Below, one piece after another: positions 1-64,000 of a DNA stretch of 64,000 nucleotides. Source of the DNA: Microbulbifer halophilus (lineage in GTDB: Bacteria; Pseudomonadota; Gammaproteobacteria; Pseudomonadales; Cellvibrionaceae); NCBI RefSeq assembly GCF_026183675.1, contig NZ_JAPIVK010000003.1, positions 68,407 through 132,406 of the forward strand, given 5' to 3'. Every line of letters begins with the position of its first letter. The stretch's first letter is position 1. Below the pieces are notes generated by a model. It had not been told where the DNA came from and did not search any database. It worked only from the letters and a program-made list of their open reading frames with translations. A program made the position numbers and the translations under genes.

Positions 1-1594
1 CGCGCCGTCCGACGACAACTCCCACCCGCATATGTCCGGCGATATCGCCCTGGTGCACAACGGCATCATCGAGAACTACCGGGCGCTGCGCACACAACTG
101 GAGGAACAGGGCTACCAGTTTGCCTCGGATACCGACACCGAGGTGGTGGTACACCTGATCCACTCGCTGGTGGCCGGGGGCAGAAACCTGCAGGCCGCGG
201 TCACCGCCGCCACCCAGCAGCTCGACGGCGCCTACGCCCTGGGCGTCATCAGTGCCGCAGAACCCGACACCCTGATCTGCGCCCGCTCCGGCAGCCCCCT
301 GGTGATCGGCATCGGTATCGAGGAAAACTTTATCGCCTCGGACCCGCTGGCACTGCGCCAGGTGACCGACCGCTTTATCTATCTCGAAGAGGGGGATATC
401 GCCGAGATCACCACCGGCGGCATCGCCGTGCGCGATCGGAGCGGCGAGGAAGTCAGTCGCCCGGTGAAGAAACTGAACGGCAGCTATGACGCCGCCGACA
501 AGGGCCGCTACCGCCACTATATGCAGAAGGAAATCTTCGAGCAGCCCCAGGTGGTGGAGGCCACCCTGGCCGGCCGCATCGGCGACAAATCGGTGCTGGC
601 CCAGGCGCTGGGCGCGCGCGCCAACGAGATACTGCCGGAAGTGCAGCAGGTGCAGATCGTCGCCTGTGGCACCAGCTACCACGCCGGCCTGGTGGCCCGC
701 TACTGGCTGGAGGACTGGGCCGGTGTGCCCTGCTCCGTCGAGGTGGCCAGCGAAATCCGCTACCGCAAGGCGGCGGTGCGCCCCGGCACCCTGTTCGTCA
801 CCATCTCCCAGTCCGGGGAGACTGCCGACACCCTGGCGGCACTGCGCCAGGCGAAGGAGCTCGGCTACCTGGCCTCGCTGACCATCTGCAATGTGCCCAA
901 CAGCTCGCTGGTGCGCGAGTCGGAACTGTCCCTGATGACCGAGGCCGGCCCGGAGATCGGCGTTGCCTCCACCAAGGCCTTCACCACCCAGCTGGTGGCG
1001 CTGCAACTCTTCTGCATCGCCCTGGCCAGGATCAACGGCCTGCCGGCGGCGCGCGAGGCGGAACTGGTGGACGCCTTGCACAAACTGCCGGACTTGATGG
1101 AACAGTTCACCGGTCTCGACAGCCGTGTGCAGGTCACCAGCGAGGCCTTCGCCGAAAAGATTCACACCCTGTTCCTCGGCCGCGGCGTCGAATACCCGAT
1201 CGCCCTCGAGGGCGCGCTGAAACTGAAGGAAATCTCCTACATCCACGCCGAGGCCTACCCGGCCGGCGAACTGAAACACGGCCCGCTGGCGCTGGTGGAT
1301 GGGGACATGCCCGTGGTGGTGGTGGCCCCCAACGACGAGCTGCTGGGAAAACTGAAATCCAACCTGCAGGAAGTCCGCGCCCGCGGCGGCGAACTCTTCG
1401 TATTCGCCAGCCCCGAGGCGGGATTCGAGAGCGAGTCGGGACTGACCGTGATCGAAGTGCCGGATGCTCCCGAGAGCCTGGCTCCGATCCTGTACACGGT
1501 GCCGCTGCAGTTGCTCAGCTATCACGTGGCGCTGTTGAAGGGCACAGATGTGGACCAGCCGCGGAATCTGGCCAAGTCGGTGACGGTGGAGTAA
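1..1594 (+). CDS. glmS: Glutamine--fructose-6-phosphate aminotransferase, 5'-truncated by the window edge
   Basis: GlmS makes glucosamine-6-phosphate from fructose-6-phosphate and glutamine, the first step to UDP-GlcNAc for peptidoglycan and LPS in the cytoplasm. The frame is open from base 2, so the gene enters from outside; the internal ATG at 32 is not its start. The fragment is about 530 residues against about 610 for the family, so the N-terminal catalytic Cys and part of the glutaminase domain are missing. Visible are the end of the glutaminase domain ([15 protein letters not shown]) and two SIS sugar-isomerase domains with CGTSYHAG (near base 670), SQSGET (near 807), ASTKAFTTQ and the family C-terminal LAKSVTVE. 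No clear terminator follows. Confidence 0.97.
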
Positions 1595-2023
1595 CGATTG
1601 CTTCTCCTTCGCCTGTGTCCGCGCCAATTCGGCCAAGAGCGGATTTGCACTGCGAAGCTGACCGAAAGTCGAGTGCCATGGATGGCGCTTGTCAATGACA
1701 CTGGGAAAACGCAAGCTTCAATTACGGCTTGCAAATATCAACCAAGCTCAATAGGAACACAGCACTGCCTATTCCGGCAACTCCACTATTTACAGTCAGA
1801 AATTACGATGGTAGTTTCTTTAAAAATCCCGCTACCGATATGTGAGTTACCAGCGGTTCCCAAAAAAATAAGAGGGGAATGGAGTATCGAGCATAAAACT
1901 TAGCCAGCCAACCCAAAATTTTAGGCTCCGCACATTAGCGGGGCCAGATCTTTCATTTGACACAATCTGGAAATTGTAAGACCTGACTCCCGTCGCTCGA
2001 CCCCAAGGAAGAAGACCCTGCCA
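1595..2023. other. Non-coding gap of 429 bases before an AT-rich gene
   Basis: A 101-codon frame at 1598-1903 has no recognisable protein features or ribosome-binding site and is not called. A short hairpin of the GCGCC-N6-GGCGC type lies at 1673-1688. Base composition shifts from GC-rich to AT-rich within the gap, marking the left edge of the island holding the next gene. A TTGACA-like hexamer at 1957-1962 could be a -35 box for that gene, but no convincing -10 is spaced correctly. Confidence 0.5.
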
Positions 2024-3982
2024 ATGCTGAATTATAAGATCGCTAAGCAACTCGTAACAGCCGCTTTCCTTACAATAGTTGGCGGTTGTGGCGGTGAATC
2101 TGAAACATCTGCGCCGATCATCACACCCACACCTGATGAAAAAACCATGTCCTTGGTGAAGACATGGGGTTCCGGGTCATGCCTGAATATGGATGAATAT
2201 GACAACTACATATATTGCGCAGCGGCTGGCGCAGGTGTTGATATATATGAAGTTCATTCATCGAAGTTGGAGCGCGTAAATTCGATAGACACTACCCAAA
2301 CGTCTAAAAATTCACGTTCAACGAATACTGTTAAAATCAAAAACGGAAAGTTGTTTGCGGCAGGTAACGGTAAATGGTTGGATGTGTACGATTTAGCAAA
2401 CCCCGCAGATCCTGTGCGTATCGGCTCCTTTGCAAACTCAACGTTTGAATCTGTCATTAGCTTGGAACTAACCGATAATTTAGCGTTTTTAGGTTTCTCG
2501 AATAATGGTCTTATGATACTGGATATTAGTGACCCACGAAATCCAGTAGAGATAGGAAAATACGAGGGCTTAGATGGCAGAGTAACCGGCCTGCTGGCTC
2601 ACGGTACGATTCTTTATGTAGGTACACCGTCAGGATTTCATGTTTTAGATTTTACCGTAGTTGACAATATTACCACTGTATATTCTGAGGAGAATTCAGA
2701 AACTCTTAGCAGTGAATCGGGCAATGCCGTTCTTCAAATGAAGGGTAGCGCGCTTTATTATGCCTCCAGGTCCGGATTAAAAATCTATGATACTTCCGAT
2801 CCGTACTTTCCTGTATTGCAAGAAACTGTTGGTGCCACATATGGAAAGTCCATAGTCGTGAAAGATAACGAACTGTTTTATTTGTCTGATTACTATGGTT
2901 TGGCCGTTTATCTAATAGAAGGACTTAGTCTCGAAAAAACACAGTCTATTAACCTTGCACACGGTGAGCCACTAACTATTGGTACCCATGATGATTCGAT
3001 TTTTGTATCTACAACTTCACAAGGTATCAGCCTCCTGGACAGAAGCGCGGCTAATTCAGCTGAGCTGACTTCACTGGTAAATGATGTCGGTTCAGCAGCA
3101 GGGATTATTTCCCATAAAAAAATGCTGTTTGCACAGCAAGGTGTTGGGCCGATTTCTATCTTCGATACTGATTTGAATCGTCTATCTGTATTGCCAGGGG
3201 ATTTCTGGGATTTTGCAATTACTGATAATGATATACTTTTTGGTTTTATTGGTCGGTTCGGTAGTCAGAGTTTGGTGGCTTATGATATTGAAGATATCGA
3301 AGATATTAAAATACTTGATTCAATGGAGGTTGATGCCATCAACCCTGATTTTATTTATGGCTTTGGCCTACACGTTGCGGGGGAGAGGTTATTTTTTATT
3401 GCTCAAGGTGGAGGTGCGCACTTAGTCGATCTGCCAGCTAGAAAGACTTTACCTTTTGTGAGCCCAAAAGTCACTACGTTTGAGTACGAGGATTTCAAGC
3501 TAGAGCGATTGCTGGTTCATGACGAATATATGTATATGGCTGACCTTAATTATGAATTGCGAATTGCTACTTTAGATAATATCGAGGGAGCTGTGAACAA
3601 ACCCGGCCTGGAGATTACAGATCAATCCATTACAGGCATGAAAATACTAGAAGAGAAGTTATATATCACTACAGCCGGTGCAATTGAAAAATATAGTATT
3701 AATAATCCTCTACACCCTGAGCAGGAGATTAAATTAAGCACTCCTTCTGCCAGTAATGTTACTCAAAATCAGATAAATGGAATCGATCTTGTAGAGGGTG
3801 ACTTAACGTATTTGGATCAAAGCAGTCGGTTGTGTGTGACCGAATCGTTGACTGATAATAGTTTTGAACCTTCTTGTCAGAAGCCGGTGCTAGGGTTTAC
3901 GTCGGATTTTGTAGTTGTCGACAGCAATATTTATGTGGCAGCGGGAAGCTCGGGAAAGATATATCGGTACCAATACGATTGA
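2024..3982 (+). CDS. LVIVD-repeat beta-propeller lipoprotein
   Basis: A predicted 652-residue lipoprotein. The N-terminus is a lipoprotein signal ending in a lipobox-like VGGC, with the acylated Cys at about residue 22. The body is built of repeats of the form LDVYDLANPADPVRIG, LMILDISDPRNPVEIG and LKIYDTSDPYFPV, the LVIVD type, which is expected to fold as a beta-propeller on the cell surface or periplasmic face. It is complete from ATG to TGA, with AAGGAAGAAG about ten bases upstream as the ribosome-binding site. Base use is strikingly AT-rich, with many A/T third positions, unlike every neighbour, which suggests recent horizontal transfer. It stands alone between glmS and an iron-related operon on the other strand. 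Its ligand and role are unknown; LVIVD proteins are mostly uncharacterised. Confidence 0.8.
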   Translation: MLNYKIAKQLVTAAFLTIVGGCGGESETSAPIITPTPDEKTMSLVKTWGSGSCLNMDEYDNYIYCAAAGAGVDIYEVHSSKLERVNSIDTTQTSKNSRSTNTVKIKNGKLFAAGNGKWLDVYDLANPADPVRIGSFANSTFESVISLELTDNLAFLGFSNNGLMILDISDPRNPVEIGKYEGLDGRVTGLLAHGTILYVGTPSGFHVLDFTVVDNITTVYSEENSETLSSESGNAVLQMKGSALYYASRSGLKIYDTSDPYFPVLQETVGATYGKSIVVKDNELFYLSDYYGLAVYLIEGLSLEKTQSINLAHGEPLTIGTHDDSIFVSTTSQGISLLDRSAANSAELTSLVNDVGSAAGIISHKKMLFAQQGVGPISIFDTDLNRLSVLPGDFWDFAITDNDILFGFIGRFGSQSLVAYDIEDIEDIKILDSMEVDAINPDFIYGFGLHVAGERLFFIAQGGGAHLVDLPARKTLPFVSPKVTTFEYEDFKLERLLVHDEYMYMADLNYELRIATLDNIEGAVNKPGLEITDQSITGMKILEEKLYITTAGAIEKYSINNPLHPEQEIKLSTPSASNVTQNQINGIDLVEGDLTYLDQSSRLCVTESLTDNSFEPSCQKPVLGFTSDFVVVDSNIYVAAGSSGKIYRYQYD

Positions 3983-4034
3983 CTTTCGTTGGCTTCCTGG
4001 TCTCTGTACTTTGCCCCGAGGTCGCTGAGTTCGA

Positions 4035-5606
4035 CTAGCTCGGTTCGGCCACAATCGTCACAGGCGTCGATGGCTGCTCCATCCCGCGCCTGAGCACCCC
4101 GGCAATCCACAGGCTGAGCCCGGCCACGACCAGCAACCCTGTCTCGACGCCGATCATTGTCGGCCAGTGTTGGCCGAACTCGCCGCCGAACAGCGCCCAG
4201 TCGGCGATCACGGTCATTACCGATAGCGCCGCGGTTATCCACAGGCTGAGGCGCAGGAACTGGCGCTTGTTGGCCACGACAAAGGCGAGTACCCCCGAAA
4301 GCCCCAGGCCGATGGCAAAGATCCGCGCGAGCCAGTCGCCGCGGGCCTCGAGCCCCAGTGGCATCAGCCGCTCGGCGAGGAAAGCCGCCGCTGTGGCCAA
4401 CACCACGCCGCCGCAGCCCCCCAGGGTCAGGTTGGCCACCAGGCCGATACCGCGCGGGCCGACGTTTTTCTGCAGCGCGCGCTTGTCCAGCCACAGAAGG
4501 TTGCCCACCAGGATCATGCCAGCCACGCCCATACCCAGGAGGAAGTAGAGAATACGCAGGTCGACGCCGGCGAAATGGCCGAAGTGCAGGCCGGACATCA
4601 CGTCCAGGCCGCGGCGCACGGCGTTGTTGTTCTGCGCATCGGTCTGGCTGATCAAGCTGCCGTCGCCGACGTGGTAGAACTGTTCGTAGCGTTGCGCGAA
4701 ACCATCCGGATCCCGGGCGCGAATCTGCACCACGGCGTTTTCATCACCGTAATTGTAGAAGCGCAGCATCTCTACCGGCTCACCGTGTTGCCGCTCCACC
4801 TCTGCTACATGATCGAAGGCCCGGGTCATATCCAGCGCCTTGCCGCCGGGTTTTTCCTCGATGATGGTGAGGCCGGCGTCTTCCAGCAGCGCATTCTGGT
4901 CGCTGTCGTAGAGGAACACGGCAAAGGCGAGCTGGTAGATGATCGACAGATTGAAGACCAACCCGGTGATGGCGAACATCAGGCCGAACGGCAGGCTGGT
5001 GACGCCGATGACATTGTGCATGTCCAGCAGCCTGTTGCGCCTGCTCTTCTCCCGGTAGAGGAAGAAGTTGTTGAACAGCTTGCGCGCGTGGATGATGATG
5101 CCGGTGAGTATCAGTACCAGGAAGATCAGTGTGGCGAGCCCCACCAGGTACAAGCCACCGGGCAGGCGCAGGTCGTAGTGCAGTTGCAGCAGGAAGTCGG
5201 CGAGGTAGAAGTCCCCGATATCCGCCAGGGTTTCGCCGGTTTTCGGGTCCACCACCAGCTCCGCCACCTGTTCCGGGCCCTCGTAACCCTTTTCCGGTTC
5301 GAGATCGATATAGACATGGTGGAAGGGCCGGTCTTCACCCGCCATCAATACGGTCAGGTGCTCTTCGTTGTTGAGCCGATGCTCCTGCAGTTTGCGCTCG
5401 ACGATCTGGCGGATCGGTATATCCTCTGCCGGGGAATCCACCTGGTAATGGGGAGCCTGGGACCAGGTTACCAGTTCCGGGTGAAACAGCACGATGGAGC
5501 CAGCCCAGAAGACGATAAACAGGGCCACTGAAATGATCACGCCCAGCCAGCTGTGAGCCTCGATCAGATTCCTGATGCCGGCGTTCTTTTCGCTTGTCTC
5601 GCTCAT
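4035..5606 (-). CDS. PepSY-domain membrane protein of an iron-uptake locus
   Basis: A 523-residue inner-membrane protein of the PepSY-associated TM-helix family. An N-terminal membrane helix (about residues 17-42) is followed by a periplasmic PepSY region with VAELVVDPKTGETLADIGD, then further helices, a second periplasmic PepSY-like part, and a C-terminal group of at least four helices. Such proteins often sit beside TonB-dependent siderophore receptors; a role in ferric-siderophore reduction or release is proposed for relatives but is not shown here. It is the last gene of a three-gene minus-strand operon, 16 bases after the preceding small gene. The operon is divergent from a TonB-dependent receptor and shares its Fur-box-like region. 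Large plus-strand frames over it are antisense shadows. Confidence 0.88.
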   Translation of the reverse strand: MSETSEKNAGIRNLIEAHSWLGVIISVALFIVFWAGSIVLFHPELVTWSQAPHYQVDSPAEDIPIRQIVERKLQEHRLNNEEHLTVLMAGEDRPFHHVYIDLEPEKGYEGPEQVAELVVDPKTGETLADIGDFYLADFLLQLHYDLRLPGGLYLVGLATLIFLVLILTGIIIHARKLFNNFFLYREKSRRNRLLDMHNVIGVTSLPFGLMFAITGLVFNLSIIYQLAFAVFLYDSDQNALLEDAGLTIIEEKPGGKALDMTRAFDHVAEVERQHGEPVEMLRFYNYGDENAVVQIRARDPDGFAQRYEQFYHVGDGSLISQTDAQNNNAVRRGLDVMSGLHFGHFAGVDLRILYFLLGMGVAGMILVGNLLWLDKRALQKNVGPRGIGLVANLTLGGCGGVVLATAAAFLAERLMPLGLEARGDWLARIFAIGLGLSGVLAFVVANKRQFLRLSLWITAALSVMTVIADWALFGGEFGQHWPTMIGVETGLLVVAGLSLWIAGVLRRGMEQPSTPVTIVAEPS

Positions 5607-5622
5607 TGATCTCCGTATCCCG

Positions 5623-5880
5623 TCAGATATTTCCGTAAAGCAGTGCCGCGTTCAGCAGGCCCGATACCACCAGTAGCCCGGCGCAGTTGAGACTGGCGCG
5701 CCCGATGGACTGGCTGTAGTAGCAGTAGGTCATGATCCCACCCCAGAGGACGAAGGCAGTCAGCAGCCCGATCAGCAGTTTTACGTCCTGTGCCAGCGGC
5801 AGCAGCTGGACGAGGTTCAGAATCAGGCTGATGGAAATCAGCAGTCCGAGGAAAATCCCCGCGATCGATCTGGGCCACAT
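5623..5880 (-). CDS. Small membrane protein of the iron operon (DUF3649-like)
   Basis: An 85-residue protein starting MWPRSIAGIFLG with three predicted membrane helices and almost no soluble part. A longer frame reaches further upstream, but the ATG at 5880 overlaps the stop of the preceding gene as TAATG, typical of translational coupling, and the longer version would run through that gene. Length, hydropathy and position between a DUF3325-like protein and a PepSY protein fit the DUF3649 family found in siderophore-uptake operons. The family match is from memory of the operon architecture, so it is tentative. Function unknown. Confidence 0.7.
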   Translation of the reverse strand: MWPRSIAGIFLGLLISISLILNLVQLLPLAQDVKLLIGLLTAFVLWGGIMTYCYYSQSIGRASLNCAGLLVVSGLLNAALLYGNI

Positions 5881-6206
5881 TATCCGGTCACCATAATCAG
5901 AGAAAACAGAATGGCCGCCAGCGAACCCACCAGCAGCGGCCGCCCGTGCAGGTGCGCGGCGGCCAGCACCAGGCCGGTCCACAGGCACATCACCAGCACC
6001 AGTACCAGCAGGGCGCCGGCCACCGGGCCATAGACGCTCGCCAGCAACAGGACCGCGGCCGTTTGCAATACCGCAAATGTAATCCACGCGAGCTCCCTGA
6101 GGACTGGTTTGGCCAACAGGCGCTGGCGGTTCGATGCCAGGTAGGTCATCAGGCAGCCGGCGCAGACCATCAGCGCCGCCAGCAGTTTTACGAGCTGTCC
6201 TTCCAT
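5880..6206 (-). CDS. Small membrane protein of the iron operon (DUF3325-like)
   Basis: A 108-residue integral membrane protein with about three hydrophobic helices (residues about 5-23, 40-60 and 62-85) and a short hydrophobic end. It is the first gene of the minus-strand operon, with its start 26 bases from the Fur-box-like sequence and its stop overlapping the next start. Size, the motif LMTYLASNRQRLL and the neighbours match DUF3325-type proteins that accompany PepSY proteins and TonB receptors. Iron-repressed co-expression with the divergent receptor is inferred. Biochemical function is unknown. Confidence 0.7.
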   Translation of the reverse strand: MEGQLVKLLAALMVCAGCLMTYLASNRQRLLAKPVLRELAWITFAVLQTAAVLLLASVYGPVAGALLVLVLVMCLWTGLVLAAAHLHGRPLLVGSLAAILFSLIMVTG

Positions 6207-6231
6207 TACTTTTGCACTATCTATTTGTATT

Positions 6232-6250
6232 GATAATTGTTCTCATTAAT
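6232..6250. promoter_or_regulatory. Fur-box-like operator
   Basis: The 19 bases GATAATTGTTCTCATTAAT resemble the Fur consensus GATAATGATAATCATTATC, with GATAAT and CATTA intact at matching positions. It lies in an AT-rich stretch between the divergent DUF3325-like gene (start 6206) and the TonB-dependent receptor (start 6323), placed to repress both under iron sufficiency. Called by eye against the consensus. Confidence 0.6.
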
Positions 6251-6322
6251 TTTCGCAAATGATAGCATTGTGCGCAGTTTCCAACCATTCCTTTCTGTCT
6301 CGCCAAAATTACGGAGTAAAAA

Positions 6323-8677
6323 ATGTCATTGAGGAGCTCATCGAGGAAGGGGGCGGCGGTCGCTTTCGCCCCGAATCCCCTGTGTCGCGCTATCGCTTTC
6401 GGCCTCACCTCCTCTCTCGCCTGCTTTTCCGCCGCGGCGGCCGAGGAGCCCGGCGGACTGGAAGAAGTGATGGTCATGGGTGAGAAAACCGAGCGCAGCC
6501 TGCAGGACACGGTGAGCAGTGTGCGGGTGGTTACCGCCGAGGACATCGAAGAGCAGGACATCAACGATTTCCACGATGTGCTGGACCGCACCCCCAACGT
6601 GAGCCGCAACCCGGGCAACGGCTTCAATATCCGCGGTATCGATGTCTTCAGTGTGTCCGGCGGCGGCAACAGTTACCTGGCCAGTGTCTATTCCGACGGC
6701 GCGCCCCTGCCCTACCGCCTGATTCAGAAGATCGGTTTCTCCACCTGGGATGTACAGCAGGTGGAAGTGCTGCGCGGCCCCCAATCGACCCTGCAGGGGC
6801 GCAACGCGCTGGCCGGGGCCATCGTGATGAATACCCAGGACCCTAGCTACGAGTGGGGCTTCAAGGGTCGCCTGGGCTTGGGGGAGGAAGGGCGCGAGGA
6901 GAAGGCGGTGGCCTTCGGCGGCGGCCTGGTCGAGGATCAGCTGGCGCTGCGCGTCGCCGCCGAGCAGCGCGACTTCGACGGCTATATCGAGAACACCAGC
7001 CGCGGCGAGAACAGCGACTTCAAACACGACGAAACGCTGCGGCTAAAACTGCTGGCCGAGCCGGATGCGCTGCCGAACCTGCGCGCGATGCTCACCCTGA
7101 CTCAGGCCGAAATGGATAACGGTGTGGACTGGAGCAACAGCGGCGACGCCGACCCGTTCGCGAATCCGCACACCACTTTCAACGATCCCATGCGCGAATT
7201 TATCGATTCCGATATGGCGGTGCTGAAGATGAACTACGATCTCGGCGCCAACTGGGCACTGACCTCCACTACCACCTACAGCGACGTCAACTACGGCTAC
7301 CGGTGGGATGGCGACCAGGGCCCGGAACCGGGCCATACCCTCGCCAATGATCGCGTGGACCAGACCCTGAGCCAGGAATTCCTGCTGAGCTTCGATTTTG
7401 ACAGACTGCGCGGCGTGGTCGGCAGCTACTATTCGGACCTGGACGTGAACGCGCACCGCAGCGGTGCCCAGGGCATCAGCTTCGCCCGCCTCGGCGTGCC
7501 CACACTGCTGATGGCACCGCCGGAATTTGGCGGCCTGGGCCTGACCCAGGAGCAGGCCCAGGCGGTGCTGGCCATCTACGATCCCCTCGACCCGGTCATC
7601 GTCGACGACGACCGCACCCTCGAGCAGGGAGTCGGCACGGTGGCGCTGTTTGCCGACCTGACCTATCGGGCCGGCGACCAGCTCGATCTGTTCGCCGGCC
7701 TGCGCTACGACCGCGAACGCCAGGGGAATGCGAACAGCGCCGTCACCACCATCGTCAACCGCGAGGACATGCCGGACCCGCCCAACCCCGCCTTCGACCC
7801 GGTGACCGCGGCGCTGGTGGCCGGCCTCAACGCCAGAATCCTCGGTATGGCGGATGCGGCCTCCGGCACGGCACCGCTGGAGGACGAGGACTTCGACGCC
7901 CTGCTGCCCAAGGCCGGCGCCATCTGGCACTGGAGCGACGATATCTCCACCAGCTTTACCGCGCAGAAGGGGTACCGCTCCGGTGGCGTGGGCGCCAATA
8001 TCGCGCGCGCCACCACCTATAGCTACGACCCGGAATACACCTGGAACTACGAACTGTCCCTCCGCTCCCTGTGGATGGACGGGCGCCTGGCGGCCAACGC
8101 CAGCCTCTTCTACCTGGACTGGGAAGACCAGCAGGTGACGGTGCAGCTGTCCAGCAGCACCTACGACCGGGAGACGCTCAACTCCGGCAGCTCGACCGTC
8201 AAGGGCGCGGAAGTGGAGCTGCTGTTCCAGGCGGACGAGCACTGGAGCGGCTACGCCGGCCTCGGCTACAGCAAGACCGAGTTCGAGGAGTTCGAGATAG
8301 TCCGGGACACCACCACCTACGACCTGTCCGGCCGATCCTTTGTCGGTGCGCCCGAGGTCACCGCCAACCTGGGCGCCACCTATCGCAACGGCGGCCTGAT
8401 GCTGAACGCCAACGCCAATTACCGCGACGAGTCCGCGACCCTCGCGAACCCTTACAGCACCGGCCTGACGGAGGAGGACCCCGACTTCGACCCGAAGAAC
8501 GACGCGCGCACCCTGGTGAACCTGCGCGCCGGCTATGAATGGGACAACCTCGGCGCCTTTCTCACCGTCAGGAACCTTTTCGACGAGGGGTATATAGAGA
8601 AGGCGGATTGGGGTGGCGGCACCCACTACCTGGGCCAGCCGCGCTTGGCGACCCTGCGCCTGGAGGCCGACTTCTGA
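6323..8677 (+). CDS. TonB-dependent outer-membrane receptor
   Basis: A 784-residue receptor that imports a scarce ligand, probably a ferric siderophore given its context, using energy from TonB-ExbBD. The start ATG at 6323 has GGAG eight bases upstream. A signal peptide ends near SAAAAEE (about residues 37-42). A TonB-box-like segment (LEEVMVMGEK) comes next, then the plug domain with VEVLRGPQSTLQGRNALAGA, then a 22-strand-type barrel ending in a C-terminal Phe (LRLEADF), as needed for outer-membrane assembly. It faces the PepSY operon across a Fur-box-like site. The substrate cannot be told from sequence. A clear terminator follows at 8701-8735. Confidence 0.93.
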   Translation: MSLRSSSRKGAAVAFAPNPLCRAIAFGLTSSLACFSAAAAEEPGGLEEVMVMGEKTERSLQDTVSSVRVVTAEDIEEQDINDFHDVLDRTPNVSRNPGNGFNIRGIDVFSVSGGGNSYLASVYSDGAPLPYRLIQKIGFSTWDVQQVEVLRGPQSTLQGRNALAGAIVMNTQDPSYEWGFKGRLGLGEEGREEKAVAFGGGLVEDQLALRVAAEQRDFDGYIENTSRGENSDFKHDETLRLKLLAEPDALPNLRAMLTLTQAEMDNGVDWSNSGDADPFANPHTTFNDPMREFIDSDMAVLKMNYDLGANWALTSTTTYSDVNYGYRWDGDQGPEPGHTLANDRVDQTLSQEFLLSFDFDRLRGVVGSYYSDLDVNAHRSGAQGISFARLGVPTLLMAPPEFGGLGLTQEQAQAVLAIYDPLDPVIVDDDRTLEQGVGTVALFADLTYRAGDQLDLFAGLRYDRERQGNANSAVTTIVNREDMPDPPNPAFDPVTAALVAGLNARILGMADAASGTAPLEDEDFDALLPKAGAIWHWSDDISTSFTAQKGYRSGGVGANIARATTYSYDPEYTWNYELSLRSLWMDGRLAANASLFYLDWEDQQVTVQLSSSTYDRETLNSGSSTVKGAEVELLFQADEHWSGYAGLGYSKTEFEEFEIVRDTTTYDLSGRSFVGAPEVTANLGATYRNGGLMLNANANYRDESATLANPYSTGLTEEDPDFDPKNDARTLVNLRAGYEWDNLGAFLTVRNLFDEGYIEKADWGGGTHYLGQPRLATLRLEADF

Positions 8678-8700
8678 CGGCTGCCGGATATCGCCCACAG

Positions 8701-8735
8701 AAGCCCCGCTCGTCTCCGACCGGCGGGGCTTTCTT
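8701..8735 (+). terminator. Rho-independent terminator after the TonB receptor
   Basis: A 9-bp perfect stem, AAGCCCCGC (8701-8709) with GCGGGGCTT (8723-8731), a 13-base loop and a following TTTCTT tract. It closes the receptor transcript before the class II aldolase gene. Confidence 0.85.
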
Positions 8736-8820
8736 GTTGGGGCCATCCCTCCCCCTCGCTCAAAAGTCGATCAGCGTGCTATAACGGGGCCCGGCACAAC
8801 AACGATCAGGGAGCCGGGTT

Positions 8821-9636
8821 ATGACCACTGCGGAGAAAACAAGGAAAGCAGCGAATACCAACGAAGCGGTAATGAACGGCGATGTCAGCGTGCTGATGGG
8901 CGACAGTGCCCAGCCGCCGGAGCAGGTGCGCGCCGAGCGCAAGAAAAAGCTGACCGCCGCCTTCCGCCTGTTCGGCAAATTCGGTTTCGACGAGGGGGTC
9001 GCCGGCCATATCACCGTGCGCGATCCGGAGCTGGAGGACCACTTCTGGGTCAACCCCATGGGGGTGTCCTTCAAGCAGATCAGAATGTCGGATCTGCTGC
9101 TTGTGAACCACAAGGGCGAGGTTGTGGAGGGCGACGGCTACCTGAACGGTGCCGCCTTCACTATCCACAGCCATATCCACAAGCTGCGCCCCGAGGTGGT
9201 GGCCGCGGCCCATACCCACTCGATGTACGGCAAGGCCTGGTCCTCCCTGGGCCGGCTGCTGGACCCAATCACCCAGGACGCCTGTGCCTTCTTCGGTGAC
9301 CACGGTCTGCTCGACACCTTCTCCGGCGTGGTGCTGGAAATGGGCGAAGGCGAGGCATTGGCCGCGGCGCTGGGGCAGAAGAAGGCGCTGATCCTGCAGA
9401 ACCACGGCCTGCTGACTGTGGGTAAGTCTGTGGATGAAGCCGCCTGGTGGTATATCACCATGGAGCGCAGCTGCCAGGCGCAACTGCTGGCCGAGGCCGC
9501 CGGAGAGCCGAAGCTGATCGAGCCGGAAGTGGCCATCCGCACCCGCGCCGTGGTGGGCACCGAACTGGCGGGCCTGTTCAGCTTCCAGCCGCTCTACGAC
9601 GTGATCACCGCCGAACAGCCCGATATGTTCGATTAG
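8821..9636 (+). CDS. Class II aldolase/adducin-family protein
   Basis: A 271-residue cytoplasmic protein of the class II aldolase/adducin superfamily, zinc-dependent enzymes related to fuculose-phosphate aldolase and ribulose-5-phosphate 4-epimerase. Seen are GHITVRDPE, NPMGVSF, the metal-binding AHTHSMYGKAWS and NHGLLTVG near residue 196. A 50-residue N-terminal extension precedes the domain. AGGGAG lies seven bases before the ATG at 8821. Some proteins of this type have no proven aldolase activity, so a substrate is not assigned. It is transcribed alone, after a terminator and before the FAD-dehydrogenase operon, whose sugar-oxidising role may be related. Confidence 0.88.
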   Translation: MTTAEKTRKAANTNEAVMNGDVSVLMGDSAQPPEQVRAERKKKLTAAFRLFGKFGFDEGVAGHITVRDPELEDHFWVNPMGVSFKQIRMSDLLLVNHKGEVVEGDGYLNGAAFTIHSHIHKLRPEVVAAAHTHSMYGKAWSSLGRLLDPITQDACAFFGDHGLLDTFSGVVLEMGEGEALAAALGQKKALILQNHGLLTVGKSVDEAAWWYITMERSCQAQLLAEAAGEPKLIEPEVAIRTRAVVGTELAGLFSFQPLYDVITAEQPDMFD

Positions 9637-9823
9637 CCCCGTTTCTCCCCTCTCCCTTTGGGACAAATCCGCCGGGAGCGGATTTGGACGCCGCAGGCGC
9701 CCGCGCAGCGGGCGAGCGCCAGGGACGGCGCGAGTCAGTGGGGCCGGGGGAGAGGGCTCTCGAAGACCCACCGACCGCCTTTCCTATACTCGCTGTACAT
9801 CCACAGGCACAGCGAGAATCCAA
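9637..9823. repeat. Intergenic palindromic repeat cluster
   Basis: Between the aldolase and the dehydrogenase operon are a CCCTCTCCC-type arm (about 9649-9657) and a hairpin GCGCC-N6-GGCGC at 9717-9732. The same kinds of units recur near 1673, 21948, 29590 and 45738. They look like genome-specific short palindromic repeats. No gene is seen here. Confidence 0.5.
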
Positions 9824-10255
9824 TTGTCCCCACTCTCCCGCCGCCACTTTCTCAAAAGCCAGCTATTAATCGCCACCACCCTGGCGCTGCCGCCGCTGTG
9901 GTCGCCGGACGCGCTGGCCACGGCGCGCCTGAGCAAATTCATGCAACTGTCGGAACACCTGCTGGCGCCCTATGAGCTGGACCAGCGCATCGGCGCCCGC
10001 CTGCTGCTGGCGCTGAACGAGCAGATCGACGGTATCGCCGAACTCTTTGCATCGGTATCCGACGGCGCACGGCTGGCGGACTCGCCGCTGACCGGCCCGG
10101 TGATCGCCGCCTGGTTCCGCGGTGTCGCCGGCGGCGAGCTGGTGACCTACGAAAAGGCGCTCAAGTACCGGGCGGTGGTCGACGTGCTGCCGGTACGCAC
10201 CTACTGCCGAGCGAAGCCGGGCTTCTGGGCCGAGCGGCCCGAGGAGAATATCTGA
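9824..10255 (+). CDS. Small subunit of a periplasmic FAD-dependent sugar/alcohol dehydrogenase
   Basis: A 143-residue protein starting at TTG 9824 with a Tat-type signal (SRRHFLK then a hydrophobic stretch to ALA). It resembles the small subunit of membrane-bound FAD-dependent sorbitol or gluconate 2-dehydrogenases, which carries the FAD subunit across the membrane by Tat 'hitch-hiking'. It is followed after one base by the GMC catalytic subunit and then the cytochrome c subunit, the standard three-component order. The TTG start is accepted because it gives an intact Tat motif, and a weak GCGAG lies upstream. The family call rests on length, the Tat signal, LLLALNEQIDG and gene order. Confidence 0.8.
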   Translation: MSPLSRRHFLKSQLLIATTLALPPLWSPDALATARLSKFMQLSEHLLAPYELDQRIGARLLLALNEQIDGIAELFASVSDGARLADSPLTGPVIAAWFRGVAGGELVTYEKALKYRAVVDVLPVRTYCRAKPGFWAERPEENI

Positions 10256-10256
10256 G

Positions 10257-11870
10257 ATGGCGCGCAGGGAAGCGGATCTGGTGGTGATCGGTTCCGGCGT
10301 GGCCGGCGCACTGGTGGCCAATGAGCTGGCTGCGGCGGGCAAATCGGTGATCGTGCTGGAGGCGGGGCCGCGCCTGCCGCGCTGGAAAACCGTCGAGCGC
10401 TTCCGCAATCAGGTCGACAAGACCGATTTCATGCTGCCCTACCGCTCTTCGCTCTGGGCGCCGCACCCGCAGTACGGCGCGGCGGCCAACGACTATCTGG
10501 TTTTCAGGGGCGAACACCAATTCAACTCCCAGTATATCCGCGCGGTGGGCGGTACCACCTGGCACTGGGCCGCCTCCTGCTGGCGCTTCCTGCCGCGCGA
10601 TTTCAAGTTGAAGAGCCTCTACGGCGTGGGTCGCGACTGGCCGATCGAGTATGACGACCTGGAGCCCTGGTACCAGCGCGCGGAGCGGGAACTGGGCGTC
10701 TGGGGTCCCTCCGACGAAGAGCTGGGTTCGCCGCGCAGTGCGCCCTACCCGATGGAGCCGCTGCCGCTGTCCTGGAACGAGGCGCGGGTCAAGGAGCGGT
10801 TCAATGCCCACGATGCCGGCTGGCGGGTGGTCACCGAACCGGTGGCGCGCAACAGCCGCCCCTACGACGGCCGTCCCACCTGCTGCGGCAACAACAACTG
10901 CATGCCCATCTGCCCCATCGGTGCCATGTACAACGGCATCTTTCACGTGGACAAGGCGGAACAGAACGGCGCCGAACTGATCGAGAACGCGGTGGTGCAC
11001 CGGCTGGTGACCGACGGTGGCCGCATCGCCGCAGCGCACTATCTGGATCCCGACGGCAGGGAGCACGAAGTCCACGCGAAGAGTTTTGTGCTGGCCGCCA
11101 ACGGTATCGAAACGCCGAAACTGATGCTGATGTCGACCGGTGGCGACCATCCCGAAGGCATCGGCAACCGCTCCGGCATGGTGGGGTGCAACCTGATGGA
11201 TCACCCGGGCACCGGCGTACACTTTTACGCGGACGAGCGACTCTGGCCCGGGCGCGGGCCACAGGAAATGACTTCTCTGGTGGGCTTCCGCGACGGCGAC
11301 TTCCGACGCCGGCAGGCGGGCAAGAAAATACACCTGTCGAATATCAATGCGGTGGATGGCGAAGCCAACAAAATCTTTGCCGACCCGGACAACCTGGGCA
11401 CCGATGTGCTGGCACTGCGGGACAGGCTGCGCGATCGCGCCGCGCGCTATGTGGAATTCAACAGTTTTCACGAAATACTGCCGCTGCCGGAAAACCGCAT
11501 TCGCCCGAGCCCGGATCACAAAGATGCGCTCGGCATCCCGCGGCCGGAAATCACCTACCGTATCGACGACTACGTCAAGCGCAGCGCCTCCCACACCCGC
11601 GCGCTCTACGGCGAAATCGCCCGCCTGCTGGGCGGTGAGGAAATCGCCTTCGCCGACGACTTCGCCCCCAACAACCACATCACCGGCTCCACCATCATGG
11701 GTGCCAGCGCCGAAGACTCGGTGGTGGACAGCGACTGCCGCAGCTTCGACCACCCCAATCTGTTTATAGCCGGCAGCTCGGTCATGCCCACCGTGGGTAC
11801 CGTCAACGTGACCCTGACCATCGCCGCGCTGGCGCTGCGGATGGCGGATCTGCTGCAGGGGGAGGTCTGA
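10257..11870 (+). CDS. GMC-family FAD dehydrogenase, catalytic subunit
   Basis: A 537-residue flavoprotein of the glucose-methanol-choline family. An N-terminal dinucleotide-binding motif VIGSGVAGALVANELA (about residues 8-23) ends in VIVLEAG. GGTTWHWAASCWRF follows, and a Cys-rich segment CCGNNNCMPICPIGAMY (about residues 205-221) resembles the cluster-binding region of bacterial FAD-dependent glucose, gluconate or sorbitol dehydrogenases. The C-terminus has NHITGSTIMGA and GTVNVTLTIAALALR. It should oxidise a sugar or alcohol in the periplasm and pass electrons to the cytochrome c encoded next. The ATG is one base after the small-subunit stop and its own stop abuts the cytochrome start, so the three are tightly coupled. 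The substrate is undetermined. Confidence 0.9.
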   Translation: MARREADLVVIGSGVAGALVANELAAAGKSVIVLEAGPRLPRWKTVERFRNQVDKTDFMLPYRSSLWAPHPQYGAAANDYLVFRGEHQFNSQYIRAVGGTTWHWAASCWRFLPRDFKLKSLYGVGRDWPIEYDDLEPWYQRAERELGVWGPSDEELGSPRSAPYPMEPLPLSWNEARVKERFNAHDAGWRVVTEPVARNSRPYDGRPTCCGNNNCMPICPIGAMYNGIFHVDKAEQNGAELIENAVVHRLVTDGGRIAAAHYLDPDGREHEVHAKSFVLAANGIETPKLMLMSTGGDHPEGIGNRSGMVGCNLMDHPGTGVHFYADERLWPGRGPQEMTSLVGFRDGDFRRRQAGKKIHLSNINAVDGEANKIFADPDNLGTDVLALRDRLRDRAARYVEFNSFHEILPLPENRIRPSPDHKDALGIPRPEITYRIDDYVKRSASHTRALYGEIARLLGGEEIAFADDFAPNNHITGSTIMGASAEDSVVDSDCRSFDHPNLFIAGSSVMPTVGTVNVTLTIAALALRMADLLQGEV

Positions 11871-13160
11871 ATGCTCGGCTGTAGGAGCCTTCGGGCGTTG
11901 ACCTGGGTTCTGTTGCTGTGCTTCTTTTCGGCAAACGCCCAAACCGACGAATTCGACGATCCCGAACTGATCGAACGCGGCCGCTACCTGGCCATCGCCG
12001 GCGACTGCGCCGCCTGCCACACGGCGGACAAAGACAAACCCTACGCCGGTGGCTACCCGATGCAGATGCCGATGCTCGGCACCCTCTACTCCAGCAATAT
12101 CACCCCCGATCCGGAACACGGTATCGGCGACTGGAGCCTGGAGGATTTCGAGGGCGCGCTGCGCCGGGGTGTCGGCAAGGGCGGCCGCAATCTCTACCCG
12201 GCCATGCCCTATGTCTCCTACGCCAAAATCACCGACCGCGATATCCTCGCCCTCTATGCCTATTTTATGCGCGGCGTCGAGCCGCTGGCCGAGCCCGATC
12301 GCAGGAATGACATCCCCTGGCTGCTGCGCGCCCGCTGGCCGCTGAAGGCCTGGAATGCGCTCTACCTGAAACCCGGCCCCTACGAAGTGGATCCGGACCG
12401 CGGCGAGCAATGGAACCGCGGCGCCTACCTGGTGCAGGGGCTGGCCCACTGCGGTACCTGCCACACACCGCGGGGAATCGGCTTCCAGGAGAAATCCCTG
12501 AGCGAAAAGGGCAAACACTACCTGGCCGGCGGGCCGGTGCTGGCGGGCTGGCAGGCCTACAATATCACCCCGCACGAGAGCGGCGGTATCGGCCTCTGGT
12601 CGCAGCGGCAACTGGAGCAGTTTCTGAAAACCGGCCATGTAAACCGCCTCGCCCAGGCCGGCGGTTCCATGGCCGAAGCGGTCGAGAACAGCCTGGCGAA
12701 ACTGCGCGACGACGATATTCGCGCTATTGCCACCTACCTGCGCGACATTCCGGCGCTGCCGGGTGTAGGGAAGGAACCGCGCCAGCAGCAGGGGTTGGCG
12801 GCGGAGAATGTGATCGCCCTGCGCGGCAAGCCGCTGAGCGGCGATATCGGCGAAGACACGGACGGCGCGCGCCTCTACCTCGGCCTCTGCGCCAGTTGTC
12901 ACGGCGCCGACGGTACCGGCAGCGAGGACGGCTACTATCCGTCGCTGGTGCACAATTCCACCGTCGGCGCCCACAGCGACCACAACCTGCGCCGGGCAAT
13001 CCGGTACGGCGTCGAGCGCGATATCGGCGACGGGGAAATCCTGATGCCGGGGTTTGCCCGCGAGCTGGATGAAAAGCAGATGAATGCGCTGGTGGATTAC
13101 CTGCGCCAGCAGTTCGGCGGACGGCGCGGCCCGGATGCGCCGCGACCGGGCGAACACTGA
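11871..13160 (+). CDS. Triheme cytochrome c subunit of the FAD dehydrogenase
   Basis: A 429-residue secreted cytochrome with three c-type heme sites: CAACH (Cys46-His50), CGTCH (Cys194-His198) and CASCH (Cys340-His344), each starting a domain of about 145 residues. A signal peptide with a hydrophobic core (LTWVLLLCFFSANAQ) spans residues 9-24. Triheme cytochromes of this size are the electron-transfer subunits of membrane-bound gluconate, sorbitol and alcohol dehydrogenases and hand electrons to ubiquinone. The ATG directly follows the stop of the catalytic subunit. Its first 20 bases happen to resemble the genome's TGTAGGAGCC repeat, but the reading frame is normal. Confidence 0.92.
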   Translation: MLGCRSLRALTWVLLLCFFSANAQTDEFDDPELIERGRYLAIAGDCAACHTADKDKPYAGGYPMQMPMLGTLYSSNITPDPEHGIGDWSLEDFEGALRRGVGKGGRNLYPAMPYVSYAKITDRDILALYAYFMRGVEPLAEPDRRNDIPWLLRARWPLKAWNALYLKPGPYEVDPDRGEQWNRGAYLVQGLAHCGTCHTPRGIGFQEKSLSEKGKHYLAGGPVLAGWQAYNITPHESGGIGLWSQRQLEQFLKTGHVNRLAQAGGSMAEAVENSLAKLRDDDIRAIATYLRDIPALPGVGKEPRQQQGLAAENVIALRGKPLSGDIGEDTDGARLYLGLCASCHGADGTGSEDGYYPSLVHNSTVGAHSDHNLRRAIRYGVERDIGDGEILMPGFARELDEKQMNALVDYLRQQFGGRRGPDAPRPGEH

Positions 13161-13175
13161 CAGGGGCGGTGCGCA

Positions 13176-14312
13176 ATGCACGAGATTGCACTCGCCCTAG
13201 TATTGCTGCTGGCGGTTGCGGTCAGTGGTGTTATTGAACGGGTTTTCCCCCTGCGGCTGCCGCTGCCGATCGTGCAGATTGTCGTCGGCGCCCTGCTCGC
13301 GGTCGGTTTCCGTGTGCAGATCCCGCTGGATCCGGAAATCTTCTTCCTGCTGTTTATTCCGCCGCTGCTGTTTCTCGACGGCTGGCGCATCCCCAAGGGC
13401 GCCTTCTTTCACGACCTGAAACCGATTCTGACCCTCGCTGTGGGGCTGGTGCTGTTCACCGTCGTGGGCATGGGCTTTTTTATCAATTGGCTGGTGCCGT
13501 CGATGCCGCTGGCCGTGTGTTTCGCCGTGGCGGCGATACTGGCACCGACGGATCCGGTCGCGGTCTCCGCGGTGCGCGGCGACACGCCACTGCCGGCCCG
13601 GCTCGAGCATATCCTCGAAGGCGAGGCGATGCTGAACGACGCCTCGGGGCTGGATTTTTTCCGCTTCGCGGTGGCGGCGGCGATGACCGGCAGCTTTTCC
13701 CTGGCACAGACGGCACTGGGGTTTGTCTGGGTGGCGGCCGCCGGCGTCGCTATCGGTGTCGGCGTGGCCTTCCTGTGCGGCTACGCGCTGCGCTGGCTGG
13801 CGCAGTACGGTGGTGAGGATACCGGGGTGCAGATACTGGTGAGCCTGCTGGTGCCCTTTGCCGCCTACCTGGCCGCCGAGCACCTGGGCGGCTCCGGTAT
13901 CCTGGCGGCGGCCACCGCCGGCATCGCTACCCACTATGTCAATCTGCACGGCGCCGAGCTTTCCAGCACCCGCATGGAGCGCCGCGCGGTCTGGAACACC
14001 GTGCAGGTGGTGATGAACGGCATCATCTTCGTGCTGCTGGGCGAGCAACTGGTGCACATCGTCACCGGCGGGCCGGCCGGAAAGCGCCACACCAGTGAAT
14101 CCGGAGCGCCCGTTTGTCGGCAGTATTTCCGTTCAGGGGCCGTCGACGCGCATCTCCAGGGAGTAGAGAGAGTCCATGGCGGTGATAAACAGTGTCCTGC
14201 GCGCCTCGCCGCCGAAGGTGACATTGGCAGTCCAGTCTTCGGGCACGTCGATATGCTCGATTTTCTCGCCCTGCGGGTCGAATACGGTAACACCCTCGCC
14301 GGTCAAATATAG
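13176..14312 (+). pseudogene. CPA1-type Na+/H+ antiporter, 3'-truncated
   Basis: The first about 300 residues are a normal CPA1 exchanger: successive helices, FIPPLLFLDGWR, the conserved ILAPTDPVAVSAV and the acidic EGEAMLNDASGL motif. Homology stops after VLLGEQLVHIV, near base 14070. The remaining about 70 codons run into unique sequence and then antisense through the opposite-strand SMP-30 gene, so they are not antiporter sequence. Related proteins have several more helices and usually a cytoplasmic tail (total about 500 or more residues). The likeliest reading is a deletion that removed the 3' half and joined the gene tail-to-tail with the lactonase. It starts 15 bases after the cytochrome stop, so it may still be transcribed. 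Function is probably lost. Confidence 0.8.
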
Positions 14313-15020
14313 GTTGCCCCCGGAGTCCAGTGTCATACCGTCGGAACCCATTTCGGCAAACAGGGTCTTGCCGGACAGCCCGCCGTCACTGTCGATGGCG
14401 TAGGCATAGGTTTTGTCCGCACCGATATCGGCTATATAAAGTCTCTTCCCGTCCGCACTGCCAATCAGCCCGTTGGGTTTTTGCAGGTCGCCGGCAACGC
14501 GGGTGGCCTGCCCGGCGCCGGGTGCAAGGTAGTAGACGGCCTCGGTTTCAATTTCTTTCTTGTCCCTGTCCCAGTAGTCGCGGGGATAGAAGGGATCGGT
14601 AAAATAGATGCCGCCGTGCGGATTCACCCACAGATCATTGGGTCCGTTCAGGCGCCGACTGTCGAAATTGTCCAGCAGCACGGTGACTTTTCCGTCCGGG
14701 GTTATCTGCCACAGCTCCCCTTTGTCGTCGGCACAGGCGAGCAGGTTGCCGGTGTCATCGAAATAGAGGCCGTTTGCGCGACCGGCGTCGTCCATAAACA
14801 GGGACAGGGTGCCATCGGTGCCATATTTCCAGATGTTGTTATTGGGCTGGTCGGTAAAAAACACGTTGCCCGCCGGGTCCGCGGCGGGGCCTTCGGTAAA
14901 GCTGAAGTCTTCCGAAATCAGTCTGAGTTTTGCTCCCTCGGAGACAACGGCCGCTGCTGTGGAGACACCGCATGTGCATAAAACCAGCCCGAGCCAGATT
15001 ATCGGTAATCTGTCCAACAT
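14133..15020 (-). CDS. Exported SMP-30/gluconolactonase-family protein
   Basis: A 295-residue protein with an N-terminal signal peptide (hydrophobic residues about 7-24). The rest is a six-bladed propeller of the SMP-30/LRE type with EGPAADPAGNVFFTD, NGLYFDDTGNL, LNGPNDLWVNPHGGIYFTDP, KPNGLIGSADGKRLYIAD and SDGMTLDSGGNLYLT. Conserved metal-ligand positions of the family (Glu in EGP, Asn in GPNDL, Asn/Asp in PNGL and SDGM) are present. These enzymes hydrolyse lactones with a divalent metal. Its periplasmic location and nearness to the periplasmic FAD dehydrogenase suggest that it opens the lactone that enzyme would produce; this link is inference. The coding sequence is intact. Its 3' end abuts the truncated antiporter. 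Confidence 0.85.
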   Translation of the reverse strand: MLDRLPIIWLGLVLCTCGVSTAAAVVSEGAKLRLISEDFSFTEGPAADPAGNVFFTDQPNNNIWKYGTDGTLSLFMDDAGRANGLYFDDTGNLLACADDKGELWQITPDGKVTVLLDNFDSRRLNGPNDLWVNPHGGIYFTDPFYPRDYWDRDKKEIETEAVYYLAPGAGQATRVAGDLQKPNGLIGSADGKRLYIADIGADKTYAYAIDSDGGLSGKTLFAEMGSDGMTLDSGGNLYLTGEGVTVFDPQGEKIEHIDVPEDWTANVTFGGEARRTLFITAMDSLYSLEMRVDGP

Positions 15021-15100
15021 CGTTCTTTTCTCCTGAGTTTGGGCGCGGGGGCTTTTTCCTGCAGTTCCCCGGGAGCCCTGTCGTTCAATCCGATGGTTGA

Positions 15101-16951
15101 TCAGGATTCCGGTTTGCCGCCGTCATCCCAGTAGTGATCCAGGTGCAGGTCCCGGTCGCGCCGGTCCTCGCGCAGTGCCTGCAGCAGCTGCTCGCGGTAG
15201 ATCTTGGTCTGGGCGATATGCTGGGTCTCGTCGCGCCAGTAGGGGAAGAGCTTTTCCAGCATACGCTGGTCGTGCTGGTGGAACTTGCGCGCCGCGCGGC
15301 GGGCCTGCAGCTTGCTCAGCCCCAGCAGTTGCAGCGCACACTCGCCGATCGCCAGTGCCGAATCCACCGTCTCGCGGAAGATGTACTGGACCCCGGCTTC
15401 CATCAGCGCGTACTGGTGCATGCGGTTGCGGGCCCGGGCCAGGATGGTCAGGTGCGGGAAGTGCTTGCGGATCTGCGCCACGATTTCCAGCGATGCGGCC
15501 TGGTCGCTCAGAGTGAGGATCACCAGGTGCGCGTTACCGGCGCCGGCGGCGCGCAGCAGGTCTTCGCGGGAGGCGTCGCCATAGTAGGCCTGGATGCCGT
15601 AGCGGCGCACCAGGTCCAGCTGTTCCGCGTTGCGCTCCAGCAGTGTGGTCTCGAAACCGCAGGCGTTCAGCAGCCGCCCGGCGATCTGGCCAAAGCGGCC
15701 GTAGCCGACCATGATTACCGGCGAGCCGCTATCCATCGGCGGTTCCTCTTCGCGCCCGCCGCCCTCGGCGGCACCGCGCATATAGCGTGGCAGCACAAAC
15801 TGCTCGTAGACCAGCAGCAGTATCGGTGTCAGCGCCATGGACAGCGCGATCAACGCCACCAGCAGGTTGCCGGTGGTGCCGTCCAGTACCCGGTGCTGGG
15901 TGGCGAACGAGGTCAAGACGAAACCGAACTCGCCCGCCTGCGCCAGCGACAGCGCAAACAGCCAGTCCTCGCCGCGGGAGATGCCGACTGTGCGGGCCAG
16001 CGCGAAGAGTACGGCGAATTTTACTGCCACCAGCAGTGCCACCAGTGCCAGTAACAACAGGGGGTACTCGGCGATGACATTGAAATTCAGGTTGGCGCCC
16101 ACGGCGATAAAAAAGAGGCCCAGTAGCAGTCCCTTGAACGGCTGAATATCCGCTTCCAGCTCGTGGCGGAATTCGCTCTCCGCCAGGATCACACCGGCGA
16201 GGAAAGTACCCAGGGCCGGCGACAGGTCCAGCGCCGTCATCGCCGCCGCCGAACCCATCACGATCAGCAGTGCGGTGACGGTAAAGATCTCGCGCACCTG
16301 GCTGCCCGCCACCAGGCGCAGCAATGGCCCCAGCAGATAGCGCCCGGCGAATGCGAAGGCCACCATGGTGCCGATCAGCGCGGCGCCGTAGGCCCAGCCG
16401 CTGAGCCCTTCCCGATCCGGCTCCGGCGCACCGCCGGCTAGCAGGGGCAGCAGCGCCAGGATCGGGATCACGGCGATATCCTGGAACAGCAGCACCGCGA
16501 AGGCGCCGCGCCCGCCCTCGGTTTTCAGCAGTCCCTTCTCGCTCAGGGACTGCAGCACGATGGCGGTGGAAGACAGTGCCAGGATCAGGCCGATGGCCAC
16601 CGCGCTGCGCCAGCTCTCCTCGTAGAGCAGCAGCGCCAGTGCGGCGACGGCAATCGCGGTGCAGATCAACTGTGCGCTGCCGGTTCCCAGAATGGCGCCG
16701 CGCATCTGCCAGAGTTTGCGTGGTTGCAGCTCCAGGCCGATCAGGAACAGCATCAGCGCCACGCCGAATTCGGCGATATGCATTTCATCGCTGGCGTCGC
16801 CCACCAGCCCCAGGGCATAGGGGCCGATGGCCGCGCCGGCGAGCAGGTAGCCGAGTACCGAGCCGAGACCCAGGCGGGTGGCGATGGGAACGGCGATGGC
16901 GGCGGCGGCCAGGTAGGTTACCGCCTGTAGCAGGAAACTGGTTTCTTCCAT
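15101..16951 (-). CDS. KefC-type monovalent cation:proton antiporter with TrkA-N domain
   Basis: A 616-residue CPA2-family antiporter. About twelve membrane helices occupy residues 1-385, with LGYLLAGAAIGPYALG, GVALMLFLIGLEL, LALSSTAIVLQSLSEKG, FLAGVILAESEFRHELEADI and LSLAQAGEFGFVL. A cytosolic RCK/TrkA-N domain begins near residue 411 with the nucleotide-binding VGYGRFGQIAG, followed by YGDASREDLL and VQYIFRETVDSA. The architecture matches KefB/KefC/YbaL K+/H+ systems, and HELEADIQPFKGLLLGLFF is the loop region used for glutathione regulation in Kef. It is 18 bases downstream of the NhaP-like antiporter on the same strand, so the two are probably one operon. The exact cation is not determinable. 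Confidence 0.9.
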   Translation of the reverse strand: MEETSFLLQAVTYLAAAAIAVPIATRLGLGSVLGYLLAGAAIGPYALGLVGDASDEMHIAEFGVALMLFLIGLELQPRKLWQMRGAILGTGSAQLICTAIAVAALALLLYEESWRSAVAIGLILALSSTAIVLQSLSEKGLLKTEGGRGAFAVLLFQDIAVIPILALLPLLAGGAPEPDREGLSGWAYGAALIGTMVAFAFAGRYLLGPLLRLVAGSQVREIFTVTALLIVMGSAAAMTALDLSPALGTFLAGVILAESEFRHELEADIQPFKGLLLGLFFIAVGANLNFNVIAEYPLLLLALVALLVAVKFAVLFALARTVGISRGEDWLFALSLAQAGEFGFVLTSFATQHRVLDGTTGNLLVALIALSMALTPILLLVYEQFVLPRYMRGAAEGGGREEEPPMDSGSPVIMVGYGRFGQIAGRLLNACGFETTLLERNAEQLDLVRRYGIQAYYGDASREDLLRAAGAGNAHLVILTLSDQAASLEIVAQIRKHFPHLTILARARNRMHQYALMEAGVQYIFRETVDSALAIGECALQLLGLSKLQARRAARKFHQHDQRMLEKLFPYWRDETQHIAQTKIYREQLLQALREDRRDRDLHLDHYWDDGGKPES

Positions 16952-16969
16952 CTGGGTTGTTGTCGTTTG

Positions 16970-18262
16970 TTATCCGGGAGTTGAGTCGGCTGTCTCGGGC
17001 TCGGCAATATCGCGCGAGCGGCGAATCAGCGGCGCGATGGTGGAGCCCTGCACCACAATCGAAAAGAGTACCACGCCGTAAGTCATGACCACCCACAGGT
17101 GGCGCAGGTCCTGGCCCTGGATCATTGCGTGGCCCGCGGGGATGGACATCGCCAGTGCCAGCGACAGGCCCCCGCGCAGGCCGCCCCAGATCAGGATGCG
17201 CTCCGTGTAGGGGTGGTATTTGCGCCGCCGCTTGAGCAGCGTAAAAGGCACACCCACCGCCAGCGTTCGCGCCACCAATACGATGGCGATACCCGCGGCG
17301 ATCAGCAGATAGTCGAAGGCGCGGAAGTCGATGGTGATCAGGAAGAGCCCCACCAGCAGGAACAGCAGGCCGTTGAGGAAGTCCTCGGTGATGCTCCAGA
17401 AGTTGTCCAACTCGTGCTGGCTGACGCGGGAAAAACCGCGCTCGCGGGTGAAGTTGCCGATGATGATACCGCTCACCACCATCGCCAGGGCGCCGGAGAC
17501 GCCGAGGATATTGGCCAGCGCAAAGCCGGCGGTGGGGATCACCAGCGTCAACAGCAGTTCCAGCGAGTGATCGTCGGTGGAGCAGATCAGCCAGTGGAAC
17601 AGGCCACCGATCGCCAGGCCCAGCGCCACACCGCCGACAGCTTCCACCGCAAACAGCTCCGCCACCGCCGGCAGGGTCGGCTCGCCGCCCTCGAACGCCA
17701 GTGCGTAGATCACGGCGAAGATCACCAGGCCGAAACCGTCGTTGAACAGGGATTCCCCCTCCACCTGGATGGCGATCTGCTCCGGCGCCTTCAGGCTCTT
17801 GATGATCGCCAGCACCGCGATGGGATCCGTGGGCGAGACGAGGGCGCCGAACAGCAGGCAGTAGACAAAGCTCACCGGCATGCCCACAAACTGCAGGAAC
17901 CAGTAGAGCAGTGCACCCACGAGAAAGGTGGAGATCAGGATGCCCAACACCACCAGCAAGCCTATCTCCAGCTTCTGGTTGCGCAGCGCCAGCAGATCGA
18001 TATGCAGGCTGCCGGCGAACAGCAGGAAACCCAGCATGCCTTTCAGCAGCAGGTCCTCCAGGTTCATCAGCGGCAGCAGCTGGTCGGCCCAGATGTGCAG
18101 TTCCAGCAGCCCCAGCTTGCCCAGCCCGGTGACCAGCAGCGACAGCGCCAGGGAGCCGGCGGTGATGGCGATGGTGGTCTGGGCGCGCAGCACATACTGG
18201 TTGAGGAAACCGAGGAAGACGGACACCGCCGCGAGAAAACAAAAGGTGTAATAGACTTCCAT
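16970..18262 (-). CDS. NhaP-type sodium:proton antiporter
   Basis: A 430-residue CPA1 exchanger with about twelve helices and the family motifs FLLFAGSLHIDL, GALVSPTDPIAVLAII and EGESLFNDGFGLV, plus GGLRGGLSLALAMSIP near the C-terminus. The acidic pair in FND is the expected ion site. It moves Na+ (or K+/Li+) out in exchange for protons at the inner membrane. Unlike the truncated relative at 13176, this copy is complete. It is the first gene of a two-gene unit with the KefC-like gene. A long hairpin lies just upstream at 18315-18383. Confidence 0.9.
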   Translation of the reverse strand: MEVYYTFCFLAAVSVFLGFLNQYVLRAQTTIAITAGSLALSLLVTGLGKLGLLELHIWADQLLPLMNLEDLLLKGMLGFLLFAGSLHIDLLALRNQKLEIGLLVVLGILISTFLVGALLYWFLQFVGMPVSFVYCLLFGALVSPTDPIAVLAIIKSLKAPEQIAIQVEGESLFNDGFGLVIFAVIYALAFEGGEPTLPAVAELFAVEAVGGVALGLAIGGLFHWLICSTDDHSLELLLTLVIPTAGFALANILGVSGALAMVVSGIIIGNFTRERGFSRVSQHELDNFWSITEDFLNGLLFLLVGLFLITIDFRAFDYLLIAAGIAIVLVARTLAVGVPFTLLKRRRKYHPYTERILIWGGLRGGLSLALAMSIPAGHAMIQGQDLRHLWVVMTYGVVLFSIVVQGSTIAPLIRRSRDIAEPETADSTPG

Positions 18263-18314
18263 CTGGCGCTCGGGGCCTCACTTCACGAGATTGCTGGGCG
18301 TGCCGCGTTGCGGC

Positions 18315-18383
18315 TGTAGGAGCCTACTTGCAGGCGAAAGAATCGGGGGCCCCGATTCTTTCGCCTGCAAGCAGGTTCCTACA
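18315..18383. repeat. Long bipartite REP-like hairpin
   Basis: Two 34-base arms (18315-18348 and 18350-18383) are inverted copies with only two mismatches, around a one-base centre. Each arm begins TGTAGGAGCC/ACCT and contains TTGCAGGCGA, strongly recalling Pseudomonas-type REP units (TGTAGGAGC...). It sits between the convergent 3' end of the pirin gene and the 5' end of the NhaP gene. A half-unit, TAGGAGCCTACCTG, is found near 45721. It may also terminate transcription, but no T-tract follows. Confidence 0.8.
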
Positions 18384-18406
18384 GGAGGCTTTTGAAGCAA
18401 AAGCCG

Positions 18407-19288
18407 TCAGTCGGTCAGTGTGCCGTTATTGTAGTCGCGCAGTGCCTGCTCGATTTCCTCGCGGCTGTTCATGACGAAGGGACCGTAGTGGGCAACGGGC
18501 TCGCGCAGGGGCCGACCGTGAAGGCACAACAGGCCGGCTCCCTCATTGTGGGCGCGCAATTGTAGCGTCTCTCCGTCGCCGTACAACAGCATATTGCCCC
18601 GCTTGATGGCGCCGCGCTCTGTCTCCAAGGCGCCGCGATAGACAAATACCAGCACGCTGTGGTCCGCCGGTATCGGCAGCGTCACCTCGGCGTCTGCCGC
18701 CAGGCGGATATCTCCCACCGCTGCCTCGGCGGCGGCTTCGGTCAGCGGGCCCTCCCGGTCTTCTCCATCGACATGCCAGTGCCCGGCGATCAGCCGGATC
18801 AGCGAGCCGGCGCCGTCCAGTGCCAGTTCCGGCATTTCCCGCGCCTGGATATCGCGCCAGGTGGGATCGCCCATCTTGTCCGCGGCGGCCATGTTGATCC
18901 ACAACTGGAAGCCGTGCATGCCGCCGCCCTGCCCGTCTTCGGCCTGCGCCGGCATCTCCGAGTGGACGATGCCGCGCCCGGCGCGCATCCACTGGGCGCC
19001 GCCGGAGGAGACGGCGCCGCGGTTGCCCAGGTGATCCTTGTGCTCGAACTCCCCGTTCAGCATATAGGTGAGCGTTTCGATACCGCGGTGCGGGTGCGGC
19101 GGGAAGCCGGCGATATAGTCATCGGCATTTTCCGAGCGGATTTCGTCCAGCATCAGGAAGGGACTGAAGTCCGGGCTCTGGAAGCCGGCCACACGCTGGA
19201 TCTTGACGCCGGCGCCGTCGGCGGATGCCTGACTGGCGAGGCCCCGCACCATCGGGCGGGCGCCGGGGCGCAGTTCAAACTTTTGCAT
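18407..19288 (-). CDS. Pirin-family protein (YhaK-like)
   Basis: A bicupin of the pirin family, 293 residues from the chosen start. Motifs are FPPHPHRGIETLTYMLNGE and the metal-ligand-bearing GGAQWMRAGRGIVHSE, then a second cupin and the end EPVAHYGPFVMNS. Pirins bind Fe and some act as quercetinases or redox sensors; E. coli YhaK is responsive to oxidation. An ATG 12 bases upstream is possible, but the ATG at 19288 has GGAGGT four bases before it, so the upstream ATG lies inside the ribosome-binding site. Divergent from a LysR gene, with quinone-reductase genes beyond, reproducing the E. coli yhaJ-yhaK/yqjFG set. Confidence 0.9.
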   Translation of the reverse strand: MQKFELRPGARPMVRGLASQASADGAGVKIQRVAGFQSPDFSPFLMLDEIRSENADDYIAGFPPHPHRGIETLTYMLNGEFEHKDHLGNRGAVSSGGAQWMRAGRGIVHSEMPAQAEDGQGGGMHGFQLWINMAAADKMGDPTWRDIQAREMPELALDGAGSLIRLIAGHWHVDGEDREGPLTEAAAEAAVGDIRLAADAEVTLPIPADHSVLVFVYRGALETERGAIKRGNMLLYGDGETLQLRAHNEGAGLLCLHGRPLREPVAHYGPFVMNSREEIEQALRDYNNGTLTD

Positions 19289-19331
19289 GATCACCTCCAT
19301 TCGTGATGTTGTGCTCAGTATAAGCCGATGA

Positions 19332-19393
19332 TTTCGATAAAAAATGGCAAAAAATTGCCCGCTTTATTCGAATTCCTAGACCGGTTGCGCTAT
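19332..19393. promoter_or_regulatory. Candidate LysR operator between pirin and LysR genes
   Basis: The divergent intergenic region has TTTCGATAAA (19332-19341), the hairpin GGCAA-AAAA-TTGCC (19346-19359) and TTTATTCGAAT (19383-19393). The outer two are inverted versions of one motif. A similar pair, CGAATATTATTCG plus CGCAAAATTTTGCG, stands before the DoxX gene. The region probably holds the sites where the LysR protein controls itself, the pirin gene and the downstream operon. This is inferred from the shared motifs. Confidence 0.45.
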
Positions 19394-19443
19394 AAACATT
19401 CCGCACGACGCCAATCAATGACAGAAATGCACGAGGAGAGCGC

Positions 19444-20331
19444 ATGGCCAAGGTAACCCTGGAGCAGTGGCGGATGTTTCAGTCGGTGGTGGAGCACGGC
19501 GGTTTTTCCCAGGCCGCCGAGGCAGTGCACAAGAGCCAGTCCTCCATCAACCACGCGGTGCACAAGCTGCAGGAGAACCTCGGTGTGGCGCTGCTGGAGG
19601 TGCGCGGGCGCAAGGCGGCGCTGACCGATGCCGGTCGCGTCCTGCTGGCCCGCGCCGGCGGCCTGCTGGAAGAGGCAGAGTCGCTGGAGTCGATAGCCGC
19701 CAGTCTCGCCAGCGGTGAGGAGGCGGTGCTGACCCTGGCGGCGGACGTGCTGTTCGACTACGAGTGCCTGCTCGGTGCCGTCGAGCGCTTCGCCGCCGAG
19801 TTCCCGCACACCCGCCTGGAGCTGCGCGAAACGGTACTCTCCGGCGCCGGGGAACTGCTGCAACAACAGCAGGCGGACTTTATTCTCACCGCGCAGGTGC
19901 CGCAGGGCTTTGTCGGCGAACCGGTGGCGCGCGTGCGTTTCGTGCCGGTGGCCCACCCGCAGCATCCGCTGCACCATCTGGGGCGCCCGGTGACGCGCGA
20001 GGACCTGAAGACCTGCCGGCAGATAGTGGTGCGGGATTCGGCGCTGAAAAGCCGCCGGGATGCCGGCTGGCTCGGCTCCGACCAGCGTATCACCGTGACC
20101 AATGTGCAGACCTCGGTGGAGTTGATCGAGCGCGGCCTGGGTTTCGCCTGGCTGCCGGAGACGCGCATCCGCGAATCCCTGTCCGCCGACCGGCTGCTGC
20201 CGCTACCCACCGGGGAACCCTGGGAGCGGGAGGTGACTGTCTATCTGGTCTATGCCGATGCCGATTGCGCCGGGCCGGCCGCCAACTTCCTCGTGGACGC
20301 ACTGCGGGACGGGCTGGGTCCCTTCGAATAG
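19444..20331 (+). CDS. LysR-family regulator (YhaJ-like)
   Basis: A 295-residue LysR transcription factor. The N-terminal helix-turn-helix covers about residues 1-62 (FSQAAEAVHKSQSSINHAVHKLQENLGVALLE), followed by an effector-binding domain. AGGAGAG precedes the ATG at 19444. In E. coli the LysR protein YhaJ lies beside yhaK and yqjFG and responds to quinone-like or nitroaromatic breakdown compounds; the same neighbours here support that role. It is divergent from the pirin gene and is followed by DoxX and YqjG genes. Effector identity is inferred only from synteny. Confidence 0.88.
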   Translation: MAKVTLEQWRMFQSVVEHGGFSQAAEAVHKSQSSINHAVHKLQENLGVALLEVRGRKAALTDAGRVLLARAGGLLEEAESLESIAASLASGEEAVLTLAADVLFDYECLLGAVERFAAEFPHTRLELRETVLSGAGELLQQQQADFILTAQVPQGFVGEPVARVRFVPVAHPQHPLHHLGRPVTREDLKTCRQIVVRDSALKSRRDAGWLGSDQRITVTNVQTSVELIERGLGFAWLPETRIRESLSADRLLPLPTGEPWEREVTVYLVYADADCAGPAANFLVDALRDGLGPFE

Positions 20332-20369
20332 CAGCGGGCCGGGAGGTTGACCCGCCGGCTTCAAAAAAT

Positions 20370-20394
20370 CGAATATTATTCGCAAAATTTTGCG
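20370..20394. promoter_or_regulatory. Palindrome pair upstream of the doxX-yqjG operon
   Basis: CGAATATTATTCG (20370-20382), a perfect 13-base palindrome, overlaps CGCAAAATTTTGCG (20381-20394), a perfect 14-base palindrome. Both motifs echo those in the pirin/LysR intergenic region. Their place about 80-105 bases before the DoxX start suits LysR-type activation. Confidence 0.45.
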
Positions 20395-20475
20395 GTTTTT
20401 TCGCTGATTTTCGGCACTACACTGAGGGAAGTTTCACTATTGATGAGTGACTGATCTCAACCCGAGGGCTCGGCG

Positions 20476-20874
20476 ATGAAAGACGGTATATTTTGCGATC
20501 TCACCAAACTGCTCGGCCGTGTACTGATGGCGGCCATTTTTATCCAGGCCGGCTGGAGCAAGATCGGCGGCTACGAGGGCACCCAGAGTTACATGGAATC
20601 CGCCGGTGTGCCCGGCGCACTGCTGCCGCTGGTGATCCTGGTGGAACTGGGTGGCGGCCTGGCGGTGCTGTTCGGTTTCCTCACCCGTTGGGCGGCGGTG
20701 GCACTGGCGCTGTTCAGTCTCGCCACGGCGGTGTTGATGCACTACGCCCCGGGCGATCAGCAGGAAATGATCAGCTTCATGAAGAACCTCGCCATCGCCG
20801 GCGGTTTCTTCATCCTCGCCTGTGCCGGCGCCGGCCGCATCAGCCTGGATCAGCTATTCCGGCGCAAGCACTGA
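20476..20874 (+). CDS. DoxX-family membrane protein (YqjF-like)
   Basis: A 132-residue protein with four predicted membrane helices. Features of the DoxX family include LLGRVLMAAIFIQAGWSKIGG at the first helix and LVELGGGLAVLFGFLTRWAA in the second. It is related to E. coli YqjF, which lies next to yqjG and is induced with it by aromatic electrophiles. Here it precedes the YqjG homologue by 78 bases on the same strand, so co-transcription is likely. Biochemical role is uncertain; DoxX proteins are linked to quinone or sulfur redox handling at the membrane. Confidence 0.88.
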   Translation: MKDGIFCDLTKLLGRVLMAAIFIQAGWSKIGGYEGTQSYMESAGVPGALLPLVILVELGGGLAVLFGFLTRWAAVALALFSLATAVLMHYAPGDQQEMISFMKNLAIAGGFFILACAGAGRISLDQLFRRKH

Positions 20875-20952
20875 TCGCCCCGCCGATGGCGGCGCGGCCC
20901 GCTGGCGCCGCGCTGCCACTACCTATTTCAATAAAACGATTTCGGAGGATTT

Positions 20953-21927
20953 ATGGGTTTACTGGTCGACGGCCAGTGGCAGGACCGCTGGTACGACACG
21001 GAAAAGAGCGAGGGGGAGTTCGTGCGCGAACAGGCGCAGCTGCGCAACTGGATCACCGCCGACGGCAGCGCCGGCCCCAGCGGCGAGGGCGGTTTTGCCG
21101 CGGAGAGGGATCGCTACCACCTGTACGTCTCCCTCGCCTGCCCTTGGGCCCACCGCACCCTGATCTTCCGCAAGCTGAAACGGCTCGAGGATTACATCGG
21201 CGTATCCGTAGTGAGCCCCTACATGCGCGAGCACGGCTGGACCTTCAACGAGGACGAGGGCAGCAGCGGCGATCCCCTCTACGGCGCCGATTACCTGCAC
21301 CAGCCCTACACCCGCAACCGGTCCGACTACAGCGGTCGCGTCACGGTGCCACTGCTGTGGGACAAGCAGCGCCAGTGTGTGGTCAGCAACGAGTCGGCGG
21401 AAATCATCCGCATGTTCAACCGCGCCTTCGATGGCCTGACCGGCAACGACGACGACTACTACCCGGCGGAGTTGCGCGGCGATATCGACGCGACCAACGA
21501 CATCGTCTACGAAAATATCAATAACGGCGTCTATCGTGCGGGGTTTGCAACCAGGCAGGATGCCTATGAACACGCCTACGAACGGCTCTTCAGTACCCTT
21601 GAGCAGTTGGAGCAGCGCCTGGCCCGCAACCGCTACCTGACCGGGGACCGTATCACCGAGGCGGACTGGCGCCTGTTTACCACCCTGATCCGCTTCGACG
21701 CCGTCTACCACGGCCACTTCAAGTGCAACAAACAGCGGCTGGCGGACTACCCGAATCTGTGGGGCTATACCCGCGAGCTGTACCAGTGGCCGGGGGTGGC
21801 GGAAACCGTGGACTTCCACCACATCAAGACCCACTACTACGCCAGTCACGACACCATCAATCCCACCGGCATAGTGCCGAAAGGGCCGCAACTGGATTAC
21901 GCGGCTCCCCACGGGCGCGGAAACTGA
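20953..21927 (+). CDS. yqjG: Glutathionyl-hydroquinone reductase
   Basis: A 324-residue Xi-class glutathione transferase. It reductively removes glutathione from glutathionyl-hydroquinones, recycling quinones damaged by conjugation. The catalytic CPWAH motif is at residues 63-67, with Cys63 at the same position as in E. coli YqjG. Other family segments are VSVVSPYMREHGWTF, VPLLWDKQRQCVVSNESAEI and the C-terminal helical domain with LYQWPGVAETV and HYYASH. GGAGG lies a few bases before the ATG. It is the last gene of the quinone-stress cluster and is followed by a perfect GC hairpin at 21948-21970. Confidence 0.94.
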   Translation: MGLLVDGQWQDRWYDTEKSEGEFVREQAQLRNWITADGSAGPSGEGGFAAERDRYHLYVSLACPWAHRTLIFRKLKRLEDYIGVSVVSPYMREHGWTFNEDEGSSGDPLYGADYLHQPYTRNRSDYSGRVTVPLLWDKQRQCVVSNESAEIIRMFNRAFDGLTGNDDDYYPAELRGDIDATNDIVYENINNGVYRAGFATRQDAYEHAYERLFSTLEQLEQRLARNRYLTGDRITEADWRLFTTLIRFDAVYHGHFKCNKQRLADYPNLWGYTRELYQWPGVAETVDFHHIKTHYYASHDTINPTGIVPKGPQLDYAAPHGRGN

Positions 21928-21947
21928 AGCGGGTGTGACGTTAAGCC

Positions 21948-21970
21948 CCCCTCTCCCGTCGGGAGAGGGG
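21948..21970. repeat. Perfect GC-rich hairpin after yqjG
   Basis: CCCCTCTCCC (21948-21957) and GGGAGAGGGG (21961-21970) form a 10-bp stem with a three-base loop. No T-run follows, so it is more like the recurring CCCTCTCCC...GGGAGAGGG unit (another copy near 29593-29616) than a classic terminator, although it may stall transcription. The rest of 21971-22127 shows nothing recognisable. Confidence 0.6.
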
Positions 21971-22127
21971 ATCGAGGAGCCCGGAGGCCTCTCGCGGCCC
22001 CTTTGTTGGACTGCGCTGCGCTCATCCACCTACGCTTGTCACGAGCCGATAAACGCTTGATCTGGTTTCTATTCTTAGCCTGCTCAACGCAGAGCCGGGT
22101 GGTTTGGCGAAGCGAATTGTCCCCTGG

Positions 22128-22292
22128 CTAGTGGTCCATGCGGTAAATTCAGTAACACTATCTCTTCGCTACAGGCCCCAGTGCTGCATTGAAAAAGCTT
22201 GAATTAGCGCTGCTAGTCCTGCGCTTTTTCGCCTTGCCCTGGAACCTGTGGCTATGAGCTAGAGTCACCGAATTTACCGCATGAACCACTAG
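22128..22292. mobile_element. MITE-like hairpin element, copy 1
   Basis: A 165-base element bounded by CTAG. The first 23 and last 23 bases are inverted repeats with one mismatch (outer part CTAGTGGTYCATGCGGTA). The inverted match continues less strictly for about 55 bases, and an inner GAAAAAGC/GCTTTTTC pair flanks the centre, so nearly the whole element can fold on itself. A second copy of equal length, with about four differences, is at 56270-56434 in the same orientation. No transposase is encoded. The right end supplies the stop codon of the sulfotransferase gene. Confidence 0.8.
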
Positions 22293-23014
22293 GCGGGAAA
22301 CTCGGTACTGTAACCGAAGGTGCTGAAATCGTCCCGATAGACGCTTGCCACCAGGGCGATCAGGGCATCGTCGCTGTAGTAGTGGCGCAGCTTTTTTGCG
22401 GCACCGGTGGGCGGCGGTCCGGCACTGGTGATCTCGTCACTGATACCGGGCCGGATGCGCTGCTTGATCTCGGCCAGGTCCCGGTCCAGGGACTCCACTT
22501 TGCCGATAAAATCGAACTCTTCCGCCGGAATCAGCAACAGATCCGCCTGCGGCACCCAGTGGGCGTTGCTGTACAGGAAATCGCGATCGTCTGCCAGCCG
22601 CTGCAGGAATTCGGCGAAACTGATGTCGTTGCCGCGGCGGTGGGGGAAGCGCGCTATCTTGTCGAGGTAGGCGGACAATATCCGGCTGTAGGGATTGCGC
22701 ACCACCGTGAACTTGAATAGATCGTCGAAACGCGCCATATCGGCGCGGCTCAGGCGGCCTGGGTGAGTGAAGATCTTCTTCGCTTGTCTGGACGGCACAT
22801 CGTGTCCCAGCTTGAGGCGTACCAGATTGGTGACGATGGTGGAGTTGGCGGCCTTGGGAATCCGGCTGCAGAAAAAGCCCAGCTCCAGGTCGATCATGCC
22901 GCGGTCATTGGCGCTGCGCATCGAGGCGGGAGAGCGGAACGGATAGCGGCGGTAGAAGGGCCGCAGGGGTAGCGTTGCCGCATTGAAGAGGAGCTTGTCG
23001 AGGGCTGGGTACAT
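22289..23014 (-). CDS. Sulfotransferase family 2-type protein
   Basis: A 241-residue protein with the two PAPS-binding signatures of sulfotransferases: FFCSRIPKAANSTIVTNL (5'-phosphosulfate loop, about residues 48-65) and FTVVRNPYSRILSAYLDKI (3'-phosphate site, about residues 102-120). It would move sulfate from PAPS to a carbohydrate or other acceptor. No signal peptide is evident, and the N-terminus has a short hydrophobic stretch. Its stop codon TAG lies within the CTAG end of the MITE copy, so the original last few residues may have been replaced. The end (DDFSTFGY...) is where many relatives finish, so function is probably kept. It stands alone; the acceptor is unknown. Confidence 0.8.
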   Translation of the reverse strand: MYPALDKLLFNAATLPLRPFYRRYPFRSPASMRSANDRGMIDLELGFFCSRIPKAANSTIVTNLVRLKLGHDVPSRQAKKIFTHPGRLSRADMARFDDLFKFTVVRNPYSRILSAYLDKIARFPHRRGNDISFAEFLQRLADDRDFLYSNAHWVPQADLLLIPAEEFDFIGKVESLDRDLAEIKQRIRPGISDEITSAGPPPTGAAKKLRHYYSDDALIALVASVYRDDFSTFGYSTEFPA

Positions 23015-23093
23015 GATCTGTATCTGGCCGGGGCGGCGGCCGGGTTACTGCGGAGCGCGCTACCTTACCACAGCTCGGCTAGCCGCACGCACC

Positions 23094-23645
23094 CTATAGC
23101 TGGGCGCGCATCAGGCGCTGGATTGCCGCGTAGCGCCGCTTTTCATCCTGTGCCGCCCGCTCGAGCCGCTGAAGCCTGAAGTCGAACTTCCCCGCGTCGC
23201 TATTTGCGGAACGCTGCTGCAGCGCGCGTCGGGTGGCGCGGACCTCCTGTTGAAGCTGGTGCAGGCTGGGATCGAAGCAGTAGCGGGCGACGACCCGCGG
23301 TTCCTGATCCGGGTGGCGATCGATAAAGTTCCGCAGCAGATTCCGGGCGTCGCCATTGTCCGGGTTGCGGACCAGGGATGAGCAACCCGCCTGCAGGCGC
23401 CGCCGCTCCTCCGCCGACAGCAGGGAGCCGAAAGCGCGCGCGGCGTCGGCGGAGCCTTCAATAGCCGCCACCACTTTTTCCTCAAGGTGTAGATGCGCCT
23501 CGAAGAGCGTGCGTTGTTCACCCGCCTCTTCCGCGCTGCCGTCTTTGCCGGCGGTCGCCGCCGGTACCTGAGTGGCGCCGGCACCGGTGGCAAATGTCAG
23601 GATGGCGGCAAGAGATAGCCAGCGGTTGGCGGATCGGTACAACAT
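23094..23645 (-). CDS. Secreted helical protein of unknown function
   Basis: A 183-residue protein starting MLYRSANRWLSLAAILTF with a signal peptide cleaved after about residue 24 (GAGA). The mature part is charged and largely helical, with two Cys (in GCSSL and RYCFD, about 39 residues apart) that could form a disulfide, and an Arg/Gln-rich C-terminus (LQQEVRATRRALQQR). No known family was recognised. It is divergent from yjbQ and follows the sulfotransferase region on the same strand after an 80-base gap. Coding status is supported by the signal peptide and composition only. Confidence 0.6.
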   Translation of the reverse strand: MLYRSANRWLSLAAILTFATGAGATQVPAATAGKDGSAEEAGEQRTLFEAHLHLEEKVVAAIEGSADAARAFGSLLSAEERRRLQAGCSSLVRNPDNGDARNLLRNFIDRHPDQEPRVVARYCFDPSLHQLQQEVRATRRALQQRSANSDAGKFDFRLQRLERAAQDEKRRYAAIQRLMRAQL

Positions 23646-23733
23646 GTCATCCTCCGTGACTTGCGACAGTTGATTGGTTCAAATACAACGGTTTGTCTGG
23701 ATGCCAGCATATTGCAAAAAGGAGGAAGATAAG

Positions 23734-24153
23734 TTGAACAGTTACCGCCGCGAACTGTGGTTTGATACGGAAAACCGCACGGAATTCATCAACATCACCC
23801 CGGAAGTGGAGGCCGCCCTGGAAGACAGCGGTATCCGCGAGGGGCTCTGTCTGGTGAACGCCATGCATATATCTGCTTCCGTCTTTATCAACGACGACGA
23901 GCCGGGCCTGCACCGGGACTTCGAGCATTTCCTCGACGAACTGGTGCCCTACGGTCCCATTGAGCAGTACCGCCACAACGACACCGGCGAGGACAACGCC
24001 GATTCCCATATCAAGCGCCAGCTTTTCGGCCGCGAAGTGGTGGTCGCGGTGACAGACGGCCGGCTGGATTTCGGTCCCTGGGAGCAGATCTTCTACGGCG
24101 AGTTCGATGGTCGCCGCCGCAAGCGGGTGCTGGTGAAGGTTATCGGCGCCTGA
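23734..24153 (+). CDS. yjbQ: YjbQ/UPF0047 family protein
   Basis: A 139-residue protein matching YjbQ in length. The conserved core [32 protein letters not shown] and the His-containing [40 protein letters not shown] are family hallmarks. YjbQ-type proteins have weak thiamine-phosphate synthase activity; the physiological role is unclear. An ATG at 23674 would add 20 residues, but the TTG at 23734 has AAGGAGG eight bases upstream and gives the usual family length, so TTG is chosen. It is divergent from the secreted unknown and 62 bases upstream of the GST gene. Confidence 0.9.
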
Positions 24154-24215
24154 TGCCCCGGCCCGCCGGGGACCCTTCTATACTCGGGTTATTCGCCCGA
24201 CTCAGGAGATCCCCG

Positions 24216-24815
24216 ATGAAACTCTACTATGCCCCCGGCGCCTGCTCCCTGTCCCCGCATATCGTCGCCTGTGAGGCCGGCATTCAGCTGGAGCTGGTGA
24301 AGGTGGACCTGGGCGAACACAAAACCGAGAGTGGCGCCGATTTCACCGAGATCAATCCCAAGGGCTATGTGCCGGCGCTGCAACTGGAGGGGGGCGAGAT
24401 ACTGACCGAGGGACCGGCGATCGTGCAGTTTCTCGCTGAGCAGAAACCCGAGCGCGACCTGGCGCCGGAGTACGGCACCCTGGATCACTACCGGTTGCTG
24501 GAGTGGTTGAACTATATCTCCACCGAGGTGCACAAGGCCTTCGCGCCCCTGTTCTCACAGGCGGCCGACGAGGAGAAGGAGCGGGCGAAGAAAACCGTCG
24601 GCAAACACTTCGACTTTGTCGAGAGGCAGCTCCAGCGCGACTACCTGCTCGGCGACCACTTCAGTGTCGCCGACGCCTATCTGTATACCGTTTTCTGCTG
24701 GCTGGGTGTGCACAAAATCCCCACCGACCGCTGGCCGAAACTGGAGGCCTTCCGCAAACGCGTGGAGGAGCGGTCCGCGGTGCAGAAGGCGCTGGAGGAG
24801 GAGGGGTTATCCTAA
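24216..24815 (+). CDS. gstA: Beta-class glutathione S-transferase
   Basis: A 199-residue cytosolic GST starting MKLYYAPGACSLSPHI, with the beta-class Cys at position 10 that forms a mixed disulfide with glutathione. The thioredoxin-fold part has INPKGYVPALQLE and LTEGPAIVQFLAEQ. The helical domain has DYLLGDHFSVADAYLY. An in-frame start at 24153 is less likely because AGGAGAT precedes the ATG at 24216 and the shorter form matches the family length. It should detoxify electrophiles. Its 3' end overlaps the convergent MFS gene by three bases. Confidence 0.92.
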   Translation: MKLYYAPGACSLSPHIVACEAGIQLELVKVDLGEHKTESGADFTEINPKGYVPALQLEGGEILTEGPAIVQFLAEQKPERDLAPEYGTLDHYRLLEWLNYISTEVHKAFAPLFSQAADEEKERAKKTVGKHFDFVERQLQRDYLLGDHFSVADAYLYTVFCWLGVHKIPTDRWPKLEAFRKRVEERSAVQKALEEEGLS

Positions 24816-26098
24816 CCCGGCGATGAAGAACCTGTCTGTTGCGGCGCAAAGCGCCGCACCGCCGGCACCGCATCTACCCGGATCGGCTGCCGCGCCCGCG
24901 CGATAAACACCGCCGACAACAGCGCCGTCACCGAGCAGCCCAGCATGGTGGCGGCGATGGGAACCAGTGTGCCCGTGTGCAGCCCGTTGACGACACCGCC
25001 CAGCGAGCCGCCGGCGATAAAGAGGGAGGCGCCGTAGAGGGCGTTGGCGCTGCCGCTGACGCGGGGGAAGAATTCCAGGAAGCAGGCGGCGGAGTTGGGC
25101 CCGGTGATACCGATACAGGCCATCACCAGCAGCAGCGGCCCCATCCACAGCCAGATCTCCTTCACCCCGGTGAGAGTGCCCAGCAACAGCAGGCTGCAGC
25201 CCAGCAGTTGCAGCGATATGCCCGCCAGCAGGATATTGCGTGGCTCGAAGTGCTTCAGCAGGCGGATATTCACCTGCACCATGCCGATCAGCCCCAGCAC
25301 ACAGGAACCGAAAAACAGCGGAAACTGCTTCGCCGGCACCTGGAAATACTCCATGAACACGAAGGGCGCGGTGGTGACATAGGTGAACATTGCACCGCTG
25401 ACACAGGCTTGGGCGGCGAGGAAGCCCAGTGCGCGGCGGTTGCCCAGCACCAGCCGGTAGTTGCGCAGCAGGTCGCGCTTGGGGCCGCGCTGGCGCCGGG
25501 CGCGGGAGAAACGCGACACTGTCTCCGGCAGCAACAGCCACACCAGTGCCAGCATCGCCGTGGCGTAGCACAGCAGGAAAATGAAAATACTCTGCCAGCC
25601 GCCCGCAGCCAGCAGCAGCGAGCCGATCACCGGCGCGATCAGCGGTGCCACCAGCATCATGGTGCTGATCATCGAGATGATCCTCGCCGCCTCGCGCCCG
25701 TGGTAGAGGTCCCGCACGATGGCCGCGCAGATCACCGTGGCGAAGCCGCCGCCGATGGCCTGGAAGAAACGCAGAACAATCAGGTGATCCACATGGGTCG
25801 CGAACAGCACCAGTGCCGAGCTGGCGATATAGATGGACAGGCCGATGGTGCCTACGCCGCGCCGCCCCCAGCGATCCGACAGCGGCCCGCCCAATAACTG
25901 GCCCACGGCGAACCCCAGCAGAAAACTCGATACCGAGTGCTGCACCCGCGCCACCGCGGTGTCCAGCGTCCCGGCCATGGCGGGGATCGCCGGCAGATAG
26001 CTGTCGATAGAAAACGGCGTCAGCGCCACCAGGGCCGCCAGCCATACCGCCAGCCAGCGCGGCGGTGTCTTGTCGGCGGCAATGGACATGGGACTCAT
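24812..26098 (-). CDS. Bcr/CflA-family drug resistance transporter (MFS)
   Basis: A 428-residue drug:proton antiporter with twelve predicted helices. Family features are FSIDSYLPAIPAMA near the first helix, the MFS loop GGPLSDRWGRRGVG (about residues 70-83), and LRFFQAIGGGFATVICAAIVRD with the motif-C region MLVAPLIAPVIGSLLL. Relatives export bicyclomycin, chloramphenicol or sulfonamides, but the natural substrate is unknown. It converges with gstA, their stops overlapping by three bases. The 131 bases between it and hexR hold its promoter and nothing else recognised. Confidence 0.9.
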   Translation of the reverse strand: MSPMSIAADKTPPRWLAVWLAALVALTPFSIDSYLPAIPAMAGTLDTAVARVQHSVSSFLLGFAVGQLLGGPLSDRWGRRGVGTIGLSIYIASSALVLFATHVDHLIVLRFFQAIGGGFATVICAAIVRDLYHGREAARIISMISTMMLVAPLIAPVIGSLLLAAGGWQSIFIFLLCYATAMLALVWLLLPETVSRFSRARRQRGPKRDLLRNYRLVLGNRRALGFLAAQACVSGAMFTYVTTAPFVFMEYFQVPAKQFPLFFGSCVLGLIGMVQVNIRLLKHFEPRNILLAGISLQLLGCSLLLLGTLTGVKEIWLWMGPLLLVMACIGITGPNSAACFLEFFPRVSGSANALYGASLFIAGGSLGGVVNGLHTGTLVPIAATMLGCSVTALLSAVFIARARQPIRVDAVPAVRRFAPQQTGSSSPG

Positions 26099-26229
26099 AA
26101 TTCGGCTCTGGCACGGCGAAATGGTGGGAGGGGCCCGCGGCGGCAGCGGGGATGCGCCGCGGGCGCGCCATGGTAGCGGCGCGCCGGGGGATCTGCCAGT
26201 GGCGGTGGGGAATAGTACCGGGAAAAGCC

Positions 26230-27084
26230 TCAGTGCTTGTCTTCGCGCAGGGTATAGAGCCCCTGCTTGAGCTTCAGCAGGTGATCCTGCAACTGCGGCC
26301 CCTTGCGCTGGGCGACGCCGATGGCGAGCACATCGATCACCACCAGGTGGGCGATGCGCGACGACAGCGGTGTGTAGATCTCGATATCCTCTTCCACGTC
26401 CACTTCCAGCGGGATGTTGGCCTGCCGCGCCACCGGCGAACCGCTGGGCCCCAGGCCGATCACCGTGGCGCCCTGTTCCCGGGCCATACCCATGGAGCGC
26501 AGCAGCGCCTTGGTGCGTCCGCTCTGGGAGATGGCCACCACTACGTCGCCCGGTTGCATCGACATGGCGGACATGTTCTGCATGTGGTGGTCCGAGTGGG
26601 CGGCGGTGGCCAGTTGCAGGCGGAAGAATTTGTGTTGGGCGTCGGTGGCCACGGCGCCGGAGGCACCGAAGCCGAAGAACTCGACCCGTCGGGCGGCGGA
26701 CATGGCGGTCACCGCCGCCTCCAGCGCGCGGGCATCGATCTTGTCGCGCACGTTCAGCAGGGTATCGACGGTGGAGTCGAACACCTTGCGTTTGTACTCG
26801 GCGATGGTGTCCGTCTCGGTGACGGCGATCTGGCCGAAGCTGGGGCTGGAGGCCAGTTGCTGGGCCAGGTTGAGCTTGAACTCCTGGAAGCCGGAACAGC
26901 CCACTGCGCGGCAGAAACGCACCACTGTCGGTTCGCTCACCTGGGCCTCGGTGGCCAGGTCGACGATGCGCATATGGATGATCTCGTCCGGGTTGGCGAG
27001 AATGAATTCGGCCACCTTGCGCTCTGATTTGCGCATGGAGGACAATTGTTCGCTGATTTTCTGCGTGACTTCCGCCGGTTTCAC
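26230..27084 (-). CDS. hexR: HexR-type RpiR-family regulator
   Basis: A 284-residue transcription factor with an N-terminal RpiR helix-turn-helix (SSMRKSERKVAEFILANPDEIIHMRIVDLA, then VSEPTVVRFCRAVGCSGFQEFK) and a C-terminal SIS sugar-phosphate domain (VEFFGFGASGAVATDA, VVAISQSGRTKALL). HexR represses Entner-Doudoroff and related glucose genes and is released by 2-keto-3-deoxy-6-phosphogluconate. A frame open to 27339 would add 85 unlike residues; the GTG at 27084 with AAGGAAG upstream gives the normal family length. It is not next to zwf/edd here. It is divergent from uvrD. The name is by family resemblance; another RpiR role is possible. Confidence 0.88.
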   Translation of the reverse strand: MKPAEVTQKISEQLSSMRKSERKVAEFILANPDEIIHMRIVDLATEAQVSEPTVVRFCRAVGCSGFQEFKLNLAQQLASSPSFGQIAVTETDTIAEYKRKVFDSTVDTLLNVRDKIDARALEAAVTAMSAARRVEFFGFGASGAVATDAQHKFFRLQLATAAHSDHHMQNMSAMSMQPGDVVVAISQSGRTKALLRSMGMAREQGATVIGLGPSGSPVARQANIPLEVDVEEDIEIYTPLSSRIAHLVVIDVLAIGVAQRKGPQLQDHLLKLKQGLYTLREDKH

Positions 27085-27326
27085 GGGACTTCCTTCTTTA
27101 TTCCGGATACGCAGTTTAGCGGCTAGCCCGGGCACTGGCGAGCGCCGATCCGTAGTGTGTGCCGTGGCACCGTTGTGGGGGGCTGGTGGCTGCATCCGAC
27201 TGGTGCCAGTAAGAAGATGTCGTGGCACCATGGCCTTCGCATCTGCATCGGATATTCTTTTCGAGTCCCGAGTCCCCTGTTTATTTACACAGGTAACCCC
27301 CGCCACCTCTGTTACAATCGCCGCCC

Positions 27327-29546
27327 ATGGACGTTTCACAGATTCTAGACCCCCTCAACGACGCCCAGCGCGACGCCGTAGCCGCAACCCCGGGCAACCA
27401 GCTGGTGCTGGCCGGCGCCGGCTCCGGCAAGACCCGCGTACTGGTACACCGCATTGCCTGGCTGATGCAGGTGGAGGGCGCTTCGCCCTACTCCATCATG
27501 GCCGTGACCTTCACCAACAAGGCCGCCCGCGAGATGCGCGCCCGCATCGAGGAGCTGCTGGCGGTGAATACCTTCGGCATGTGGGTGGGCACCTTCCACG
27601 GTCTCGCCCACCGGCTGCTGAGGGCCCACTGGCAGGAGGCCAAACTGCCGCAGAATTTCCAGATCCTGGACAGTGACGACCAGCTGCGGCTGGTCAAGCG
27701 GGTGCAGAACGACCTGGGGCTGGACGAGAAAAAGTGGCCGCCGCGGCAGACCCAGTGGTGGATCGGCGGTCAGAAGGACGAAGGGCTTCGGCCTCAGTAT
27801 ATCCGGGCCGGCGCCGACCTCTGGTTGCAGACGATGGTGCGCATCTACACCGCCTACGAGGAGGCCTGCCAGCGCGGCGGTCTTGTCGACTTCGGCGAGC
27901 TGCTGCTGCGCGCCCACGAGCTGCTGCGGGACAACGATTCCATCCTGGCCCACTACCGCCGCCGTTTCCCGTTCATTCTCGTGGACGAGTTCCAGGACAC
28001 CAACACCATCCAGTACGCCTGGCTGCGCCTGCTGGCCGGCGACCAGAGCCGCGTCACCGCGGTCGGCGACGACGACCAGTCCATCTACGGCTGGCGCGGC
28101 GCCAAGATCGAGAATATCCAGCACTTCGAAATCGATATGCACGAAGTGCAGACGGTGCGCCTGGAGCAGAACTACCGCTCCACCGGCACCATCCTCGATG
28201 CCGCCAACGCGGTGATTTCCCACAACACCGGCCGCCTGGGCAAGGAACTGTGGACAAAGGGCGAGGAAGGCGAGCCCATCTCCCTCTACTCGGCCTACAA
28301 CGAGCAGGACGAGGCGCGCTTTATCGTCGAGCGCATCCGGGACTGGGTGCGCGATGGCAACCGGCGCGACAGCGCCGCCATCCTCTACCGCTCCAACGCC
28401 CAGTCGCGGGTACTGGAAGAGGCGCTGCTGCGCGAGCAGGTGCCCTATCGCATCTACGGCGGCCAGCGCTTCTACGAGCGCCTGGAGATCAAGAACGCCC
28501 TCTCCTACCTGCGCTTGATCGCCAACCGCGATGACGACACCGCATTCGAGCGGGTGGTCAATACACCCACCCGCGGCATCGGCACGCGCACCGTGGAAAT
28601 GGTGCGCTCCGTCGCCCGCGAGCACGGCTGCTCCCTGTGGCAGGCGGCCAAGCGGATGCTGCAGCAGCGGGTGCTGGCCGCCCGCGCCGGCAACGCCCTG
28701 CAGGGCTTTCTCGACCTGGTCAATCACCTTGCCGCCAACGCCGAGGACAAACTGCTCGATGCCATCGCCGAGGACGTGATCGAGACCAGCGGCCTGCTGG
28801 ACTTCCACGGCAAGGAAAAGGGCGAGAAGGGCCAGACGCGGGTGGAGAACCTGCAGGAACTGGTCAGCGCCTGCCGCACCTTCGACGGCGCGAACCTGCC
28901 CCAGGACGAGGACCGTGAAGAGGAGCGGCCGCTGCTGGAACAGTTCCTCGACAGCGCCGCGCTGGACGCCGGCGAGGGCCAGGCGGACGAGTTCGAGGAC
29001 GCGGTGCAACTCATGACCCTGCACTCCGCCAAGGGTCTGGAATTCCCGCTGGTATTCATGGCCGGCGTGGAGGAAAACCTCTTCCCCCACAAGATGTCCG
29101 CGCAGGACCCGGGCCGCATGGAGGAAGAGCGCCGCCTCTGCTACGTGGGCATCACCCGCGCTATGCAGAAGCTCTATATCACCTACGCCGAGAGCCGCCG
29201 CCTGTTCGGCACCGAGAATTTCAATACCCCGTCGCGCTTTGTCAGTGAGATCCCGGCGGAGCTGGTGCACGAAGTGCGCCTGAAAACCGAAATCTCGCGG
29301 CCGCTTTTCAAACCGGGCTTTTCAGAAAACAAGTGGGGCAAAGTCGGCAACCTCTCCGACCCGCCACCGGATTTCGACGACCTGCCGCCGCTGGCCCTGG
29401 GTGGCCGCGTGGAGCACAGGAAATTCGGCGAGGGCACCGTGGTCCAGTTCGAAGGCAACGGCCCCCGCGCCCGCGTGCAGGTCAACTTCGACGACGCCGG
29501 CAGCAAATGGCTGGTGGTGGCCATGGCCAAGCTCCAGCCACTTTAA
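27327..29546 (+). CDS. uvrD: DNA helicase II
   Basis: A 739-residue superfamily 1 3'-5' helicase of nucleotide-excision and mismatch repair. Visible are the Walker A AGAGSGKT (residues 29-36), AVTFTNKAAREMRARI (motif Ia), VDEFQDTN (Walker B), VGDDDQSIYGWRGA (motif III), LEQNYRST (motif IV), MTLHSAKGLEFPLVFMAG (motif V) and YVGITRAMQKLYITYA (motif VI). The C-terminal KFGEGTVVQFEG is typical of UvrD over Rep. Length fits E. coli UvrD (720). It is a single gene divergent from hexR, with a repeat-rich spacer after it. Confidence 0.96.
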   Translation: MDVSQILDPLNDAQRDAVAATPGNQLVLAGAGSGKTRVLVHRIAWLMQVEGASPYSIMAVTFTNKAAREMRARIEELLAVNTFGMWVGTFHGLAHRLLRAHWQEAKLPQNFQILDSDDQLRLVKRVQNDLGLDEKKWPPRQTQWWIGGQKDEGLRPQYIRAGADLWLQTMVRIYTAYEEACQRGGLVDFGELLLRAHELLRDNDSILAHYRRRFPFILVDEFQDTNTIQYAWLRLLAGDQSRVTAVGDDDQSIYGWRGAKIENIQHFEIDMHEVQTVRLEQNYRSTGTILDAANAVISHNTGRLGKELWTKGEEGEPISLYSAYNEQDEARFIVERIRDWVRDGNRRDSAAILYRSNAQSRVLEEALLREQVPYRIYGGQRFYERLEIKNALSYLRLIANRDDDTAFERVVNTPTRGIGTRTVEMVRSVAREHGCSLWQAAKRMLQQRVLAARAGNALQGFLDLVNHLAANAEDKLLDAIAEDVIETSGLLDFHGKEKGEKGQTRVENLQELVSACRTFDGANLPQDEDREEERPLLEQFLDSAALDAGEGQADEFEDAVQLMTLHSAKGLEFPLVFMAGVEENLFPHKMSAQDPGRMEEERRLCYVGITRAMQKLYITYAESRRLFGTENFNTPSRFVSEIPAELVHEVRLKTEISRPLFKPGFSENKWGKVGNLSDPPPDFDDLPPLALGGRVEHRKFGEGTVVQFEGNGPRARVQVNFDDAGSKWLVVAMAKLQPL

Positions 29547-29765
29547 TAGTGCCGAAACCCGTCCCCCGGGTGCGCGGAGCTCCAGCTCCGCACTCCCCTC
29601 TCCCTCCGGGAGAGGGCGCGGCCGCAGGTCCGAAAACCGTAGGGTGCGCCGTGCGCACCAGAGCGCCCGCCCCGACCGGTGCGCGCGGCGCACCCTACAA
29701 AACGCAATCGCGGAACATGAGCCCGCGTAGAAAAGCAGAATGCAAAAAACCAACAATAAAAAGCC
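29547..29765. repeat. Repeat-rich intergenic spacer after uvrD
   Basis: The spacer has a CCCTCTCCC-TCC-GGGAGAGGG hairpin (about 29595-29615) and a larger inverted repeat with 21-base arms at 29639-29659 (GTAGGGTGCGCCGTGCGCAC then C) and 29678-29698. The latter is the GTAGGGTGCGC-type palindrome common in intergenic DNA of many gammaproteobacteria. No gene is seen. Confidence 0.7.
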
Positions 29766-30899
29766 ATGAAAAAAATAAACTGGTACCCCGCCGTCATCCT
29801 CGGCCTGCTCGCCCTGCTGGTCATCACCTTCGGCGCCCTGGTGGTCTCCACCGCCTCCCGTGGCCCGGCCCAGCAGTTCGCCGCCGGCAGCGAACAGGAA
29901 ACCTTCGAGTGGAAACTCGTTACCACCTGGCCGAAAAACTTTCCCGGCCTCGGCAGTGCGCCGGTGCGCTTCGCGGAAAAAATCGAAACCATGTCCGGCG
30001 GCCGCTTGAAGATCCAGGTCTACGGTGCCGGCGAGCTGGTACCGGCCATGGGTGTGTTCGGCGCCGTCTCCGAGGGCGCCGCGCAGATGGGTCACGGCGC
30101 CGCCTACTACTGGAAAGGCAAGGTGCCGGCTGCCCAGTTCTTCACCGCCGTGCCTTTCGGCCTCAACGCCCAGGAAATGAACGGCTGGCTGCACTACGGC
30201 GGCGGCATGGAATTGTGGGAGGAAATCTACGCACCCTTCGACCTGATCCCCATGGCCGGTGGCTCAACCGGTGTGCAGATGGCGGGCTGGTTCAACAAGG
30301 AAATCAACTCGGTCGAAGACCTGAAGGGCCTGAAAATGCGTATCCCCGGTATCGGCGGCGAGGTCCTGAACCGCGCCGGCGGTACCGCCGTGACCATCCC
30401 CGGCGGTGAACTGTACACGGCGTTGCAGACCGGCGTTATCGACGCGACGGAATGGGTGGGCCCCTTCAACGACCTGGCCTTCGGCTTCTACCAGATCGCC
30501 GATTACTATTACTACCCCGGCTGGCACGAGCCGGGCTCGATTCTCGAATTCATCGTCAACAAGACCGCCTTCGAAAAGCTGCCGAAAGATTTACAGGAAA
30601 TCGTCCGCACCGCCGCCCGAGACGCAAGCCAGGATATGCTCGACGAGTACACCGCCCGCAACAACCGCGCCCTGCGGGAGCTGGTGGATGAGCACGGCGT
30701 GCAACTGCGGCGGCTGCCGGACGACGTGCTCGCCCACCTGAAGCAGATCAATACGCAAATCCTGGAAGAAACCGCTGCGGAGGACCCGCAGTTCGCCCGA
30801 GTCTACGAAGCGTTCAGGGCGTTCGAGAGCGATGTGATTCCGTATCACCGGATCAGTGAGGAGGCCTACTATCAGGCGCGAGCGTTGGAAAATCACTAA
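29766..30899 (+). CDS. TRAP transporter substrate-binding protein (DctP family)
   Basis: A 377-residue periplasmic binding protein with an N-terminal hydrophobic anchor or signal (residues about 8-31). Family features are WKLVTTWPKNFPGLGSAPVRFAEKIE, GGRLKIQVYGAGELVP, the carboxylate-binding GLKMRIPGIGGEVL, GGELYTALQTGVIDATEWVGP and YYYYPGWHEPGS. These resemble TakP/DctP-type TRAP proteins for 2-oxo acids or related carboxylates. The small and large membrane subunits expected next to it are instead on the other strand at 37958-39885. The 166-base gap behind it is AT-rich with a small GGCGGTTTTGCCG hairpin near 31030. Confidence 0.92.
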   Translation: MKKINWYPAVILGLLALLVITFGALVVSTASRGPAQQFAAGSEQETFEWKLVTTWPKNFPGLGSAPVRFAEKIETMSGGRLKIQVYGAGELVPAMGVFGAVSEGAAQMGHGAAYYWKGKVPAAQFFTAVPFGLNAQEMNGWLHYGGGMELWEEIYAPFDLIPMAGGSTGVQMAGWFNKEINSVEDLKGLKMRIPGIGGEVLNRAGGTAVTIPGGELYTALQTGVIDATEWVGPFNDLAFGFYQIADYYYYPGWHEPGSILEFIVNKTAFEKLPKDLQEIVRTAARDASQDMLDEYTARNNRALRELVDEHGVQLRRLPDDVLAHLKQINTQILEETAAEDPQFARVYEAFRAFESDVIPYHRISEEAYYQARALENH

Positions 30900-31069
30900 T
30901 CGAAAAATGCAGGTTTTAAATGTGACGTAGTTTGCATTTTTGTGTCGAGTATATCCATAAGCCGATAGAGACACCATAGACAGCTTTTTATTCTCCAAGG
31001 CTGCGGAGATAATTCGCGGTCGGCTGGCGGTTTTGCCGGCCGTGAATAAGTAATACTTGGGGAAAATTG

Positions 31070-31855
31070 ATGAAGAATCTACTGCGGCTGTCTTTTGCTG
31101 TTATTTTCACTGCCCTGGTCGGCTGTGCTACTCCACAACCACCGGTCCCTCTCGACCAGCAGTTCTACACTGCGGAGGACAAAAAGGTGGGCCTGATGCT
31201 CGAAGCTCCCGAAGCGCCCGATTTGGCGCTGGAAGGCAATATCGGCCTGCTGGACTACGCGATTATCGCCGCAGCCACCAGCTCCCTCAGCGAGCACTTT
31301 GAAAAACAGAACCTCAATGAATTTCTCGCCGTTGCTGAAGAGCTGAGCAGCAGCCTGGAGAAGGACGGCCTTACAGTGGTGCGCCTGGAAGTGCCGGAGG
31401 AGGCGCCGAAGCTCGCCAAGTTCAAGGACCCGGATTCCAAGGACCAGACCTACTACGCGTCCAGGGACCACCGCGGCCTTGTCGCGGAACACGGGGTCGA
31501 CTACCTGTTGAAACTGAAGGCCACCCGGGCCGGCCTTGCCCGCCCCTACTACGGCTTTGTGCCCACCGACGATCCCCGCGCGGTATTCGATGTGCACGGC
31601 GAGCTGATCGACCTGTCCACTAACGAGCTGCTCTGGTACGCCAATATTTCCCAATCCGCCTACGCCACCGGCGAGTGGGACGAGGGGCCGAATTTCCCCG
31701 GACTGACCAACACCTATTACGTGGTGATGAACAAGGCCAGGCAGGATGTTGTCAACGCGTTGGCAAGGAAATCCGATATCGACAATATCGCCCTGAACGA
31801 AGTTGAAGGGAATGCTGCTGAAGAAGAGTCGTCCGCGGCTGAAAGCGAAGAATAA
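31070..31855 (+). CDS. Putative lipoprotein of unknown function
   Basis: A 261-residue protein with a lipoprotein signal (MKNLLRLSFAVIFTALVGCA; lipobox LVGC). The mature part contains a segment like VDYLLKLKATRAGLARPYYGFVPTDD and FDVHGELIDLSTNELLWY, resembling proteins that describe outer-membrane surface factors, but no family is confidently recognised. The C-terminus is very acidic (EEESSAAESEE). An adjacent TTG at 31067 is possible; ATG is preferred, with GGGGAAAA ahead. A second lipoprotein gene follows 51 bases later on the same strand, so the pair is probably an operon. Confidence 0.7.
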   Translation: MKNLLRLSFAVIFTALVGCATPQPPVPLDQQFYTAEDKKVGLMLEAPEAPDLALEGNIGLLDYAIIAAATSSLSEHFEKQNLNEFLAVAEELSSSLEKDGLTVVRLEVPEEAPKLAKFKDPDSKDQTYYASRDHRGLVAEHGVDYLLKLKATRAGLARPYYGFVPTDDPRAVFDVHGELIDLSTNELLWYANISQSAYATGEWDEGPNFPGLTNTYYVVMNKARQDVVNALARKSDIDNIALNEVEGNAAEEESSAAESEE

Positions 31856-31906
31856 TAACAAACCGACCGGAGCGGCGGTGGTCGCGGCCACCGCGGCAAC
31901 TATACG

Positions 31907-32821
31907 ATGAAAACAATAAGAAAACTGGCGCTGGCGGGCCTTCTGCTCGCCGGCTGTTCGCAGACATCCACCTACCACATCGCCGTCGGGGACACCCCGG
32001 CGATCCGGGCGCTAGACGGTATCTACCTGCAGATGGAACCGCTGGAAAACGGTCCTCTGACGGTGGAAGTACAGCCCGAGCCCTGGCGCTACCAGGCGGT
32101 GTCCTCACAGGCCGTCGCCGCCCAGTACTCGGCACCGCCGCCGTCCCCCGGAACCAGCCCGGGTCAGGCTGCTGCCGCCGGAGCGGTGGGCGGGCTGCTC
32201 GGTACGTTGATTGCGAAGGGAATGGTTAAAGACCAGGCGCAGGCGGCTGCGCAGCAACCGGCGATGCCCCTGGTGGAGAAGCTGATGGGGCGGGCGATAC
32301 AGCGCGATGTGCGCGAGGGGCTGGTGGACGGGGTGCTAACCTCTGGATTTGCCGCACAGCACTCGCTGATTTACGGGCCGCAAACCGATCGGGGCCTGGC
32401 CGTGCTGAAGTTGCAGCCGTCGATCAAGCTCACCAACCGGATGGATGTGTTCAAGTTCAATATCAATGCGGAGCTGTCCAGGAGCGGTGAGCAGCCGCTG
32501 TACAGAAACTCGATCGAATACTGGTCGGCGGGCACCGGCTACGGTGACAAGCTGGATAACCTCGCCTACTGGCAGGTGGCGGACCTGGAGGCGTTCTACC
32601 AGGAGCTGGACAGCGCGATTGCCCATACTTCCGATTATCTCGCCATGTCACTGGACGGGGCCCTGCCGGAGGCGCAGTCGCAACAGGCGACACACAAGGT
32701 TGCCGCTAACGGCGGCTGGGTCATGCTGCGCGGCAACGTGATCCGCGCCGGCGATGGCCTGACCGTAATCAGGGATCTGCGCGGCAATATTAAGATCATC
32801 CGCGGCTCACTGATGCAGTGA
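31907..32821 (+). CDS. Putative lipoprotein of unknown function
   Basis: A 304-residue lipoprotein (lipobox LLAGC, Cys about 17). A low-complexity Pro/Ala/Ser stretch (about residues 75-90) is followed by a Gly-rich hydrophobic segment AAAAGAVGGLLGTLIAKGM that resembles a glycine-zipper membrane motif, then a globular domain with LAVLKLQPSIKL and a C-terminal VAANGGWVMLRGNVI. No named family was recognised. It forms a likely operon with the lipoprotein upstream and converges with yciA, 11 bases apart. Confidence 0.7.
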   Translation: MKTIRKLALAGLLLAGCSQTSTYHIAVGDTPAIRALDGIYLQMEPLENGPLTVEVQPEPWRYQAVSSQAVAAQYSAPPPSPGTSPGQAAAAGAVGGLLGTLIAKGMVKDQAQAAAQQPAMPLVEKLMGRAIQRDVREGLVDGVLTSGFAAQHSLIYGPQTDRGLAVLKLQPSIKLTNRMDVFKFNINAELSRSGEQPLYRNSIEYWSAGTGYGDKLDNLAYWQVADLEAFYQELDSAIAHTSDYLAMSLDGALPEAQSQQATHKVAANGGWVMLRGNVIRAGDGLTVIRDLRGNIKIIRGSLMQ

Positions 32822-32832
32822 ACCACCGGGGC

Positions 32833-33240
32833 TCAGGTGGGTAGCGGCCTCGTGCGTCCGTGGTCGTCGATGGCCACGAATACAAACTCCCCTTCAGTGA
32901 CCTTCTCCTGCTCGCCGGAATCCACCCGGGTCAGCCAGACTTCCACCATGGTGCGGATCGAGGAGCGCCCCACTTCGATGGGTTCGGCGTAGCAGCTGAC
33001 GGTGGAGCCCACCGGTACCGGGCGCAGGAACACCATACTGCCCACAGCCACGGTGGTGACGCGCCCGCGGGCGATGCTCTGGGCGAGGATGGCGCCGGAC
33101 AGGTCCATCTGCGACATCAGCCAGCCGGCGAAGACATCCCCTTGGGGATTGGTATCGCGGGGCATGGTCTGTGTCTGCAGGGTCAGGGTGCCGGTGGGTT
33201 GTGGCTCTTCATCAAGTGCGGGCATCGATCGACGGCTCAC
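32833..33240 (-). CDS. yciA: YciA-type acyl-CoA thioesterase
   Basis: A 135-residue hot-dog-fold thioesterase that hydrolyses short to medium acyl-CoAs. It matches YciA closely: MPRDTNPQGDVFAGWLMSQMDLSGAILA, with the catalytic Asp in GDVF, then VGSMVFLRPVPVGSTVSCY and RSSIRTMVEVW. The start is uncertain: GTG at 33240 gives 135 residues and ATG at 33225 gives 130; neither has a strong ribosome-binding site. It converges with the lipoprotein pair and lies upstream of the peptidase/ABC genes on the same strand, 143 bases after the fusion gene's stop. Confidence 0.9.
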   Translation of the reverse strand: MSRRSMPALDEEPQPTGTLTLQTQTMPRDTNPQGDVFAGWLMSQMDLSGAILAQSIARGRVTTVAVGSMVFLRPVPVGSTVSCYAEPIEVGRSSIRTMVEVWLTRVDSGEQEKVTEGEFVFVAIDDHGRTRPLPT

Positions 33241-33383
33241 GGATTGTTAGATTTATTGGCGGCGCCCGGGGAGCGTCCCGAGCGGGTGGCGCATTCTAGC
33301 ACAATGTGGCCAGCTTTTAACCAGCAGCCTGTGGCAAAAGCGGCTCTGGGAGCCGGCCCTCGGGGACCGGGCTCCAGCGTCCG

Positions 33384-36300
33384 CTAGTCGCTCTCAAGTG
33401 CCAGCAGGTTGTCTTCCGGGTTCTTGTCGATCATCTTGATATAGGGATCGATACCCACCATCGCCGGCTCTCCCTCCACCTCGAATTCCAGACGGGTGCG
33501 GTTTTCATCGAACTCGTGTTTGGCGAAGTAGAGCACATGCCCGGAGCCTTCGGCTTTATCGGGATCTTCGCTGAAAACGGCGATATCCAGGCGGTTGTCC
33601 AGGGGAATTTCCGTTTCCCGACCCTCGCCGTCCGCCCGGAATTTCTTCGCCGAGACCTCCAGTGCCACCCGGTAGCGGCTGTCTCCCAGCGGCTCGGAAC
33701 TGGCGTCTTCCACCTTGAGGTCGAACAGCACGATGCGCTCCAGCATATCGCTGATCAGCTTCTGGTCCTCAGCCCCGGCGCGCTCGCGCAGCTGTGCCAC
33801 CAGGTCCATGCTGGTGGGATAGGGGTCGCTGGCGTAGGCGCTCTCCTCGAGCAGGGCCGCCAGCGCGCCGTTGATCGCCTCTTCGCCCATGGCGTCCTTG
33901 AGCGCGTACATGGCCACCGAGCCCTTGCGGTAGTGAACGTAGGGCTGGTCCTCGTTGCGCACCAGCGGCAGCTCTTCCAGCAGTTCTTCGCCGCGGCCGC
34001 TGAGATAGCGGTCCAGTTCGTACTTGAGGAACTTGCGGATCTTCCGCGGGCCGTACTCCCGTTCCATCACCATCAGTGCCGAGTACTGGGCCAGGGTTTC
34101 CGAGAGCATGGTCGCGCCCTGCACATCGGCGCCCAACAACTGGTGTGCCCACCACTGGTGCGCCACCTCATGGGCGGTGACGTAGAACACATAGTCGATA
34201 TCCTCCGGGTCGCGCAGGTCGGCGATAAAGCCGAGGGCCTCCGAATAGGGCACGGTATTGGGGAAGGCCTGGGCAAAGCGCTGATAGCCGGGGAACTCCA
34301 CGATGCGCAACTGGCGGTACTGGTAGGGACTGAACGCCTCGCTGAAATAGGCCAGCGATCGCTTCACGCTCTCCACCATGCGCGGCACATTGTAGTCGTG
34401 GGGCTTGTGGTGATAGACCTCTATGGCCACGTCCCGCCACTGGTCCCTCATCACCGTGTAGTTCGCGGACAGATAGGAGAAAAAGTTGTGGATGGGCGCA
34501 TCCATTTTGTAGTGGAAGTAGTGGCGATTGCCGTCCACCCAATCTTTCTGCAGATAGCCCGGCGCCAGGGCCGTCTGCCCGGCGCTGGTGCTGACGGTGG
34601 TTTCGAAGGTCACCCAGTCGGAATCGCCGCGCAGATAGGAGTCGCCGTGGTGGCTCCGGTCCTCCAGTTTGTGCATCCGCTGTGGCGGCGGCAGATCGTA
34701 TTTTCTGCGCAGGTGGCGGTCGGTCAGCTCGGCGCCCTTGTTGTAACCGATATACGGAAAGGCCTCCATGTTGTTGAAAAAGGCACCGTTGGCCACCAGC
34801 GTGGTGGAGGAACCGGCGTTTTCGAAGCCGCGGTTTATCCTGCTCAGATCGAAGTCCAGGGTCAGGGACTCGCCCGGAGCCAGGGGTTGCGACAGGTCGA
34901 AAAAGCGATAGCCGAAGCGCTGATCCGTCTCCTGCAGCTCGGCGCCGCTCAGGGTTAACCGGTTGACGGTGAGGCCGCGGTCCAGGCCCACCATTATCTC
35001 GTCGATCGGCTCGGCGGTTTTATTTTCCAGCCGGTAGCTGCCGCGCACTTCGTAGCGACGCTCGTCCGGGAAAATATCCACGTCCGCCTTCACATCGGTA
35101 ATACGCGGCAGCGCGGCCTCGGCGTAGCTCTTGTATTTTTTCTCGTAGTCCGCCGCCCACTCTTCCCGGTCCTTGCTGGTTTCGTAGTCGTTGAGAATAT
35201 TGGTGTTGTAGAAAATGAAAGTGCCACTGGCCAAAAACAACAGCAGGGCGGTGCCACAGATGACGCGGCTGGGCGCGCCCAGCCGGTGCGGCAACATCCG
35301 CAGCCGGCCGCCGAGAGATTGCAGGGTGCCGCGCTGCCAGAGGCCGTAACTGAGCACCGCCAGCACCACGCTGAAGCAGCTCCAGTAAAAGGTGAGCCAG
35401 GCCCGGCCCTGTTCGAAGTGGCCGTAGCCGTTCATATCCGAATAGGGCGCCTCGCCGGTACCGGCAAACTGGTAGAGGTTGTGCTCGAAACCGAGGCCGT
35501 CCAATACCATGGTGCTGATCAGATAGCCCACCATGATCAACATCGCCAGGAATTTGTTGCGCGTGAGCACCTGCACAAAGAGCGACAGCACTGCCATCAG
35601 ATAATACGGCGTGGCCACGTGGTACCAGACTCCGTACAGATACAGGCCGGGTTCGAGGTTGAAATAGCCTTTGGCAAGCTGTACCGATACGGTGGTCGCG
35701 ACACTGGCGATCAGCACGCCCATCAGCACCACCAGCATGGCGACAAATTTGCTGAGTACGAAAATCCAGTTGGGGGTGGGTACCGCATCCATGATCTCGT
35801 TGCAGCCGGACTGGCGCTCGCGCCATACCAGTTCTGCGCCGTAGTAGATCAGGACAATCAGCATGATCAGACTGAAGGCGCCCTGAATCAGGTCCACCAT
35901 GATACGGGTCACCGGATACACGGAGGTGCCGAAGAGCGCTCCCAGATCCAGGCTGGCGCCCAGTATATTGAACATGCCCAGCGCCAGAATCACCCAGAAG
36001 GCCAGGCTCTTGAGCACCGCTTTCACCTCGAAGGCGCAGCGGGTCCTAAACTGCAGCCAGGTGGTGCCGGCATTGAACACCGGCGCGAGCCGCGGCAGTT
36101 GTGCTGGGCCCACCTCCCGGCCCGTTTCCTCTTCAACCGGCGCGTTTTTTTTGCGGGACCAGAGGGGTTTTCTGTCGGCGAAGGAAAAAAAGCGGTAGCT
36201 CAGCAGCAGGAAAACCGCGCTGGCGCCCAGCCAGATCAGCCGGTTGAACAGAAACTCCCCCTCCATGGGCAGCATCGATGTGTTGCGTTCGAATGCGGTC

Positions 36301-36968
36301 CAGTAGCGGGTGGCGTTTTCAAACGCGGCGTAACCGAAAGGGTCCAGCAGCGAGGCGATGCCGCGGTTGGCGGGCTCATCCAGCATGCCCTGGCTGGTGA
36401 AGTAGAGCACCAGGAAGGCGATCAGCCCCGTGTAGGTGGCCATCATGCTGCGGGTGAGCGCCGCCAGGCTGAAAAACAGCGCGGCGCAGAACAGCAGGCT
36501 GGGCAGGGTGAGCAGAAACAGCGCCTGTGTATAGTAGGCGATATGCGTGGGGCCCAGGCGCTCTGCGTCCAGCCAGGGCATCCAGGAGCCCAGCAGTATG
36601 CCCAGCGCGCTGGCGGAAAAGGCGATAAAGGCCACCGCGAAGGCGCCGCTAAAACGCCCGAACAGATAGTCGCCCTTGCGGATCGGCGCGCTGAACAGGA
36701 TGCCGTCCATTTTCATATCCCGGTCGCGCAGTACCGGGTTGGCGGAAAAGGCGGTGGTGATGAAAATACTGAAAACACTCATCACCATCAGCGTCTGTAT
36801 GATGGCGTAGGGGGAGTTGATCAGTGTGCTGCCGCCACCACCGCCAATCTGGATACTGTCGACCGTAGTGGCGCCGAAGGTGAGCAGGAAAAATACCAGG
36901 CTGGTGACGTAGAACACCGGCTGGCGGATCTGGTAGAGAAATTCGAATTTTGCGATGGATGTGAACAC
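33384..36968 (-). CDS. ABC-2 permease fused to an M1-type aminopeptidase
   Basis: An unusual 1194-residue fusion. Residues 1-about 600 are hydrophobic ABC-2-type permease sequence with two blocks of about six helices around a soluble linker (near 290-320). After a further helix near 585-605 comes a periplasmic M1-like region with the zinc site HEVAHQWW (His933, Glu934, His937). The downstream candidate third ligand, Glu957, gives HEXXH-X19-E instead of the usual X18. The GAMEN-type substrate motif was not seen. The partner ATPase is encoded immediately upstream (15 bases), so the pair should form one transporter carrying its own peptidase domain. Substrate and physiological role are unknown. 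Similar fusions occur in several Gammaproteobacteria. Confidence 0.88.
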   Translation of the reverse strand: MFTSIAKFEFLYQIRQPVFYVTSLVFFLLTFGATTVDSIQIGGGGGSTLINSPYAIIQTLMVMSVFSIFITTAFSANPVLRDRDMKMDGILFSAPIRKGDYLFGRFSGAFAVAFIAFSASALGILLGSWMPWLDAERLGPTHIAYYTQALFLLTLPSLLFCAALFFSLAALTRSMMATYTGLIAFLVLYFTSQGMLDEPANRGIASLLDPFGYAAFENATRYWTAFERNTSMLPMEGEFLFNRLIWLGASAVFLLLSYRFFSFADRKPLWSRKKNAPVEEETGREVGPAQLPRLAPVFNAGTTWLQFRTRCAFEVKAVLKSLAFWVILALGMFNILGASLDLGALFGTSVYPVTRIMVDLIQGAFSLIMLIVLIYYGAELVWRERQSGCNEIMDAVPTPNWIFVLSKFVAMLVVLMGVLIASVATTVSVQLAKGYFNLEPGLYLYGVWYHVATPYYLMAVLSLFVQVLTRNKFLAMLIMVGYLISTMVLDGLGFEHNLYQFAGTGEAPYSDMNGYGHFEQGRAWLTFYWSCFSVVLAVLSYGLWQRGTLQSLGGRLRMLPHRLGAPSRVICGTALLLFLASGTFIFYNTNILNDYETSKDREEWAADYEKKYKSYAEAALPRITDVKADVDIFPDERRYEVRGSYRLENKTAEPIDEIMVGLDRGLTVNRLTLSGAELQETDQRFGYRFFDLSQPLAPGESLTLDFDLSRINRGFENAGSSTTLVANGAFFNNMEAFPYIGYNKGAELTDRHLRRKYDLPPPQRMHKLEDRSHHGDSYLRGDSDWVTFETTVSTSAGQTALAPGYLQKDWVDGNRHYFHYKMDAPIHNFFSYLSANYTVMRDQWRDVAIEVYHHKPHDYNVPRMVESVKRSLAYFSEAFSPYQYRQLRIVEFPGYQRFAQAFPNTVPYSEALGFIADLRDPEDIDYVFYVTAHEVAHQWWAHQLLGADVQGATMLSETLAQYSALMVMEREYGPRKIRKFLKYELDRYLSGRGEELLEELPLVRNEDQPYVHYRKGSVAMYALKDAMGEEAINGALAALLEESAYASDPYPTSMDLVAQLRERAGAEDQKLISDMLERIVLFDLKVEDASSEPLGDSRYRVALEVSAKKFRADGEGRETEIPLDNRLDIAVFSEDPDKAEGSGHVLYFAKHEFDENRTRLEFEVEGEPAMVGIDPYIKMIDKNPEDNLLALESD

Positions 36969-36983
36969 GTTTTTCCTCCTGGC

Positions 36984-37877
36984 TCAGGCCGCGGTTTCCA
37001 GCGACGAGCGCTCTAGGTCAAAGAGGGTGGAGAAGTACACATCTTCCAGATCCGGCCGCAGCGGCTCGAAGGATTCGTGTGGTTGGCCGTCGCTGAGTAC
37101 ATGCACCAGGGTTTTGCCGGCGAAGAGGCGGGTGGAGATCACATCGAAATCCGCGCGGCACTGGGCCAGCTCGGATTTGTCGACGGTCTTGCGCCATATC
37201 CGGCCCCGCAGTTTCTCCACCAGTTCCTCCGGCCTGCCCCCGGCGACTATTTGCCCGCCGGCGAGAATGGCCATGCTCGGGCAGAGATCAGCCACGTCTT
37301 CGACGATATGCGTGGAGAGAATCACCACCACATTCTCGCCGATTTCGCTCAGCAGGTTGTGAAAGCGGTTGCGCTCCTGGGGGTCGAGGCCGGCGGTGGG
37401 CTCGTCGACGATGATCAGCTTCGGGTCGCCGATCAGCGCCTGGGCGATACCGAAGCGCTGGCGCATGCCGCCGGAATAGCCGCTCAGGTTATTTTTTCGG
37501 TCCTTGTACAGATTGGTCTGCGCCAGCAGCTCCGCCACCAGTTCGCGGCGTTGCTTTTTGTTGCTGATACCTTTGAGCACCGCCATATGCTCCAGCATAT
37601 CCTCGGCGCTGATACGCGGGTAAACGCCGAAGTCCTGTGGCAGATAGCCGAGGCTCGCGCGGATTTGTTCCGGCTGGGTGGCCACATCGATACCGTCGAA
37701 AGTAATGGAACCGCTGTCCGCCAGTTGCAGGGTGGCGATGGTCCGCATCAACGAGGATTTTCCGGCGCCGTTGGGGCCCAGCAGTCCGAACATGCCTTTG
37801 GGGATGTCCAGGTTGACGTTTTTCAGGGCCTGAACGCGGTTGTCGTAGGTTTTGCAGAGATTGCGGATTTGCAGCAT
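36984..37877 (-). CDS. ABC transporter ATP-binding protein
   Basis: A 297-residue ATPase with Walker A GPNGAGKSSL, Q-loop YLPQDFGVYP, signature YSGGMRQRFGIAQAL, Walker B LIIVDEPTAGLDP and the switch His in LSTHIVEDV. This is the pattern of ABC-2 export ATPases. A frame open to 38177 is not used; the ATG at 37877, with AAGGGA upstream, gives the normal family start (MLQIRNLCKTY). It lies directly upstream of the ABC-2/M1 fusion on the same strand, forming its energising subunit. The about 80 bases beyond it separate it from the TRAP permease genes. Confidence 0.94.
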   Translation of the reverse strand: MLQIRNLCKTYDNRVQALKNVNLDIPKGMFGLLGPNGAGKSSLMRTIATLQLADSGSITFDGIDVATQPEQIRASLGYLPQDFGVYPRISAEDMLEHMAVLKGISNKKQRRELVAELLAQTNLYKDRKNNLSGYSGGMRQRFGIAQALIGDPKLIIVDEPTAGLDPQERNRFHNLLSEIGENVVVILSTHIVEDVADLCPSMAILAGGQIVAGGRPEELVEKLRGRIWRKTVDKSELAQCRADFDVISTRLFAGKTLVHVLSDGQPHESFEPLRPDLEDVYFSTLFDLERSSLETAA

Positions 37878-37957
37878 GGTGGATTCCCTTCTTGATTCGT
37901 GTAGAAAACTTTGACGACTCGGGCGGTGCAATCGGATGCGGTTTCGCAACCGGAGGG

Positions 37958-39313
37958 CTACTGCAATACTCCTGGCAACCAGGTCGCCAGCGCCGGCCAC
38001 AGAGCCAACACACCCATCGCCAGCAACTGGATGGCGATAAACGGCATTACCCCCCGGTAGATGGCCCCGGTGGCGACACTCTCCGGCGCCACGCCGCGCA
38101 GGTAGAAGAGTGCGAAGCCGAACGGCGGTGTCAGGAAGGAGGTCTGCAGGTTGATGGCGATCATGATCCCCAGCCACACCGGATCCACACCCATCGCCAG
38201 CAGCACCGGCCCCACGATCGGTACCACTACGAAGGTGATCTCGATAAAGTCGAGAATGAAGCCGAGCAGGAAGATCACCGCCATCACCAACAGCGTCGCG
38301 CCGACCACGCCACCGGGCAGGCTGTGGAACAGGCCGGTGACCAGCTCCTCGCCGCCGTAGCCGCGGAACACCAGCGAGAACAACGAGGCGCCGATCAGGA
38401 TCGCAAACACCATCGCCGTGACCTGCAGGGTGCTGCGCCCCACCTCGCCGGCGCGCTGCCAGCCCAGCGCACTGCGGCTGCGGGCCAGCAGGCCGGCGCC
38501 CAGGGCGCCCACGGCGGCGGCCTCGGTGGGTGTGGCGGCGCCGCTGATGATCGAGCCCAGTACCAGCAGCATCAGCAGGATCGGCGGCAGCAGGCTCCTG
38601 ATTGTCTGCAGGTAGTCCACCGCTTCCGCATCGGCCGCCGCCGCCGGCTCGCGCCGGGCCACGAACAGCAGGTAGACGATATAGGCGCTCACCAGCAGCA
38701 GTCCGGGCAGGATGGCGCCCACGAACAGGTCTCCTACGCTCACCGGTTGCGGATTGAAGATACCGGCGGACAGCTGCGCCTGCTGGTAGGCGTTGGACAG
38801 GGTATCGCCCAGCAGTACCAGGGCGATTGAGGGCGGGATTATCTGCCCCAGGGTACCGGTGGCGCAGATGGTGCCGGTGGCCAGCCCGGGTGAATAGCCG
38901 CGACCCAGCATGGTGGGCAGCGACATCAGGCCCATGGTCACCACGGTGGCGCCGACGATACCGGTACTGGCGGCCAGCAGCGCGCCCACCACCACCACCG
39001 ACACCGCCATGCCGGCGGGAATGCGCGAGAACACCTTCGCCAGGTTCACCAGCAGCTCCTCGGCGATGCGCGCCCGCTCCAGCATCACGCCCATCAGCAC
39101 GAACAGCGGCACCGCCATCAGGGTGCCGTTTTGCATGATGCCGTAGAGGCGGTCGGGAAAGGCCCGCAGCAGCTCCGGGTCGAAGACGCCGGTGACGATA
39201 CCCAGGCCCGCCGCAAGCAGCGCCGTGCCGCCGAGGGTAAAGGCCACCGGGTAGCCAAACATCAGCAGGCCGCAGACAGCGGCGAACATCAGCAGCGGAA
39301 TCAGCTCGATCAT
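37958..39313 (-). CDS. TRAP transporter large permease (DctM family)
   Basis: A 451-residue membrane protein with about twelve helices and TRAP-large features: PVAFTLGGTALLAA, MQNGTLMAVPLFVLMGVMLER, GATVVTMGLMSLPTML, GTICATGTLGQIIPPSIALVLLGD and the C-terminal FLTPPFGFALFYLRGVAPE. It imports a carboxylate-like substrate with Na+ or H+. The ATG at 39313 overlaps the small-subunit stop (ATGA). A longer frame open to 40009 simply runs through the other gene and is rejected. Its binding protein is probably the DctP gene 7 kb away on the opposite strand. Confidence 0.93.
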   Translation of the reverse strand: MIELIPLLMFAAVCGLLMFGYPVAFTLGGTALLAAGLGIVTGVFDPELLRAFPDRLYGIMQNGTLMAVPLFVLMGVMLERARIAEELLVNLAKVFSRIPAGMAVSVVVVGALLAASTGIVGATVVTMGLMSLPTMLGRGYSPGLATGTICATGTLGQIIPPSIALVLLGDTLSNAYQQAQLSAGIFNPQPVSVGDLFVGAILPGLLLVSAYIVYLLFVARREPAAAADAEAVDYLQTIRSLLPPILLMLLVLGSIISGAATPTEAAAVGALGAGLLARSRSALGWQRAGEVGRSTLQVTAMVFAILIGASLFSLVFRGYGGEELVTGLFHSLPGGVVGATLLVMAVIFLLGFILDFIEITFVVVPIVGPVLLAMGVDPVWLGIMIAINLQTSFLTPPFGFALFYLRGVAPESVATGAIYRGVMPFIAIQLLAMGVLALWPALATWLPGVLQ

Positions 39314-39885
39314 GCGCCCGCCTCCTCGGCCGTGTCGGCCGGAGTTTTCCGCGGTGTCGGAGTCGGCGCGGTATCGGATTCCGACGCCATCAGGCGCGCC
39401 AGGGCGCGGCAGAACTGGGCGATGCCGGCGAGCGCCAGGGTGAATGCGGACAGTGGGATCAGGCTCTTGAGCAGGAAGACGCCCGGCAGGCCGCCGGCGC
39501 TGGAACTGGATTCCAGCACCGCCCAGCTGGCGGCGGCGAACTGCCAGCTGCCGCCGACGATAAAGGCGCACAGCGGCAACAGCAGCACCAGCGTACCTAC
39601 CGCATCCACCCAGGCCCTGGCCCGCTTGCCCATACGGCGGTAGAAGACGTCCACCCGCACATGCGCGTCCGTCTGCAGCGCGTAGGCCAGGCCGAGCATG
39701 AAGGCGGCACCGTGCAGGTAGACTACCGAGTCCTGCAGCGCCACAGAGCCGCCGTTGAAGGCGTAGCGCAGCAATACCACGGCGCTTTGCAGCAATACCA
39801 TGGCCAGCGTGAACCAGCCGAGCAGGCGGCCGGTGCCGGTTGCCAGCCGGTCGAGGCCGCGGGCGCAGCCGAGAAGTGGGGACAT
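39310..39885 (-). CDS. TRAP transporter small permease (DctQ family)
   Basis: A 191-residue membrane protein with four predicted helices, the DctQ arrangement: GWFTLAMVLLQSAVVLLRYAF, then VYLHGAAFMLGLAYALQTDAHVRVDVFY with the characteristic D-x-HVRVD, and two more helices. The C-terminal tail is Thr/Pro/Glu-rich. A GTG at 39900 would add five residues; ATG at 39885 is preferred, with GAGAG ahead. It overlaps the large subunit by four bases. Its promoter shares the 39901-40146 region with the divergent pstS. Confidence 0.88.
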   Translation of the reverse strand: MSPLLGCARGLDRLATGTGRLLGWFTLAMVLLQSAVVLLRYAFNGGSVALQDSVVYLHGAAFMLGLAYALQTDAHVRVDVFYRRMGKRARAWVDAVGTLVLLLPLCAFIVGGSWQFAAASWAVLESSSSAGGLPGVFLLKSLIPLSAFTLALAGIAQFCRALARLMASESDTAPTPTPRKTPADTAEEAGA

Positions 39886-40052
39886 GGGGAGATCTCTCAC
39901 GATATCTTATTGTTCTGTTCTGAGCCCCAAAGCCTACCCGATTCCGGCGCCGGATACCGAATTCCGGCAGTTGTAACGCAAGTTTCGGGGAGCAGGTCGG
40001 CGCCCGCACCGGTTTGTGCCGTCGGCAAGCCTTCCGCCTCGAATCAGGGTGC

Positions 40053-40086
40053 CTGTAACCTTTTTGTCATCTTTCATTCATAGAAT
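40053..40086 (+). promoter_or_regulatory. Pho box and -10 element of the pst operon
   Basis: CTGTAAC (40053-40059), TTGTCAT (40064-40070) and CATTCAT (40075-40081) are direct half-sites spaced exactly 11 bases apart, the PhoB-binding pattern. The TAGAAT -10 overlaps the end (40081-40086). It lies about 60 bases before the pstS start, so phosphate starvation through the nearby PhoBR should activate the operon. Confidence 0.82.
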
Positions 40087-40146
40087 CGTCACCCGTTGTT
40101 CCTAGCATCGCCTCGTGAAACAAATACGAATACCCTGGAGTTATCC

Positions 40147-41214
40147 ATGCACAAGCGCTCCCTGAGCAAGAAACTGCTGGCCGCATCCCTGGCGTCCCTG
40201 ACCATCGCCGCCTCCCAGGCGGCCCTGGCCGCCCGCGACCATATCAGTATCGTCGGCTCATCCACCGTCTATCCGTTTACCACCACCGTGGCGGAGCGTT
40301 TCAGTCGCGCCACCCAGTTCAAGACTCCGGTTGTGGAATCCACCGGCACCGGCGGCGGCATGAAGCTGTTCTGCCAGGGGGTGGGTGAGGCCACCGCCGA
40401 TATTACCGGCGCCTCCCGCCGTATCAAGCAATCCGAGCTGGATATGTGCAACGGCAACGGCGTGGATGTGGTGGAAGTGCAGGTGGGCTACGACGGCATC
40501 GTGCTGGCCAACGCCAGAACCGCCGAGCCGTTCGAGCTCTCGCGCAAGGACATCTTCCTGGCCCTGGCCAAGAAAGTACCCGACCCGGACGGTTCCGAGA
40601 CCCTGGTGGCCAACCCCTACAAGACCTGGAAGGACGTGAACCCGGCGCTGCCGGCGCACGAGATCGAAGTGCTGGGCCCGCCGCCCACTTCCGGCACCCG
40701 CGACGCTTTCGCCGAACTGGCGATGGAGGGCGGCTGCAAGCAGTACGACTGGATCGCCGCCAGGAAAAAACAGGACAAGCATGCCTACAAGGCCATCTGC
40801 CACACCATGCGCGAAGACGGCGCCTATGTGGAGGCCGGTGAGAACGACAACCTGATCGTCAACAAGCTGGTGGCCAGCCCCAAAGCGCTGGGTATCTTCG
40901 GTTTCAGCTTCCTGGACCAGAACGCCGACAAGGTGCAGGGTTCGGTGATCGAGGGCCAGTCGCCCACTTTCGATTCCATTGCCGACCAGAGCTACCCGAT
41001 ATCCCGCCCGCTCTTCATCTACGTGAAGAAGGCGCATGCCAACGTGGTTCCGGGCATGAAGCAATTCCTGGCTGAAATCACCAGCGAGCGCGCCTGGGGC
41101 GAAGACGGCTACCTGGCGGACAAGGGCATGATCCCGCTGCCCCCCGTCGAGCGCCGGCAGGTTGTTGCGGATGTGCGCAAGCTGAACGCGCTGACCAACC
41201 TGGCGAAGCAATAG
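40147..41214 (+). CDS. pstS: Phosphate ABC transporter substrate-binding protein
   Basis: A 355-residue periplasmic phosphate-binding protein. The signal peptide ends near SQAALAARD (about residue 24). The mature start ISIVGSSTVYPFTTTVAERF, with GTGGGMKLFC and TSGTRDAF, are the phosphate-binding loops of PstS-type proteins. An ATG at 40096 would add 17 residues without a ribosome-binding site; the ATG at 40147 has GGAG seven bases upstream. It is the first gene of pstSCAB-phoU, behind a Pho box, and is separated from pstC by a terminator that probably sets higher PstS levels. Confidence 0.95.
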   Translation: MHKRSLSKKLLAASLASLTIAASQAALAARDHISIVGSSTVYPFTTTVAERFSRATQFKTPVVESTGTGGGMKLFCQGVGEATADITGASRRIKQSELDMCNGNGVDVVEVQVGYDGIVLANARTAEPFELSRKDIFLALAKKVPDPDGSETLVANPYKTWKDVNPALPAHEIEVLGPPPTSGTRDAFAELAMEGGCKQYDWIAARKKQDKHAYKAICHTMREDGAYVEAGENDNLIVNKLVASPKALGIFGFSFLDQNADKVQGSVIEGQSPTFDSIADQSYPISRPLFIYVKKAHANVVPGMKQFLAEITSERAWGEDGYLADKGMIPLPPVERRQVVADVRKLNALTNLAKQ

Positions 41215-41247
41215 TTGCGGACAGGCAGCAGGTAAACGGATTTACCC

Positions 41248-41276
41248 ACCAGGCCCTCAGGGCCTGGTTTTTATTT
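41248..41276 (+). terminator. Hairpin terminator/attenuator between pstS and pstC
   Basis: ACCAGGCCC (41248-41256) pairs with GGGCCTGGT (41260-41268), followed by TTTTATTT. A strong intrinsic terminator inside the operon should lower permease expression relative to the abundant binding protein. Confidence 0.85.
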
Positions 41277-41341
41277 ATACGCCATGCAAACGTAACCAAA
41301 AGTCCGGATAATGCCGGCGAATCTATTGGCTGAGCGAATCG

Positions 41342-42721
41342 ATGCAAACCCCTACCCTGTTCGCCCTGTTGCTGCTGCTGGTACTGGTGGCCTATGGCAC
41401 CGGCTTTACCCGCGCGGTGACGGCCGCGCGCGGCAGCGGCGGCCTGCGCAACCTGGCCTCCCTGCCCGGCTACTATGGCCTGCACACCGCGCTCTGGTGC
41501 GGCCTGCCGGCGCTGTTGCTACTGGTGGCCTGGATCGCGTTTGACGACGCCATCATCTGCGCCATGGTCATCAACAGTCTCGCCGACAAACCGGAGACGA
41601 TTTCCGCGCAGAATCTGCTCTGGACACAGATCCAGAACGTTGCGGCCGGCAACCTGTTCGGCGAGCCGGAACCGCAGATTGCGGCGGCGGCGGAACATCT
41701 CGCCGCACTGCGGGACAACTCCCGGCTGCTGAAAGCGGGCCTGACCCTGATCCTCGCCACCGGCCTCGGTGCCTTTACGCTGCTGCGTTTCTCGCCGCAA
41801 CTGCGCGCGCGGGAGAAGGTGGAGAAAGTATTGCGGTGGGTGCTGCTGGCCTGTGCCTGCGCTGCGATTTTCACCACCATCGGTATCCTGCTGTCGGTGC
41901 TGTTCGAATCCCTGCGTTTTTTCCAGGCGGTACCGGTGAGCGAATTCCTGTTCGGCCTGCACTGGAGCCCGCAGATGGCCCTGCGCGCCGACCAGGTGGG
42001 CTCCAGCGGCGCCTTCGGCGCAGTGCCGCTGTTTACCGGCACCATGATGGTGACCGCGATCGCCATGTTCGTGGCAGTGCCGGTGGGCCTGATGTCGGCC
42101 ATCTACCTGGCCGAGTACGCCGGCAGGCGCGTGCGCGCCTTCGCCAAGCCGGTGCTGGAAATTCTCGCCGGCGTGCCCACGGTGGTCTACGGTTTCTTCG
42201 CCGCGCTGACCGTGGCCCCCTTCATACGCGACGCGGCCGCGGCCGTGGGCCTGGAAGCCTCCAGCGAGAGCGCGCTGGCGGCGGGCCTGGTGATGGGGGT
42301 GATGATCATTCCTTTCGTGTCGTCGCTGTCCGACGACGTGATCAACGCGGTGCCCCAGTCCCTGCGCGACGGCGCCCTGGGGCTCGGCTCCACGCATTCC
42401 GAGACGGTGCGCAAGGTGGTGATTCCGGCCGCCCTGCCCGGCATCGTCGGCGGCGTGCTGCTGGCCGTATCCCGCGCCATCGGTGAGACGATGATCGTGG
42501 TGATGGCCGCCGGCCTGGCCGCCAACCTGACCGCGAATCCCCTGGACTCGGTCACCACCGTGACGGTGCAGATCGTCACCCTGCTGGTGGGTGACCAGGA
42601 ATTCGACAGCCCCAAAACCCTGGCTGCCTTCGCCCTGGGCCTGATGCTGTTCCTCACCACCCTGGTGCTGAACTTCATCGCCCTGCATGTCGTGAAAAAA
42701 TACCGGGAACAGTATGACTGA
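41342..42721 (+). CDS. pstC: Phosphate ABC transporter permease PstC
   Basis: A 459-residue inner-membrane subunit. Besides the usual six helices with the binding-protein-dependent permease signature (GVPTVVYGFFAALTVAPF...; SLRDGALGLGSTHSETVRKVVIPAALPGIV), it has an extra N-terminal part (about 180 residues with helices near 4-25 and 45-65), as in the long PstC forms of Pseudomonas and relatives. It forms the channel with PstA. The reading frame overlaps pstA by eight bases. Confidence 0.93.
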   Translation: MQTPTLFALLLLLVLVAYGTGFTRAVTAARGSGGLRNLASLPGYYGLHTALWCGLPALLLLVAWIAFDDAIICAMVINSLADKPETISAQNLLWTQIQNVAAGNLFGEPEPQIAAAAEHLAALRDNSRLLKAGLTLILATGLGAFTLLRFSPQLRAREKVEKVLRWVLLACACAAIFTTIGILLSVLFESLRFFQAVPVSEFLFGLHWSPQMALRADQVGSSGAFGAVPLFTGTMMVTAIAMFVAVPVGLMSAIYLAEYAGRRVRAFAKPVLEILAGVPTVVYGFFAALTVAPFIRDAAAAVGLEASSESALAAGLVMGVMIIPFVSSLSDDVINAVPQSLRDGALGLGSTHSETVRKVVIPAALPGIVGGVLLAVSRAIGETMIVVMAAGLAANLTANPLDSVTTVTVQIVTLLVGDQEFDSPKTLAAFALGLMLFLTTLVLNFIALHVVKKYREQYD

Positions 42722-44000
42722 CCTTACACAGGAGCAGGTGCGCGAACGCATCGAGCGGCGCCTGGCGGGCCGCCACCGCGTGGAAAAAACCTTCCGCGGC
42801 CTGGGGATCGCCAGTATCGCCTTCGGTATCCTCGCGGTGGTGATCCTGTTTAGCGACATCATCGCCAAGGGCAGCGGCGCTTTCGTGCAGAGTGCCGTCC
42901 AGCTGGAGGTCCACTACGACCCGGCGGTGCTGGGTATCGAGCAGGTGGACGAAGAGAGCCTCACCTGGGCCAACTTTACCGGCGTTATCCGCGAGGCCCT
43001 GCGCGAACGCTTCCCCGAAGTGAGCGGTCGCAGCGAGAAGCGCGAACTCTACTCGCTGGTCTCTACCGGTGCGCCTTTCAAGCTGCGCAACCGGCTGCAG
43101 GCAGACCCGGAGCTGCTGGGCCGGAGTGAAACCGTCTGGGTGGCCGCGGACGACGATGTGGACACTTTCGTGAAGAGCCTGTCCGACTCCGGGGGCGGCT
43201 TTCGCGGCCGCACCTCCGATCGCATGATCCGCTGGATCGACCAGCTGCTGGCCAGCGGCGAACTGAAAAAGCGCTTCAACAGCAACTTCTTCACCAACGG
43301 CGATTCCCGCGAGCCGGAACAGGCCGGTATCCGCGCGGCACTGGTGGGATCGCTACTGACACTGCTGGTGACCCTGGCGCTGTCCTTCCCGATCGGCGTG
43401 GCCGCGGCGATTTACCTCGAGGAGTACGCGCCCAGGAACCGCTGGACCGACCTGATCGAAGTGAATATCAACAACCTCGCCGCGGTGCCGTCCATCGTTT
43501 TCGGCCTGCTGGGGCTGGCGATCTTCATCAACTTCTTCGAACTGCCGCGCTCGGCGCCGCTGGTGGGCGGCCTGGTGCTGACGCTGATGACACTGCCCAC
43601 CATCATCATCTCCAGCCGCGCCGCGCTGAAGTCGGTGCCGCCGTCGATCCGCGAGGCGGCCATGGGGATGGGCGCCTCGCGCATGCAGGTGGTCTTCCAC
43701 CATGTGCTGCCGCTGGCGATGCCGGGTATGCTCACCGGTACCATCATCGGCATGGCCCAGGCGCTGGGCGAGACGGCGCCGCTGCTGATGATCGGCATGG
43801 TGGCTTTTATCGTCGACGTGCCCGGCGGCGTCACCGATCCGGCCACGGTATTGCCGGTGCAGATATTCCTGTGGGCCGACAGCCCCGAACGCGCTTTCGT
43901 CGAGCGCACTTCCGCCGCGATCATGGTGCTGCTGAGTTTCCTGATCGTCATGAATACCAGCGCAGTGTGGCTGCGCAAGAAACTCGAGCGCCGCTGGTAG
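42714..44000 (+). CDS. pstA: Phosphate ABC transporter permease PstA
   Basis: A 428-residue permease with an N-terminal helix (about residues 36-56), a large periplasmic insertion (about residues 57-200) and the membrane domain bearing LEEYAPRNRWTDLIEVNINNLAAVPSIVFGLLGLA and the EAA-type loop IREAAMGMGASRMQVVFHHVLPLAMPGM. The long form pairs with the long PstC. Its ATG lies inside the end of pstC, indicating coupled translation. It is followed after 70 bases by pstB. Confidence 0.93.
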   Translation: MTDLTQEQVRERIERRLAGRHRVEKTFRGLGIASIAFGILAVVILFSDIIAKGSGAFVQSAVQLEVHYDPAVLGIEQVDEESLTWANFTGVIREALRERFPEVSGRSEKRELYSLVSTGAPFKLRNRLQADPELLGRSETVWVAADDDVDTFVKSLSDSGGGFRGRTSDRMIRWIDQLLASGELKKRFNSNFFTNGDSREPEQAGIRAALVGSLLTLLVTLALSFPIGVAAAIYLEEYAPRNRWTDLIEVNINNLAAVPSIVFGLLGLAIFINFFELPRSAPLVGGLVLTLMTLPTIIISSRAALKSVPPSIREAAMGMGASRMQVVFHHVLPLAMPGMLTGTIIGMAQALGETAPLLMIGMVAFIVDVPGGVTDPATVLPVQIFLWADSPERAFVERTSAAIMVLLSFLIVMNTSAVWLRKKLERRW

Positions 44001-44070
44001 TGGGTGTCGCCGAAAGATGCCGGCCCGCCCGGCCGCGCACACTGAGTGCTAAGATAACGGGATTGCTTCT

Positions 44071-44949
44071 ATGAACACCATGACCCTCGATGCCGCCGGC
44101 CAGACTGCGCCGGCGCAACCGGAAAGCGTGGAAAAAGCCACAGTGGACACCGATACCAGAGTCACGGAAACCGTCGGCCAGCCCTTCTGCGACGACGCCA
44201 AGCTGCGCATGCGCGGCATCAACGTCTTCTACGGCGAGACCCAGGCGATCAACGATGTGAGCCTGGATATCGGCCGCAACGAAGTGGTGGCGATGATCGG
44301 CCCGTCCGGCTGCGGCAAGTCCACCTTCCTGCGCTGCATCAACCGCATGAACGACACCATCGAGGGCTGCCGGGTCGAGGGCGACCTGACCCTGGACGAC
44401 GAGCCGATCTACGGCCCCAGGGTGGACGTGGTGCCGCTGCGCGCCCGCGTGGGCATGGTGTTCCAGAAACCCAACCCTTTCCCGAAGTCCATCTACGAGA
44501 ACGTCGCCTACGGCCCCAAAATCCACGGTATCGCCAGCCGCCGCGCGGAACTCGATGAAATTGTCGAGAACAGCCTGCGCCGCGCCGGCCTCTGGAACGA
44601 GGTAAAAGATCGCCTCGACCAGCCCGGCACCGGTCTCTCCGGCGGCCAGCAGCAGCGCCTGTGTATCGCCCGCGCCATCGCCGTGAGCCCGGAGGTGATC
44701 CTGATGGACGAGCCCTGCTCCGCCCTGGACCCGATCGCCACCGCGCGCATCGAGGAACTGATCGACGAGCTGCGGGAGAACTACACCATCGCCATCGTCA
44801 CCCACTCGATGCAGCAGGCGGCGCGCGTCAGCCAGCGCACAGCTTACTTTCACCTCGGCCACCTGGTGGAAGTGAACGATACCGAAACCGTGTTTACCAA
44901 CCCGCAGCACGAACTGACCGAGGCCTATATCACCGGCCGCTTCGGTTGA
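44071..44949 (+). CDS. pstB: Phosphate ABC transporter ATP-binding protein
   Basis: A 292-residue ATPase of phosphate uptake. Seen are the PstB-typical [19 protein letters not shown], Walker [44 protein letters not shown] (Q-loop), [16 protein letters not shown] (signature), [16 protein letters not shown] (Walker B) and [13 protein letters not shown]. The first about 45 residues are a poorly conserved extension. It is the fourth gene of the operon, 36 bases before phoU. Confidence 0.97.
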
Positions 44950-44985
44950 TCGGTTGAACGATTGCTAGCAAAGAAGCGACAGATT

Positions 44986-45687
44986 ATGGAAATGCATTTC
45001 GACCAACATATCTCCCGGCAATTCAACGAGGACCTGGAAAGCCTCAAGACCGAGATGCTGGAAATGGGCGGCCTGGTCACCCGCCAGGTGGCCGACGCGG
45101 TGGAATCCCTGGCCAACGCCGACAGCGAGCTGGCGGAAAAGGTGCTGCGTATCGAAGAGGACATCGACCGGCGGGAAATGGCGCTGGACGAGCACGCCAC
45201 CCTGATCATCGCCAAGCGCCAGCCGGCCGCGTCGGACCTGCGCATGGTGATGTCGGTGATCCGCATTGCCCGCGATCTGGAGCGGGTCGGCGACGAGGCC
45301 GGCAAGATCGCCAAGATGGCCATCGCGCTCACCGACGAGGGCACCTCGCCGCGCGGCTACACCGAGATCCGCCATATCGCCAGCGCCGTGCGCCGGATGC
45401 TGAACGAATCCCTGGATGCCTACACCCGTTTCGATGTGCAGTCGGCGATGAACACCCTGGCCGAGGACGAACAGGTGGATATGGACTACCGCACCGCGGT
45501 GCGGGAAATGATCACCTACATGATGGAAGATCCGCGCAGCATCTCGCGAGTGATGAACGTCCTCTGGACCCTGCGTTCGCTGGAACGTATCGGCGACCAC
45601 GCCAAGAATATCTGCGAGCAGGTGGTCTATTTGGTGGAGGGCGCCGATATCCGTCACGGGCACGAGGACAACCTGAAAAAGGCCTGA
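44986..45687 (+). CDS. phoU: Phosphate signalling regulator PhoU
   Basis: A 233-residue all-helical protein with two PhoU repeats: HISRQFNEDLESLKTEMLEMGGLV, then EDIDRREMALDEHATLIIAKRQPAASDLRMVMSVIRIARDLERVGDEAGKIA, and in the second repeat LRSLERIGDHAKNICEQVVYLVEG. It links Pst transport state to PhoR, keeping the Pho regulon off when phosphate is plentiful. A start at 44962 is possible, but ATG 44986 fits the family start. It is the last gene of pstSCAB-phoU; the genes for its partners PhoR and PhoB lie about 6 kb further. Confidence 0.95.
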   Translation: MEMHFDQHISRQFNEDLESLKTEMLEMGGLVTRQVADAVESLANADSELAEKVLRIEEDIDRREMALDEHATLIIAKRQPAASDLRMVMSVIRIARDLERVGDEAGKIAKMAIALTDEGTSPRGYTEIRHIASAVRRMLNESLDAYTRFDVQSAMNTLAEDEQVDMDYRTAVREMITYMMEDPRSISRVMNVLWTLRSLERIGDHAKNICEQVVYLVEGADIRHGHEDNLKKA

Positions 45688-45720
45688 TAATTTTCGGGAC
45701 TCAGGATTCAGGACTCGCCG

Positions 45721-45753
45721 TAGGAGCCTACCTGTGACCGCCACGGATGGCGG
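45721..45753. repeat. REP half-unit and short hairpin
   Basis: TAGGAGCCTACCTG (45721-45734) matches the arm of the REP-like hairpin at 18315. It is followed by CCGCC-ACGGAT-GGCGG (45738-45753), a 5-bp stem of the recurring CGCC-N6-GGCG type. It lies between phoU and the ABM-domain gene. Confidence 0.5.
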
Positions 45754-45791
45754 GGTGCCACCCAGCGCAGCCTTTTTATGGGAGAAAGCGT

Positions 45792-46103
45792 ATGAAATAC
45801 ATCTTCGAGATCCGCGTCAAAGAGGGCCACACCGCCGAGGAATACGCGGATGCCTGGGTACGCGCCTCCGAACTGATCCAGCGCGCTCCCGGTGCCCGCG
45901 GTACCGAGCTGCACCGCAAGATCGGCGACCCGAATACCCTCATCGCCATTGCCCACTGGGACAGCAAGGCCGAGCGCGACGCCATGGAGGCGAGCCACAG
46001 CCCGCAGATCGACGAGATTATCCGCAGCGCCGCCAATTTTGTGGAGGTGCGGCCCATCGGCGAGTTCGAGGAGCCCGAGTGGGTGGTCAGGCACCCCGAG
46101 TGA
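45792..46103 (+). CDS. ABM-type monooxygenase-fold protein
   Basis: A 103-residue ferredoxin-like-fold protein of the antibiotic-biosynthesis-monooxygenase superfamily: YIFEIRVKEGHTAEEYADAW, GARGTELHRKIGDPNTLIAIAHWDSKAERDAM. Such small dimeric proteins include heme- and quinol-oxidising enzymes, but many are of unknown role. The ATG at 45792 with GGGAGAAA upstream is preferred over in-frame codons further 5'. It stands alone after the phoU repeat spacer. The biochemical function is unassigned. Confidence 0.75.
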   Translation: MKYIFEIRVKEGHTAEEYADAWVRASELIQRAPGARGTELHRKIGDPNTLIAIAHWDSKAERDAMEASHSPQIDEIIRSAANFVEVRPIGEFEEPEWVVRHPE

Positions 46104-46266
46104 TCAAGTCATTTTTTACTACAAATAAAGACTAAACAAATTACTTCCACTGACTCCCCGCCTCATTTCCCTAACCCACGGCACCTGAATAAAAGCTGAA
46201 CCTGTTTCATCGGAAATCAAAAAAATTCCGGCTTTGCCAAATATCCCACATTTCCTTTATTGATTG

Positions 46267-46294
46267 TTGTCGTCGGCAAAACTTTTGTTAGAAT
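46267..46294 (+). promoter_or_regulatory. Candidate promoter of the beta-barrel gene
   Basis: TTGTCG (46267-46272) and TAGAAT (46289-46294) are spaced 16 bases apart in the AT-rich 46104-46338 leader and lie about 45 bases before the start at 46339. The leader is unusually AT-rich for this genome. No other site is seen there. Confidence 0.4.
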
Positions 46295-46338
46295 CCGCGG
46301 CCCAATTGGAACCCAGTGTTATGAAAAAGGAAATTGCG

Positions 46339-47151
46339 ATGAAATTCAGATTTGCCGCTCTGCCGTTGATGATGTTGGCCGCAACCGCGTCGGCGGAAAG
46401 CTACAACTCCATCACCACCGGCGGTTATACCAATACCGAATCCGGGAATGCCGATGCGGACACCTTCCGCTTTGGCAGCACCTACTACTTCGCGCCGCTC
46501 GAAACCCGCGGGCCGCTGAAAGAGTTTGACTATATCATCAGGACCACCAATCTCTACGGTGATTATTCCTACACCGATTTTGATGGTGGCGATGCCGATG
46601 ACCTGACCCTCGGCGGTGAGTACTTCGCAGCCAATGGCTTCATGGGCGGTGTCGAAGTGAATGAGGGCGATCTCGAAGACACCACCGAGCTGACGGCCGG
46701 TTACCTGTTCAATCCGGATCTGCTGGTAAGTATCAGCCGTGTCGACCCGGACGAAGGCGATGCGCAGAATTACGTCAACGCGCGCTACAACCACCGCTTG
46801 GGTGGCACCGACTATATCGGTTTCAATTTCGAGACCGATGACGACTTCGACAGCCAGAGCCTGTCTTCCAAGTGGTTTACGAAGCTGGGCGGCCAGACCT
46901 GGCTGGCGGTTGATGGCGGTTTCACCAATCATGACGAGATCGACAACGACTGGAATATCGGCGCCGAGTACTACTTCAGCAAGGCGACTTCCGTGAGCGC
47001 CGGTTACGAGGACTCGGGTCTCATGGGTGACATTTACGATTTGGGTGTCTCCCACTTCTTCAACCGCAACGTCGCGGGCAGCCTGGCCTACGTCACTCGT
47101 GATGATGTCGACGTGGACGAGTTCCAGCTGGGTGTGACTGTTCAGCTGTAA
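46339..47151 (+). CDS. Putative outer-membrane beta-barrel (porin-like) protein
   Basis: A 270-residue protein with a signal peptide (MKFRFAALPLMMLAATASAE). The mature part consists of alternating amphipathic strands (LTLGGEYFAANGFMGGVEVNEGD, NVAGSLAYVTRDDVDVDEFQLGVTVQL) and is rich in Asp/Gly/Tyr, as in porin-like barrels of marine bacteria. The last residue follows an aromatic-poor strand (VTVQL), not the classic terminal Phe. Upstream in-frame ATGs at 46264 and 46321 are possible; 46339 has AAGGA seven bases ahead and begins a clean signal peptide. A strong bidirectional terminator follows. Substrate unknown. Confidence 0.75.
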   Translation: MKFRFAALPLMMLAATASAESYNSITTGGYTNTESGNADADTFRFGSTYYFAPLETRGPLKEFDYIIRTTNLYGDYSYTDFDGGDADDLTLGGEYFAANGFMGGVEVNEGDLEDTTELTAGYLFNPDLLVSISRVDPDEGDAQNYVNARYNHRLGGTDYIGFNFETDDDFDSQSLSSKWFTKLGGQTWLAVDGGFTNHDEIDNDWNIGAEYYFSKATSVSAGYEDSGLMGDIYDLGVSHFFNRNVAGSLAYVTRDDVDVDEFQLGVTVQL

Positions 47152-47171
47152 ACGGCTGCTTTTCAGCCAAT

Positions 47172-47201
47172 AAAAAAGGGCCGCAATTGCGGCCCTTTTT
47201 T
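47172..47201. terminator. Bidirectional rho-independent terminator
   Basis: A perfect 30-base palindrome: AAAAAAGGGCCGCAA followed by its reverse complement ending in TTTTTT. It serves the porin-like gene on the plus strand and the converging M48 protease gene on the minus strand. Confidence 0.92.
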
Positions 47202-47215
47202 GTCCGTGAGATTTT

Positions 47216-48496
47216 TTATCCCTGGCCGTCCAGCGCTTGCATCCGCGCCTGCGCCCGGCTGCCGATCTCGCCGCCGGCCCGCGCTGCGGTCTGGTAGTGG
47301 CTGTAGGCGTTCCTGACATTGCCCTGCTGTTCGTAGACCTGCCCCAGGTAGTAGTGGGCGTAGGGCGTCTCCAGATAGCCCAGTGAGCGGTTCAGGTCGC
47401 GCTCCGCGGCGGTGTAGTTCTCCAGCTGGGCGCTGGTCATGCCGCGCTTGAGCCAGTGGGAAAACAGCTCCGGGTTCTTTTGAACGGCGCGGTCGTAGGC
47501 TCGGTGGGCGCCCTGGTACTGCTTCTTCTGTGCTAGCAGATCCCCCTCCAGCGCGTAGAAGGTCGCTTCTTTGGGCTGCTGTTTCTGGGCCCGGCGCACC
47601 AGGGTCAGGGCGCGGTCGTACTGTTTGTCGCCGGCGGCCGCCATGGCCTCGTCGTAGCTCTTGTAGGCGTCCGCATCGCGCTTGAGCTGGGCGATGGCCC
47701 GCTGGTAGGCGGCGCGGTTGGTGGCGCCGCCCTTGGGCAGCTTTCTGGCGTGTTCGATATTCGCGTCGACCCGTGCCTGGGACGGCGGGTGGCTGGCAAA
47801 CAGCGCCTGCAGGCCGCCGGACTGGCGCCCTTTCGACAGCTCCACGAATTTCTCCTGCAACCGCACCGCGCCCTGCGGATCGTAGCCGGCGGCGGCCATG
47901 TATTGCATGCCGTATTCGTCGGATTCCAGCTCGTTGTCGCGGCCGTAGCGGGCGATATAGGCGCTGCCGCCCAACTGGCCGCCGAGGGCCACCAGATCGC
48001 CGTAGTCGGTGTTCTTGGTGGTGGCGCCCAGCACTGCCAGGCCCGCGCCCAGTACCTGCTGCTGGGACATGGCGGCGGCGGAGTGGCGCGCGGCGGCGTG
48101 GACGATCTCGTGGGCGAGCACCGCGGCCAGTTCCGATTCGTCTTCGAGGATGGTCAACAGGCCGCGGTTGACCGCGATCTTGCCGCCCGGCAGCGCCCAG
48201 GCGTTGGGCGTGGAGTTGTTCAGCACTGCGAACTCGTAGGGCAGCTGCGGCTGGTCCGACTCCCGCGCCAGCTTCTGGCCCACGCGGCTGACGTAGTCCT
48301 GCAGCGACGGGTCGACGATATATTTGCCGCCCTGCTGTTGCTGGTTGACGGGGTACTGCTCCTCTCCCAGCGACAGCTCCTGGCCCTGGGACATCAGCGA
48401 CAGCTCCTTCTTGCCGGTCACCGGGTTGACCGCACAGCCGGCCAGCAGTGAAACGGCCGCGGCGGCCGCGGTTATCTTGAGTGTGCGCGAGATCAT
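47216..48496 (-). CDS. M48-family periplasmic metalloprotease lipoprotein with TPR region (BepA-like)
   Basis: A 426-residue lipoprotein (lipobox LLAGC, Cys21) with an M48 peptidase domain. The zinc motif HEIVH is at residues 129-133, with the third ligand Glu in ELESDEYGMQYM. The C-terminal half (about residues 275-420) has tetratricopeptide-like helices. The layout matches BepA/YfgC, which quality-controls LptD and BamA assembly at the outer membrane. RMSQ-type segments such as NAWALPGGKIAVNRGLL match M48. It is transcribed alone between the terminator and the divergent DUF4265 gene. Confidence 0.88.
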   Translation of the reverse strand: MISRTLKITAAAAAVSLLAGCAVNPVTGKKELSLMSQGQELSLGEEQYPVNQQQQGGKYIVDPSLQDYVSRVGQKLARESDQPQLPYEFAVLNNSTPNAWALPGGKIAVNRGLLTILEDESELAAVLAHEIVHAAARHSAAAMSQQQVLGAGLAVLGATTKNTDYGDLVALGGQLGGSAYIARYGRDNELESDEYGMQYMAAAGYDPQGAVRLQEKFVELSKGRQSGGLQALFASHPPSQARVDANIEHARKLPKGGATNRAAYQRAIAQLKRDADAYKSYDEAMAAAGDKQYDRALTLVRRAQKQQPKEATFYALEGDLLAQKKQYQGAHRAYDRAVQKNPELFSHWLKRGMTSAQLENYTAAERDLNRSLGYLETPYAHYYLGQVYEQQGNVRNAYSHYQTAARAGGEIGSRAQARMQALDGQG

Positions 48497-48559
48497 CGCC
48501 TCCTCCCTGTATAATATCTGGTTTATGACCCTATTTTACACAGTCCCGGGAGCGAGGTT

Positions 48560-49039
48560 ATGACGGCACTGCAGGTTATCGAATTATTCGCCGGTATCGA
48601 TCCGGATGGGCAGCCGGTGGTGGAGCGGTTGCAGGTGCGGGTGAACGAGGACGACAGCTGCCAGCTGGTGCGCTCGCCGGTGTTTATCAAGGGCATCGCC
48701 AGCGGCGATACCATCAAGGTGGACAAGGACAGTCAGCAGTTCGAGCTGGTCAAGCGCTCGGGCAACCTGGCGGTGCGGGTGCTGTGTCGCGGCGACAGCG
48801 CCGCCCTCTCGGACAAGCTGACGCCGGAACTGGAGAAGCTCGGCGGCGAGCTGGATACGGAGAACCCGCGCGTGCTGGTCTATTCCATTCACGTAAGCTG
48901 CGGGTTTGCCAATATCGAAGAGATCCTGAACGGCGCCTGCGACGGCGCCAACAGCATCTGGAACTACGGTAATGTATACGACCCGGAGGACGGCCAGACA
49001 CCGCTGAACTGGTGGGTGGATATCCTCAAGCCGGAGTAG
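48560..49039 (+). CDS. DUF4265-like protein
   Basis: A 159-residue soluble protein. The segment ERLQVRVNEDDSCQLVRSPVFIKGIASGDTIKVD is typical of DUF4265 proteins, and the second half contains LVYSIHVSCGFANIEEILNGA, giving a two-part fold. No catalytic motif is evident. The function of the family is unknown. It is divergent from the M48 protease gene, with 63 bases between, and precedes yaaA by 79 bases on the same strand. Confidence 0.75.
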   Translation: MTALQVIELFAGIDPDGQPVVERLQVRVNEDDSCQLVRSPVFIKGIASGDTIKVDKDSQQFELVKRSGNLAVRVLCRGDSAALSDKLTPELEKLGGELDTENPRVLVYSIHVSCGFANIEEILNGACDGANSIWNYGNVYDPEDGQTPLNWWVDILKPE

Positions 49040-49118
49040 GCCCGGCGCAGGCAAAGCCTCCTGCCCCAAAGCGGGTGCCACTTCAGACGCGAATATTCAT
49101 TGTTATACAGGGAATCCG

Positions 49119-49895
49119 ATGTTAATTGTTATCTCCCCGGCCAAGACCCTCGACTACGAAAGCGAGATCCCCGCGCTGGAGTCCACCCAGCCGGAATTCC
49201 TCAAGGAGTCCGCGGCGCTGATAAAGGAATTGCGCGAGCTGGGCCCGCAGGATATCTCCAGCCTGATGAAGATCTCCGACAAGCTGGGCTCGCTGAACTA
49301 CGACCGTTTTCAGAGCTGGAAGCGCCCCTTCACTGACAAAAACGCCCGCCCGGCCGCACTGGCGTTCAAGGGCGACGTCTACAGCGGGCTGGAAGCGGAG
49401 ACCATGGGTGTGCGCGACTTCAACTATGCGCAGAAGCACCTGCGCATGCTCTCCGGCCTCTACGGCCTGCTGCGGCCGCTCGACCTGATGCAACCCTACC
49501 GGCTGGAAATGGGGATCAGGTTCGAAAACGCCCGCGGCAAGAACCTGTACGAATTCTGGGGCGACAAGATCACCCGGGCCCTGGACGAACAGCTCGGGAA
49601 GCTGAAGAACCGGGAGCTGGTCAATCTCGCCTCCAACGAATACTTCAAGGCGGTGCAGCCGAAAGTGCTGGACGCGGACATCATCACGCCGCATTTCAAG
49701 GACTGGAAAAACGGCCAGTACAAGATGATCAGCTTCTTCGCCAAGAAGGCGCGCGGGCAGATGAGCCGCTGGGCCATCGACAACCGCGTGAAAAAGGCCG
49801 CGGAGCTGAAAGATTTCGATGTGGCCGGCTACGCGTACAACGCGGAGCTGTCGAAAGGCAACGACTGGGTCTTCACCCGCGACGAGGCACAATGA
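49119..49895 (+). CDS. yaaA: Peroxide stress protein YaaA
   Basis: A 258-residue protein of the YaaA/DUF328 family, matching E. coli YaaA in length and motifs: ISPAKTLDYES, LMKISDKLGSLNYDRF, ALAFKGDVYSGL, LRMLSGLYGLLRPLDLMQPYRLEMG, NLYEFWGDKIT, NLASNEYFKAV and ISFFAKKARGQMSRW. YaaA limits intracellular free iron during hydrogen peroxide stress and in E. coli is in the OxyR regulon; an oxyR gene lies 11 kb away in this window. It overlaps the next gene by four bases (ATGA). Confidence 0.95.
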   Translation: MLIVISPAKTLDYESEIPALESTQPEFLKESAALIKELRELGPQDISSLMKISDKLGSLNYDRFQSWKRPFTDKNARPAALAFKGDVYSGLEAETMGVRDFNYAQKHLRMLSGLYGLLRPLDLMQPYRLEMGIRFENARGKNLYEFWGDKITRALDEQLGKLKNRELVNLASNEYFKAVQPKVLDADIITPHFKDWKNGQYKMISFFAKKARGQMSRWAIDNRVKKAAELKDFDVAGYAYNAELSKGNDWVFTRDEAQ

Positions 49896-50506
49896 GCGAA
49901 GGACAACTGCCGGACGCCCCGGCCTGCGCGCGCAACCGCGACCCGATCCTCGAGCAATTGCAGCGGCTGCTGGCGGATCGACGCCGGGTTCTGGAGATCG
50001 GCAGTGGCACCGGCCAGCACGCCGTCTATTTCGCGCCGCGGCTGCCGCACCTGGTCTGGCAGACCTCGGAGCGTGTGGACAACCTGTCGGGTATCCGCGC
50101 CTGGCTGGCGGAAAGGCCCGCCGCCAACCTGCCGGCGCCGCTGCACCTGGACGTCGACGGCGACTGGCCGGCCGCGGATGTCGACGCGGTATTTACTGCC
50201 AATACCCTGCACATCATGTCCGCCGACTCGGTGCGCACCCTCTTTCGCAAGCTGGTATCGCTATTGCAGCCCGGGGGGCTGCTGATAGTCTATGGCCCGG
50301 TAAAGATCGCCGGGGAATTCATTGGCCCCAGCAACGGCGACTTCGACCACTGGCTCAGGGCGCGGGATCCGCTCAGCGGCATCCGCGACCTGGAGTGGCT
50401 GGACCAGCTGGCGCGTGACGCGGGACTGGTGCGCGAGGAATTACACGACCTGCCGGCCAACAACCAGTTGCTGGTTTACAGACAGAACAATGGAGGGGAA
50501 TCCTGA
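49892..50506 (+). CDS. DUF938 SAM-dependent methyltransferase-like protein
   Basis: A 204-residue protein of the DUF938 family. An N-terminal ACARNRDPILEQLQRLL leads to the SAM-binding loop VLEIGSGTGQHAVYFAPRLP (about residues 34-53), then FTANTLHIMS and the typical LLIVYGPVKIAGEFIGPSNGDFDHWL. The substrate is unknown. It is coupled to yaaA by a four-base overlap and to the following small gene by TGATG, so the three are one operon. Confidence 0.88.
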   Translation: MSEGQLPDAPACARNRDPILEQLQRLLADRRRVLEIGSGTGQHAVYFAPRLPHLVWQTSERVDNLSGIRAWLAERPAANLPAPLHLDVDGDWPAADVDAVFTANTLHIMSADSVRTLFRKLVSLLQPGGLLIVYGPVKIAGEFIGPSNGDFDHWLRARDPLSGIRDLEWLDQLARDAGLVREELHDLPANNQLLVYRQNNGGES

Positions 50507-50865
50507 TGCCCGAGTGGTTTGAGATGAGCGTGGTCATCGCCTTTGCGATCGCAGCGGTATTTTTCTTTGCCAAGTACCGCGAGACGGCCAATACCCTGCA
50601 CGAGAGCGAGCGCATGAAAAAGCGCCTCTCCGACGACCTGAACCGCTACCGCGACGTACCGCGCCTGCGGGCATTGCGCGATGCCATGGTCAGCGCCGAC
50701 GGCCTGCCGCTGGACGACGACGGTCGCGAGCACCTGCTGCTGCGCGACGGCGAGCTGCAATTGCACCATATTTCGATGCGCCGCCAGTGCAATACGGTGA
50801 GCGAGGGAGATACGGTGACTTATACGAAGAATGGCGAAGAGGTGAAGCTCGAGGAGCTGGAGTAA
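50506..50865 (+). CDS. Small membrane-anchored protein of unknown function
   Basis: A 119-residue protein with one N-terminal helix (about residues 7-22, MSVVIAFAIAAVFFFA) and a soluble, charged part with two short regions: a coiled-coil-like ESERMKKRLSDDLNRYRDV and a beta-like LLLRDGELQLHHISMRR. No known family is recognised. Its start overlaps the stop of the DUF938 gene, so it is a genuine member of the yaaA operon. It ends near a 14-bp hairpin. Confidence 0.65.
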   Translation: MPEWFEMSVVIAFAIAAVFFFAKYRETANTLHESERMKKRLSDDLNRYRDVPRLRALRDAMVSADGLPLDDDGREHLLLRDGELQLHHISMRRQCNTVSEGDTVTYTKNGEEVKLEELE

Positions 50866-50877
50866 CTTCGCCTGCGG

Positions 50878-50927
50878 CCGCGAAGTCCAACAGTGTGGCC
50901 CGGTGCCCTGTCCGTTGGACTTCGCGG
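50878..50927. repeat. 14-bp perfect inverted repeat in the yaaA-operon/phoR spacer
   Basis: CCGCGAAGTCCAAC (50878-50891) pairs perfectly with GTTGGACTTCGCGG (50914-50927) around a 22-base loop. The converging spacer 50866-51057 also holds a run ACAGGGACGTATTTACGG (near 50936) that looks like a genome-specific intergenic repeat. It may end both converging transcripts, but there is no T-tract. Confidence 0.6.
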
Positions 50928-51057
50928 ACAAGTCTACAGGGACGTATTTACGGTGGGGGCGCCTAGCCGTGTCCCACAAGGTGGTCCCGGTAGCAGGGCC
51001 GCCACTGAGTCATCTTACCGGCCCGACACCCGAGGTGGCCCACTCACCGGGCAGCGA

Positions 51058-52359
51058 TCAGGCCGCGGTCTCGGAAACCAGCTTCTGCGGCGGGAAATGC
51101 AGGGTAAAGGTGCTGCCGTGACCGGGCACACTTTCCACACTCATTTCCGCGCTGTGGCGCAGCAGCACGTGTTTGACGATTGCCAGCCCCAGGCCGGTGC
51201 CGCCGCTCTCGCGGGAGCGGCCGGCGTCCACGCGATAGAAGCGCTCGGTCAGGCGCGGGATATGGATCGGGTCCACGCCGATACCGCTGTCGGTTACCGA
51301 GAAATGGCCGCCGCGCTGGTCGACCCACCAGCGCAACTGAATGGGCCCGCCGGACGGACTGTACTTGACCGCGTTCATTGCCAGGTTGGCGAAAGCGCTG
51401 TGCAGTTCCGTGCCGTCGCCGATCAGGAGGGTGTCCCGCTCGCAGTCGACGCCGATTTCGTGGCGGCCGTCACTGAAGCTGCGCGCCTCTCGCGCGATGC
51501 GCTCCATCAGCTCTCCCACTGCAATCTTCTCGCCGCCGCTGTCGCGCTCTGAGGTCTCCAGCCTTGAGAGCAACAGCAGGTCGTTCACCAGTGTGGTCAT
51601 GCGCTCGGTCTGCTCGCCCATCTGCGCCAGCGGCTTCTGCCAGCCGTTCGGGGCCATGCCGCTGCCCTCGAGGGTTTCCAGGTAGCCGGCGATCACAGTC
51701 AGCGGTGTGCGCAGCTCGTGGGAGACGTTGGCGACGAAATCGCGGCGCATCTGTTCGAGATTGTGCAGGCGGGTGATGTCGCGCACGATCACCAGCGCCT
51801 CGTCGCGGCCAAAGTGGGTGACTTCCAGTTGCAGGATACGGGCCTCGTTGCCCGGCGCCGACAGGGTCAGTGGTTCCCGCGGGCCCCGGCCGTCGCTGTG
51901 CATATAGTGCACGAAGCCGGGATCGCGCACGAAGTTGACCAGCGGCTGGCCGGCGTCGCTCGGCTGCAGCGCCAGCAGTTCACCGGCGGCGGGGTTCCAC
52001 CAGGCCAGGTTGCCATCGTCCTCGAGCGCCACAATGCCCTCGCGCAGCGCGCTGGTACTGTCCTGCACTCGGCGCAGCATCGCGTGCAGTTTCTGTTTCT
52101 CGCGCCTGTGGCGGCGCTGCATGCGGTAGAAATCGTCGGCGATATCGCCCCAGACGCCGAAGTTGGTCGGCGCCGGGCCGCGGCGACCGTTGACCAGCCA
52201 GCGGTCGAAGCGGCTCTGCTGCCAGAAGATCCAGATCAGGTAGACGGCCAGGCCGAGGGTCAGCGCCAGCAGCCAGCGATTGCTGGCAAAGCCGAAGATG
52301 GTGCAGCCGAGGGCGATGACTACAAAGCGGGAAAATTCGCCGATACTGCGGTCCAGCAT
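51058..52359 (-). CDS. phoR: Phosphate-regulon sensor histidine kinase
   Basis: A 433-residue membrane kinase. Two N-terminal helices (about residues 12-27 and 29-47) are followed by a PAS-type region (REGIVALEDDGNLAWWNPAAGELL), the dimerisation/phosphoacceptor segment FVANVSHELRTPLTVIAGYLETLEG with His214, and an ATP-binding domain (NLAMNAVKYSPSGG, DSGIGVDPIHIPRLTERFYRVD, GGTGLGLAIVKHVLLRH). The PhoR layout lacks a large periplasmic sensor, as expected when sensing goes through Pst/PhoU. It is downstream of phoB on the minus strand with a 136-base gap. It pairs with pst-phoU in the same window. Confidence 0.94.
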   Translation of the reverse strand: MLDRSIGEFSRFVVIALGCTIFGFASNRWLLALTLGLAVYLIWIFWQQSRFDRWLVNGRRGPAPTNFGVWGDIADDFYRMQRRHRREKQKLHAMLRRVQDSTSALREGIVALEDDGNLAWWNPAAGELLALQPSDAGQPLVNFVRDPGFVHYMHSDGRGPREPLTLSAPGNEARILQLEVTHFGRDEALVIVRDITRLHNLEQMRRDFVANVSHELRTPLTVIAGYLETLEGSGMAPNGWQKPLAQMGEQTERMTTLVNDLLLLSRLETSERDSGGEKIAVGELMERIAREARSFSDGRHEIGVDCERDTLLIGDGTELHSAFANLAMNAVKYSPSGGPIQLRWWVDQRGGHFSVTDSGIGVDPIHIPRLTERFYRVDAGRSRESGGTGLGLAIVKHVLLRHSAEMSVESVPGHGSTFTLHFPPQKLVSETAA

Positions 52360-52495
52360 AATCCTGCCGTTTTAAGCGGGTTGGCGGGGGCGCGACACCC
52401 CCGGAATTGGTCCGGATGGATTCTATCACCCTCAGGTTTCGGAGTCCGACGTACCCTATCCCGGCTCCCGAATTCGAACCGGGAAACCTGTCGAG

Positions 52496-53200
52496 TTACA
52501 CCCGCTCCGCAGTCTGCACCGAAAAGCGGTAACCGGTGCCGCGTACCGTCTGGATAAAGCGATCGTGGCCGTCTACGGCCAGCGCCTTGCGCAGGCGGCG
52601 GATATGCACGTCCACGGTGCGCTCCTCCACATAGACGTTGCCGCCCCAGACGTGGTCCAGCAGTTGGGTGCGTGTGTAGGCGCGCTCCTGGTGGGAGAGG
52701 AAGAAGGTCAGCAGGCGGAATTCGGTGGGCCCCATCTCCACCGACTGGCCATGGATGGTGACCCGGTGGCCGATCGGGTCCAGCACCAGCTCGCCGGCGG
52801 TCAGCGGTTCTTCCGGTACGGACGGGCCGGCGCGGCGCAGTACCGCTTTCAGGCGCGCCACCAGTTCCCGCGGTGAGAAGGGTTTGGTGATGTAATCGTC
52901 GGCGCCGGTTTCGAGGCCCTTGATCTTGTGGTCTTCCTCGCCCTTGGCGGTGAGCATGATGATCGGCAGTGTCGAGGTGAGCTCGTCCCGCTTCAGGCGT
53001 CGCGCCAGTTCGATGCCGGAGACATCCGGCAGCATCCAGTCGAGCAGGATCAGGTCCGGCTGCTCGTCGATGACCATCGAGTGGGCTTCCTGCGCGTTCT
53101 CCGCTTCGATACAGCGGTAGTCGGCCATTTCCAGCGCCACCCGCAGCATATCGCGTACCGGCGCCTCGTCGTCGACTATCAGGATCGTGTTGTTTGTCAT
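52496..53200 (-). CDS. phoB: Phosphate-regulon response regulator
   Basis: A 234-residue OmpR/PhoB-type regulator. The receiver has the acidic pair at residues 10-11, phosphoacceptor Asp54 in LLDWMLP, and Lys in LTAKGEE. The C-terminal winged helix contains LTAGELVLDPIGHRVTIHG, MGPTEFRLLTFFLSHQERAYTRTQLLDHVWG, VEERTVDVHIRRLRKAL and TVRGTGYRFS, the PhoB-specific set. It activates phosphate-starvation genes, including the pst operon at 40053. A near-consensus Pho box lies 50 bases upstream, showing autoregulation. phoR follows on the same strand. Confidence 0.96.
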   Translation of the reverse strand: MTNNTILIVDDEAPVRDMLRVALEMADYRCIEAENAQEAHSMVIDEQPDLILLDWMLPDVSGIELARRLKRDELTSTLPIIMLTAKGEEDHKIKGLETGADDYITKPFSPRELVARLKAVLRRAGPSVPEEPLTAGELVLDPIGHRVTIHGQSVEMGPTEFRLLTFFLSHQERAYTRTQLLDHVWGGNVYVEERTVDVHIRRLRKALAVDGHDRFIQTVRGTGYRFSVQTAERV

Positions 53201-53223
53201 CTGCCTGCCATACCCTGCTTATC

Positions 53224-53267
53224 CAATGTCGCCATTTAACGACATTGACGTGACAAATATATGACAG
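53224..53267 (-). promoter_or_regulatory. Pho box and inverted repeat upstream of phoB
   Basis: On the minus strand 53267-53250 reads CTGTCATATATTTGTCAC, almost the Pho-box consensus with 11-base periodicity. Directly downstream is an inverted repeat, CAATGTCG-N8-CGACATTG (53224-53247 on the plus strand), near where the -10 would be. The first part gives PhoB autoactivation. The second may bind another regulator or be incidental. Confidence 0.82.
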
Positions 53268-53292
53268 TTTCGGGCCTGTCCCCAGACAAGAG

Positions 53293-54174
53293 TTACCCCG
53301 GCAGGTAGTGGAAAAAAATTCCCGCGAACAGCGAGGCGCCGACCCAGTTGTTATTCAGGAAGGCCTTGAAGCAGGCGTCCCGTTGCCGGTCGCGCGCCAG
53401 CCACTGCTGGTAGGCAAAGAGCCCCGCGGCCCCGGCCAGCCCCAGGTAATAGATTCCGCCCAGCTCGAAGCGCTGCCCGACCAGCAGCAGCGCAAACAGC
53501 GTCATCAGTTGCAGCATGCCGATCATGGCCCGGTCCATATCGCCGAACAGCACTGCCGTGGATTTGACGCCGATCTTGAGGTCGTCGTCCCGGTCCACCA
53601 TGGCGTAGAAGGTGTCGTAGCAGACGGTCCACAGCAGGTTGGCGGTGTACAGAAGCCAGGCCAGCGCCGGCACCTCGCCGGTGACAGCGGCAAAGGCCAT
53701 CGGGATGGCCATGCTGAAAGCCGCCCCCAGCACCACCTGCGGCAGGTTGGTGTGGCGCTTGGCGAACGGATAGCAGAAGGCCAGTGCCAGTGCCGGCAGA
53801 GACATCAGCACGGTGAACCGGTTGGTGGTCAGCACCAGCACCAGGGAGGCCAGGCTCAGGCCGATAAACAGCAGCACCGCGCCCCGCGGCGTGGCGCGGC
53901 CGGTGGCCAGCGGTCGCGTGGCGGTGCGCTTGACGTGGCCGTCGATGCGCCGGTCGGCGAAATCGTTGATGGCGCAGCCGGCCGCGCGCATCAGTATCAC
54001 GCCCAGGGTGAACACCGCAAACAGGTGCAGGCCCGGCCAGCCGCCGGCGGCCAGCCACAGCGCCCACCAGGTGGGCCACAGGAGCAGCAGGGAGCCGATG
54101 GGCCTGTCCAGGCGCGCCAGTTGCCAGTAGGGCAGTGCGGCGGGCCAGCGCTGGTCGAGTTGTCGGCTGATCAC
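53293..54174 (-). CDS. ubiA: 4-hydroxybenzoate polyprenyltransferase
   Basis: A 293-residue membrane enzyme that prenylates 4-hydroxybenzoate in ubiquinone synthesis. Eight to nine helices and both Asp-rich motifs are visible: the first in [30 protein letters not shown] and the second in [27 protein letters not shown]. The length is that of E. coli UbiA (290). The gene overlaps the upstream ubiC by four bases, so the first two steps of ubiquinone synthesis are coupled. It precedes the phoB regulatory region, transcribed in the same direction. Confidence 0.96.
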
Positions 54175-54776
54175 GATTGTTCCCCTGTATCGGCAGAGAC
54201 GGTGCTGCGCGCGTAGGGTGCACCGTCGGGTTCGAAGGCGCGCAGGAAGGTCTCCGCCACCAGCAGCGGTTTGTCCCGCAACCAGAAGGTGGAACGGCGG
54301 CCCCAGGCGCGCTCGTTTTCGCCGGCCAACAGGCGCAGTCCGCAGTGCGGGTTGCGCCGCAGGCGGTTGAGCAGAATCGGTCCGCGGCGAATATCCGGTT
54401 CGTTGAACAGCAGCTCCCCCAGCGGGCGGCTGTCGAGGTTGCGCAGGTAGCGGGACTTGCCCTGCAGGCAGCGCTCCGGCAGCACGCTGCGGGCGTAGAC
54501 CCAGGGCCGGCCGCGGCCGCAGAGCAGCACTTCCCGCACCAGCGCGCGGCTGCGATCCCGCAGGCCCAGCGCCCGGCGCTCCTCCAGGCCGGGTTGCTGC
54601 CAGCGCTGGCTCAGCACTTCCACCCGGAACTGGCCGTCGCTCAGGTGTTTCAGTGCCGCGGTCAGCGAGCCCGGGTGCTGCAGCCAGGGCACCAGCGCCG
54701 TGGGTGGCTGCCGGTACAGAGACTCCAGCGGCTGGCTCAGCCAGTCGCCGACCGGTAGGTAGGGAGATTGGTACAA
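54171..54776 (-). CDS. ubiC: Chorismate lyase
   Basis: A 201-residue enzyme that converts chorismate to 4-hydroxybenzoate and pyruvate, supplying UbiA. Family signatures are [17 protein letters not shown]... region, [58 protein letters not shown] and [21 protein letters not shown]. It is first in the ubiC-ubiA pair, overlapping ubiA by four bases. The 152 bases upstream are shared with the divergent dicarboxylate/amino-acid symporter. Confidence 0.94.
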
Positions 54777-54928
54777 CTGCGGCTCCGCTCTTTCACAAAG
54801 GGGTATTGTACCGCGGTCGGGGGATTGAGTGGATGGTGGCCATCACTGGCCACTCACCAGGCACCACTGCTTTTGATATAGTGCCGGGCTTGCCGCAATA
54901 AACAGAAAACTAGACGAGAAGCTGCTTC

Positions 54929-56227
54929 ATGGGCCTCACTACCAGAATCCTGATCGCGATGCTCGCCGGTATTGTCGTCGGCGTCGTGTTCAATTTCCTC
55001 AATACCAGCCAATTGCTCGGCAGCGGGCTCACCGGCTTTATCAACGGTTACCTGACCGAGGGGCTGTTCGATGTGGTCGGCCGCATCTTTATCGCCTCGC
55101 TGAAGCTGATGGTGGTGCCGCTGGTGCTGGTGTCGCTGGTGTGCGGCGCCTGTGCCCTGTCCGAGGGCAGCCGTATCGGCCCGCTGGCGGGCAAGACGGT
55201 TCTGCTCTACCTGCTGACTACTGCCGTGGCCATCACCCTGGCGATGGTCATGGGGCTGGTGATCCAGCCCGGCGTGGGCGTGGAGGCCACCGCGAGTGCG
55301 GCCTTCGAGGCCGCGGAGTCGCCGCCCCTGTCGGATGTGCTGGTGAACATCTTCCCCACCAACCCGGTGGAGGCGATGGCAGAGGGCAATATGCTGCAGA
55401 TCATCGTGTTTGCGCTGCTGATGGGCTACGCCATCTCCCGCTGCGGCGAACCGGGCCAGCGCATAGCCAGCTTCTTCAATGATCTGAACGGGGTGATCCT
55501 GCGCATGGTGGGCGTGCTGATGGCGTTCGCCCCCTACGGTGTCTTTGCGCTGCTGGCCAAGACCTTCGCTACCCTGGGGATGGAGTTTATCCTCGACCTG
55601 GGCGTGTACTTCCTGGTGGTACTGGGCACGCTGCTGCTGCACGGGCTCGGGTTCTACTCGCTGCTGCTGAAGCTGCTGACCGGTCTCAATCCCGTCGAAC
55701 TGCTCAAGAAGATGCGCCCGGCGCAGGTGTTTGCCTTCAGTACCGCCTCCTCCGCCGCCACCATTCCGGTGACCCTGTCCACGGTGGAAAAGCGCCTGGG
55801 TGTGGACAACAAGATCGCCGCCTTTACCGTGCCGCTGGGGGCCACCATCAACATGGACGGCACCGCCATCATGCAGGGCGTGGCCACCGTATTCATCGCG
55901 CAGATGTACGGTGTGGATATCGGCCTGATGGGCTACCTGACGGTGATCCTGACCGCGACCCTGGCCTCTATCGGTACCGCCGGCGTGCCCGGCGTTGGCC
56001 TGATCATGCTGGCGATGGTGCTGCAGCAGGTGGGCCTGCCGCTGGAGGGGATCGCCATCGTGATGGGTGTGGACCGGTTGCTGGACATGGTGCGCACCGC
56101 GGTGAACATCACCGGCGACGCGGTGGTGAGCACCGTCGTGGCGAAGAGCGAAGGCGCCGTGTCCGAGGAGATCTTCTACGACCGCAACTACAACAGTGTG
56201 GCGGATCGCGCTGCCACCAGCAGTTAG
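54929..56227 (+). CDS. Dicarboxylate/amino acid:cation symporter (DAACS family)
   Basis: A 432-residue secondary transporter of the GltP/DctA family with eight main helices and two re-entrant loops. Diagnostic segments are ASLKLMVVPLVLVSLV, the serine-rich loop FSTASSAATIPVTL (about residues 269-282) and the binding-site motif GATINMDGTAIMQGVATVF (about 303-321), then ASIGTAGVPG and VDRLLDMVRTAVNITGDAV. It imports glutamate, aspartate or C4-dicarboxylates with Na+ or H+; the exact ligand is uncertain. A spacer with hairpin elements follows its stop. It is divergent from ubiC. Confidence 0.92.
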   Translation: MGLTTRILIAMLAGIVVGVVFNFLNTSQLLGSGLTGFINGYLTEGLFDVVGRIFIASLKLMVVPLVLVSLVCGACALSEGSRIGPLAGKTVLLYLLTTAVAITLAMVMGLVIQPGVGVEATASAAFEAAESPPLSDVLVNIFPTNPVEAMAEGNMLQIIVFALLMGYAISRCGEPGQRIASFFNDLNGVILRMVGVLMAFAPYGVFALLAKTFATLGMEFILDLGVYFLVVLGTLLLHGLGFYSLLLKLLTGLNPVELLKKMRPAQVFAFSTASSAATIPVTLSTVEKRLGVDNKIAAFTVPLGATINMDGTAIMQGVATVFIAQMYGVDIGLMGYLTVILTATLASIGTAGVPGVGLIMLAMVLQQVGLPLEGIAIVMGVDRLLDMVRTAVNITGDAVVSTVVAKSEGAVSEEIFYDRNYNSVADRAATSS

Positions 56228-56269
56228 TGGCCGGTGTGAGTGGCTGGTGCTTCCGCCACTCACCGGCAG

Positions 56270-56434
56270 CTAGTGGTCCATGCGGTAAATTCTGTAACAC
56301 TATCTCTTCGCCACAGGCCCCAGTGCTGCGTTGAAAAAGCTTGAATTAGCGCTGCTAGTCCTGCGCTTTTTCGCCTTGCCCTGGAACCTGTGGCTGTGAG
56401 CTAGAGTCACCGAATTTACCGCATGAACCACTAG
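56270..56434. mobile_element. MITE-like hairpin element, copy 2
   Basis: The same 165-base element as at 22128-22292, in the same orientation and differing at about four positions. Terminal inverted repeats of 23 bases (outer CTAGTGGT and ACCACTAG) and an inner GAAAAAGC/GCTTTTTC pair are conserved. No coding capacity. Near-identity between copies 34 kb apart points to recent duplication or transposition. Its right CTAG is shared with a diverged third element. Confidence 0.8.
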
Positions 56435-56594
56435 TGGGCGGTGCGCAAAGTTCTGTAGCAGTTCGCTGCGCCAGAACGCCCGGCTCTGCGTCGAGAAAGC
56501 GCGAAATAGAACCACTATTCCAGCGCTTTCTCGCCTTGATCTGCGCGTTTTGGCTATGCTCCTTTGTGACAGGACGTCGTGCGCAGTCCACTAG
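56431..56594. mobile_element. Diverged MITE-like hairpin element abutting copy 2
   Basis: A 164-base unit from CTAG to CTAG (ends CTAGTGG and CCACTAG) immediately following copy 2. It shares the design, including a central AGAAAGCGC...GCGCTTTCT hairpin followed by TCGCCTTG, and also has GTTCTGTA/GACAGGAC-like subterminal parts, but its sequence is otherwise different. It looks like a subfamily sharing the same ends. Its right end holds the stop codon of the secreted protein gene at 56591. Confidence 0.6.
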
Positions 56595-57262
56595 CCACTC
56601 ACCAGATCCTCCAGCTCGCCGGCATCCAGTTCGCCATCGATCTCGTCTAGAATTTCCTCGACCATCCCGGACAGGGCCAGCTTGATCGCTTCCTCGGTAT
56701 TGTCCTCGGCAGTGCCGCCGCTGCGCGGTTTTCGCACCCGGTATTCTTCCCGCACGCCGAGATCGGCGATATCCAGGTTGTACTCGCGCAGGGTGCGGCC
56801 GGCGACGTCGCGCAGCCGGTGGTAGTACCGGCCCTTCAGCTCCACGGTGCCGCGTTCGAGTTCGTAGTCGCCCTCGTTTTTCAGGTTGCTGAGGTGCTTG
56901 ATCACCTTGATATCGAGACGGTTCTGCAGTGTCAGCAGGCCCTCGCGGGCCACCAGTGGCACTGCCTCGTCGGTGAAGAAAGCGTTCAGTTGCAGCGATA
57001 GCCGATCCCGCAGATGCCGGCGGTACTTTCGCAACGCGGCTTCCTTGAGATCGCTGAGACTGGCGCCGTTGTCGGCCCGGGCCAGCAACGCAGTCAGGTT
57101 GGCGCCGCTGACCGGCATGGGCACGTCCATGGCGATCTCGGTGGGGACTATGTGCAGGGTGGGGTTCTGTTCGTCGCCCGAAAAACCTGCCTGCGCCGCG
57201 ATGGCGGAGGAAAAGGTCAACAGGCCGGCCACTATCAGCCCACGGGCTGTAAATCTCATCAC
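56591..57262 (-). CDS. Secreted protein of unknown function, paralog A
   Basis: A 223-residue exported protein with a signal peptide (to about AIAAQA, residue 24). The mature part contains PTEIAMDVPMPVSGANLTALLA, LKEAALRKYRRHLRDRL, QNRLDIKVIKHLSNLKNEGDYELERGTVELKGRYYHRL, LDIADLGVREEYRV and a very acidic end (EEILDEIDGELDAGELEDL). About half its residues align with the gene just upstream (57441-58121), so the two are a tandem duplication. GTG at 57262 is the start, with AGGGAG six bases ahead, the same leader as the paralog. No known family was recognised. The stop codon falls in a hairpin element. Confidence 0.7.
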   Translation of the reverse strand: MMRFTARGLIVAGLLTFSSAIAAQAGFSGDEQNPTLHIVPTEIAMDVPMPVSGANLTALLARADNGASLSDLKEAALRKYRRHLRDRLSLQLNAFFTDEAVPLVAREGLLTLQNRLDIKVIKHLSNLKNEGDYELERGTVELKGRYYHRLRDVAGRTLREYNLDIADLGVREEYRVRKPRSGGTAEDNTEEAIKLALSGMVEEILDEIDGELDAGELEDLVSG

Positions 57263-57440
57263 CAGACTCTCCCTGAGTTCTTATGGTTATTGTTATATCT
57301 GCGGCGAATCTGTTTATTGTTCGCTTGGTGCAGAGGTAGAGGCTGCCATCAGCTTCGGGAGAGGGCAAAGATTTTCGGTGACTGGTTGGTCAGAATTAAG
57401 GTTCTGTGATTTCCGGCACGGTGGGTCAACAAGATGTCTG

Positions 57441-58121
57441 TTAAAGGGCCGCCAGCTCTCGCAGCTCGTCCGCCTCCAGATCGTCCTCGATCCGGTCCAG
57501 CAGTCGCTCCACCATTTCTGTCAGTGCCTCCTCGATGGCCGCATCGGTGTTGTCTTCGGTTTCGCCGCCGCTGCGGCTGACCCGGTATTCTTCCCGCACA
57601 CCCAGTTCGGCGATATCGATACGCCTTTCCCGCAGCGGCTGGCCGGCCTGGCTGTCGAGCCGGTAGTGGTAGTCGCCGCTCAGCTCCAGGATGCCCCGTT
57701 CCACCTGGCGATCGCCGATGTTTTTCAGATCGTTGAGTTTTCTGCCCACGGAAATGTCCAGGAAGTTGTGCAGGGTCAGGTAGCCTTCCTGCTGTACCAC
57801 CGGCACTTCCTCGTCGGTGAAAAACGCCTGCAGTTGTCCGTAGAGTTCCTGTTGCAGCCGCGCGGTGAATTTGCGCGCGGCCTTTTCCTTCAGCGCGCTG
57901 AGGCTGTTGCCGCTGCCGGCCTGGGCCAGCAGCTTGGCCAGATCGTCGCCCTGCACCGGGGTGGGCATATTCAGGGCGATTTCCGCCGGGACCAGTGCCA
58001 GGCTGGGGGTGGCAGCGTCGCCGCCGATGCCGAGGAATCCGCCCTGGGCGAAAACGCCGCAACTGACAACGAGAAGCAGCAGCCCGCTTGCGAGGCGGCT
58101 GCGGATGGATAGCTTGTTCAC
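57441..58121 (-). CDS. Secreted protein of unknown function, paralog B
   Basis: A 226-residue exported protein, tandem paralog of the gene at 56591. Shared blocks are LVPAEIALNMPTPVQGDDLAKLLA, LKEKAARKFTARLQQELYGQL, AFFTDEEVPVV, RKLNDLKNIGDRQVERGILELSGDYHYRLD, IDIAELGVREEYRV and the acidic C-terminus. A frame open to TTG 58145 would add eight residues; GTG 58121 has AGGGAG at the same spacing as in paralog A and starts a clean signal peptide (SIRSRLASGLLLLVVSCGVFAQ). The upstream 60 bases also resemble those of paralog A, so the duplication covered the promoter. Function is unknown. Confidence 0.7.
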   Translation of the reverse strand: MNKLSIRSRLASGLLLLVVSCGVFAQGGFLGIGGDAATPSLALVPAEIALNMPTPVQGDDLAKLLAQAGSGNSLSALKEKAARKFTARLQQELYGQLQAFFTDEEVPVVQQEGYLTLHNFLDISVGRKLNDLKNIGDRQVERGILELSGDYHYRLDSQAGQPLRERRIDIAELGVREEYRVSRSGGETEDNTDAAIEEALTEMVERLLDRIEDDLEADELRELAAL

Positions 58122-58287
58122 AAAACTCTCCCTGAGACCTGTCAATTTTCACTCGATTGTTATTGTGGGCTCTGGCCAAATTATTTTGCTTTTAGTGTCG
58201 CCAGTGGCAGGCTGCCACCGCCGGCGGCGGAGCGCAAAAATATTGGTGACCAAAACAGGATAGCTGGTTTTGAAAATGGACGGTAGA

Positions 58288-60378
58288 TCAGGCCTCGGCG
58301 TAACGGGGCCTATTCTGCAGCCAGCGGGCGATCAACTGGCGACGGATGTCTTCGGTGAGCGCGGCGGACGCGGCGATTCGCTGCACCTGCGGCAGCAGGT
58401 GGGCGTCCCGCTGCAGGTCGGCGACGCGGTGCTCGATCTCGCCGGTCTGGCGGGTACCGAGAATCTCGCCGGGCCCGCGCAGGCGCAGGTCCTCTTCGGC
58501 GATGGCGAAGCCGTCGCTGTGTTGCCGCAACGCCTGCAGGCGCGCGCGGCCGTTGCGCGATAGCGGCGTGCCGTAAAGCAGCACGCAATGACTGGCGATG
58601 GAGCCGCGCCCCACCCGCCCGCGCAGCTGGTGCAGCTGCGCCAGGCCCAGGCGCTCGGGGTTTTCGATGATCATCAGGCTGGCGTTGGGCACGTCCACGC
58701 CCACCTCGATCACCGTGGTGGCCACCAGCAGGTCCACCTCGCCGGCCTTGAAGGCGTTCATGACCCGCTCCTTCTCATCCGGCTTCAGGCGCCCGTGCAC
58801 CAGTGCGATGCGCACGCCGTCGAGGGCTTCCGCCAGCTCGCTGGCGGTGGTTTCGGCGGCCTGGGCCTGCAGCGTTTCCGAGTCCTCGATCAGGGTGCAG
58901 ACCCAGTAGGCCTGGCGGGCCTCGGCCACGGCGCCCTGTACCCGTTCCATCACCCGATCGCGGCGCTCGCCGGAGATGGCCACGGTGTTGATCGGCTGGC
59001 GCCCGGGCGGCAGCTCGTCGATCACCGAGCAGTCCAGGTCGGCGAAGGCGGACATGGCCAGGGTGCGCGGAATCGGGGTGGCGGTCATGATCAACTGGTG
59101 CGGCTGCAGCCGGCCGGAGACGCCGTCGGCGGCGCCCTTCTCGCGCAGTTCCAGCCGCTGGCGCACGCCGAAGCGGTGCTGTTCGTCGATGATCACCAGC
59201 GCCAGGTTGCGAAAGCTCACGTCGGCCTGGAAGAGTGCGTGAGTGCCCACTACCAACTGCGCTTCGCCGCTCTCGACAGCGGCCAACTGCCGGCGCCGCT
59301 CCGACGCCTTCAGGCTGCCGGTGATCTGCGCCACGCCGATACCCAGGGGTTCCAGCCAGCCGCAGAAGTTGCGCCGGTGCTGTTCGGCGAGGATCTCTGT
59401 GGGTGCCATCACTGCCACCTGGGCGCCGGCACTCATGGCGCGCAGGGCCGCCAGCGCCGCCACCAGTGTCTTGCCGGCGCCCACGTCGCCCTGCAGCAGG
59501 CGCATCATCGGGCGGCTCTGTTCCAGGTCGGCGGCAATTTCGGCGCAGACGCGCCGCTGCGCGCCGGTCAGGGAAAACGGCAGCCGGGCGAGAAAATCCC
59601 GCTCCAGCGACGCGTCGCCGGGCAGCGGCGGCGCGGCCACGGCCGAGTGGCTGCGCCGCAGTTCCAGCAGGCTCAGGTGATGGGCGAGCAGTTCCTCCAG
59701 CGCCAGCCGCTGCTGGGCCGGGTGCTGTCCCTCGGCCATCTGCTCCAGGTCGGCGCCCGCCGGCGGCGCGTGCAGGTACTGCAGCGCCCCGGCCAGTGGA
59801 TAGCGCAGGGTCGACGGCAGCGCATCCGTCGGCAACAGTTCGGTGACGCCGTGCTCGAGCATGGCCAGCGCCTGCTGCACCAGGCTGCGCAGGCGCGTCT
59901 GGCTGACGCCCTCGGTGAGCGGGTAGACCGGTGTCAGTGTGTCGGGCCTGTCCGAGGTCTCGGCGCCCACTATCTCCGTTTCCGGGTGGTAGAGTTCCAG
60001 GCCGGCGGCGCCGCGGCGGGCCTCGCCGTAGCAGCGAATGCGAACGCCGCGGGCGAAGCGGTTTTTCTGTGCGGCGGTGAAGTGGAAGAAGCGCAGCGAC
60101 AGGGTGCCGGTGTTGTCCTGCAACTTCACCAGCAGGCTGCGGCGGCGGCCGAAGACCACGTCGGCGGCGCGCACCTCGCCCTCGATCACCGCGTCCATAC
60201 CCGGCGCCAGCGCGGCGATGGGTACCACGCGGGTGCGGTCCTGGTAGCGCAGCGGCAGGTGGAACAGCAGGTCCTGCACCGTGGCGATATGCAGTTTGCC
60301 CAGCACTTGGGCGAACTTGTCCCCGACGCCCTTGAGGGCGGTGATCGGTGTTTCCGCCAGGGATTTTCCTCCACTCAC
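58288..60378 (-). CDS. recG: ATP-dependent DNA helicase RecG
   Basis: A 696-residue superfamily 2 helicase that remodels stalled forks and Holliday junctions. The N-terminal wedge/OB domain (LPLRYQDRTRVVPI) is followed by helicase motifs: GDVGAGKTLVAALAAL (Walker A), MAPTEILAEQH, VGTHALFQ, VIIDEQHRFGVRQR (DEQH box), MTATPIPRTLAMS, ATTVIEVGVDVPNASLMIIENPERLGLAQLHQLRGRVGR. The length matches E. coli RecG (693). It lies immediately downstream of oxyR on the same strand (seven bases apart), an arrangement also known in Pseudomonas. Long plus-strand frames over it are shadows. Confidence 0.97.
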   Translation of the reverse strand: MSGGKSLAETPITALKGVGDKFAQVLGKLHIATVQDLLFHLPLRYQDRTRVVPIAALAPGMDAVIEGEVRAADVVFGRRRSLLVKLQDNTGTLSLRFFHFTAAQKNRFARGVRIRCYGEARRGAAGLELYHPETEIVGAETSDRPDTLTPVYPLTEGVSQTRLRSLVQQALAMLEHGVTELLPTDALPSTLRYPLAGALQYLHAPPAGADLEQMAEGQHPAQQRLALEELLAHHLSLLELRRSHSAVAAPPLPGDASLERDFLARLPFSLTGAQRRVCAEIAADLEQSRPMMRLLQGDVGAGKTLVAALAALRAMSAGAQVAVMAPTEILAEQHRRNFCGWLEPLGIGVAQITGSLKASERRRQLAAVESGEAQLVVGTHALFQADVSFRNLALVIIDEQHRFGVRQRLELREKGAADGVSGRLQPHQLIMTATPIPRTLAMSAFADLDCSVIDELPPGRQPINTVAISGERRDRVMERVQGAVAEARQAYWVCTLIEDSETLQAQAAETTASELAEALDGVRIALVHGRLKPDEKERVMNAFKAGEVDLLVATTVIEVGVDVPNASLMIIENPERLGLAQLHQLRGRVGRGSIASHCVLLYGTPLSRNGRARLQALRQHSDGFAIAEEDLRLRGPGEILGTRQTGEIEHRVADLQRDAHLLPQVQRIAASAALTEDIRRQLIARWLQNRPRYAEA

Positions 60379-60385
60379 GGCCGGC

Positions 60386-61309
60386 TCACTGTTCCGTCAG
60401 ATGGCACTGGCTGATGGCGTCGCGCAGTATGTCGATGGCGCGGTGGCGCGGGAAGCTGGCGCGCCAGGCCAGGGCCACGGTGCGCTGCGGCGCCGGCGAC
60501 GAGAAGGGGCGGGTCTCCAGCAGGCCGCTGGCGTACTGGGAGGCGGTGGCGGCGGACAGCGGCAGCACGGTGATACCGAGGCCCGAGGCCACCATATGGC
60601 GCAGCGTCTCCAGCGAGCTGCCGTCGGCGGCGGTGCGGATTTTGCCGTTGCCGGACTCCCCCTCGATCGAGTGCTGCAGCTGCGGGCAGGCCTCCAGCAC
60701 CTGGTCGCGGAAGCAGTGGCCCTCCCCCAGCAGCAGCACGTTGTCCTCGGACAACTGCCCCGGATCGATAGTCTCCTGTTGTGCCAGCGGGTGGTCGGCG
60801 GGCATCAGCACCACGAAGGGTTCGTCGTAGAGCGGCTGGGTGACCACATCCGGTTCGGTAAACGGCAGCGCGATGATGATCGCGTCCAGCTCGCCCTTGC
60901 GCAGCCGCTGGCGTAGCACGGCCGTGTAGCCCTCTTCCACGTACAGCGGCATATCCGGCGCCAGCCGCTGCAGTTGCGGGATGAAGTGCGGGAAGAGGTA
61001 GGGCCCGATGGTGAAGATGGCGCCCACCGACAGCGGGCTGGACAGTTGGTCCTTGCCGGCACTGGCGATATCCTTGATTGCGGCCGACTGCTCCAGCACC
61101 AGTTGCGCCTGGGCGATGATCTGCTCACCCAGTGGCGTCGCCTGCACCCGGGTCTTGGAGCGCTCGAACAGCGCTACGTCGAGCTCCTTTTCCAGCTTCT
61201 TCACGGCGATGGACAGGGTCGGCTGGCTGACGAAGCAGCGCTCGGCGGCGCGGCCGAAATGCTGTTCCTGGGCCAGGGTCACGATATAGCGCAGTTCATT
61301 CAGTGTCAT
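60386..61309 (-). CDS. oxyR: Hydrogen-peroxide-sensing LysR regulator OxyR
   Basis: A 307-residue LysR regulator activating peroxide defences. The helix-turn-helix covers residues 1-60 (HFGRAAERCFVSQPTLSIAVKKLEKELDVALFER). The redox cysteines are at Cys199 and Cys208 (GHCFRDQVLEAC), the same numbers as in E. coli OxyR. The domain between, with PLSVGAIFTIGPYLFPHFIPQLQ and LPFTEPDVVTQPLYDEPFVVL, matches. It is first in an oxyR-recG operon. Divergent from the GlsB/YeaQ gene, with 190 bases of AT-rich spacer. yaaA elsewhere in the window is a likely target. Confidence 0.96.
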   Translation of the reverse strand: MTLNELRYIVTLAQEQHFGRAAERCFVSQPTLSIAVKKLEKELDVALFERSKTRVQATPLGEQIIAQAQLVLEQSAAIKDIASAGKDQLSSPLSVGAIFTIGPYLFPHFIPQLQRLAPDMPLYVEEGYTAVLRQRLRKGELDAIIIALPFTEPDVVTQPLYDEPFVVLMPADHPLAQQETIDPGQLSEDNVLLLGEGHCFRDQVLEACPQLQHSIEGESGNGKIRTAADGSSLETLRHMVASGLGITVLPLSAATASQYASGLLETRPFSSPAPQRTVALAWRASFPRHRAIDILRDAISQCHLTEQ

Positions 61310-61499
61310 GTTTTAGGCAATCAGCTGATTAAAGGTAATAGCAATTATTCATAAATCATAGCCGCTGGCCAGTACCTGGCGCCACACTGGTGCTACCGAA
61401 AGCGTCCGTTAGTAAAAATTGCTATTAATCGGACGAATTCGACGATAAAGGCGCAGAATTTTGCTATACGTGTAAGGACACAACGCGAGGAGCACCGTC
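61310..61499. other. Divergent AT-rich control region of oxyR and glsB-like genes
   Basis: The spacer contains ATAG-N7-TCAT-N7-AG-like sequence (near 61340-61365) that weakly resembles an OxyR tetrameric site, but only the outer ATAG is convincing. It is likely to carry promoters for both divergent genes. No gene or terminator is seen. Confidence 0.35.
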
Positions 61500-61760
61500 A
61501 TGGGCATTTTATCCTGGATTATTCTCGGACTGATCGCCGGTGCGCTGGCCAAATGGATTATGCCGGGGCCGGACCCGGGCGGCTGGATTGTCACCATCGT
61601 GATCGGCATCGTCGGCGCTTTTCTCGGTGGCTGGTTGGGGTCGCTGGTGGGGATCGGCGGGCCGGTGACCGGATTCGGTATCGGCGATATCATCACCGCG
61701 ACCATAGGGGCCATCGTACTCCTGTTCATCTACCGGATGCTGAAGCGCCGCAGTCACTGA
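61500..61760 (+). CDS. GlsB/YeaQ/YmgE-family stress membrane protein
   Basis: An 86-residue protein with three membrane helices rich in Gly. Hallmarks are ILSWIILGLIAGALAKWIMPGPDPGGW, TIVIGIVGAFLGGWLG and DIITATIGAIVLLFIYRML. The family is called transglycosylase-associated from early annotation but has no enzymatic activity shown; it is often induced by envelope or acid stress. GAGGAG is eight bases before the ATG. It is divergent from oxyR. Confidence 0.92.
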   Translation: MGILSWIILGLIAGALAKWIMPGPDPGGWIVTIVIGIVGAFLGGWLGSLVGIGGPVTGFGIGDIITATIGAIVLLFIYRMLKRRSH

Positions 61761-61976
61761 AAGCGCGGCAGCGCCGCTTCTGTGGGGCACCTGCTCCGCA
61801 GGGGCGGCTATTGCCGAAAAACCACAAAACCCGCTATCAAGCGGGTGTTCTCGAATCGACGGTATGCCTGTGGGGCCCCACTGGGGCTCTTTGTAGCGGG
61901 GTTAAAAACACAACAACAAAAGGGGATGACGGCAAGGCGGCGCTACAGCGGTCCGCATTTGCCGTGCACGTCATAT
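61761..61976. other. Spacer before the SDR gene
   Basis: 216 bases with no recognised gene or clear terminator. A short frame from 61782 continues in phase into the next gene but has no ribosome-binding site or protein-like composition, so it is taken as leader. Nothing else is seen. Confidence 0.4.
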
Positions 61977-62858
61977 ATGGAAAAAGAAAAACTCTGGATT
62001 TTGGGTTGCGGGGACCTGGGGGCGCGCCTGGCCCTGCAGTTGAACCGGCAGGAGTACAGTATCTACGGAATGCGCCGCAATCCATTGGTGGCGCTGGCAA
62101 CCAAGCGTCGCGCGGATGTGGTCAATTGGCGCCGCGGCGACGCGACGAAAAAGCGGGACATTGAGCGGCTGCTGGCGGACGGCGCCGACGTGATCCTGGC
62201 CACCTTCACCCCGGACGAATACTCTCACGGCGGTTACTGCCGCGCCTATGTCGATACCGCCAACGCCCTGGCCGAGGCGCTTCCCAACCTGCCGCGTCCG
62301 CCGCGCCTGTTGATCTGGGTCTCCTCCACCCGGGTCTACGGCCAGAGCGGCGACGAGTTCCTCGACGAGCGGACACCGCCGCTTCCCAACAGTTTCCAGG
62401 GCGATATGCAGCTGGCGGCGGAGGAGATCATCGGCAATGCCGTGCCCACCACCTGCGTGGTGCGTTTCGCCGGTATCTACGGCCCGGGTCGCGACCGGCT
62501 GCTGTCCCAGGTACGCGCCGGCCGCTGCGCACCATCGCAGCCTCCCCAGTACAGCAATCGTATTCATGTCGACGACGCCATCGGTTTCCTGATTCACCTG
62601 ATGGAAAAGCACAAGCGGGGCTGGTCGCCGGAGAAACTGTATATCGGCGCCGACAGCATGCCGGTACCCATGCACGACCTGCAGCAGTGGCTGGTCAAGG
62701 CGATGGGTTACACCAGTGCGCACCTGCGGGAAATCGTGCAGACCAGCGAGCGCCGCTCGAAGAAACTCAGCAACGAGCGCATGCTGGCCAGCGGTTACGA
62801 GCTGAAGTATCCGGACTACAAGGTGGGTTACAGCGCGCTGCTGGAGTCTGAAGGGTGA
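61977..62858 (+). CDS. NAD-dependent epimerase/dehydratase-family (SDR) protein, YeeZ-like
   Basis: A 293-residue extended short-chain dehydrogenase. The nucleotide-binding motif is LWILGCGDLGARLALQL (about residues 5-21), a variant of GxxGxxG. Then come LIWVSSTRVYGQSGDE with Ser and Tyr-xxx-like catalytic positions, VVRFAGIYGPGRDRLL and RIHVDDAIGFL. It resembles E. coli YeeZ, a nucleoside-sugar-epimerase-like protein of unknown substrate. The ATG at 61977 lacks a clear ribosome-binding site; the start is chosen because the Rossmann fold begins right after it. Confidence 0.82.
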   Translation: MEKEKLWILGCGDLGARLALQLNRQEYSIYGMRRNPLVALATKRRADVVNWRRGDATKKRDIERLLADGADVILATFTPDEYSHGGYCRAYVDTANALAEALPNLPRPPRLLIWVSSTRVYGQSGDEFLDERTPPLPNSFQGDMQLAAEEIIGNAVPTTCVVRFAGIYGPGRDRLLSQVRAGRCAPSQPPQYSNRIHVDDAIGFLIHLMEKHKRGWSPEKLYIGADSMPVPMHDLQQWLVKAMGYTSAHLREIVQTSERRSKKLSNERMLASGYELKYPDYKVGYSALLESEG

Positions 62859-62864
62859 GGGACA

Positions 62865-63978
62865 ATGAATGCGGAATGACGGCTTCGTGGCAAGTGTGTG
62901 CCGTTGAGTGGGGTCCATCGTCGGTCCTCTCGCTTCGATGTCGGCTGTAACCCACCGTACCGTCTGGGCCACGCCGAAAGCCGGCGATATCTCCAGACTG
63001 GAACAGAAAACCGAGCCGCTGGGCGCCCTGCCCGATGATCGCGTGCGCGTCGATGTGCACGCGGTGGGGCTCAATTTTGCCGATATCTTCGCCCTCACCG
63101 GGCTCTACTCCGCCACGCCGCAAGGCGCTTTTATTCCCGGGCTGGAATTCGCGGGCGCCGTATTGGAGTGCGGCGCCGATACCGCGGGTTTCTCGCCCGG
63201 CGACCGGGTCATGGGGGTGACCCGCTTCGGCGGTTATGCCTCGGTAATCGATAGCGAGCCGGATACCCTGATACCGCTGTCGGACGACTGGGATTTCGCC
63301 CGGGGCGCGGCCTGGCCGGCGCAGACGCTGACGGCCTGGTATGCGCTGACCAGACTGGGCGCGCTGCGGGCGGGGCAGCGGGTACTGGTACACAGTGCCG
63401 CCGGCGGCGTGGGGCTGCAGGCGATGAAACTGGCCCGCGCGCTGGGTGGCGAGCCGGTGGGCACCGTGGGCAGTGCCGACAAGGTGTCCACGCTCGCCGG
63501 GGCGGGATTCGACCGTATCCTGGTGCGGGAAAAGGATTTCGCCCGGCAGTTGCAGCGCGAGGCGCTGCAGTTCGAGCTGGTGCTGGATGCCGTCGGCGGG
63601 CGCGTGCAAAAGGCGAGTTTCGACGCGCTGGCGCCGATGGGTCGGCTGGTGGTTTTCGGTGCGGCCGAATTTACGCCGAAGGGCAAGCGCCCGGATTACC
63701 TCAAGGCGGCCTGGCGCTACCTGCGCCGCCCGCGCTACGACGTCATGGACATGATCAGCAGCAATCGCTCGGTGCTGGCCTTCAACCTGATCTGGCTGTG
63801 GGAACAGAAACCGGAGATGCGGGCGCTGCTGGCCGAGCTGGAACGGGTGTCGCTGTCACCGCCACTGGTGGGCCATCGCTTTTCCTTCGACGATGCCCAC
63901 GCGGCGCTGGAGCTGCTCCGCTCGGGGCGTTCTGTGGGCAAGGTGATTTTGGAATGCTGAACGATGAATGCGGAATGA
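62865..63978. repeat. Direct repeat flanking the MDR oxidoreductase gene
   Basis: ATGAATGCGGAATGA occurs at 62865-62879 and at 63964-63978, just before and just after the oxidoreductase gene. It may be a short intergenic repeat or a trace of insertion. The last bases of the window (63979-64000) show no gene. Confidence 0.4.
62938..63960 (+). CDS. Zinc-type/quinone-oxidoreductase MDR-family dehydrogenase
   Basis: A 340-residue medium-chain dehydrogenase/reductase. The N-terminal GroES-like domain has VDVHAVGLNFADIFALTGLY and PGLEFAGAVLECG; the coenzyme domain has VLVHSAAGGVGLQAMKLARALGG (about residues 150-172) and LVVFGAAEF. There is no zinc-ligand set of the ADH type, so it is nearer quinone oxidoreductases and VAT-1-like enzymes using NADPH. 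The ATG at 62938 is chosen over a GTG at 62908 that would add ten unlike residues. A 15-base direct repeat, ATGAATGCGGAATGA, flanks the gene (62865-62879 and 63964-63978). Confidence 0.87.
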   Translation: MSAVTHRTVWATPKAGDISRLEQKTEPLGALPDDRVRVDVHAVGLNFADIFALTGLYSATPQGAFIPGLEFAGAVLECGADTAGFSPGDRVMGVTRFGGYASVIDSEPDTLIPLSDDWDFARGAAWPAQTLTAWYALTRLGALRAGQRVLVHSAAGGVGLQAMKLARALGGEPVGTVGSADKVSTLAGAGFDRILVREKDFARQLQREALQFELVLDAVGGRVQKASFDALAPMGRLVVFGAAEFTPKGKRPDYLKAAWRYLRRPRYDVMDMISSNRSVLAFNLIWLWEQKPEMRALLAELERVSLSPPLVGHRFSFDDAHAALELLRSGRSVGKVILEC

Positions 63979-64000
63979 TGAACACGCGATTAGGCATTCT

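Follow-up and report, generated by a model that had tools for sequence, protein, structure and literature searches.

A two-gene unit of Microbulbifer halophilus joins an ABC ATPase to an ABC-2 permease fused with an M1-fold domain that keeps its zinc motif at an X19 spacing and lacks the GAMEN glutamate

In 2013, a Myxococcus protein of 1200 aa and 13 TMS (Q1D520), in which an ABC-2 part is followed by a C-terminal M1 domain, was placed in a new family, TC 3.A.1.145.1, and its cargo was suggested to be an amino acid or amino-acid derivative, or else something produced in amino acid metabolism (PMC3924187, accessible part). A literature search found a description of such a fusion in the accessible part of that paper only. 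For M1 enzymes in general, the accessible text of PMC10343166 gives a motif with 18 residues (X18) between HEXXH and the distal Glu, presents the glutamate of GAMENW as aminopeptidase-specific and placed to bind the substrate N-terminus, and names a second amine-binding glutamate, Glu180 in PSA. Simulations of PfA-M1, in the accessible part of PMC3244404, have the GAMEN glutamate also holding the nucleophilic water.

PmtD is an exporter of PSM peptides. In NosDFY, ATP hydrolysis moves a periplasmic partner rather than pumping; the work in the periplasm is done by NosD, a protein of its own with a fold other than M1. Peptidases fused to ABC transporters are known from the C39/PCAT systems, where a cytosolic cysteine peptidase, C39, forms the N-terminal part of an exporter of another type.

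The window analysed here is a stretch of 64,000 nucleotides of Microbulbifer halophilus (contig NZ_JAPIVK010000003.1, positions 68,407 to 132,406). It contains a two-gene unit on the minus strand, an ABC ATPase (36984-37877) followed by the fusion (33384-36968), whose ORF has a GTG start, 1194 aa and no internal stop. The ATPase stop codon and the GTG are 15 bases apart, and AGGAGG at 36980-36975 lies ahead of the GTG. A scan for a promoter-like site before the ATPase found none and was uninformative. The features are the following.

36984..37877, minus strand: ABC-2-type ATPase, 297 aa, ATG at 37877 (ORF; Pfam ABC_tran, E 2.5e-30)
33384..36968, minus strand: fusion protein, ABC-2 permease (two halves), TM13 and putative M1-fold metallopeptidase (ORF, Pfam, AlphaFold2)
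36174..36968, minus strand: permease half 1, residues 1-265, six TM helices (Pfam ABC2_membrane_2; fold nearest NosY)
36072..36173, minus strand: basic linker, residues 266-299, predicted cytosolic, variable (charge, identity)
35319..36071, minus strand: permease half 2, residues 300-550, six TM helices (PmtD by profile and fold)
35196..35276, minus strand: TM13, residues 565-591 (AlphaFold2 helix, hydropathy, charge balance)
34404..35177, minus strand: M1 domain I, beta saddle and linking helix 598-617, residues 598-855 (AlphaFold2, VIA-align)
33735..34403, minus strand: M1 domain II, the catalytic domain, residues 856-1078 (PF01433, identity)
34263..34277, minus strand: FAQAF, residues 898-902, in the place of GAMEN of M1 aminopeptidases (alignment)
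34158..34172, minus strand: HEVAH zinc motif, residues 933-937 (HEXXH in 167 of 169 sequences)
34098..34100, minus strand: E957, third zinc ligand by alignment, spacing X19 (Glu in 168 of 169)
33930..33932, minus strand: Y1013, equivalent of the M1 Tyr (Tyr in 167 of 169)
33384..33734, minus strand: domain III, beta sandwich and C-terminus, residues 1079-1194 (AlphaFold2, VIA-align)

Our tentative reading, which we place somewhat short of probable, is that the unit works as an envelope machine driven by ATP, in which an active metallopeptidase on the periplasmic side is coupled to substrate movement. As far as the accessible part of PMC3924187 goes, the ABC-2/M1 architecture has been known since 2013, and the fusion is a further member. 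Like Q1D520, to which we liken it from the description given there, it has an N-terminal ABC-2 permease with 13 TMS (Pfam, 13 hydrophobic helices, fold) and a C-terminal hydrophilic M1 domain, for a total of about 1200 aa, here 1194. What the present analysis adds is that the permease resembles NosY, PmtD and an efflux pump and that the ATPase is closely paired with the fusion; from the alignments, it also adds that X19 and the loss of the GAMEN glutamate are family-wide, with zinc ligands and Tyr retained.

Pfam places ABC2_membrane_2 at residues 4-265 of the fusion, passing the cut-off with E 7e-12, and Peptidase_M1 (PF01433) at 865-1065 (E 1.6e-10, 41.4 bits for a cut-off of 27.7); ABC2_membrane_4 at 324-484 stays below its cut-off. 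The fusion resembles C39/PCAT in being a peptidase joined to an ABC transporter, but it has no Pfam match to C39. No NCBIfam model covering it was found, and PADLOC gave no defence-system match for it; the PADLOC matches of the ATPase look like generic ATPase similarity, and we rejected the reading of the unit as a defence system. By reading of its sequence, the ATPase has a Walker A (GPNGAGKS), a signature (YSGGM), a Walker B (LIIVDEP) and an H-loop (STH); its nearest PDB sequences are the ATPase domains of ABCA7/ABCA1, with NosF among those listed. The unit is like ABC-2 (type V-like) transporters in its two permease halves of six helices each and in the intact motifs of its ATPase.

The fusion was modelled with AlphaFold2 from a 39-row family alignment (mean pLDDT 85.4, pTM 0.80), and residues 1-600 were modelled separately for comparison of the permease fold. 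The region 261-321 around the linker has a family mean of 10.9 K/R versus 3.8 D/E, with a mean identity of 20% over 266-299. Loops 261-321 and 544-564 are basic and the short loops on the opposite side are K/R-poor, but 592-622 is mixed. Because of this charge pattern, the N-terminus is predicted to be cytosolic and the M1 domain periplasmic, TM13 being the helix that, in the model, is predicted to carry the C-terminal domain to the periplasmic side. Two conserved loops, 209-229 and 509-518, fall by the predicted topology on the periplasmic side, as does the M1 domain.

For half 1, the best fold match was NosY of NosDFY (Z 19.8, rmsd 3.1, 231 aligned), while half 2 is PmtD-like (profile E 0.0026; fold Z 15.6 over 300-549), and chain 8k1p of a mycobacterial efflux pump matches both halves together (Z 17.3, 459 aligned), with ABCG2 near Z 16; these scores come from helical bundles and differ little, so they call for caution. 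With residues 1-600, Foldseek alone had no match that reached E 0.001. An ABC-2 permease with a separate ATPase is what the fusion shares with PmtCD and with the mycobacterial pump whose ATPase is Rv1218c (8k1n, 8k1p), and whose permease, Rv1217c in 8k1p, also has both halves in one chain. The matched chains have 509-530 residues for the mycobacterial permease and about 250 for PmtCD, and therefore no room for a fused M1 domain. With NosDFY the fusion shares the ABC-2 permease fold, an ATPase related to NosF and a working domain, here a predicted one, in the periplasm; it differs by a covalently attached M1 fold and by both permease halves being in one chain.

This likeness raises the possibility of a NosDFY-like mechanical coupling, where ATP hydrolysis would move the periplasmic domain without transport, the permease relaying a stroke that opens, closes or loads a peptidase working on periplasmic or outer-leaflet proteins. 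We consider it the chief rival of our reading and possible, though on balance unlikely. NosY comes out ahead of the efflux pump and ABCG2 as the match of half 1, TM13 ties the peptidase to the permease, and the two conserved loops are predicted on the same side as the peptidase; set against this, the Z differences are small, half 2 resembles an exporter, the single chain resembles an efflux pump, Pfam shows no NosD-like domain in the fusion, and no nos genes were found among the seven Pfam-matched of ten genes examined in the window.

The C-terminal part carries the M1 fold. The model has a beta saddle at 622-853, a helical catalytic domain at 861-1077 and a beta sandwich at 1080-1175, and its residues 605-1187 match Neisseria PepN (2gtq) with Z 28.8, rmsd 5.0 and 488 aligned residues (VIA-align). 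F3, LTA4H, IRAP, ERAP1 and the Deinococcus M1 follow at Z 27-29, and 1z1w at Z 28.6. The statement of the earlier note that a 1194-residue protein joins ABC-2 permease blocks to an M1-like domain is borne out by the ORF, by Pfam and by this fold. Since the 2gtq match covers 4-539 of an 864-residue chain, domain IV has no counterpart in the fusion, where no helical domain follows domain III. In short, the fusion is like M1 enzymes (PepN, ERAP2, LTA4H, F3, the D. radiodurans M1) by the fold of domains I-III, HEXXH, the distal Glu and the Tyr, and unlike them by X19 rather than X18, by the missing GAMEN and domain IV, and by being joined to an ABC permease. Domain II is the most conserved part, with 55% mean identity to the query versus 36-42% in the other folded domains, and also had the lowest dN/dS, 0.16, in a single comparison (with L007). 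The pLDDT drops under 50 at residues 896-898, beside the GAMEN-equivalent stretch.

Conservation was followed in a family alignment. Relatives of the fusion amounted to 456 out of 467 pattern matches, of which 80 were kept; among these 80, six loci of Microbulbifer, with protein identities of 73-77%, are the nearest named ones. Of 198 matching ORFs, the fusion filter let through 181, from 180 loci, giving 168 distinct sequences, own-genome copy L088 included, and 169 rows with the query. The set leans to close relatives because best-match loci were collected first; 20 weaker loci from the phylum of L061 were added deliberately, and loci collected later were left out. Dropping rows 95% or more identical leaves 164, with the same motif picture. 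The remaining 17 ORFs match in part, or by the permease or the M1 portion alone; L179, L180, L181 and L185 belong to them.

In the fusion, H933-E934-xx-H937 is followed by 19 residues and E957, exactly as the earlier note had it. Over the 169 rows, position 933 is His in 167, 934 Glu in 168, 937 His in 167, 957 Glu in 168 and 1013 Tyr in 167, and the spacing is X19 in 156, X20 in 10 and X16 in 1. HEXXH and the distal Glu are both kept in 167 rows, so that loss of HEXXH in most members, named in the earlier note as what would refute it, did not occur; the two fusions without zinc ligands are L193 and L201. This M1 pattern is not due to chance, because it holds across the whole alignment and goes with the Z 28.8 fold match. 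The position of the distal Glu comes from sequence and helix order: in a profile alignment to ERAP2, E957 falls on the glutamate of that enzyme, and in the model the HEXXH helix (926-940) and the long helix that E957 opens (957-972) are separated by a short helix (952-955). The X19 spacing arises from one residue inserted, relative to ERAP2, in the loop after the HEXXH helix. Y1013 aligns with the Tyr of a Y-x-K-(G/S) motif in five M1 peptidases that stand alone in this genome and were found with PF01433, and we take it to be the equivalent of the catalytic Tyr of M1 enzymes.

GAMEN is indeed missing, its place being taken by F898-A-Q-A-F902, and the column of its glutamate (901) holds S in 109 rows, A in 55, G in 3, L and T in 1 each, and Glu in none. 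The five stand-alone M1 peptidases, which serve as an internal control, by eye all read HEXXH-X18-E, and four have GxMEN, the fifth reading GATEL. In domain I, the region 716-748 aligned unreliably with them at the site of the second amine-binding glutamate. The "atypical spacing" of the earlier note thus stands relative to the X18 of M1 enzymes, but not as an oddity of this protein, since X19 and GAMEN loss are the rule in the family. The accessible account of Q1D520 (PMC3924187) makes no mention of X19, the absence of GAMEN or conservation of the zinc site, and a literature search outside most subscription journals found nothing on X19 or a missing GAMEN in ABC-2/M1 fusions.

The lost GAMEN glutamate speaks against an ordinary aminopeptidase. 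It is also a caution about catalysis itself, which may be weaker because, in simulations of PfA-M1, that glutamate binds the nucleophilic water too. An exporter of an amino acid or derivative with an ordinary aminopeptidase, as suggested for Q1D520, seems to us very unlikely: it has the published proposal behind it (PMC3924187), which in the accessible text rests on the fact that there is a peptidase domain, and a database name, "M1 family aminopeptidase", carried by 7 of 25 public plasmid records with a match (others read "hypothetical protein" or "ABC transporter permease"), but the aminopeptidase-specific glutamate is absent from all 169 sequences. That same absence, together with X19 instead of X18, would also fit an M1-fold domain chiefly devoted to binding or docking, with weak or no catalysis. 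The zinc site is lost in 2 of the 169 and, by eye, in four distant permease and M1-like proteins outside that count (L179, L180, L181, L185), making 6 of 173 when they are added. We nevertheless hold a docking role to be improbable, as conservation peaks on domain II and on H, E, H, E and Y, beyond what mere docking would need.

The ATPase, which the earlier note had placed directly upstream, is a near-constant partner: by tblastn it is adjacent to the fusion, upstream and on the same strand, in 96 of 98 loci, and within 60 bases in 95. The exceptions are L023, with the ATPase about 2.9 kb upstream, and L074, cut by a contig end. Mapping of conserved neighbours, another check proposed at the outset, left the ATPase as the only near-constant neighbour across 65 selected loci, where ORF clustering found no conserved cargo gene. 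In the window, TRAP transporter DctQ/DctM genes lie upstream on the same strand as the unit, a YciA-like thioesterase gene (below the NCBIfam cut-off) downstream, and there are phosphate-transport genes as well; these neighbours are ordinary and nothing among them points to cargo. A histidine kinase/LytTR pair was seen near the unit in 7 of the 65 loci, including 4 of the 20 loci in one set, whose genomes have 235 LytTR domains in about 85 Mb, which gives an expectation of roughly 0.5 at a distance of up to about 3 kb from 20 loci. This association was noticed after the fact and is only a lead; beside the window's copy no such pair was seen. The literature search found nothing for a link to lanthipeptides, and the "peptidase M1" matches in the accessible text of PMC7794033, considered as such a link, were rejected as they are Peptidase M16.

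Record titles spread the family over several phyla, Microbulbifer, Acidobacteriota, Gemmatimonadetes, Ignavibacteria and Myxococcota among them. In a sample of 299 genomes of the window's own phylum, 41 had some match, of which 19 a full-length fusion; the distribution is patchy, because none of the 41 belongs to the same family or order outside the genus. Matches at E 1e-15 were found in 60 of 247 sampled genomes of the phylum of L061 (an Ignavibacteria bin) and in 28 of 149 of that of L020 (Acidobacteriota), counts that include some fragments or stand-alone M1. Within the genus, one genome contains two pairs of ATPase and fusion, the second of which (L117) is divergent and likewise has X19.

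Returning to a peptidase coupled to substrate movement, we picture the machine as follows. Two ATPase copies would drive a single permease chain, which provides the two halves of six helices, and TM13 would set the M1-fold domain on the predicted periplasmic side. This domain is most likely an active peptidase, because the zinc site H933/H937/E957, the base E934 and Y1013 are intact and conserved. Its cleavage would most likely be internal, or a trimming of substrates presented by the permease, rather than that of a general aminopeptidase, because the GAMEN part of the amine pocket and a domain IV lid are missing. At the weakest step, a peptide or lipopeptide might be extruded from the cytosol or the outer leaflet and cut on emerging beneath the peptidase domain. 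The earlier note's coupling of cleavage to transport is, we infer, plausible. The reading as a whole is favoured by the model and its topology, the M1 fold, the catalytic residues kept in 167-168 of 169 sequences, the conservation of domain II, the ATPase pairing and the permease folds of the efflux pump and PmtD; the GAMEN glutamate in 0 of 169, versus GxMEN in four and X18 in all five of the genome's own stand-alone M1s, would point the same way. Against it stand the lack, in the loci compared, of a cargo gene and of any constant neighbour but the ATPase, the NosY likeness of half 1, the zinc ligands lost in a few sequences, the possible weakening of catalysis and the low pLDDT at 896-898.

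A bolder version, which we regard as doubtful, is that a widely spread M1 branch gave up aminopeptidase chemistry to become an ATP-gated periplasmic endopeptidase or processing peptidase, its active site fed or opened by its own ABC-2 motor. Should the loss of GAMEN have its apparent meaning, this enzyme is misnamed in records that call it "M1 family aminopeptidase". With an ATP motor and a predicted periplasmic metallopeptidase in only two genes, the unit would be a good system for studying the control of periplasmic work by ATP hydrolysis in the cytosol.

Another genome of the window's genus (Microbulbifer) carries a second, divergent ATPase-fusion pair at L117:1357-5492, and the fusion of this pair has HEXXH-X19-E and lacks GAMEN, like the window fusion. 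At L023:4271-8001, from a Gemmatimonadetes bin, about 2.9 kb containing ORFs lie between the ATPase and the fusion. The copy on a Sphingomonas plasmid (L209:5001-8589) is annotated as two separate genes, and is perhaps broken.

Four distant permease plus M1-like proteins from Acidobacteriota, the phylum of L020 (L179, L180, L181 and L185), were judged by eye to be devoid of HEXXH; they appear to be natural non-catalytic relatives of the fusion. Zinc ligands are also replaced in two fusions, L193 and L201, from the phylum of the Ignavibacteria bin L061.

Three other genes of the window were noted:

31067-31855 (+), gene with a lipoprotein-like start
31907-32821 (+), its neighbour, also with a lipoprotein-like start
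47216-48496 (-), M48 peptidase with TPR repeats (Pfam search)

For the first two, a Pfam match at E 1e-4 was sought and none was found; the third presumably resembles BepA.

Finally, a histidine kinase/LytTR response-regulator pair lies close to the ATPase-fusion pair in 7 of 65 loci, belonging to several lineages (L053, L061, L210, L216, L223, L227 and L230). This nearness is commoner than expected from the LytTR density, measured in 20 of the genomes. The histidine kinase/LytTR pair is a possible regulator.
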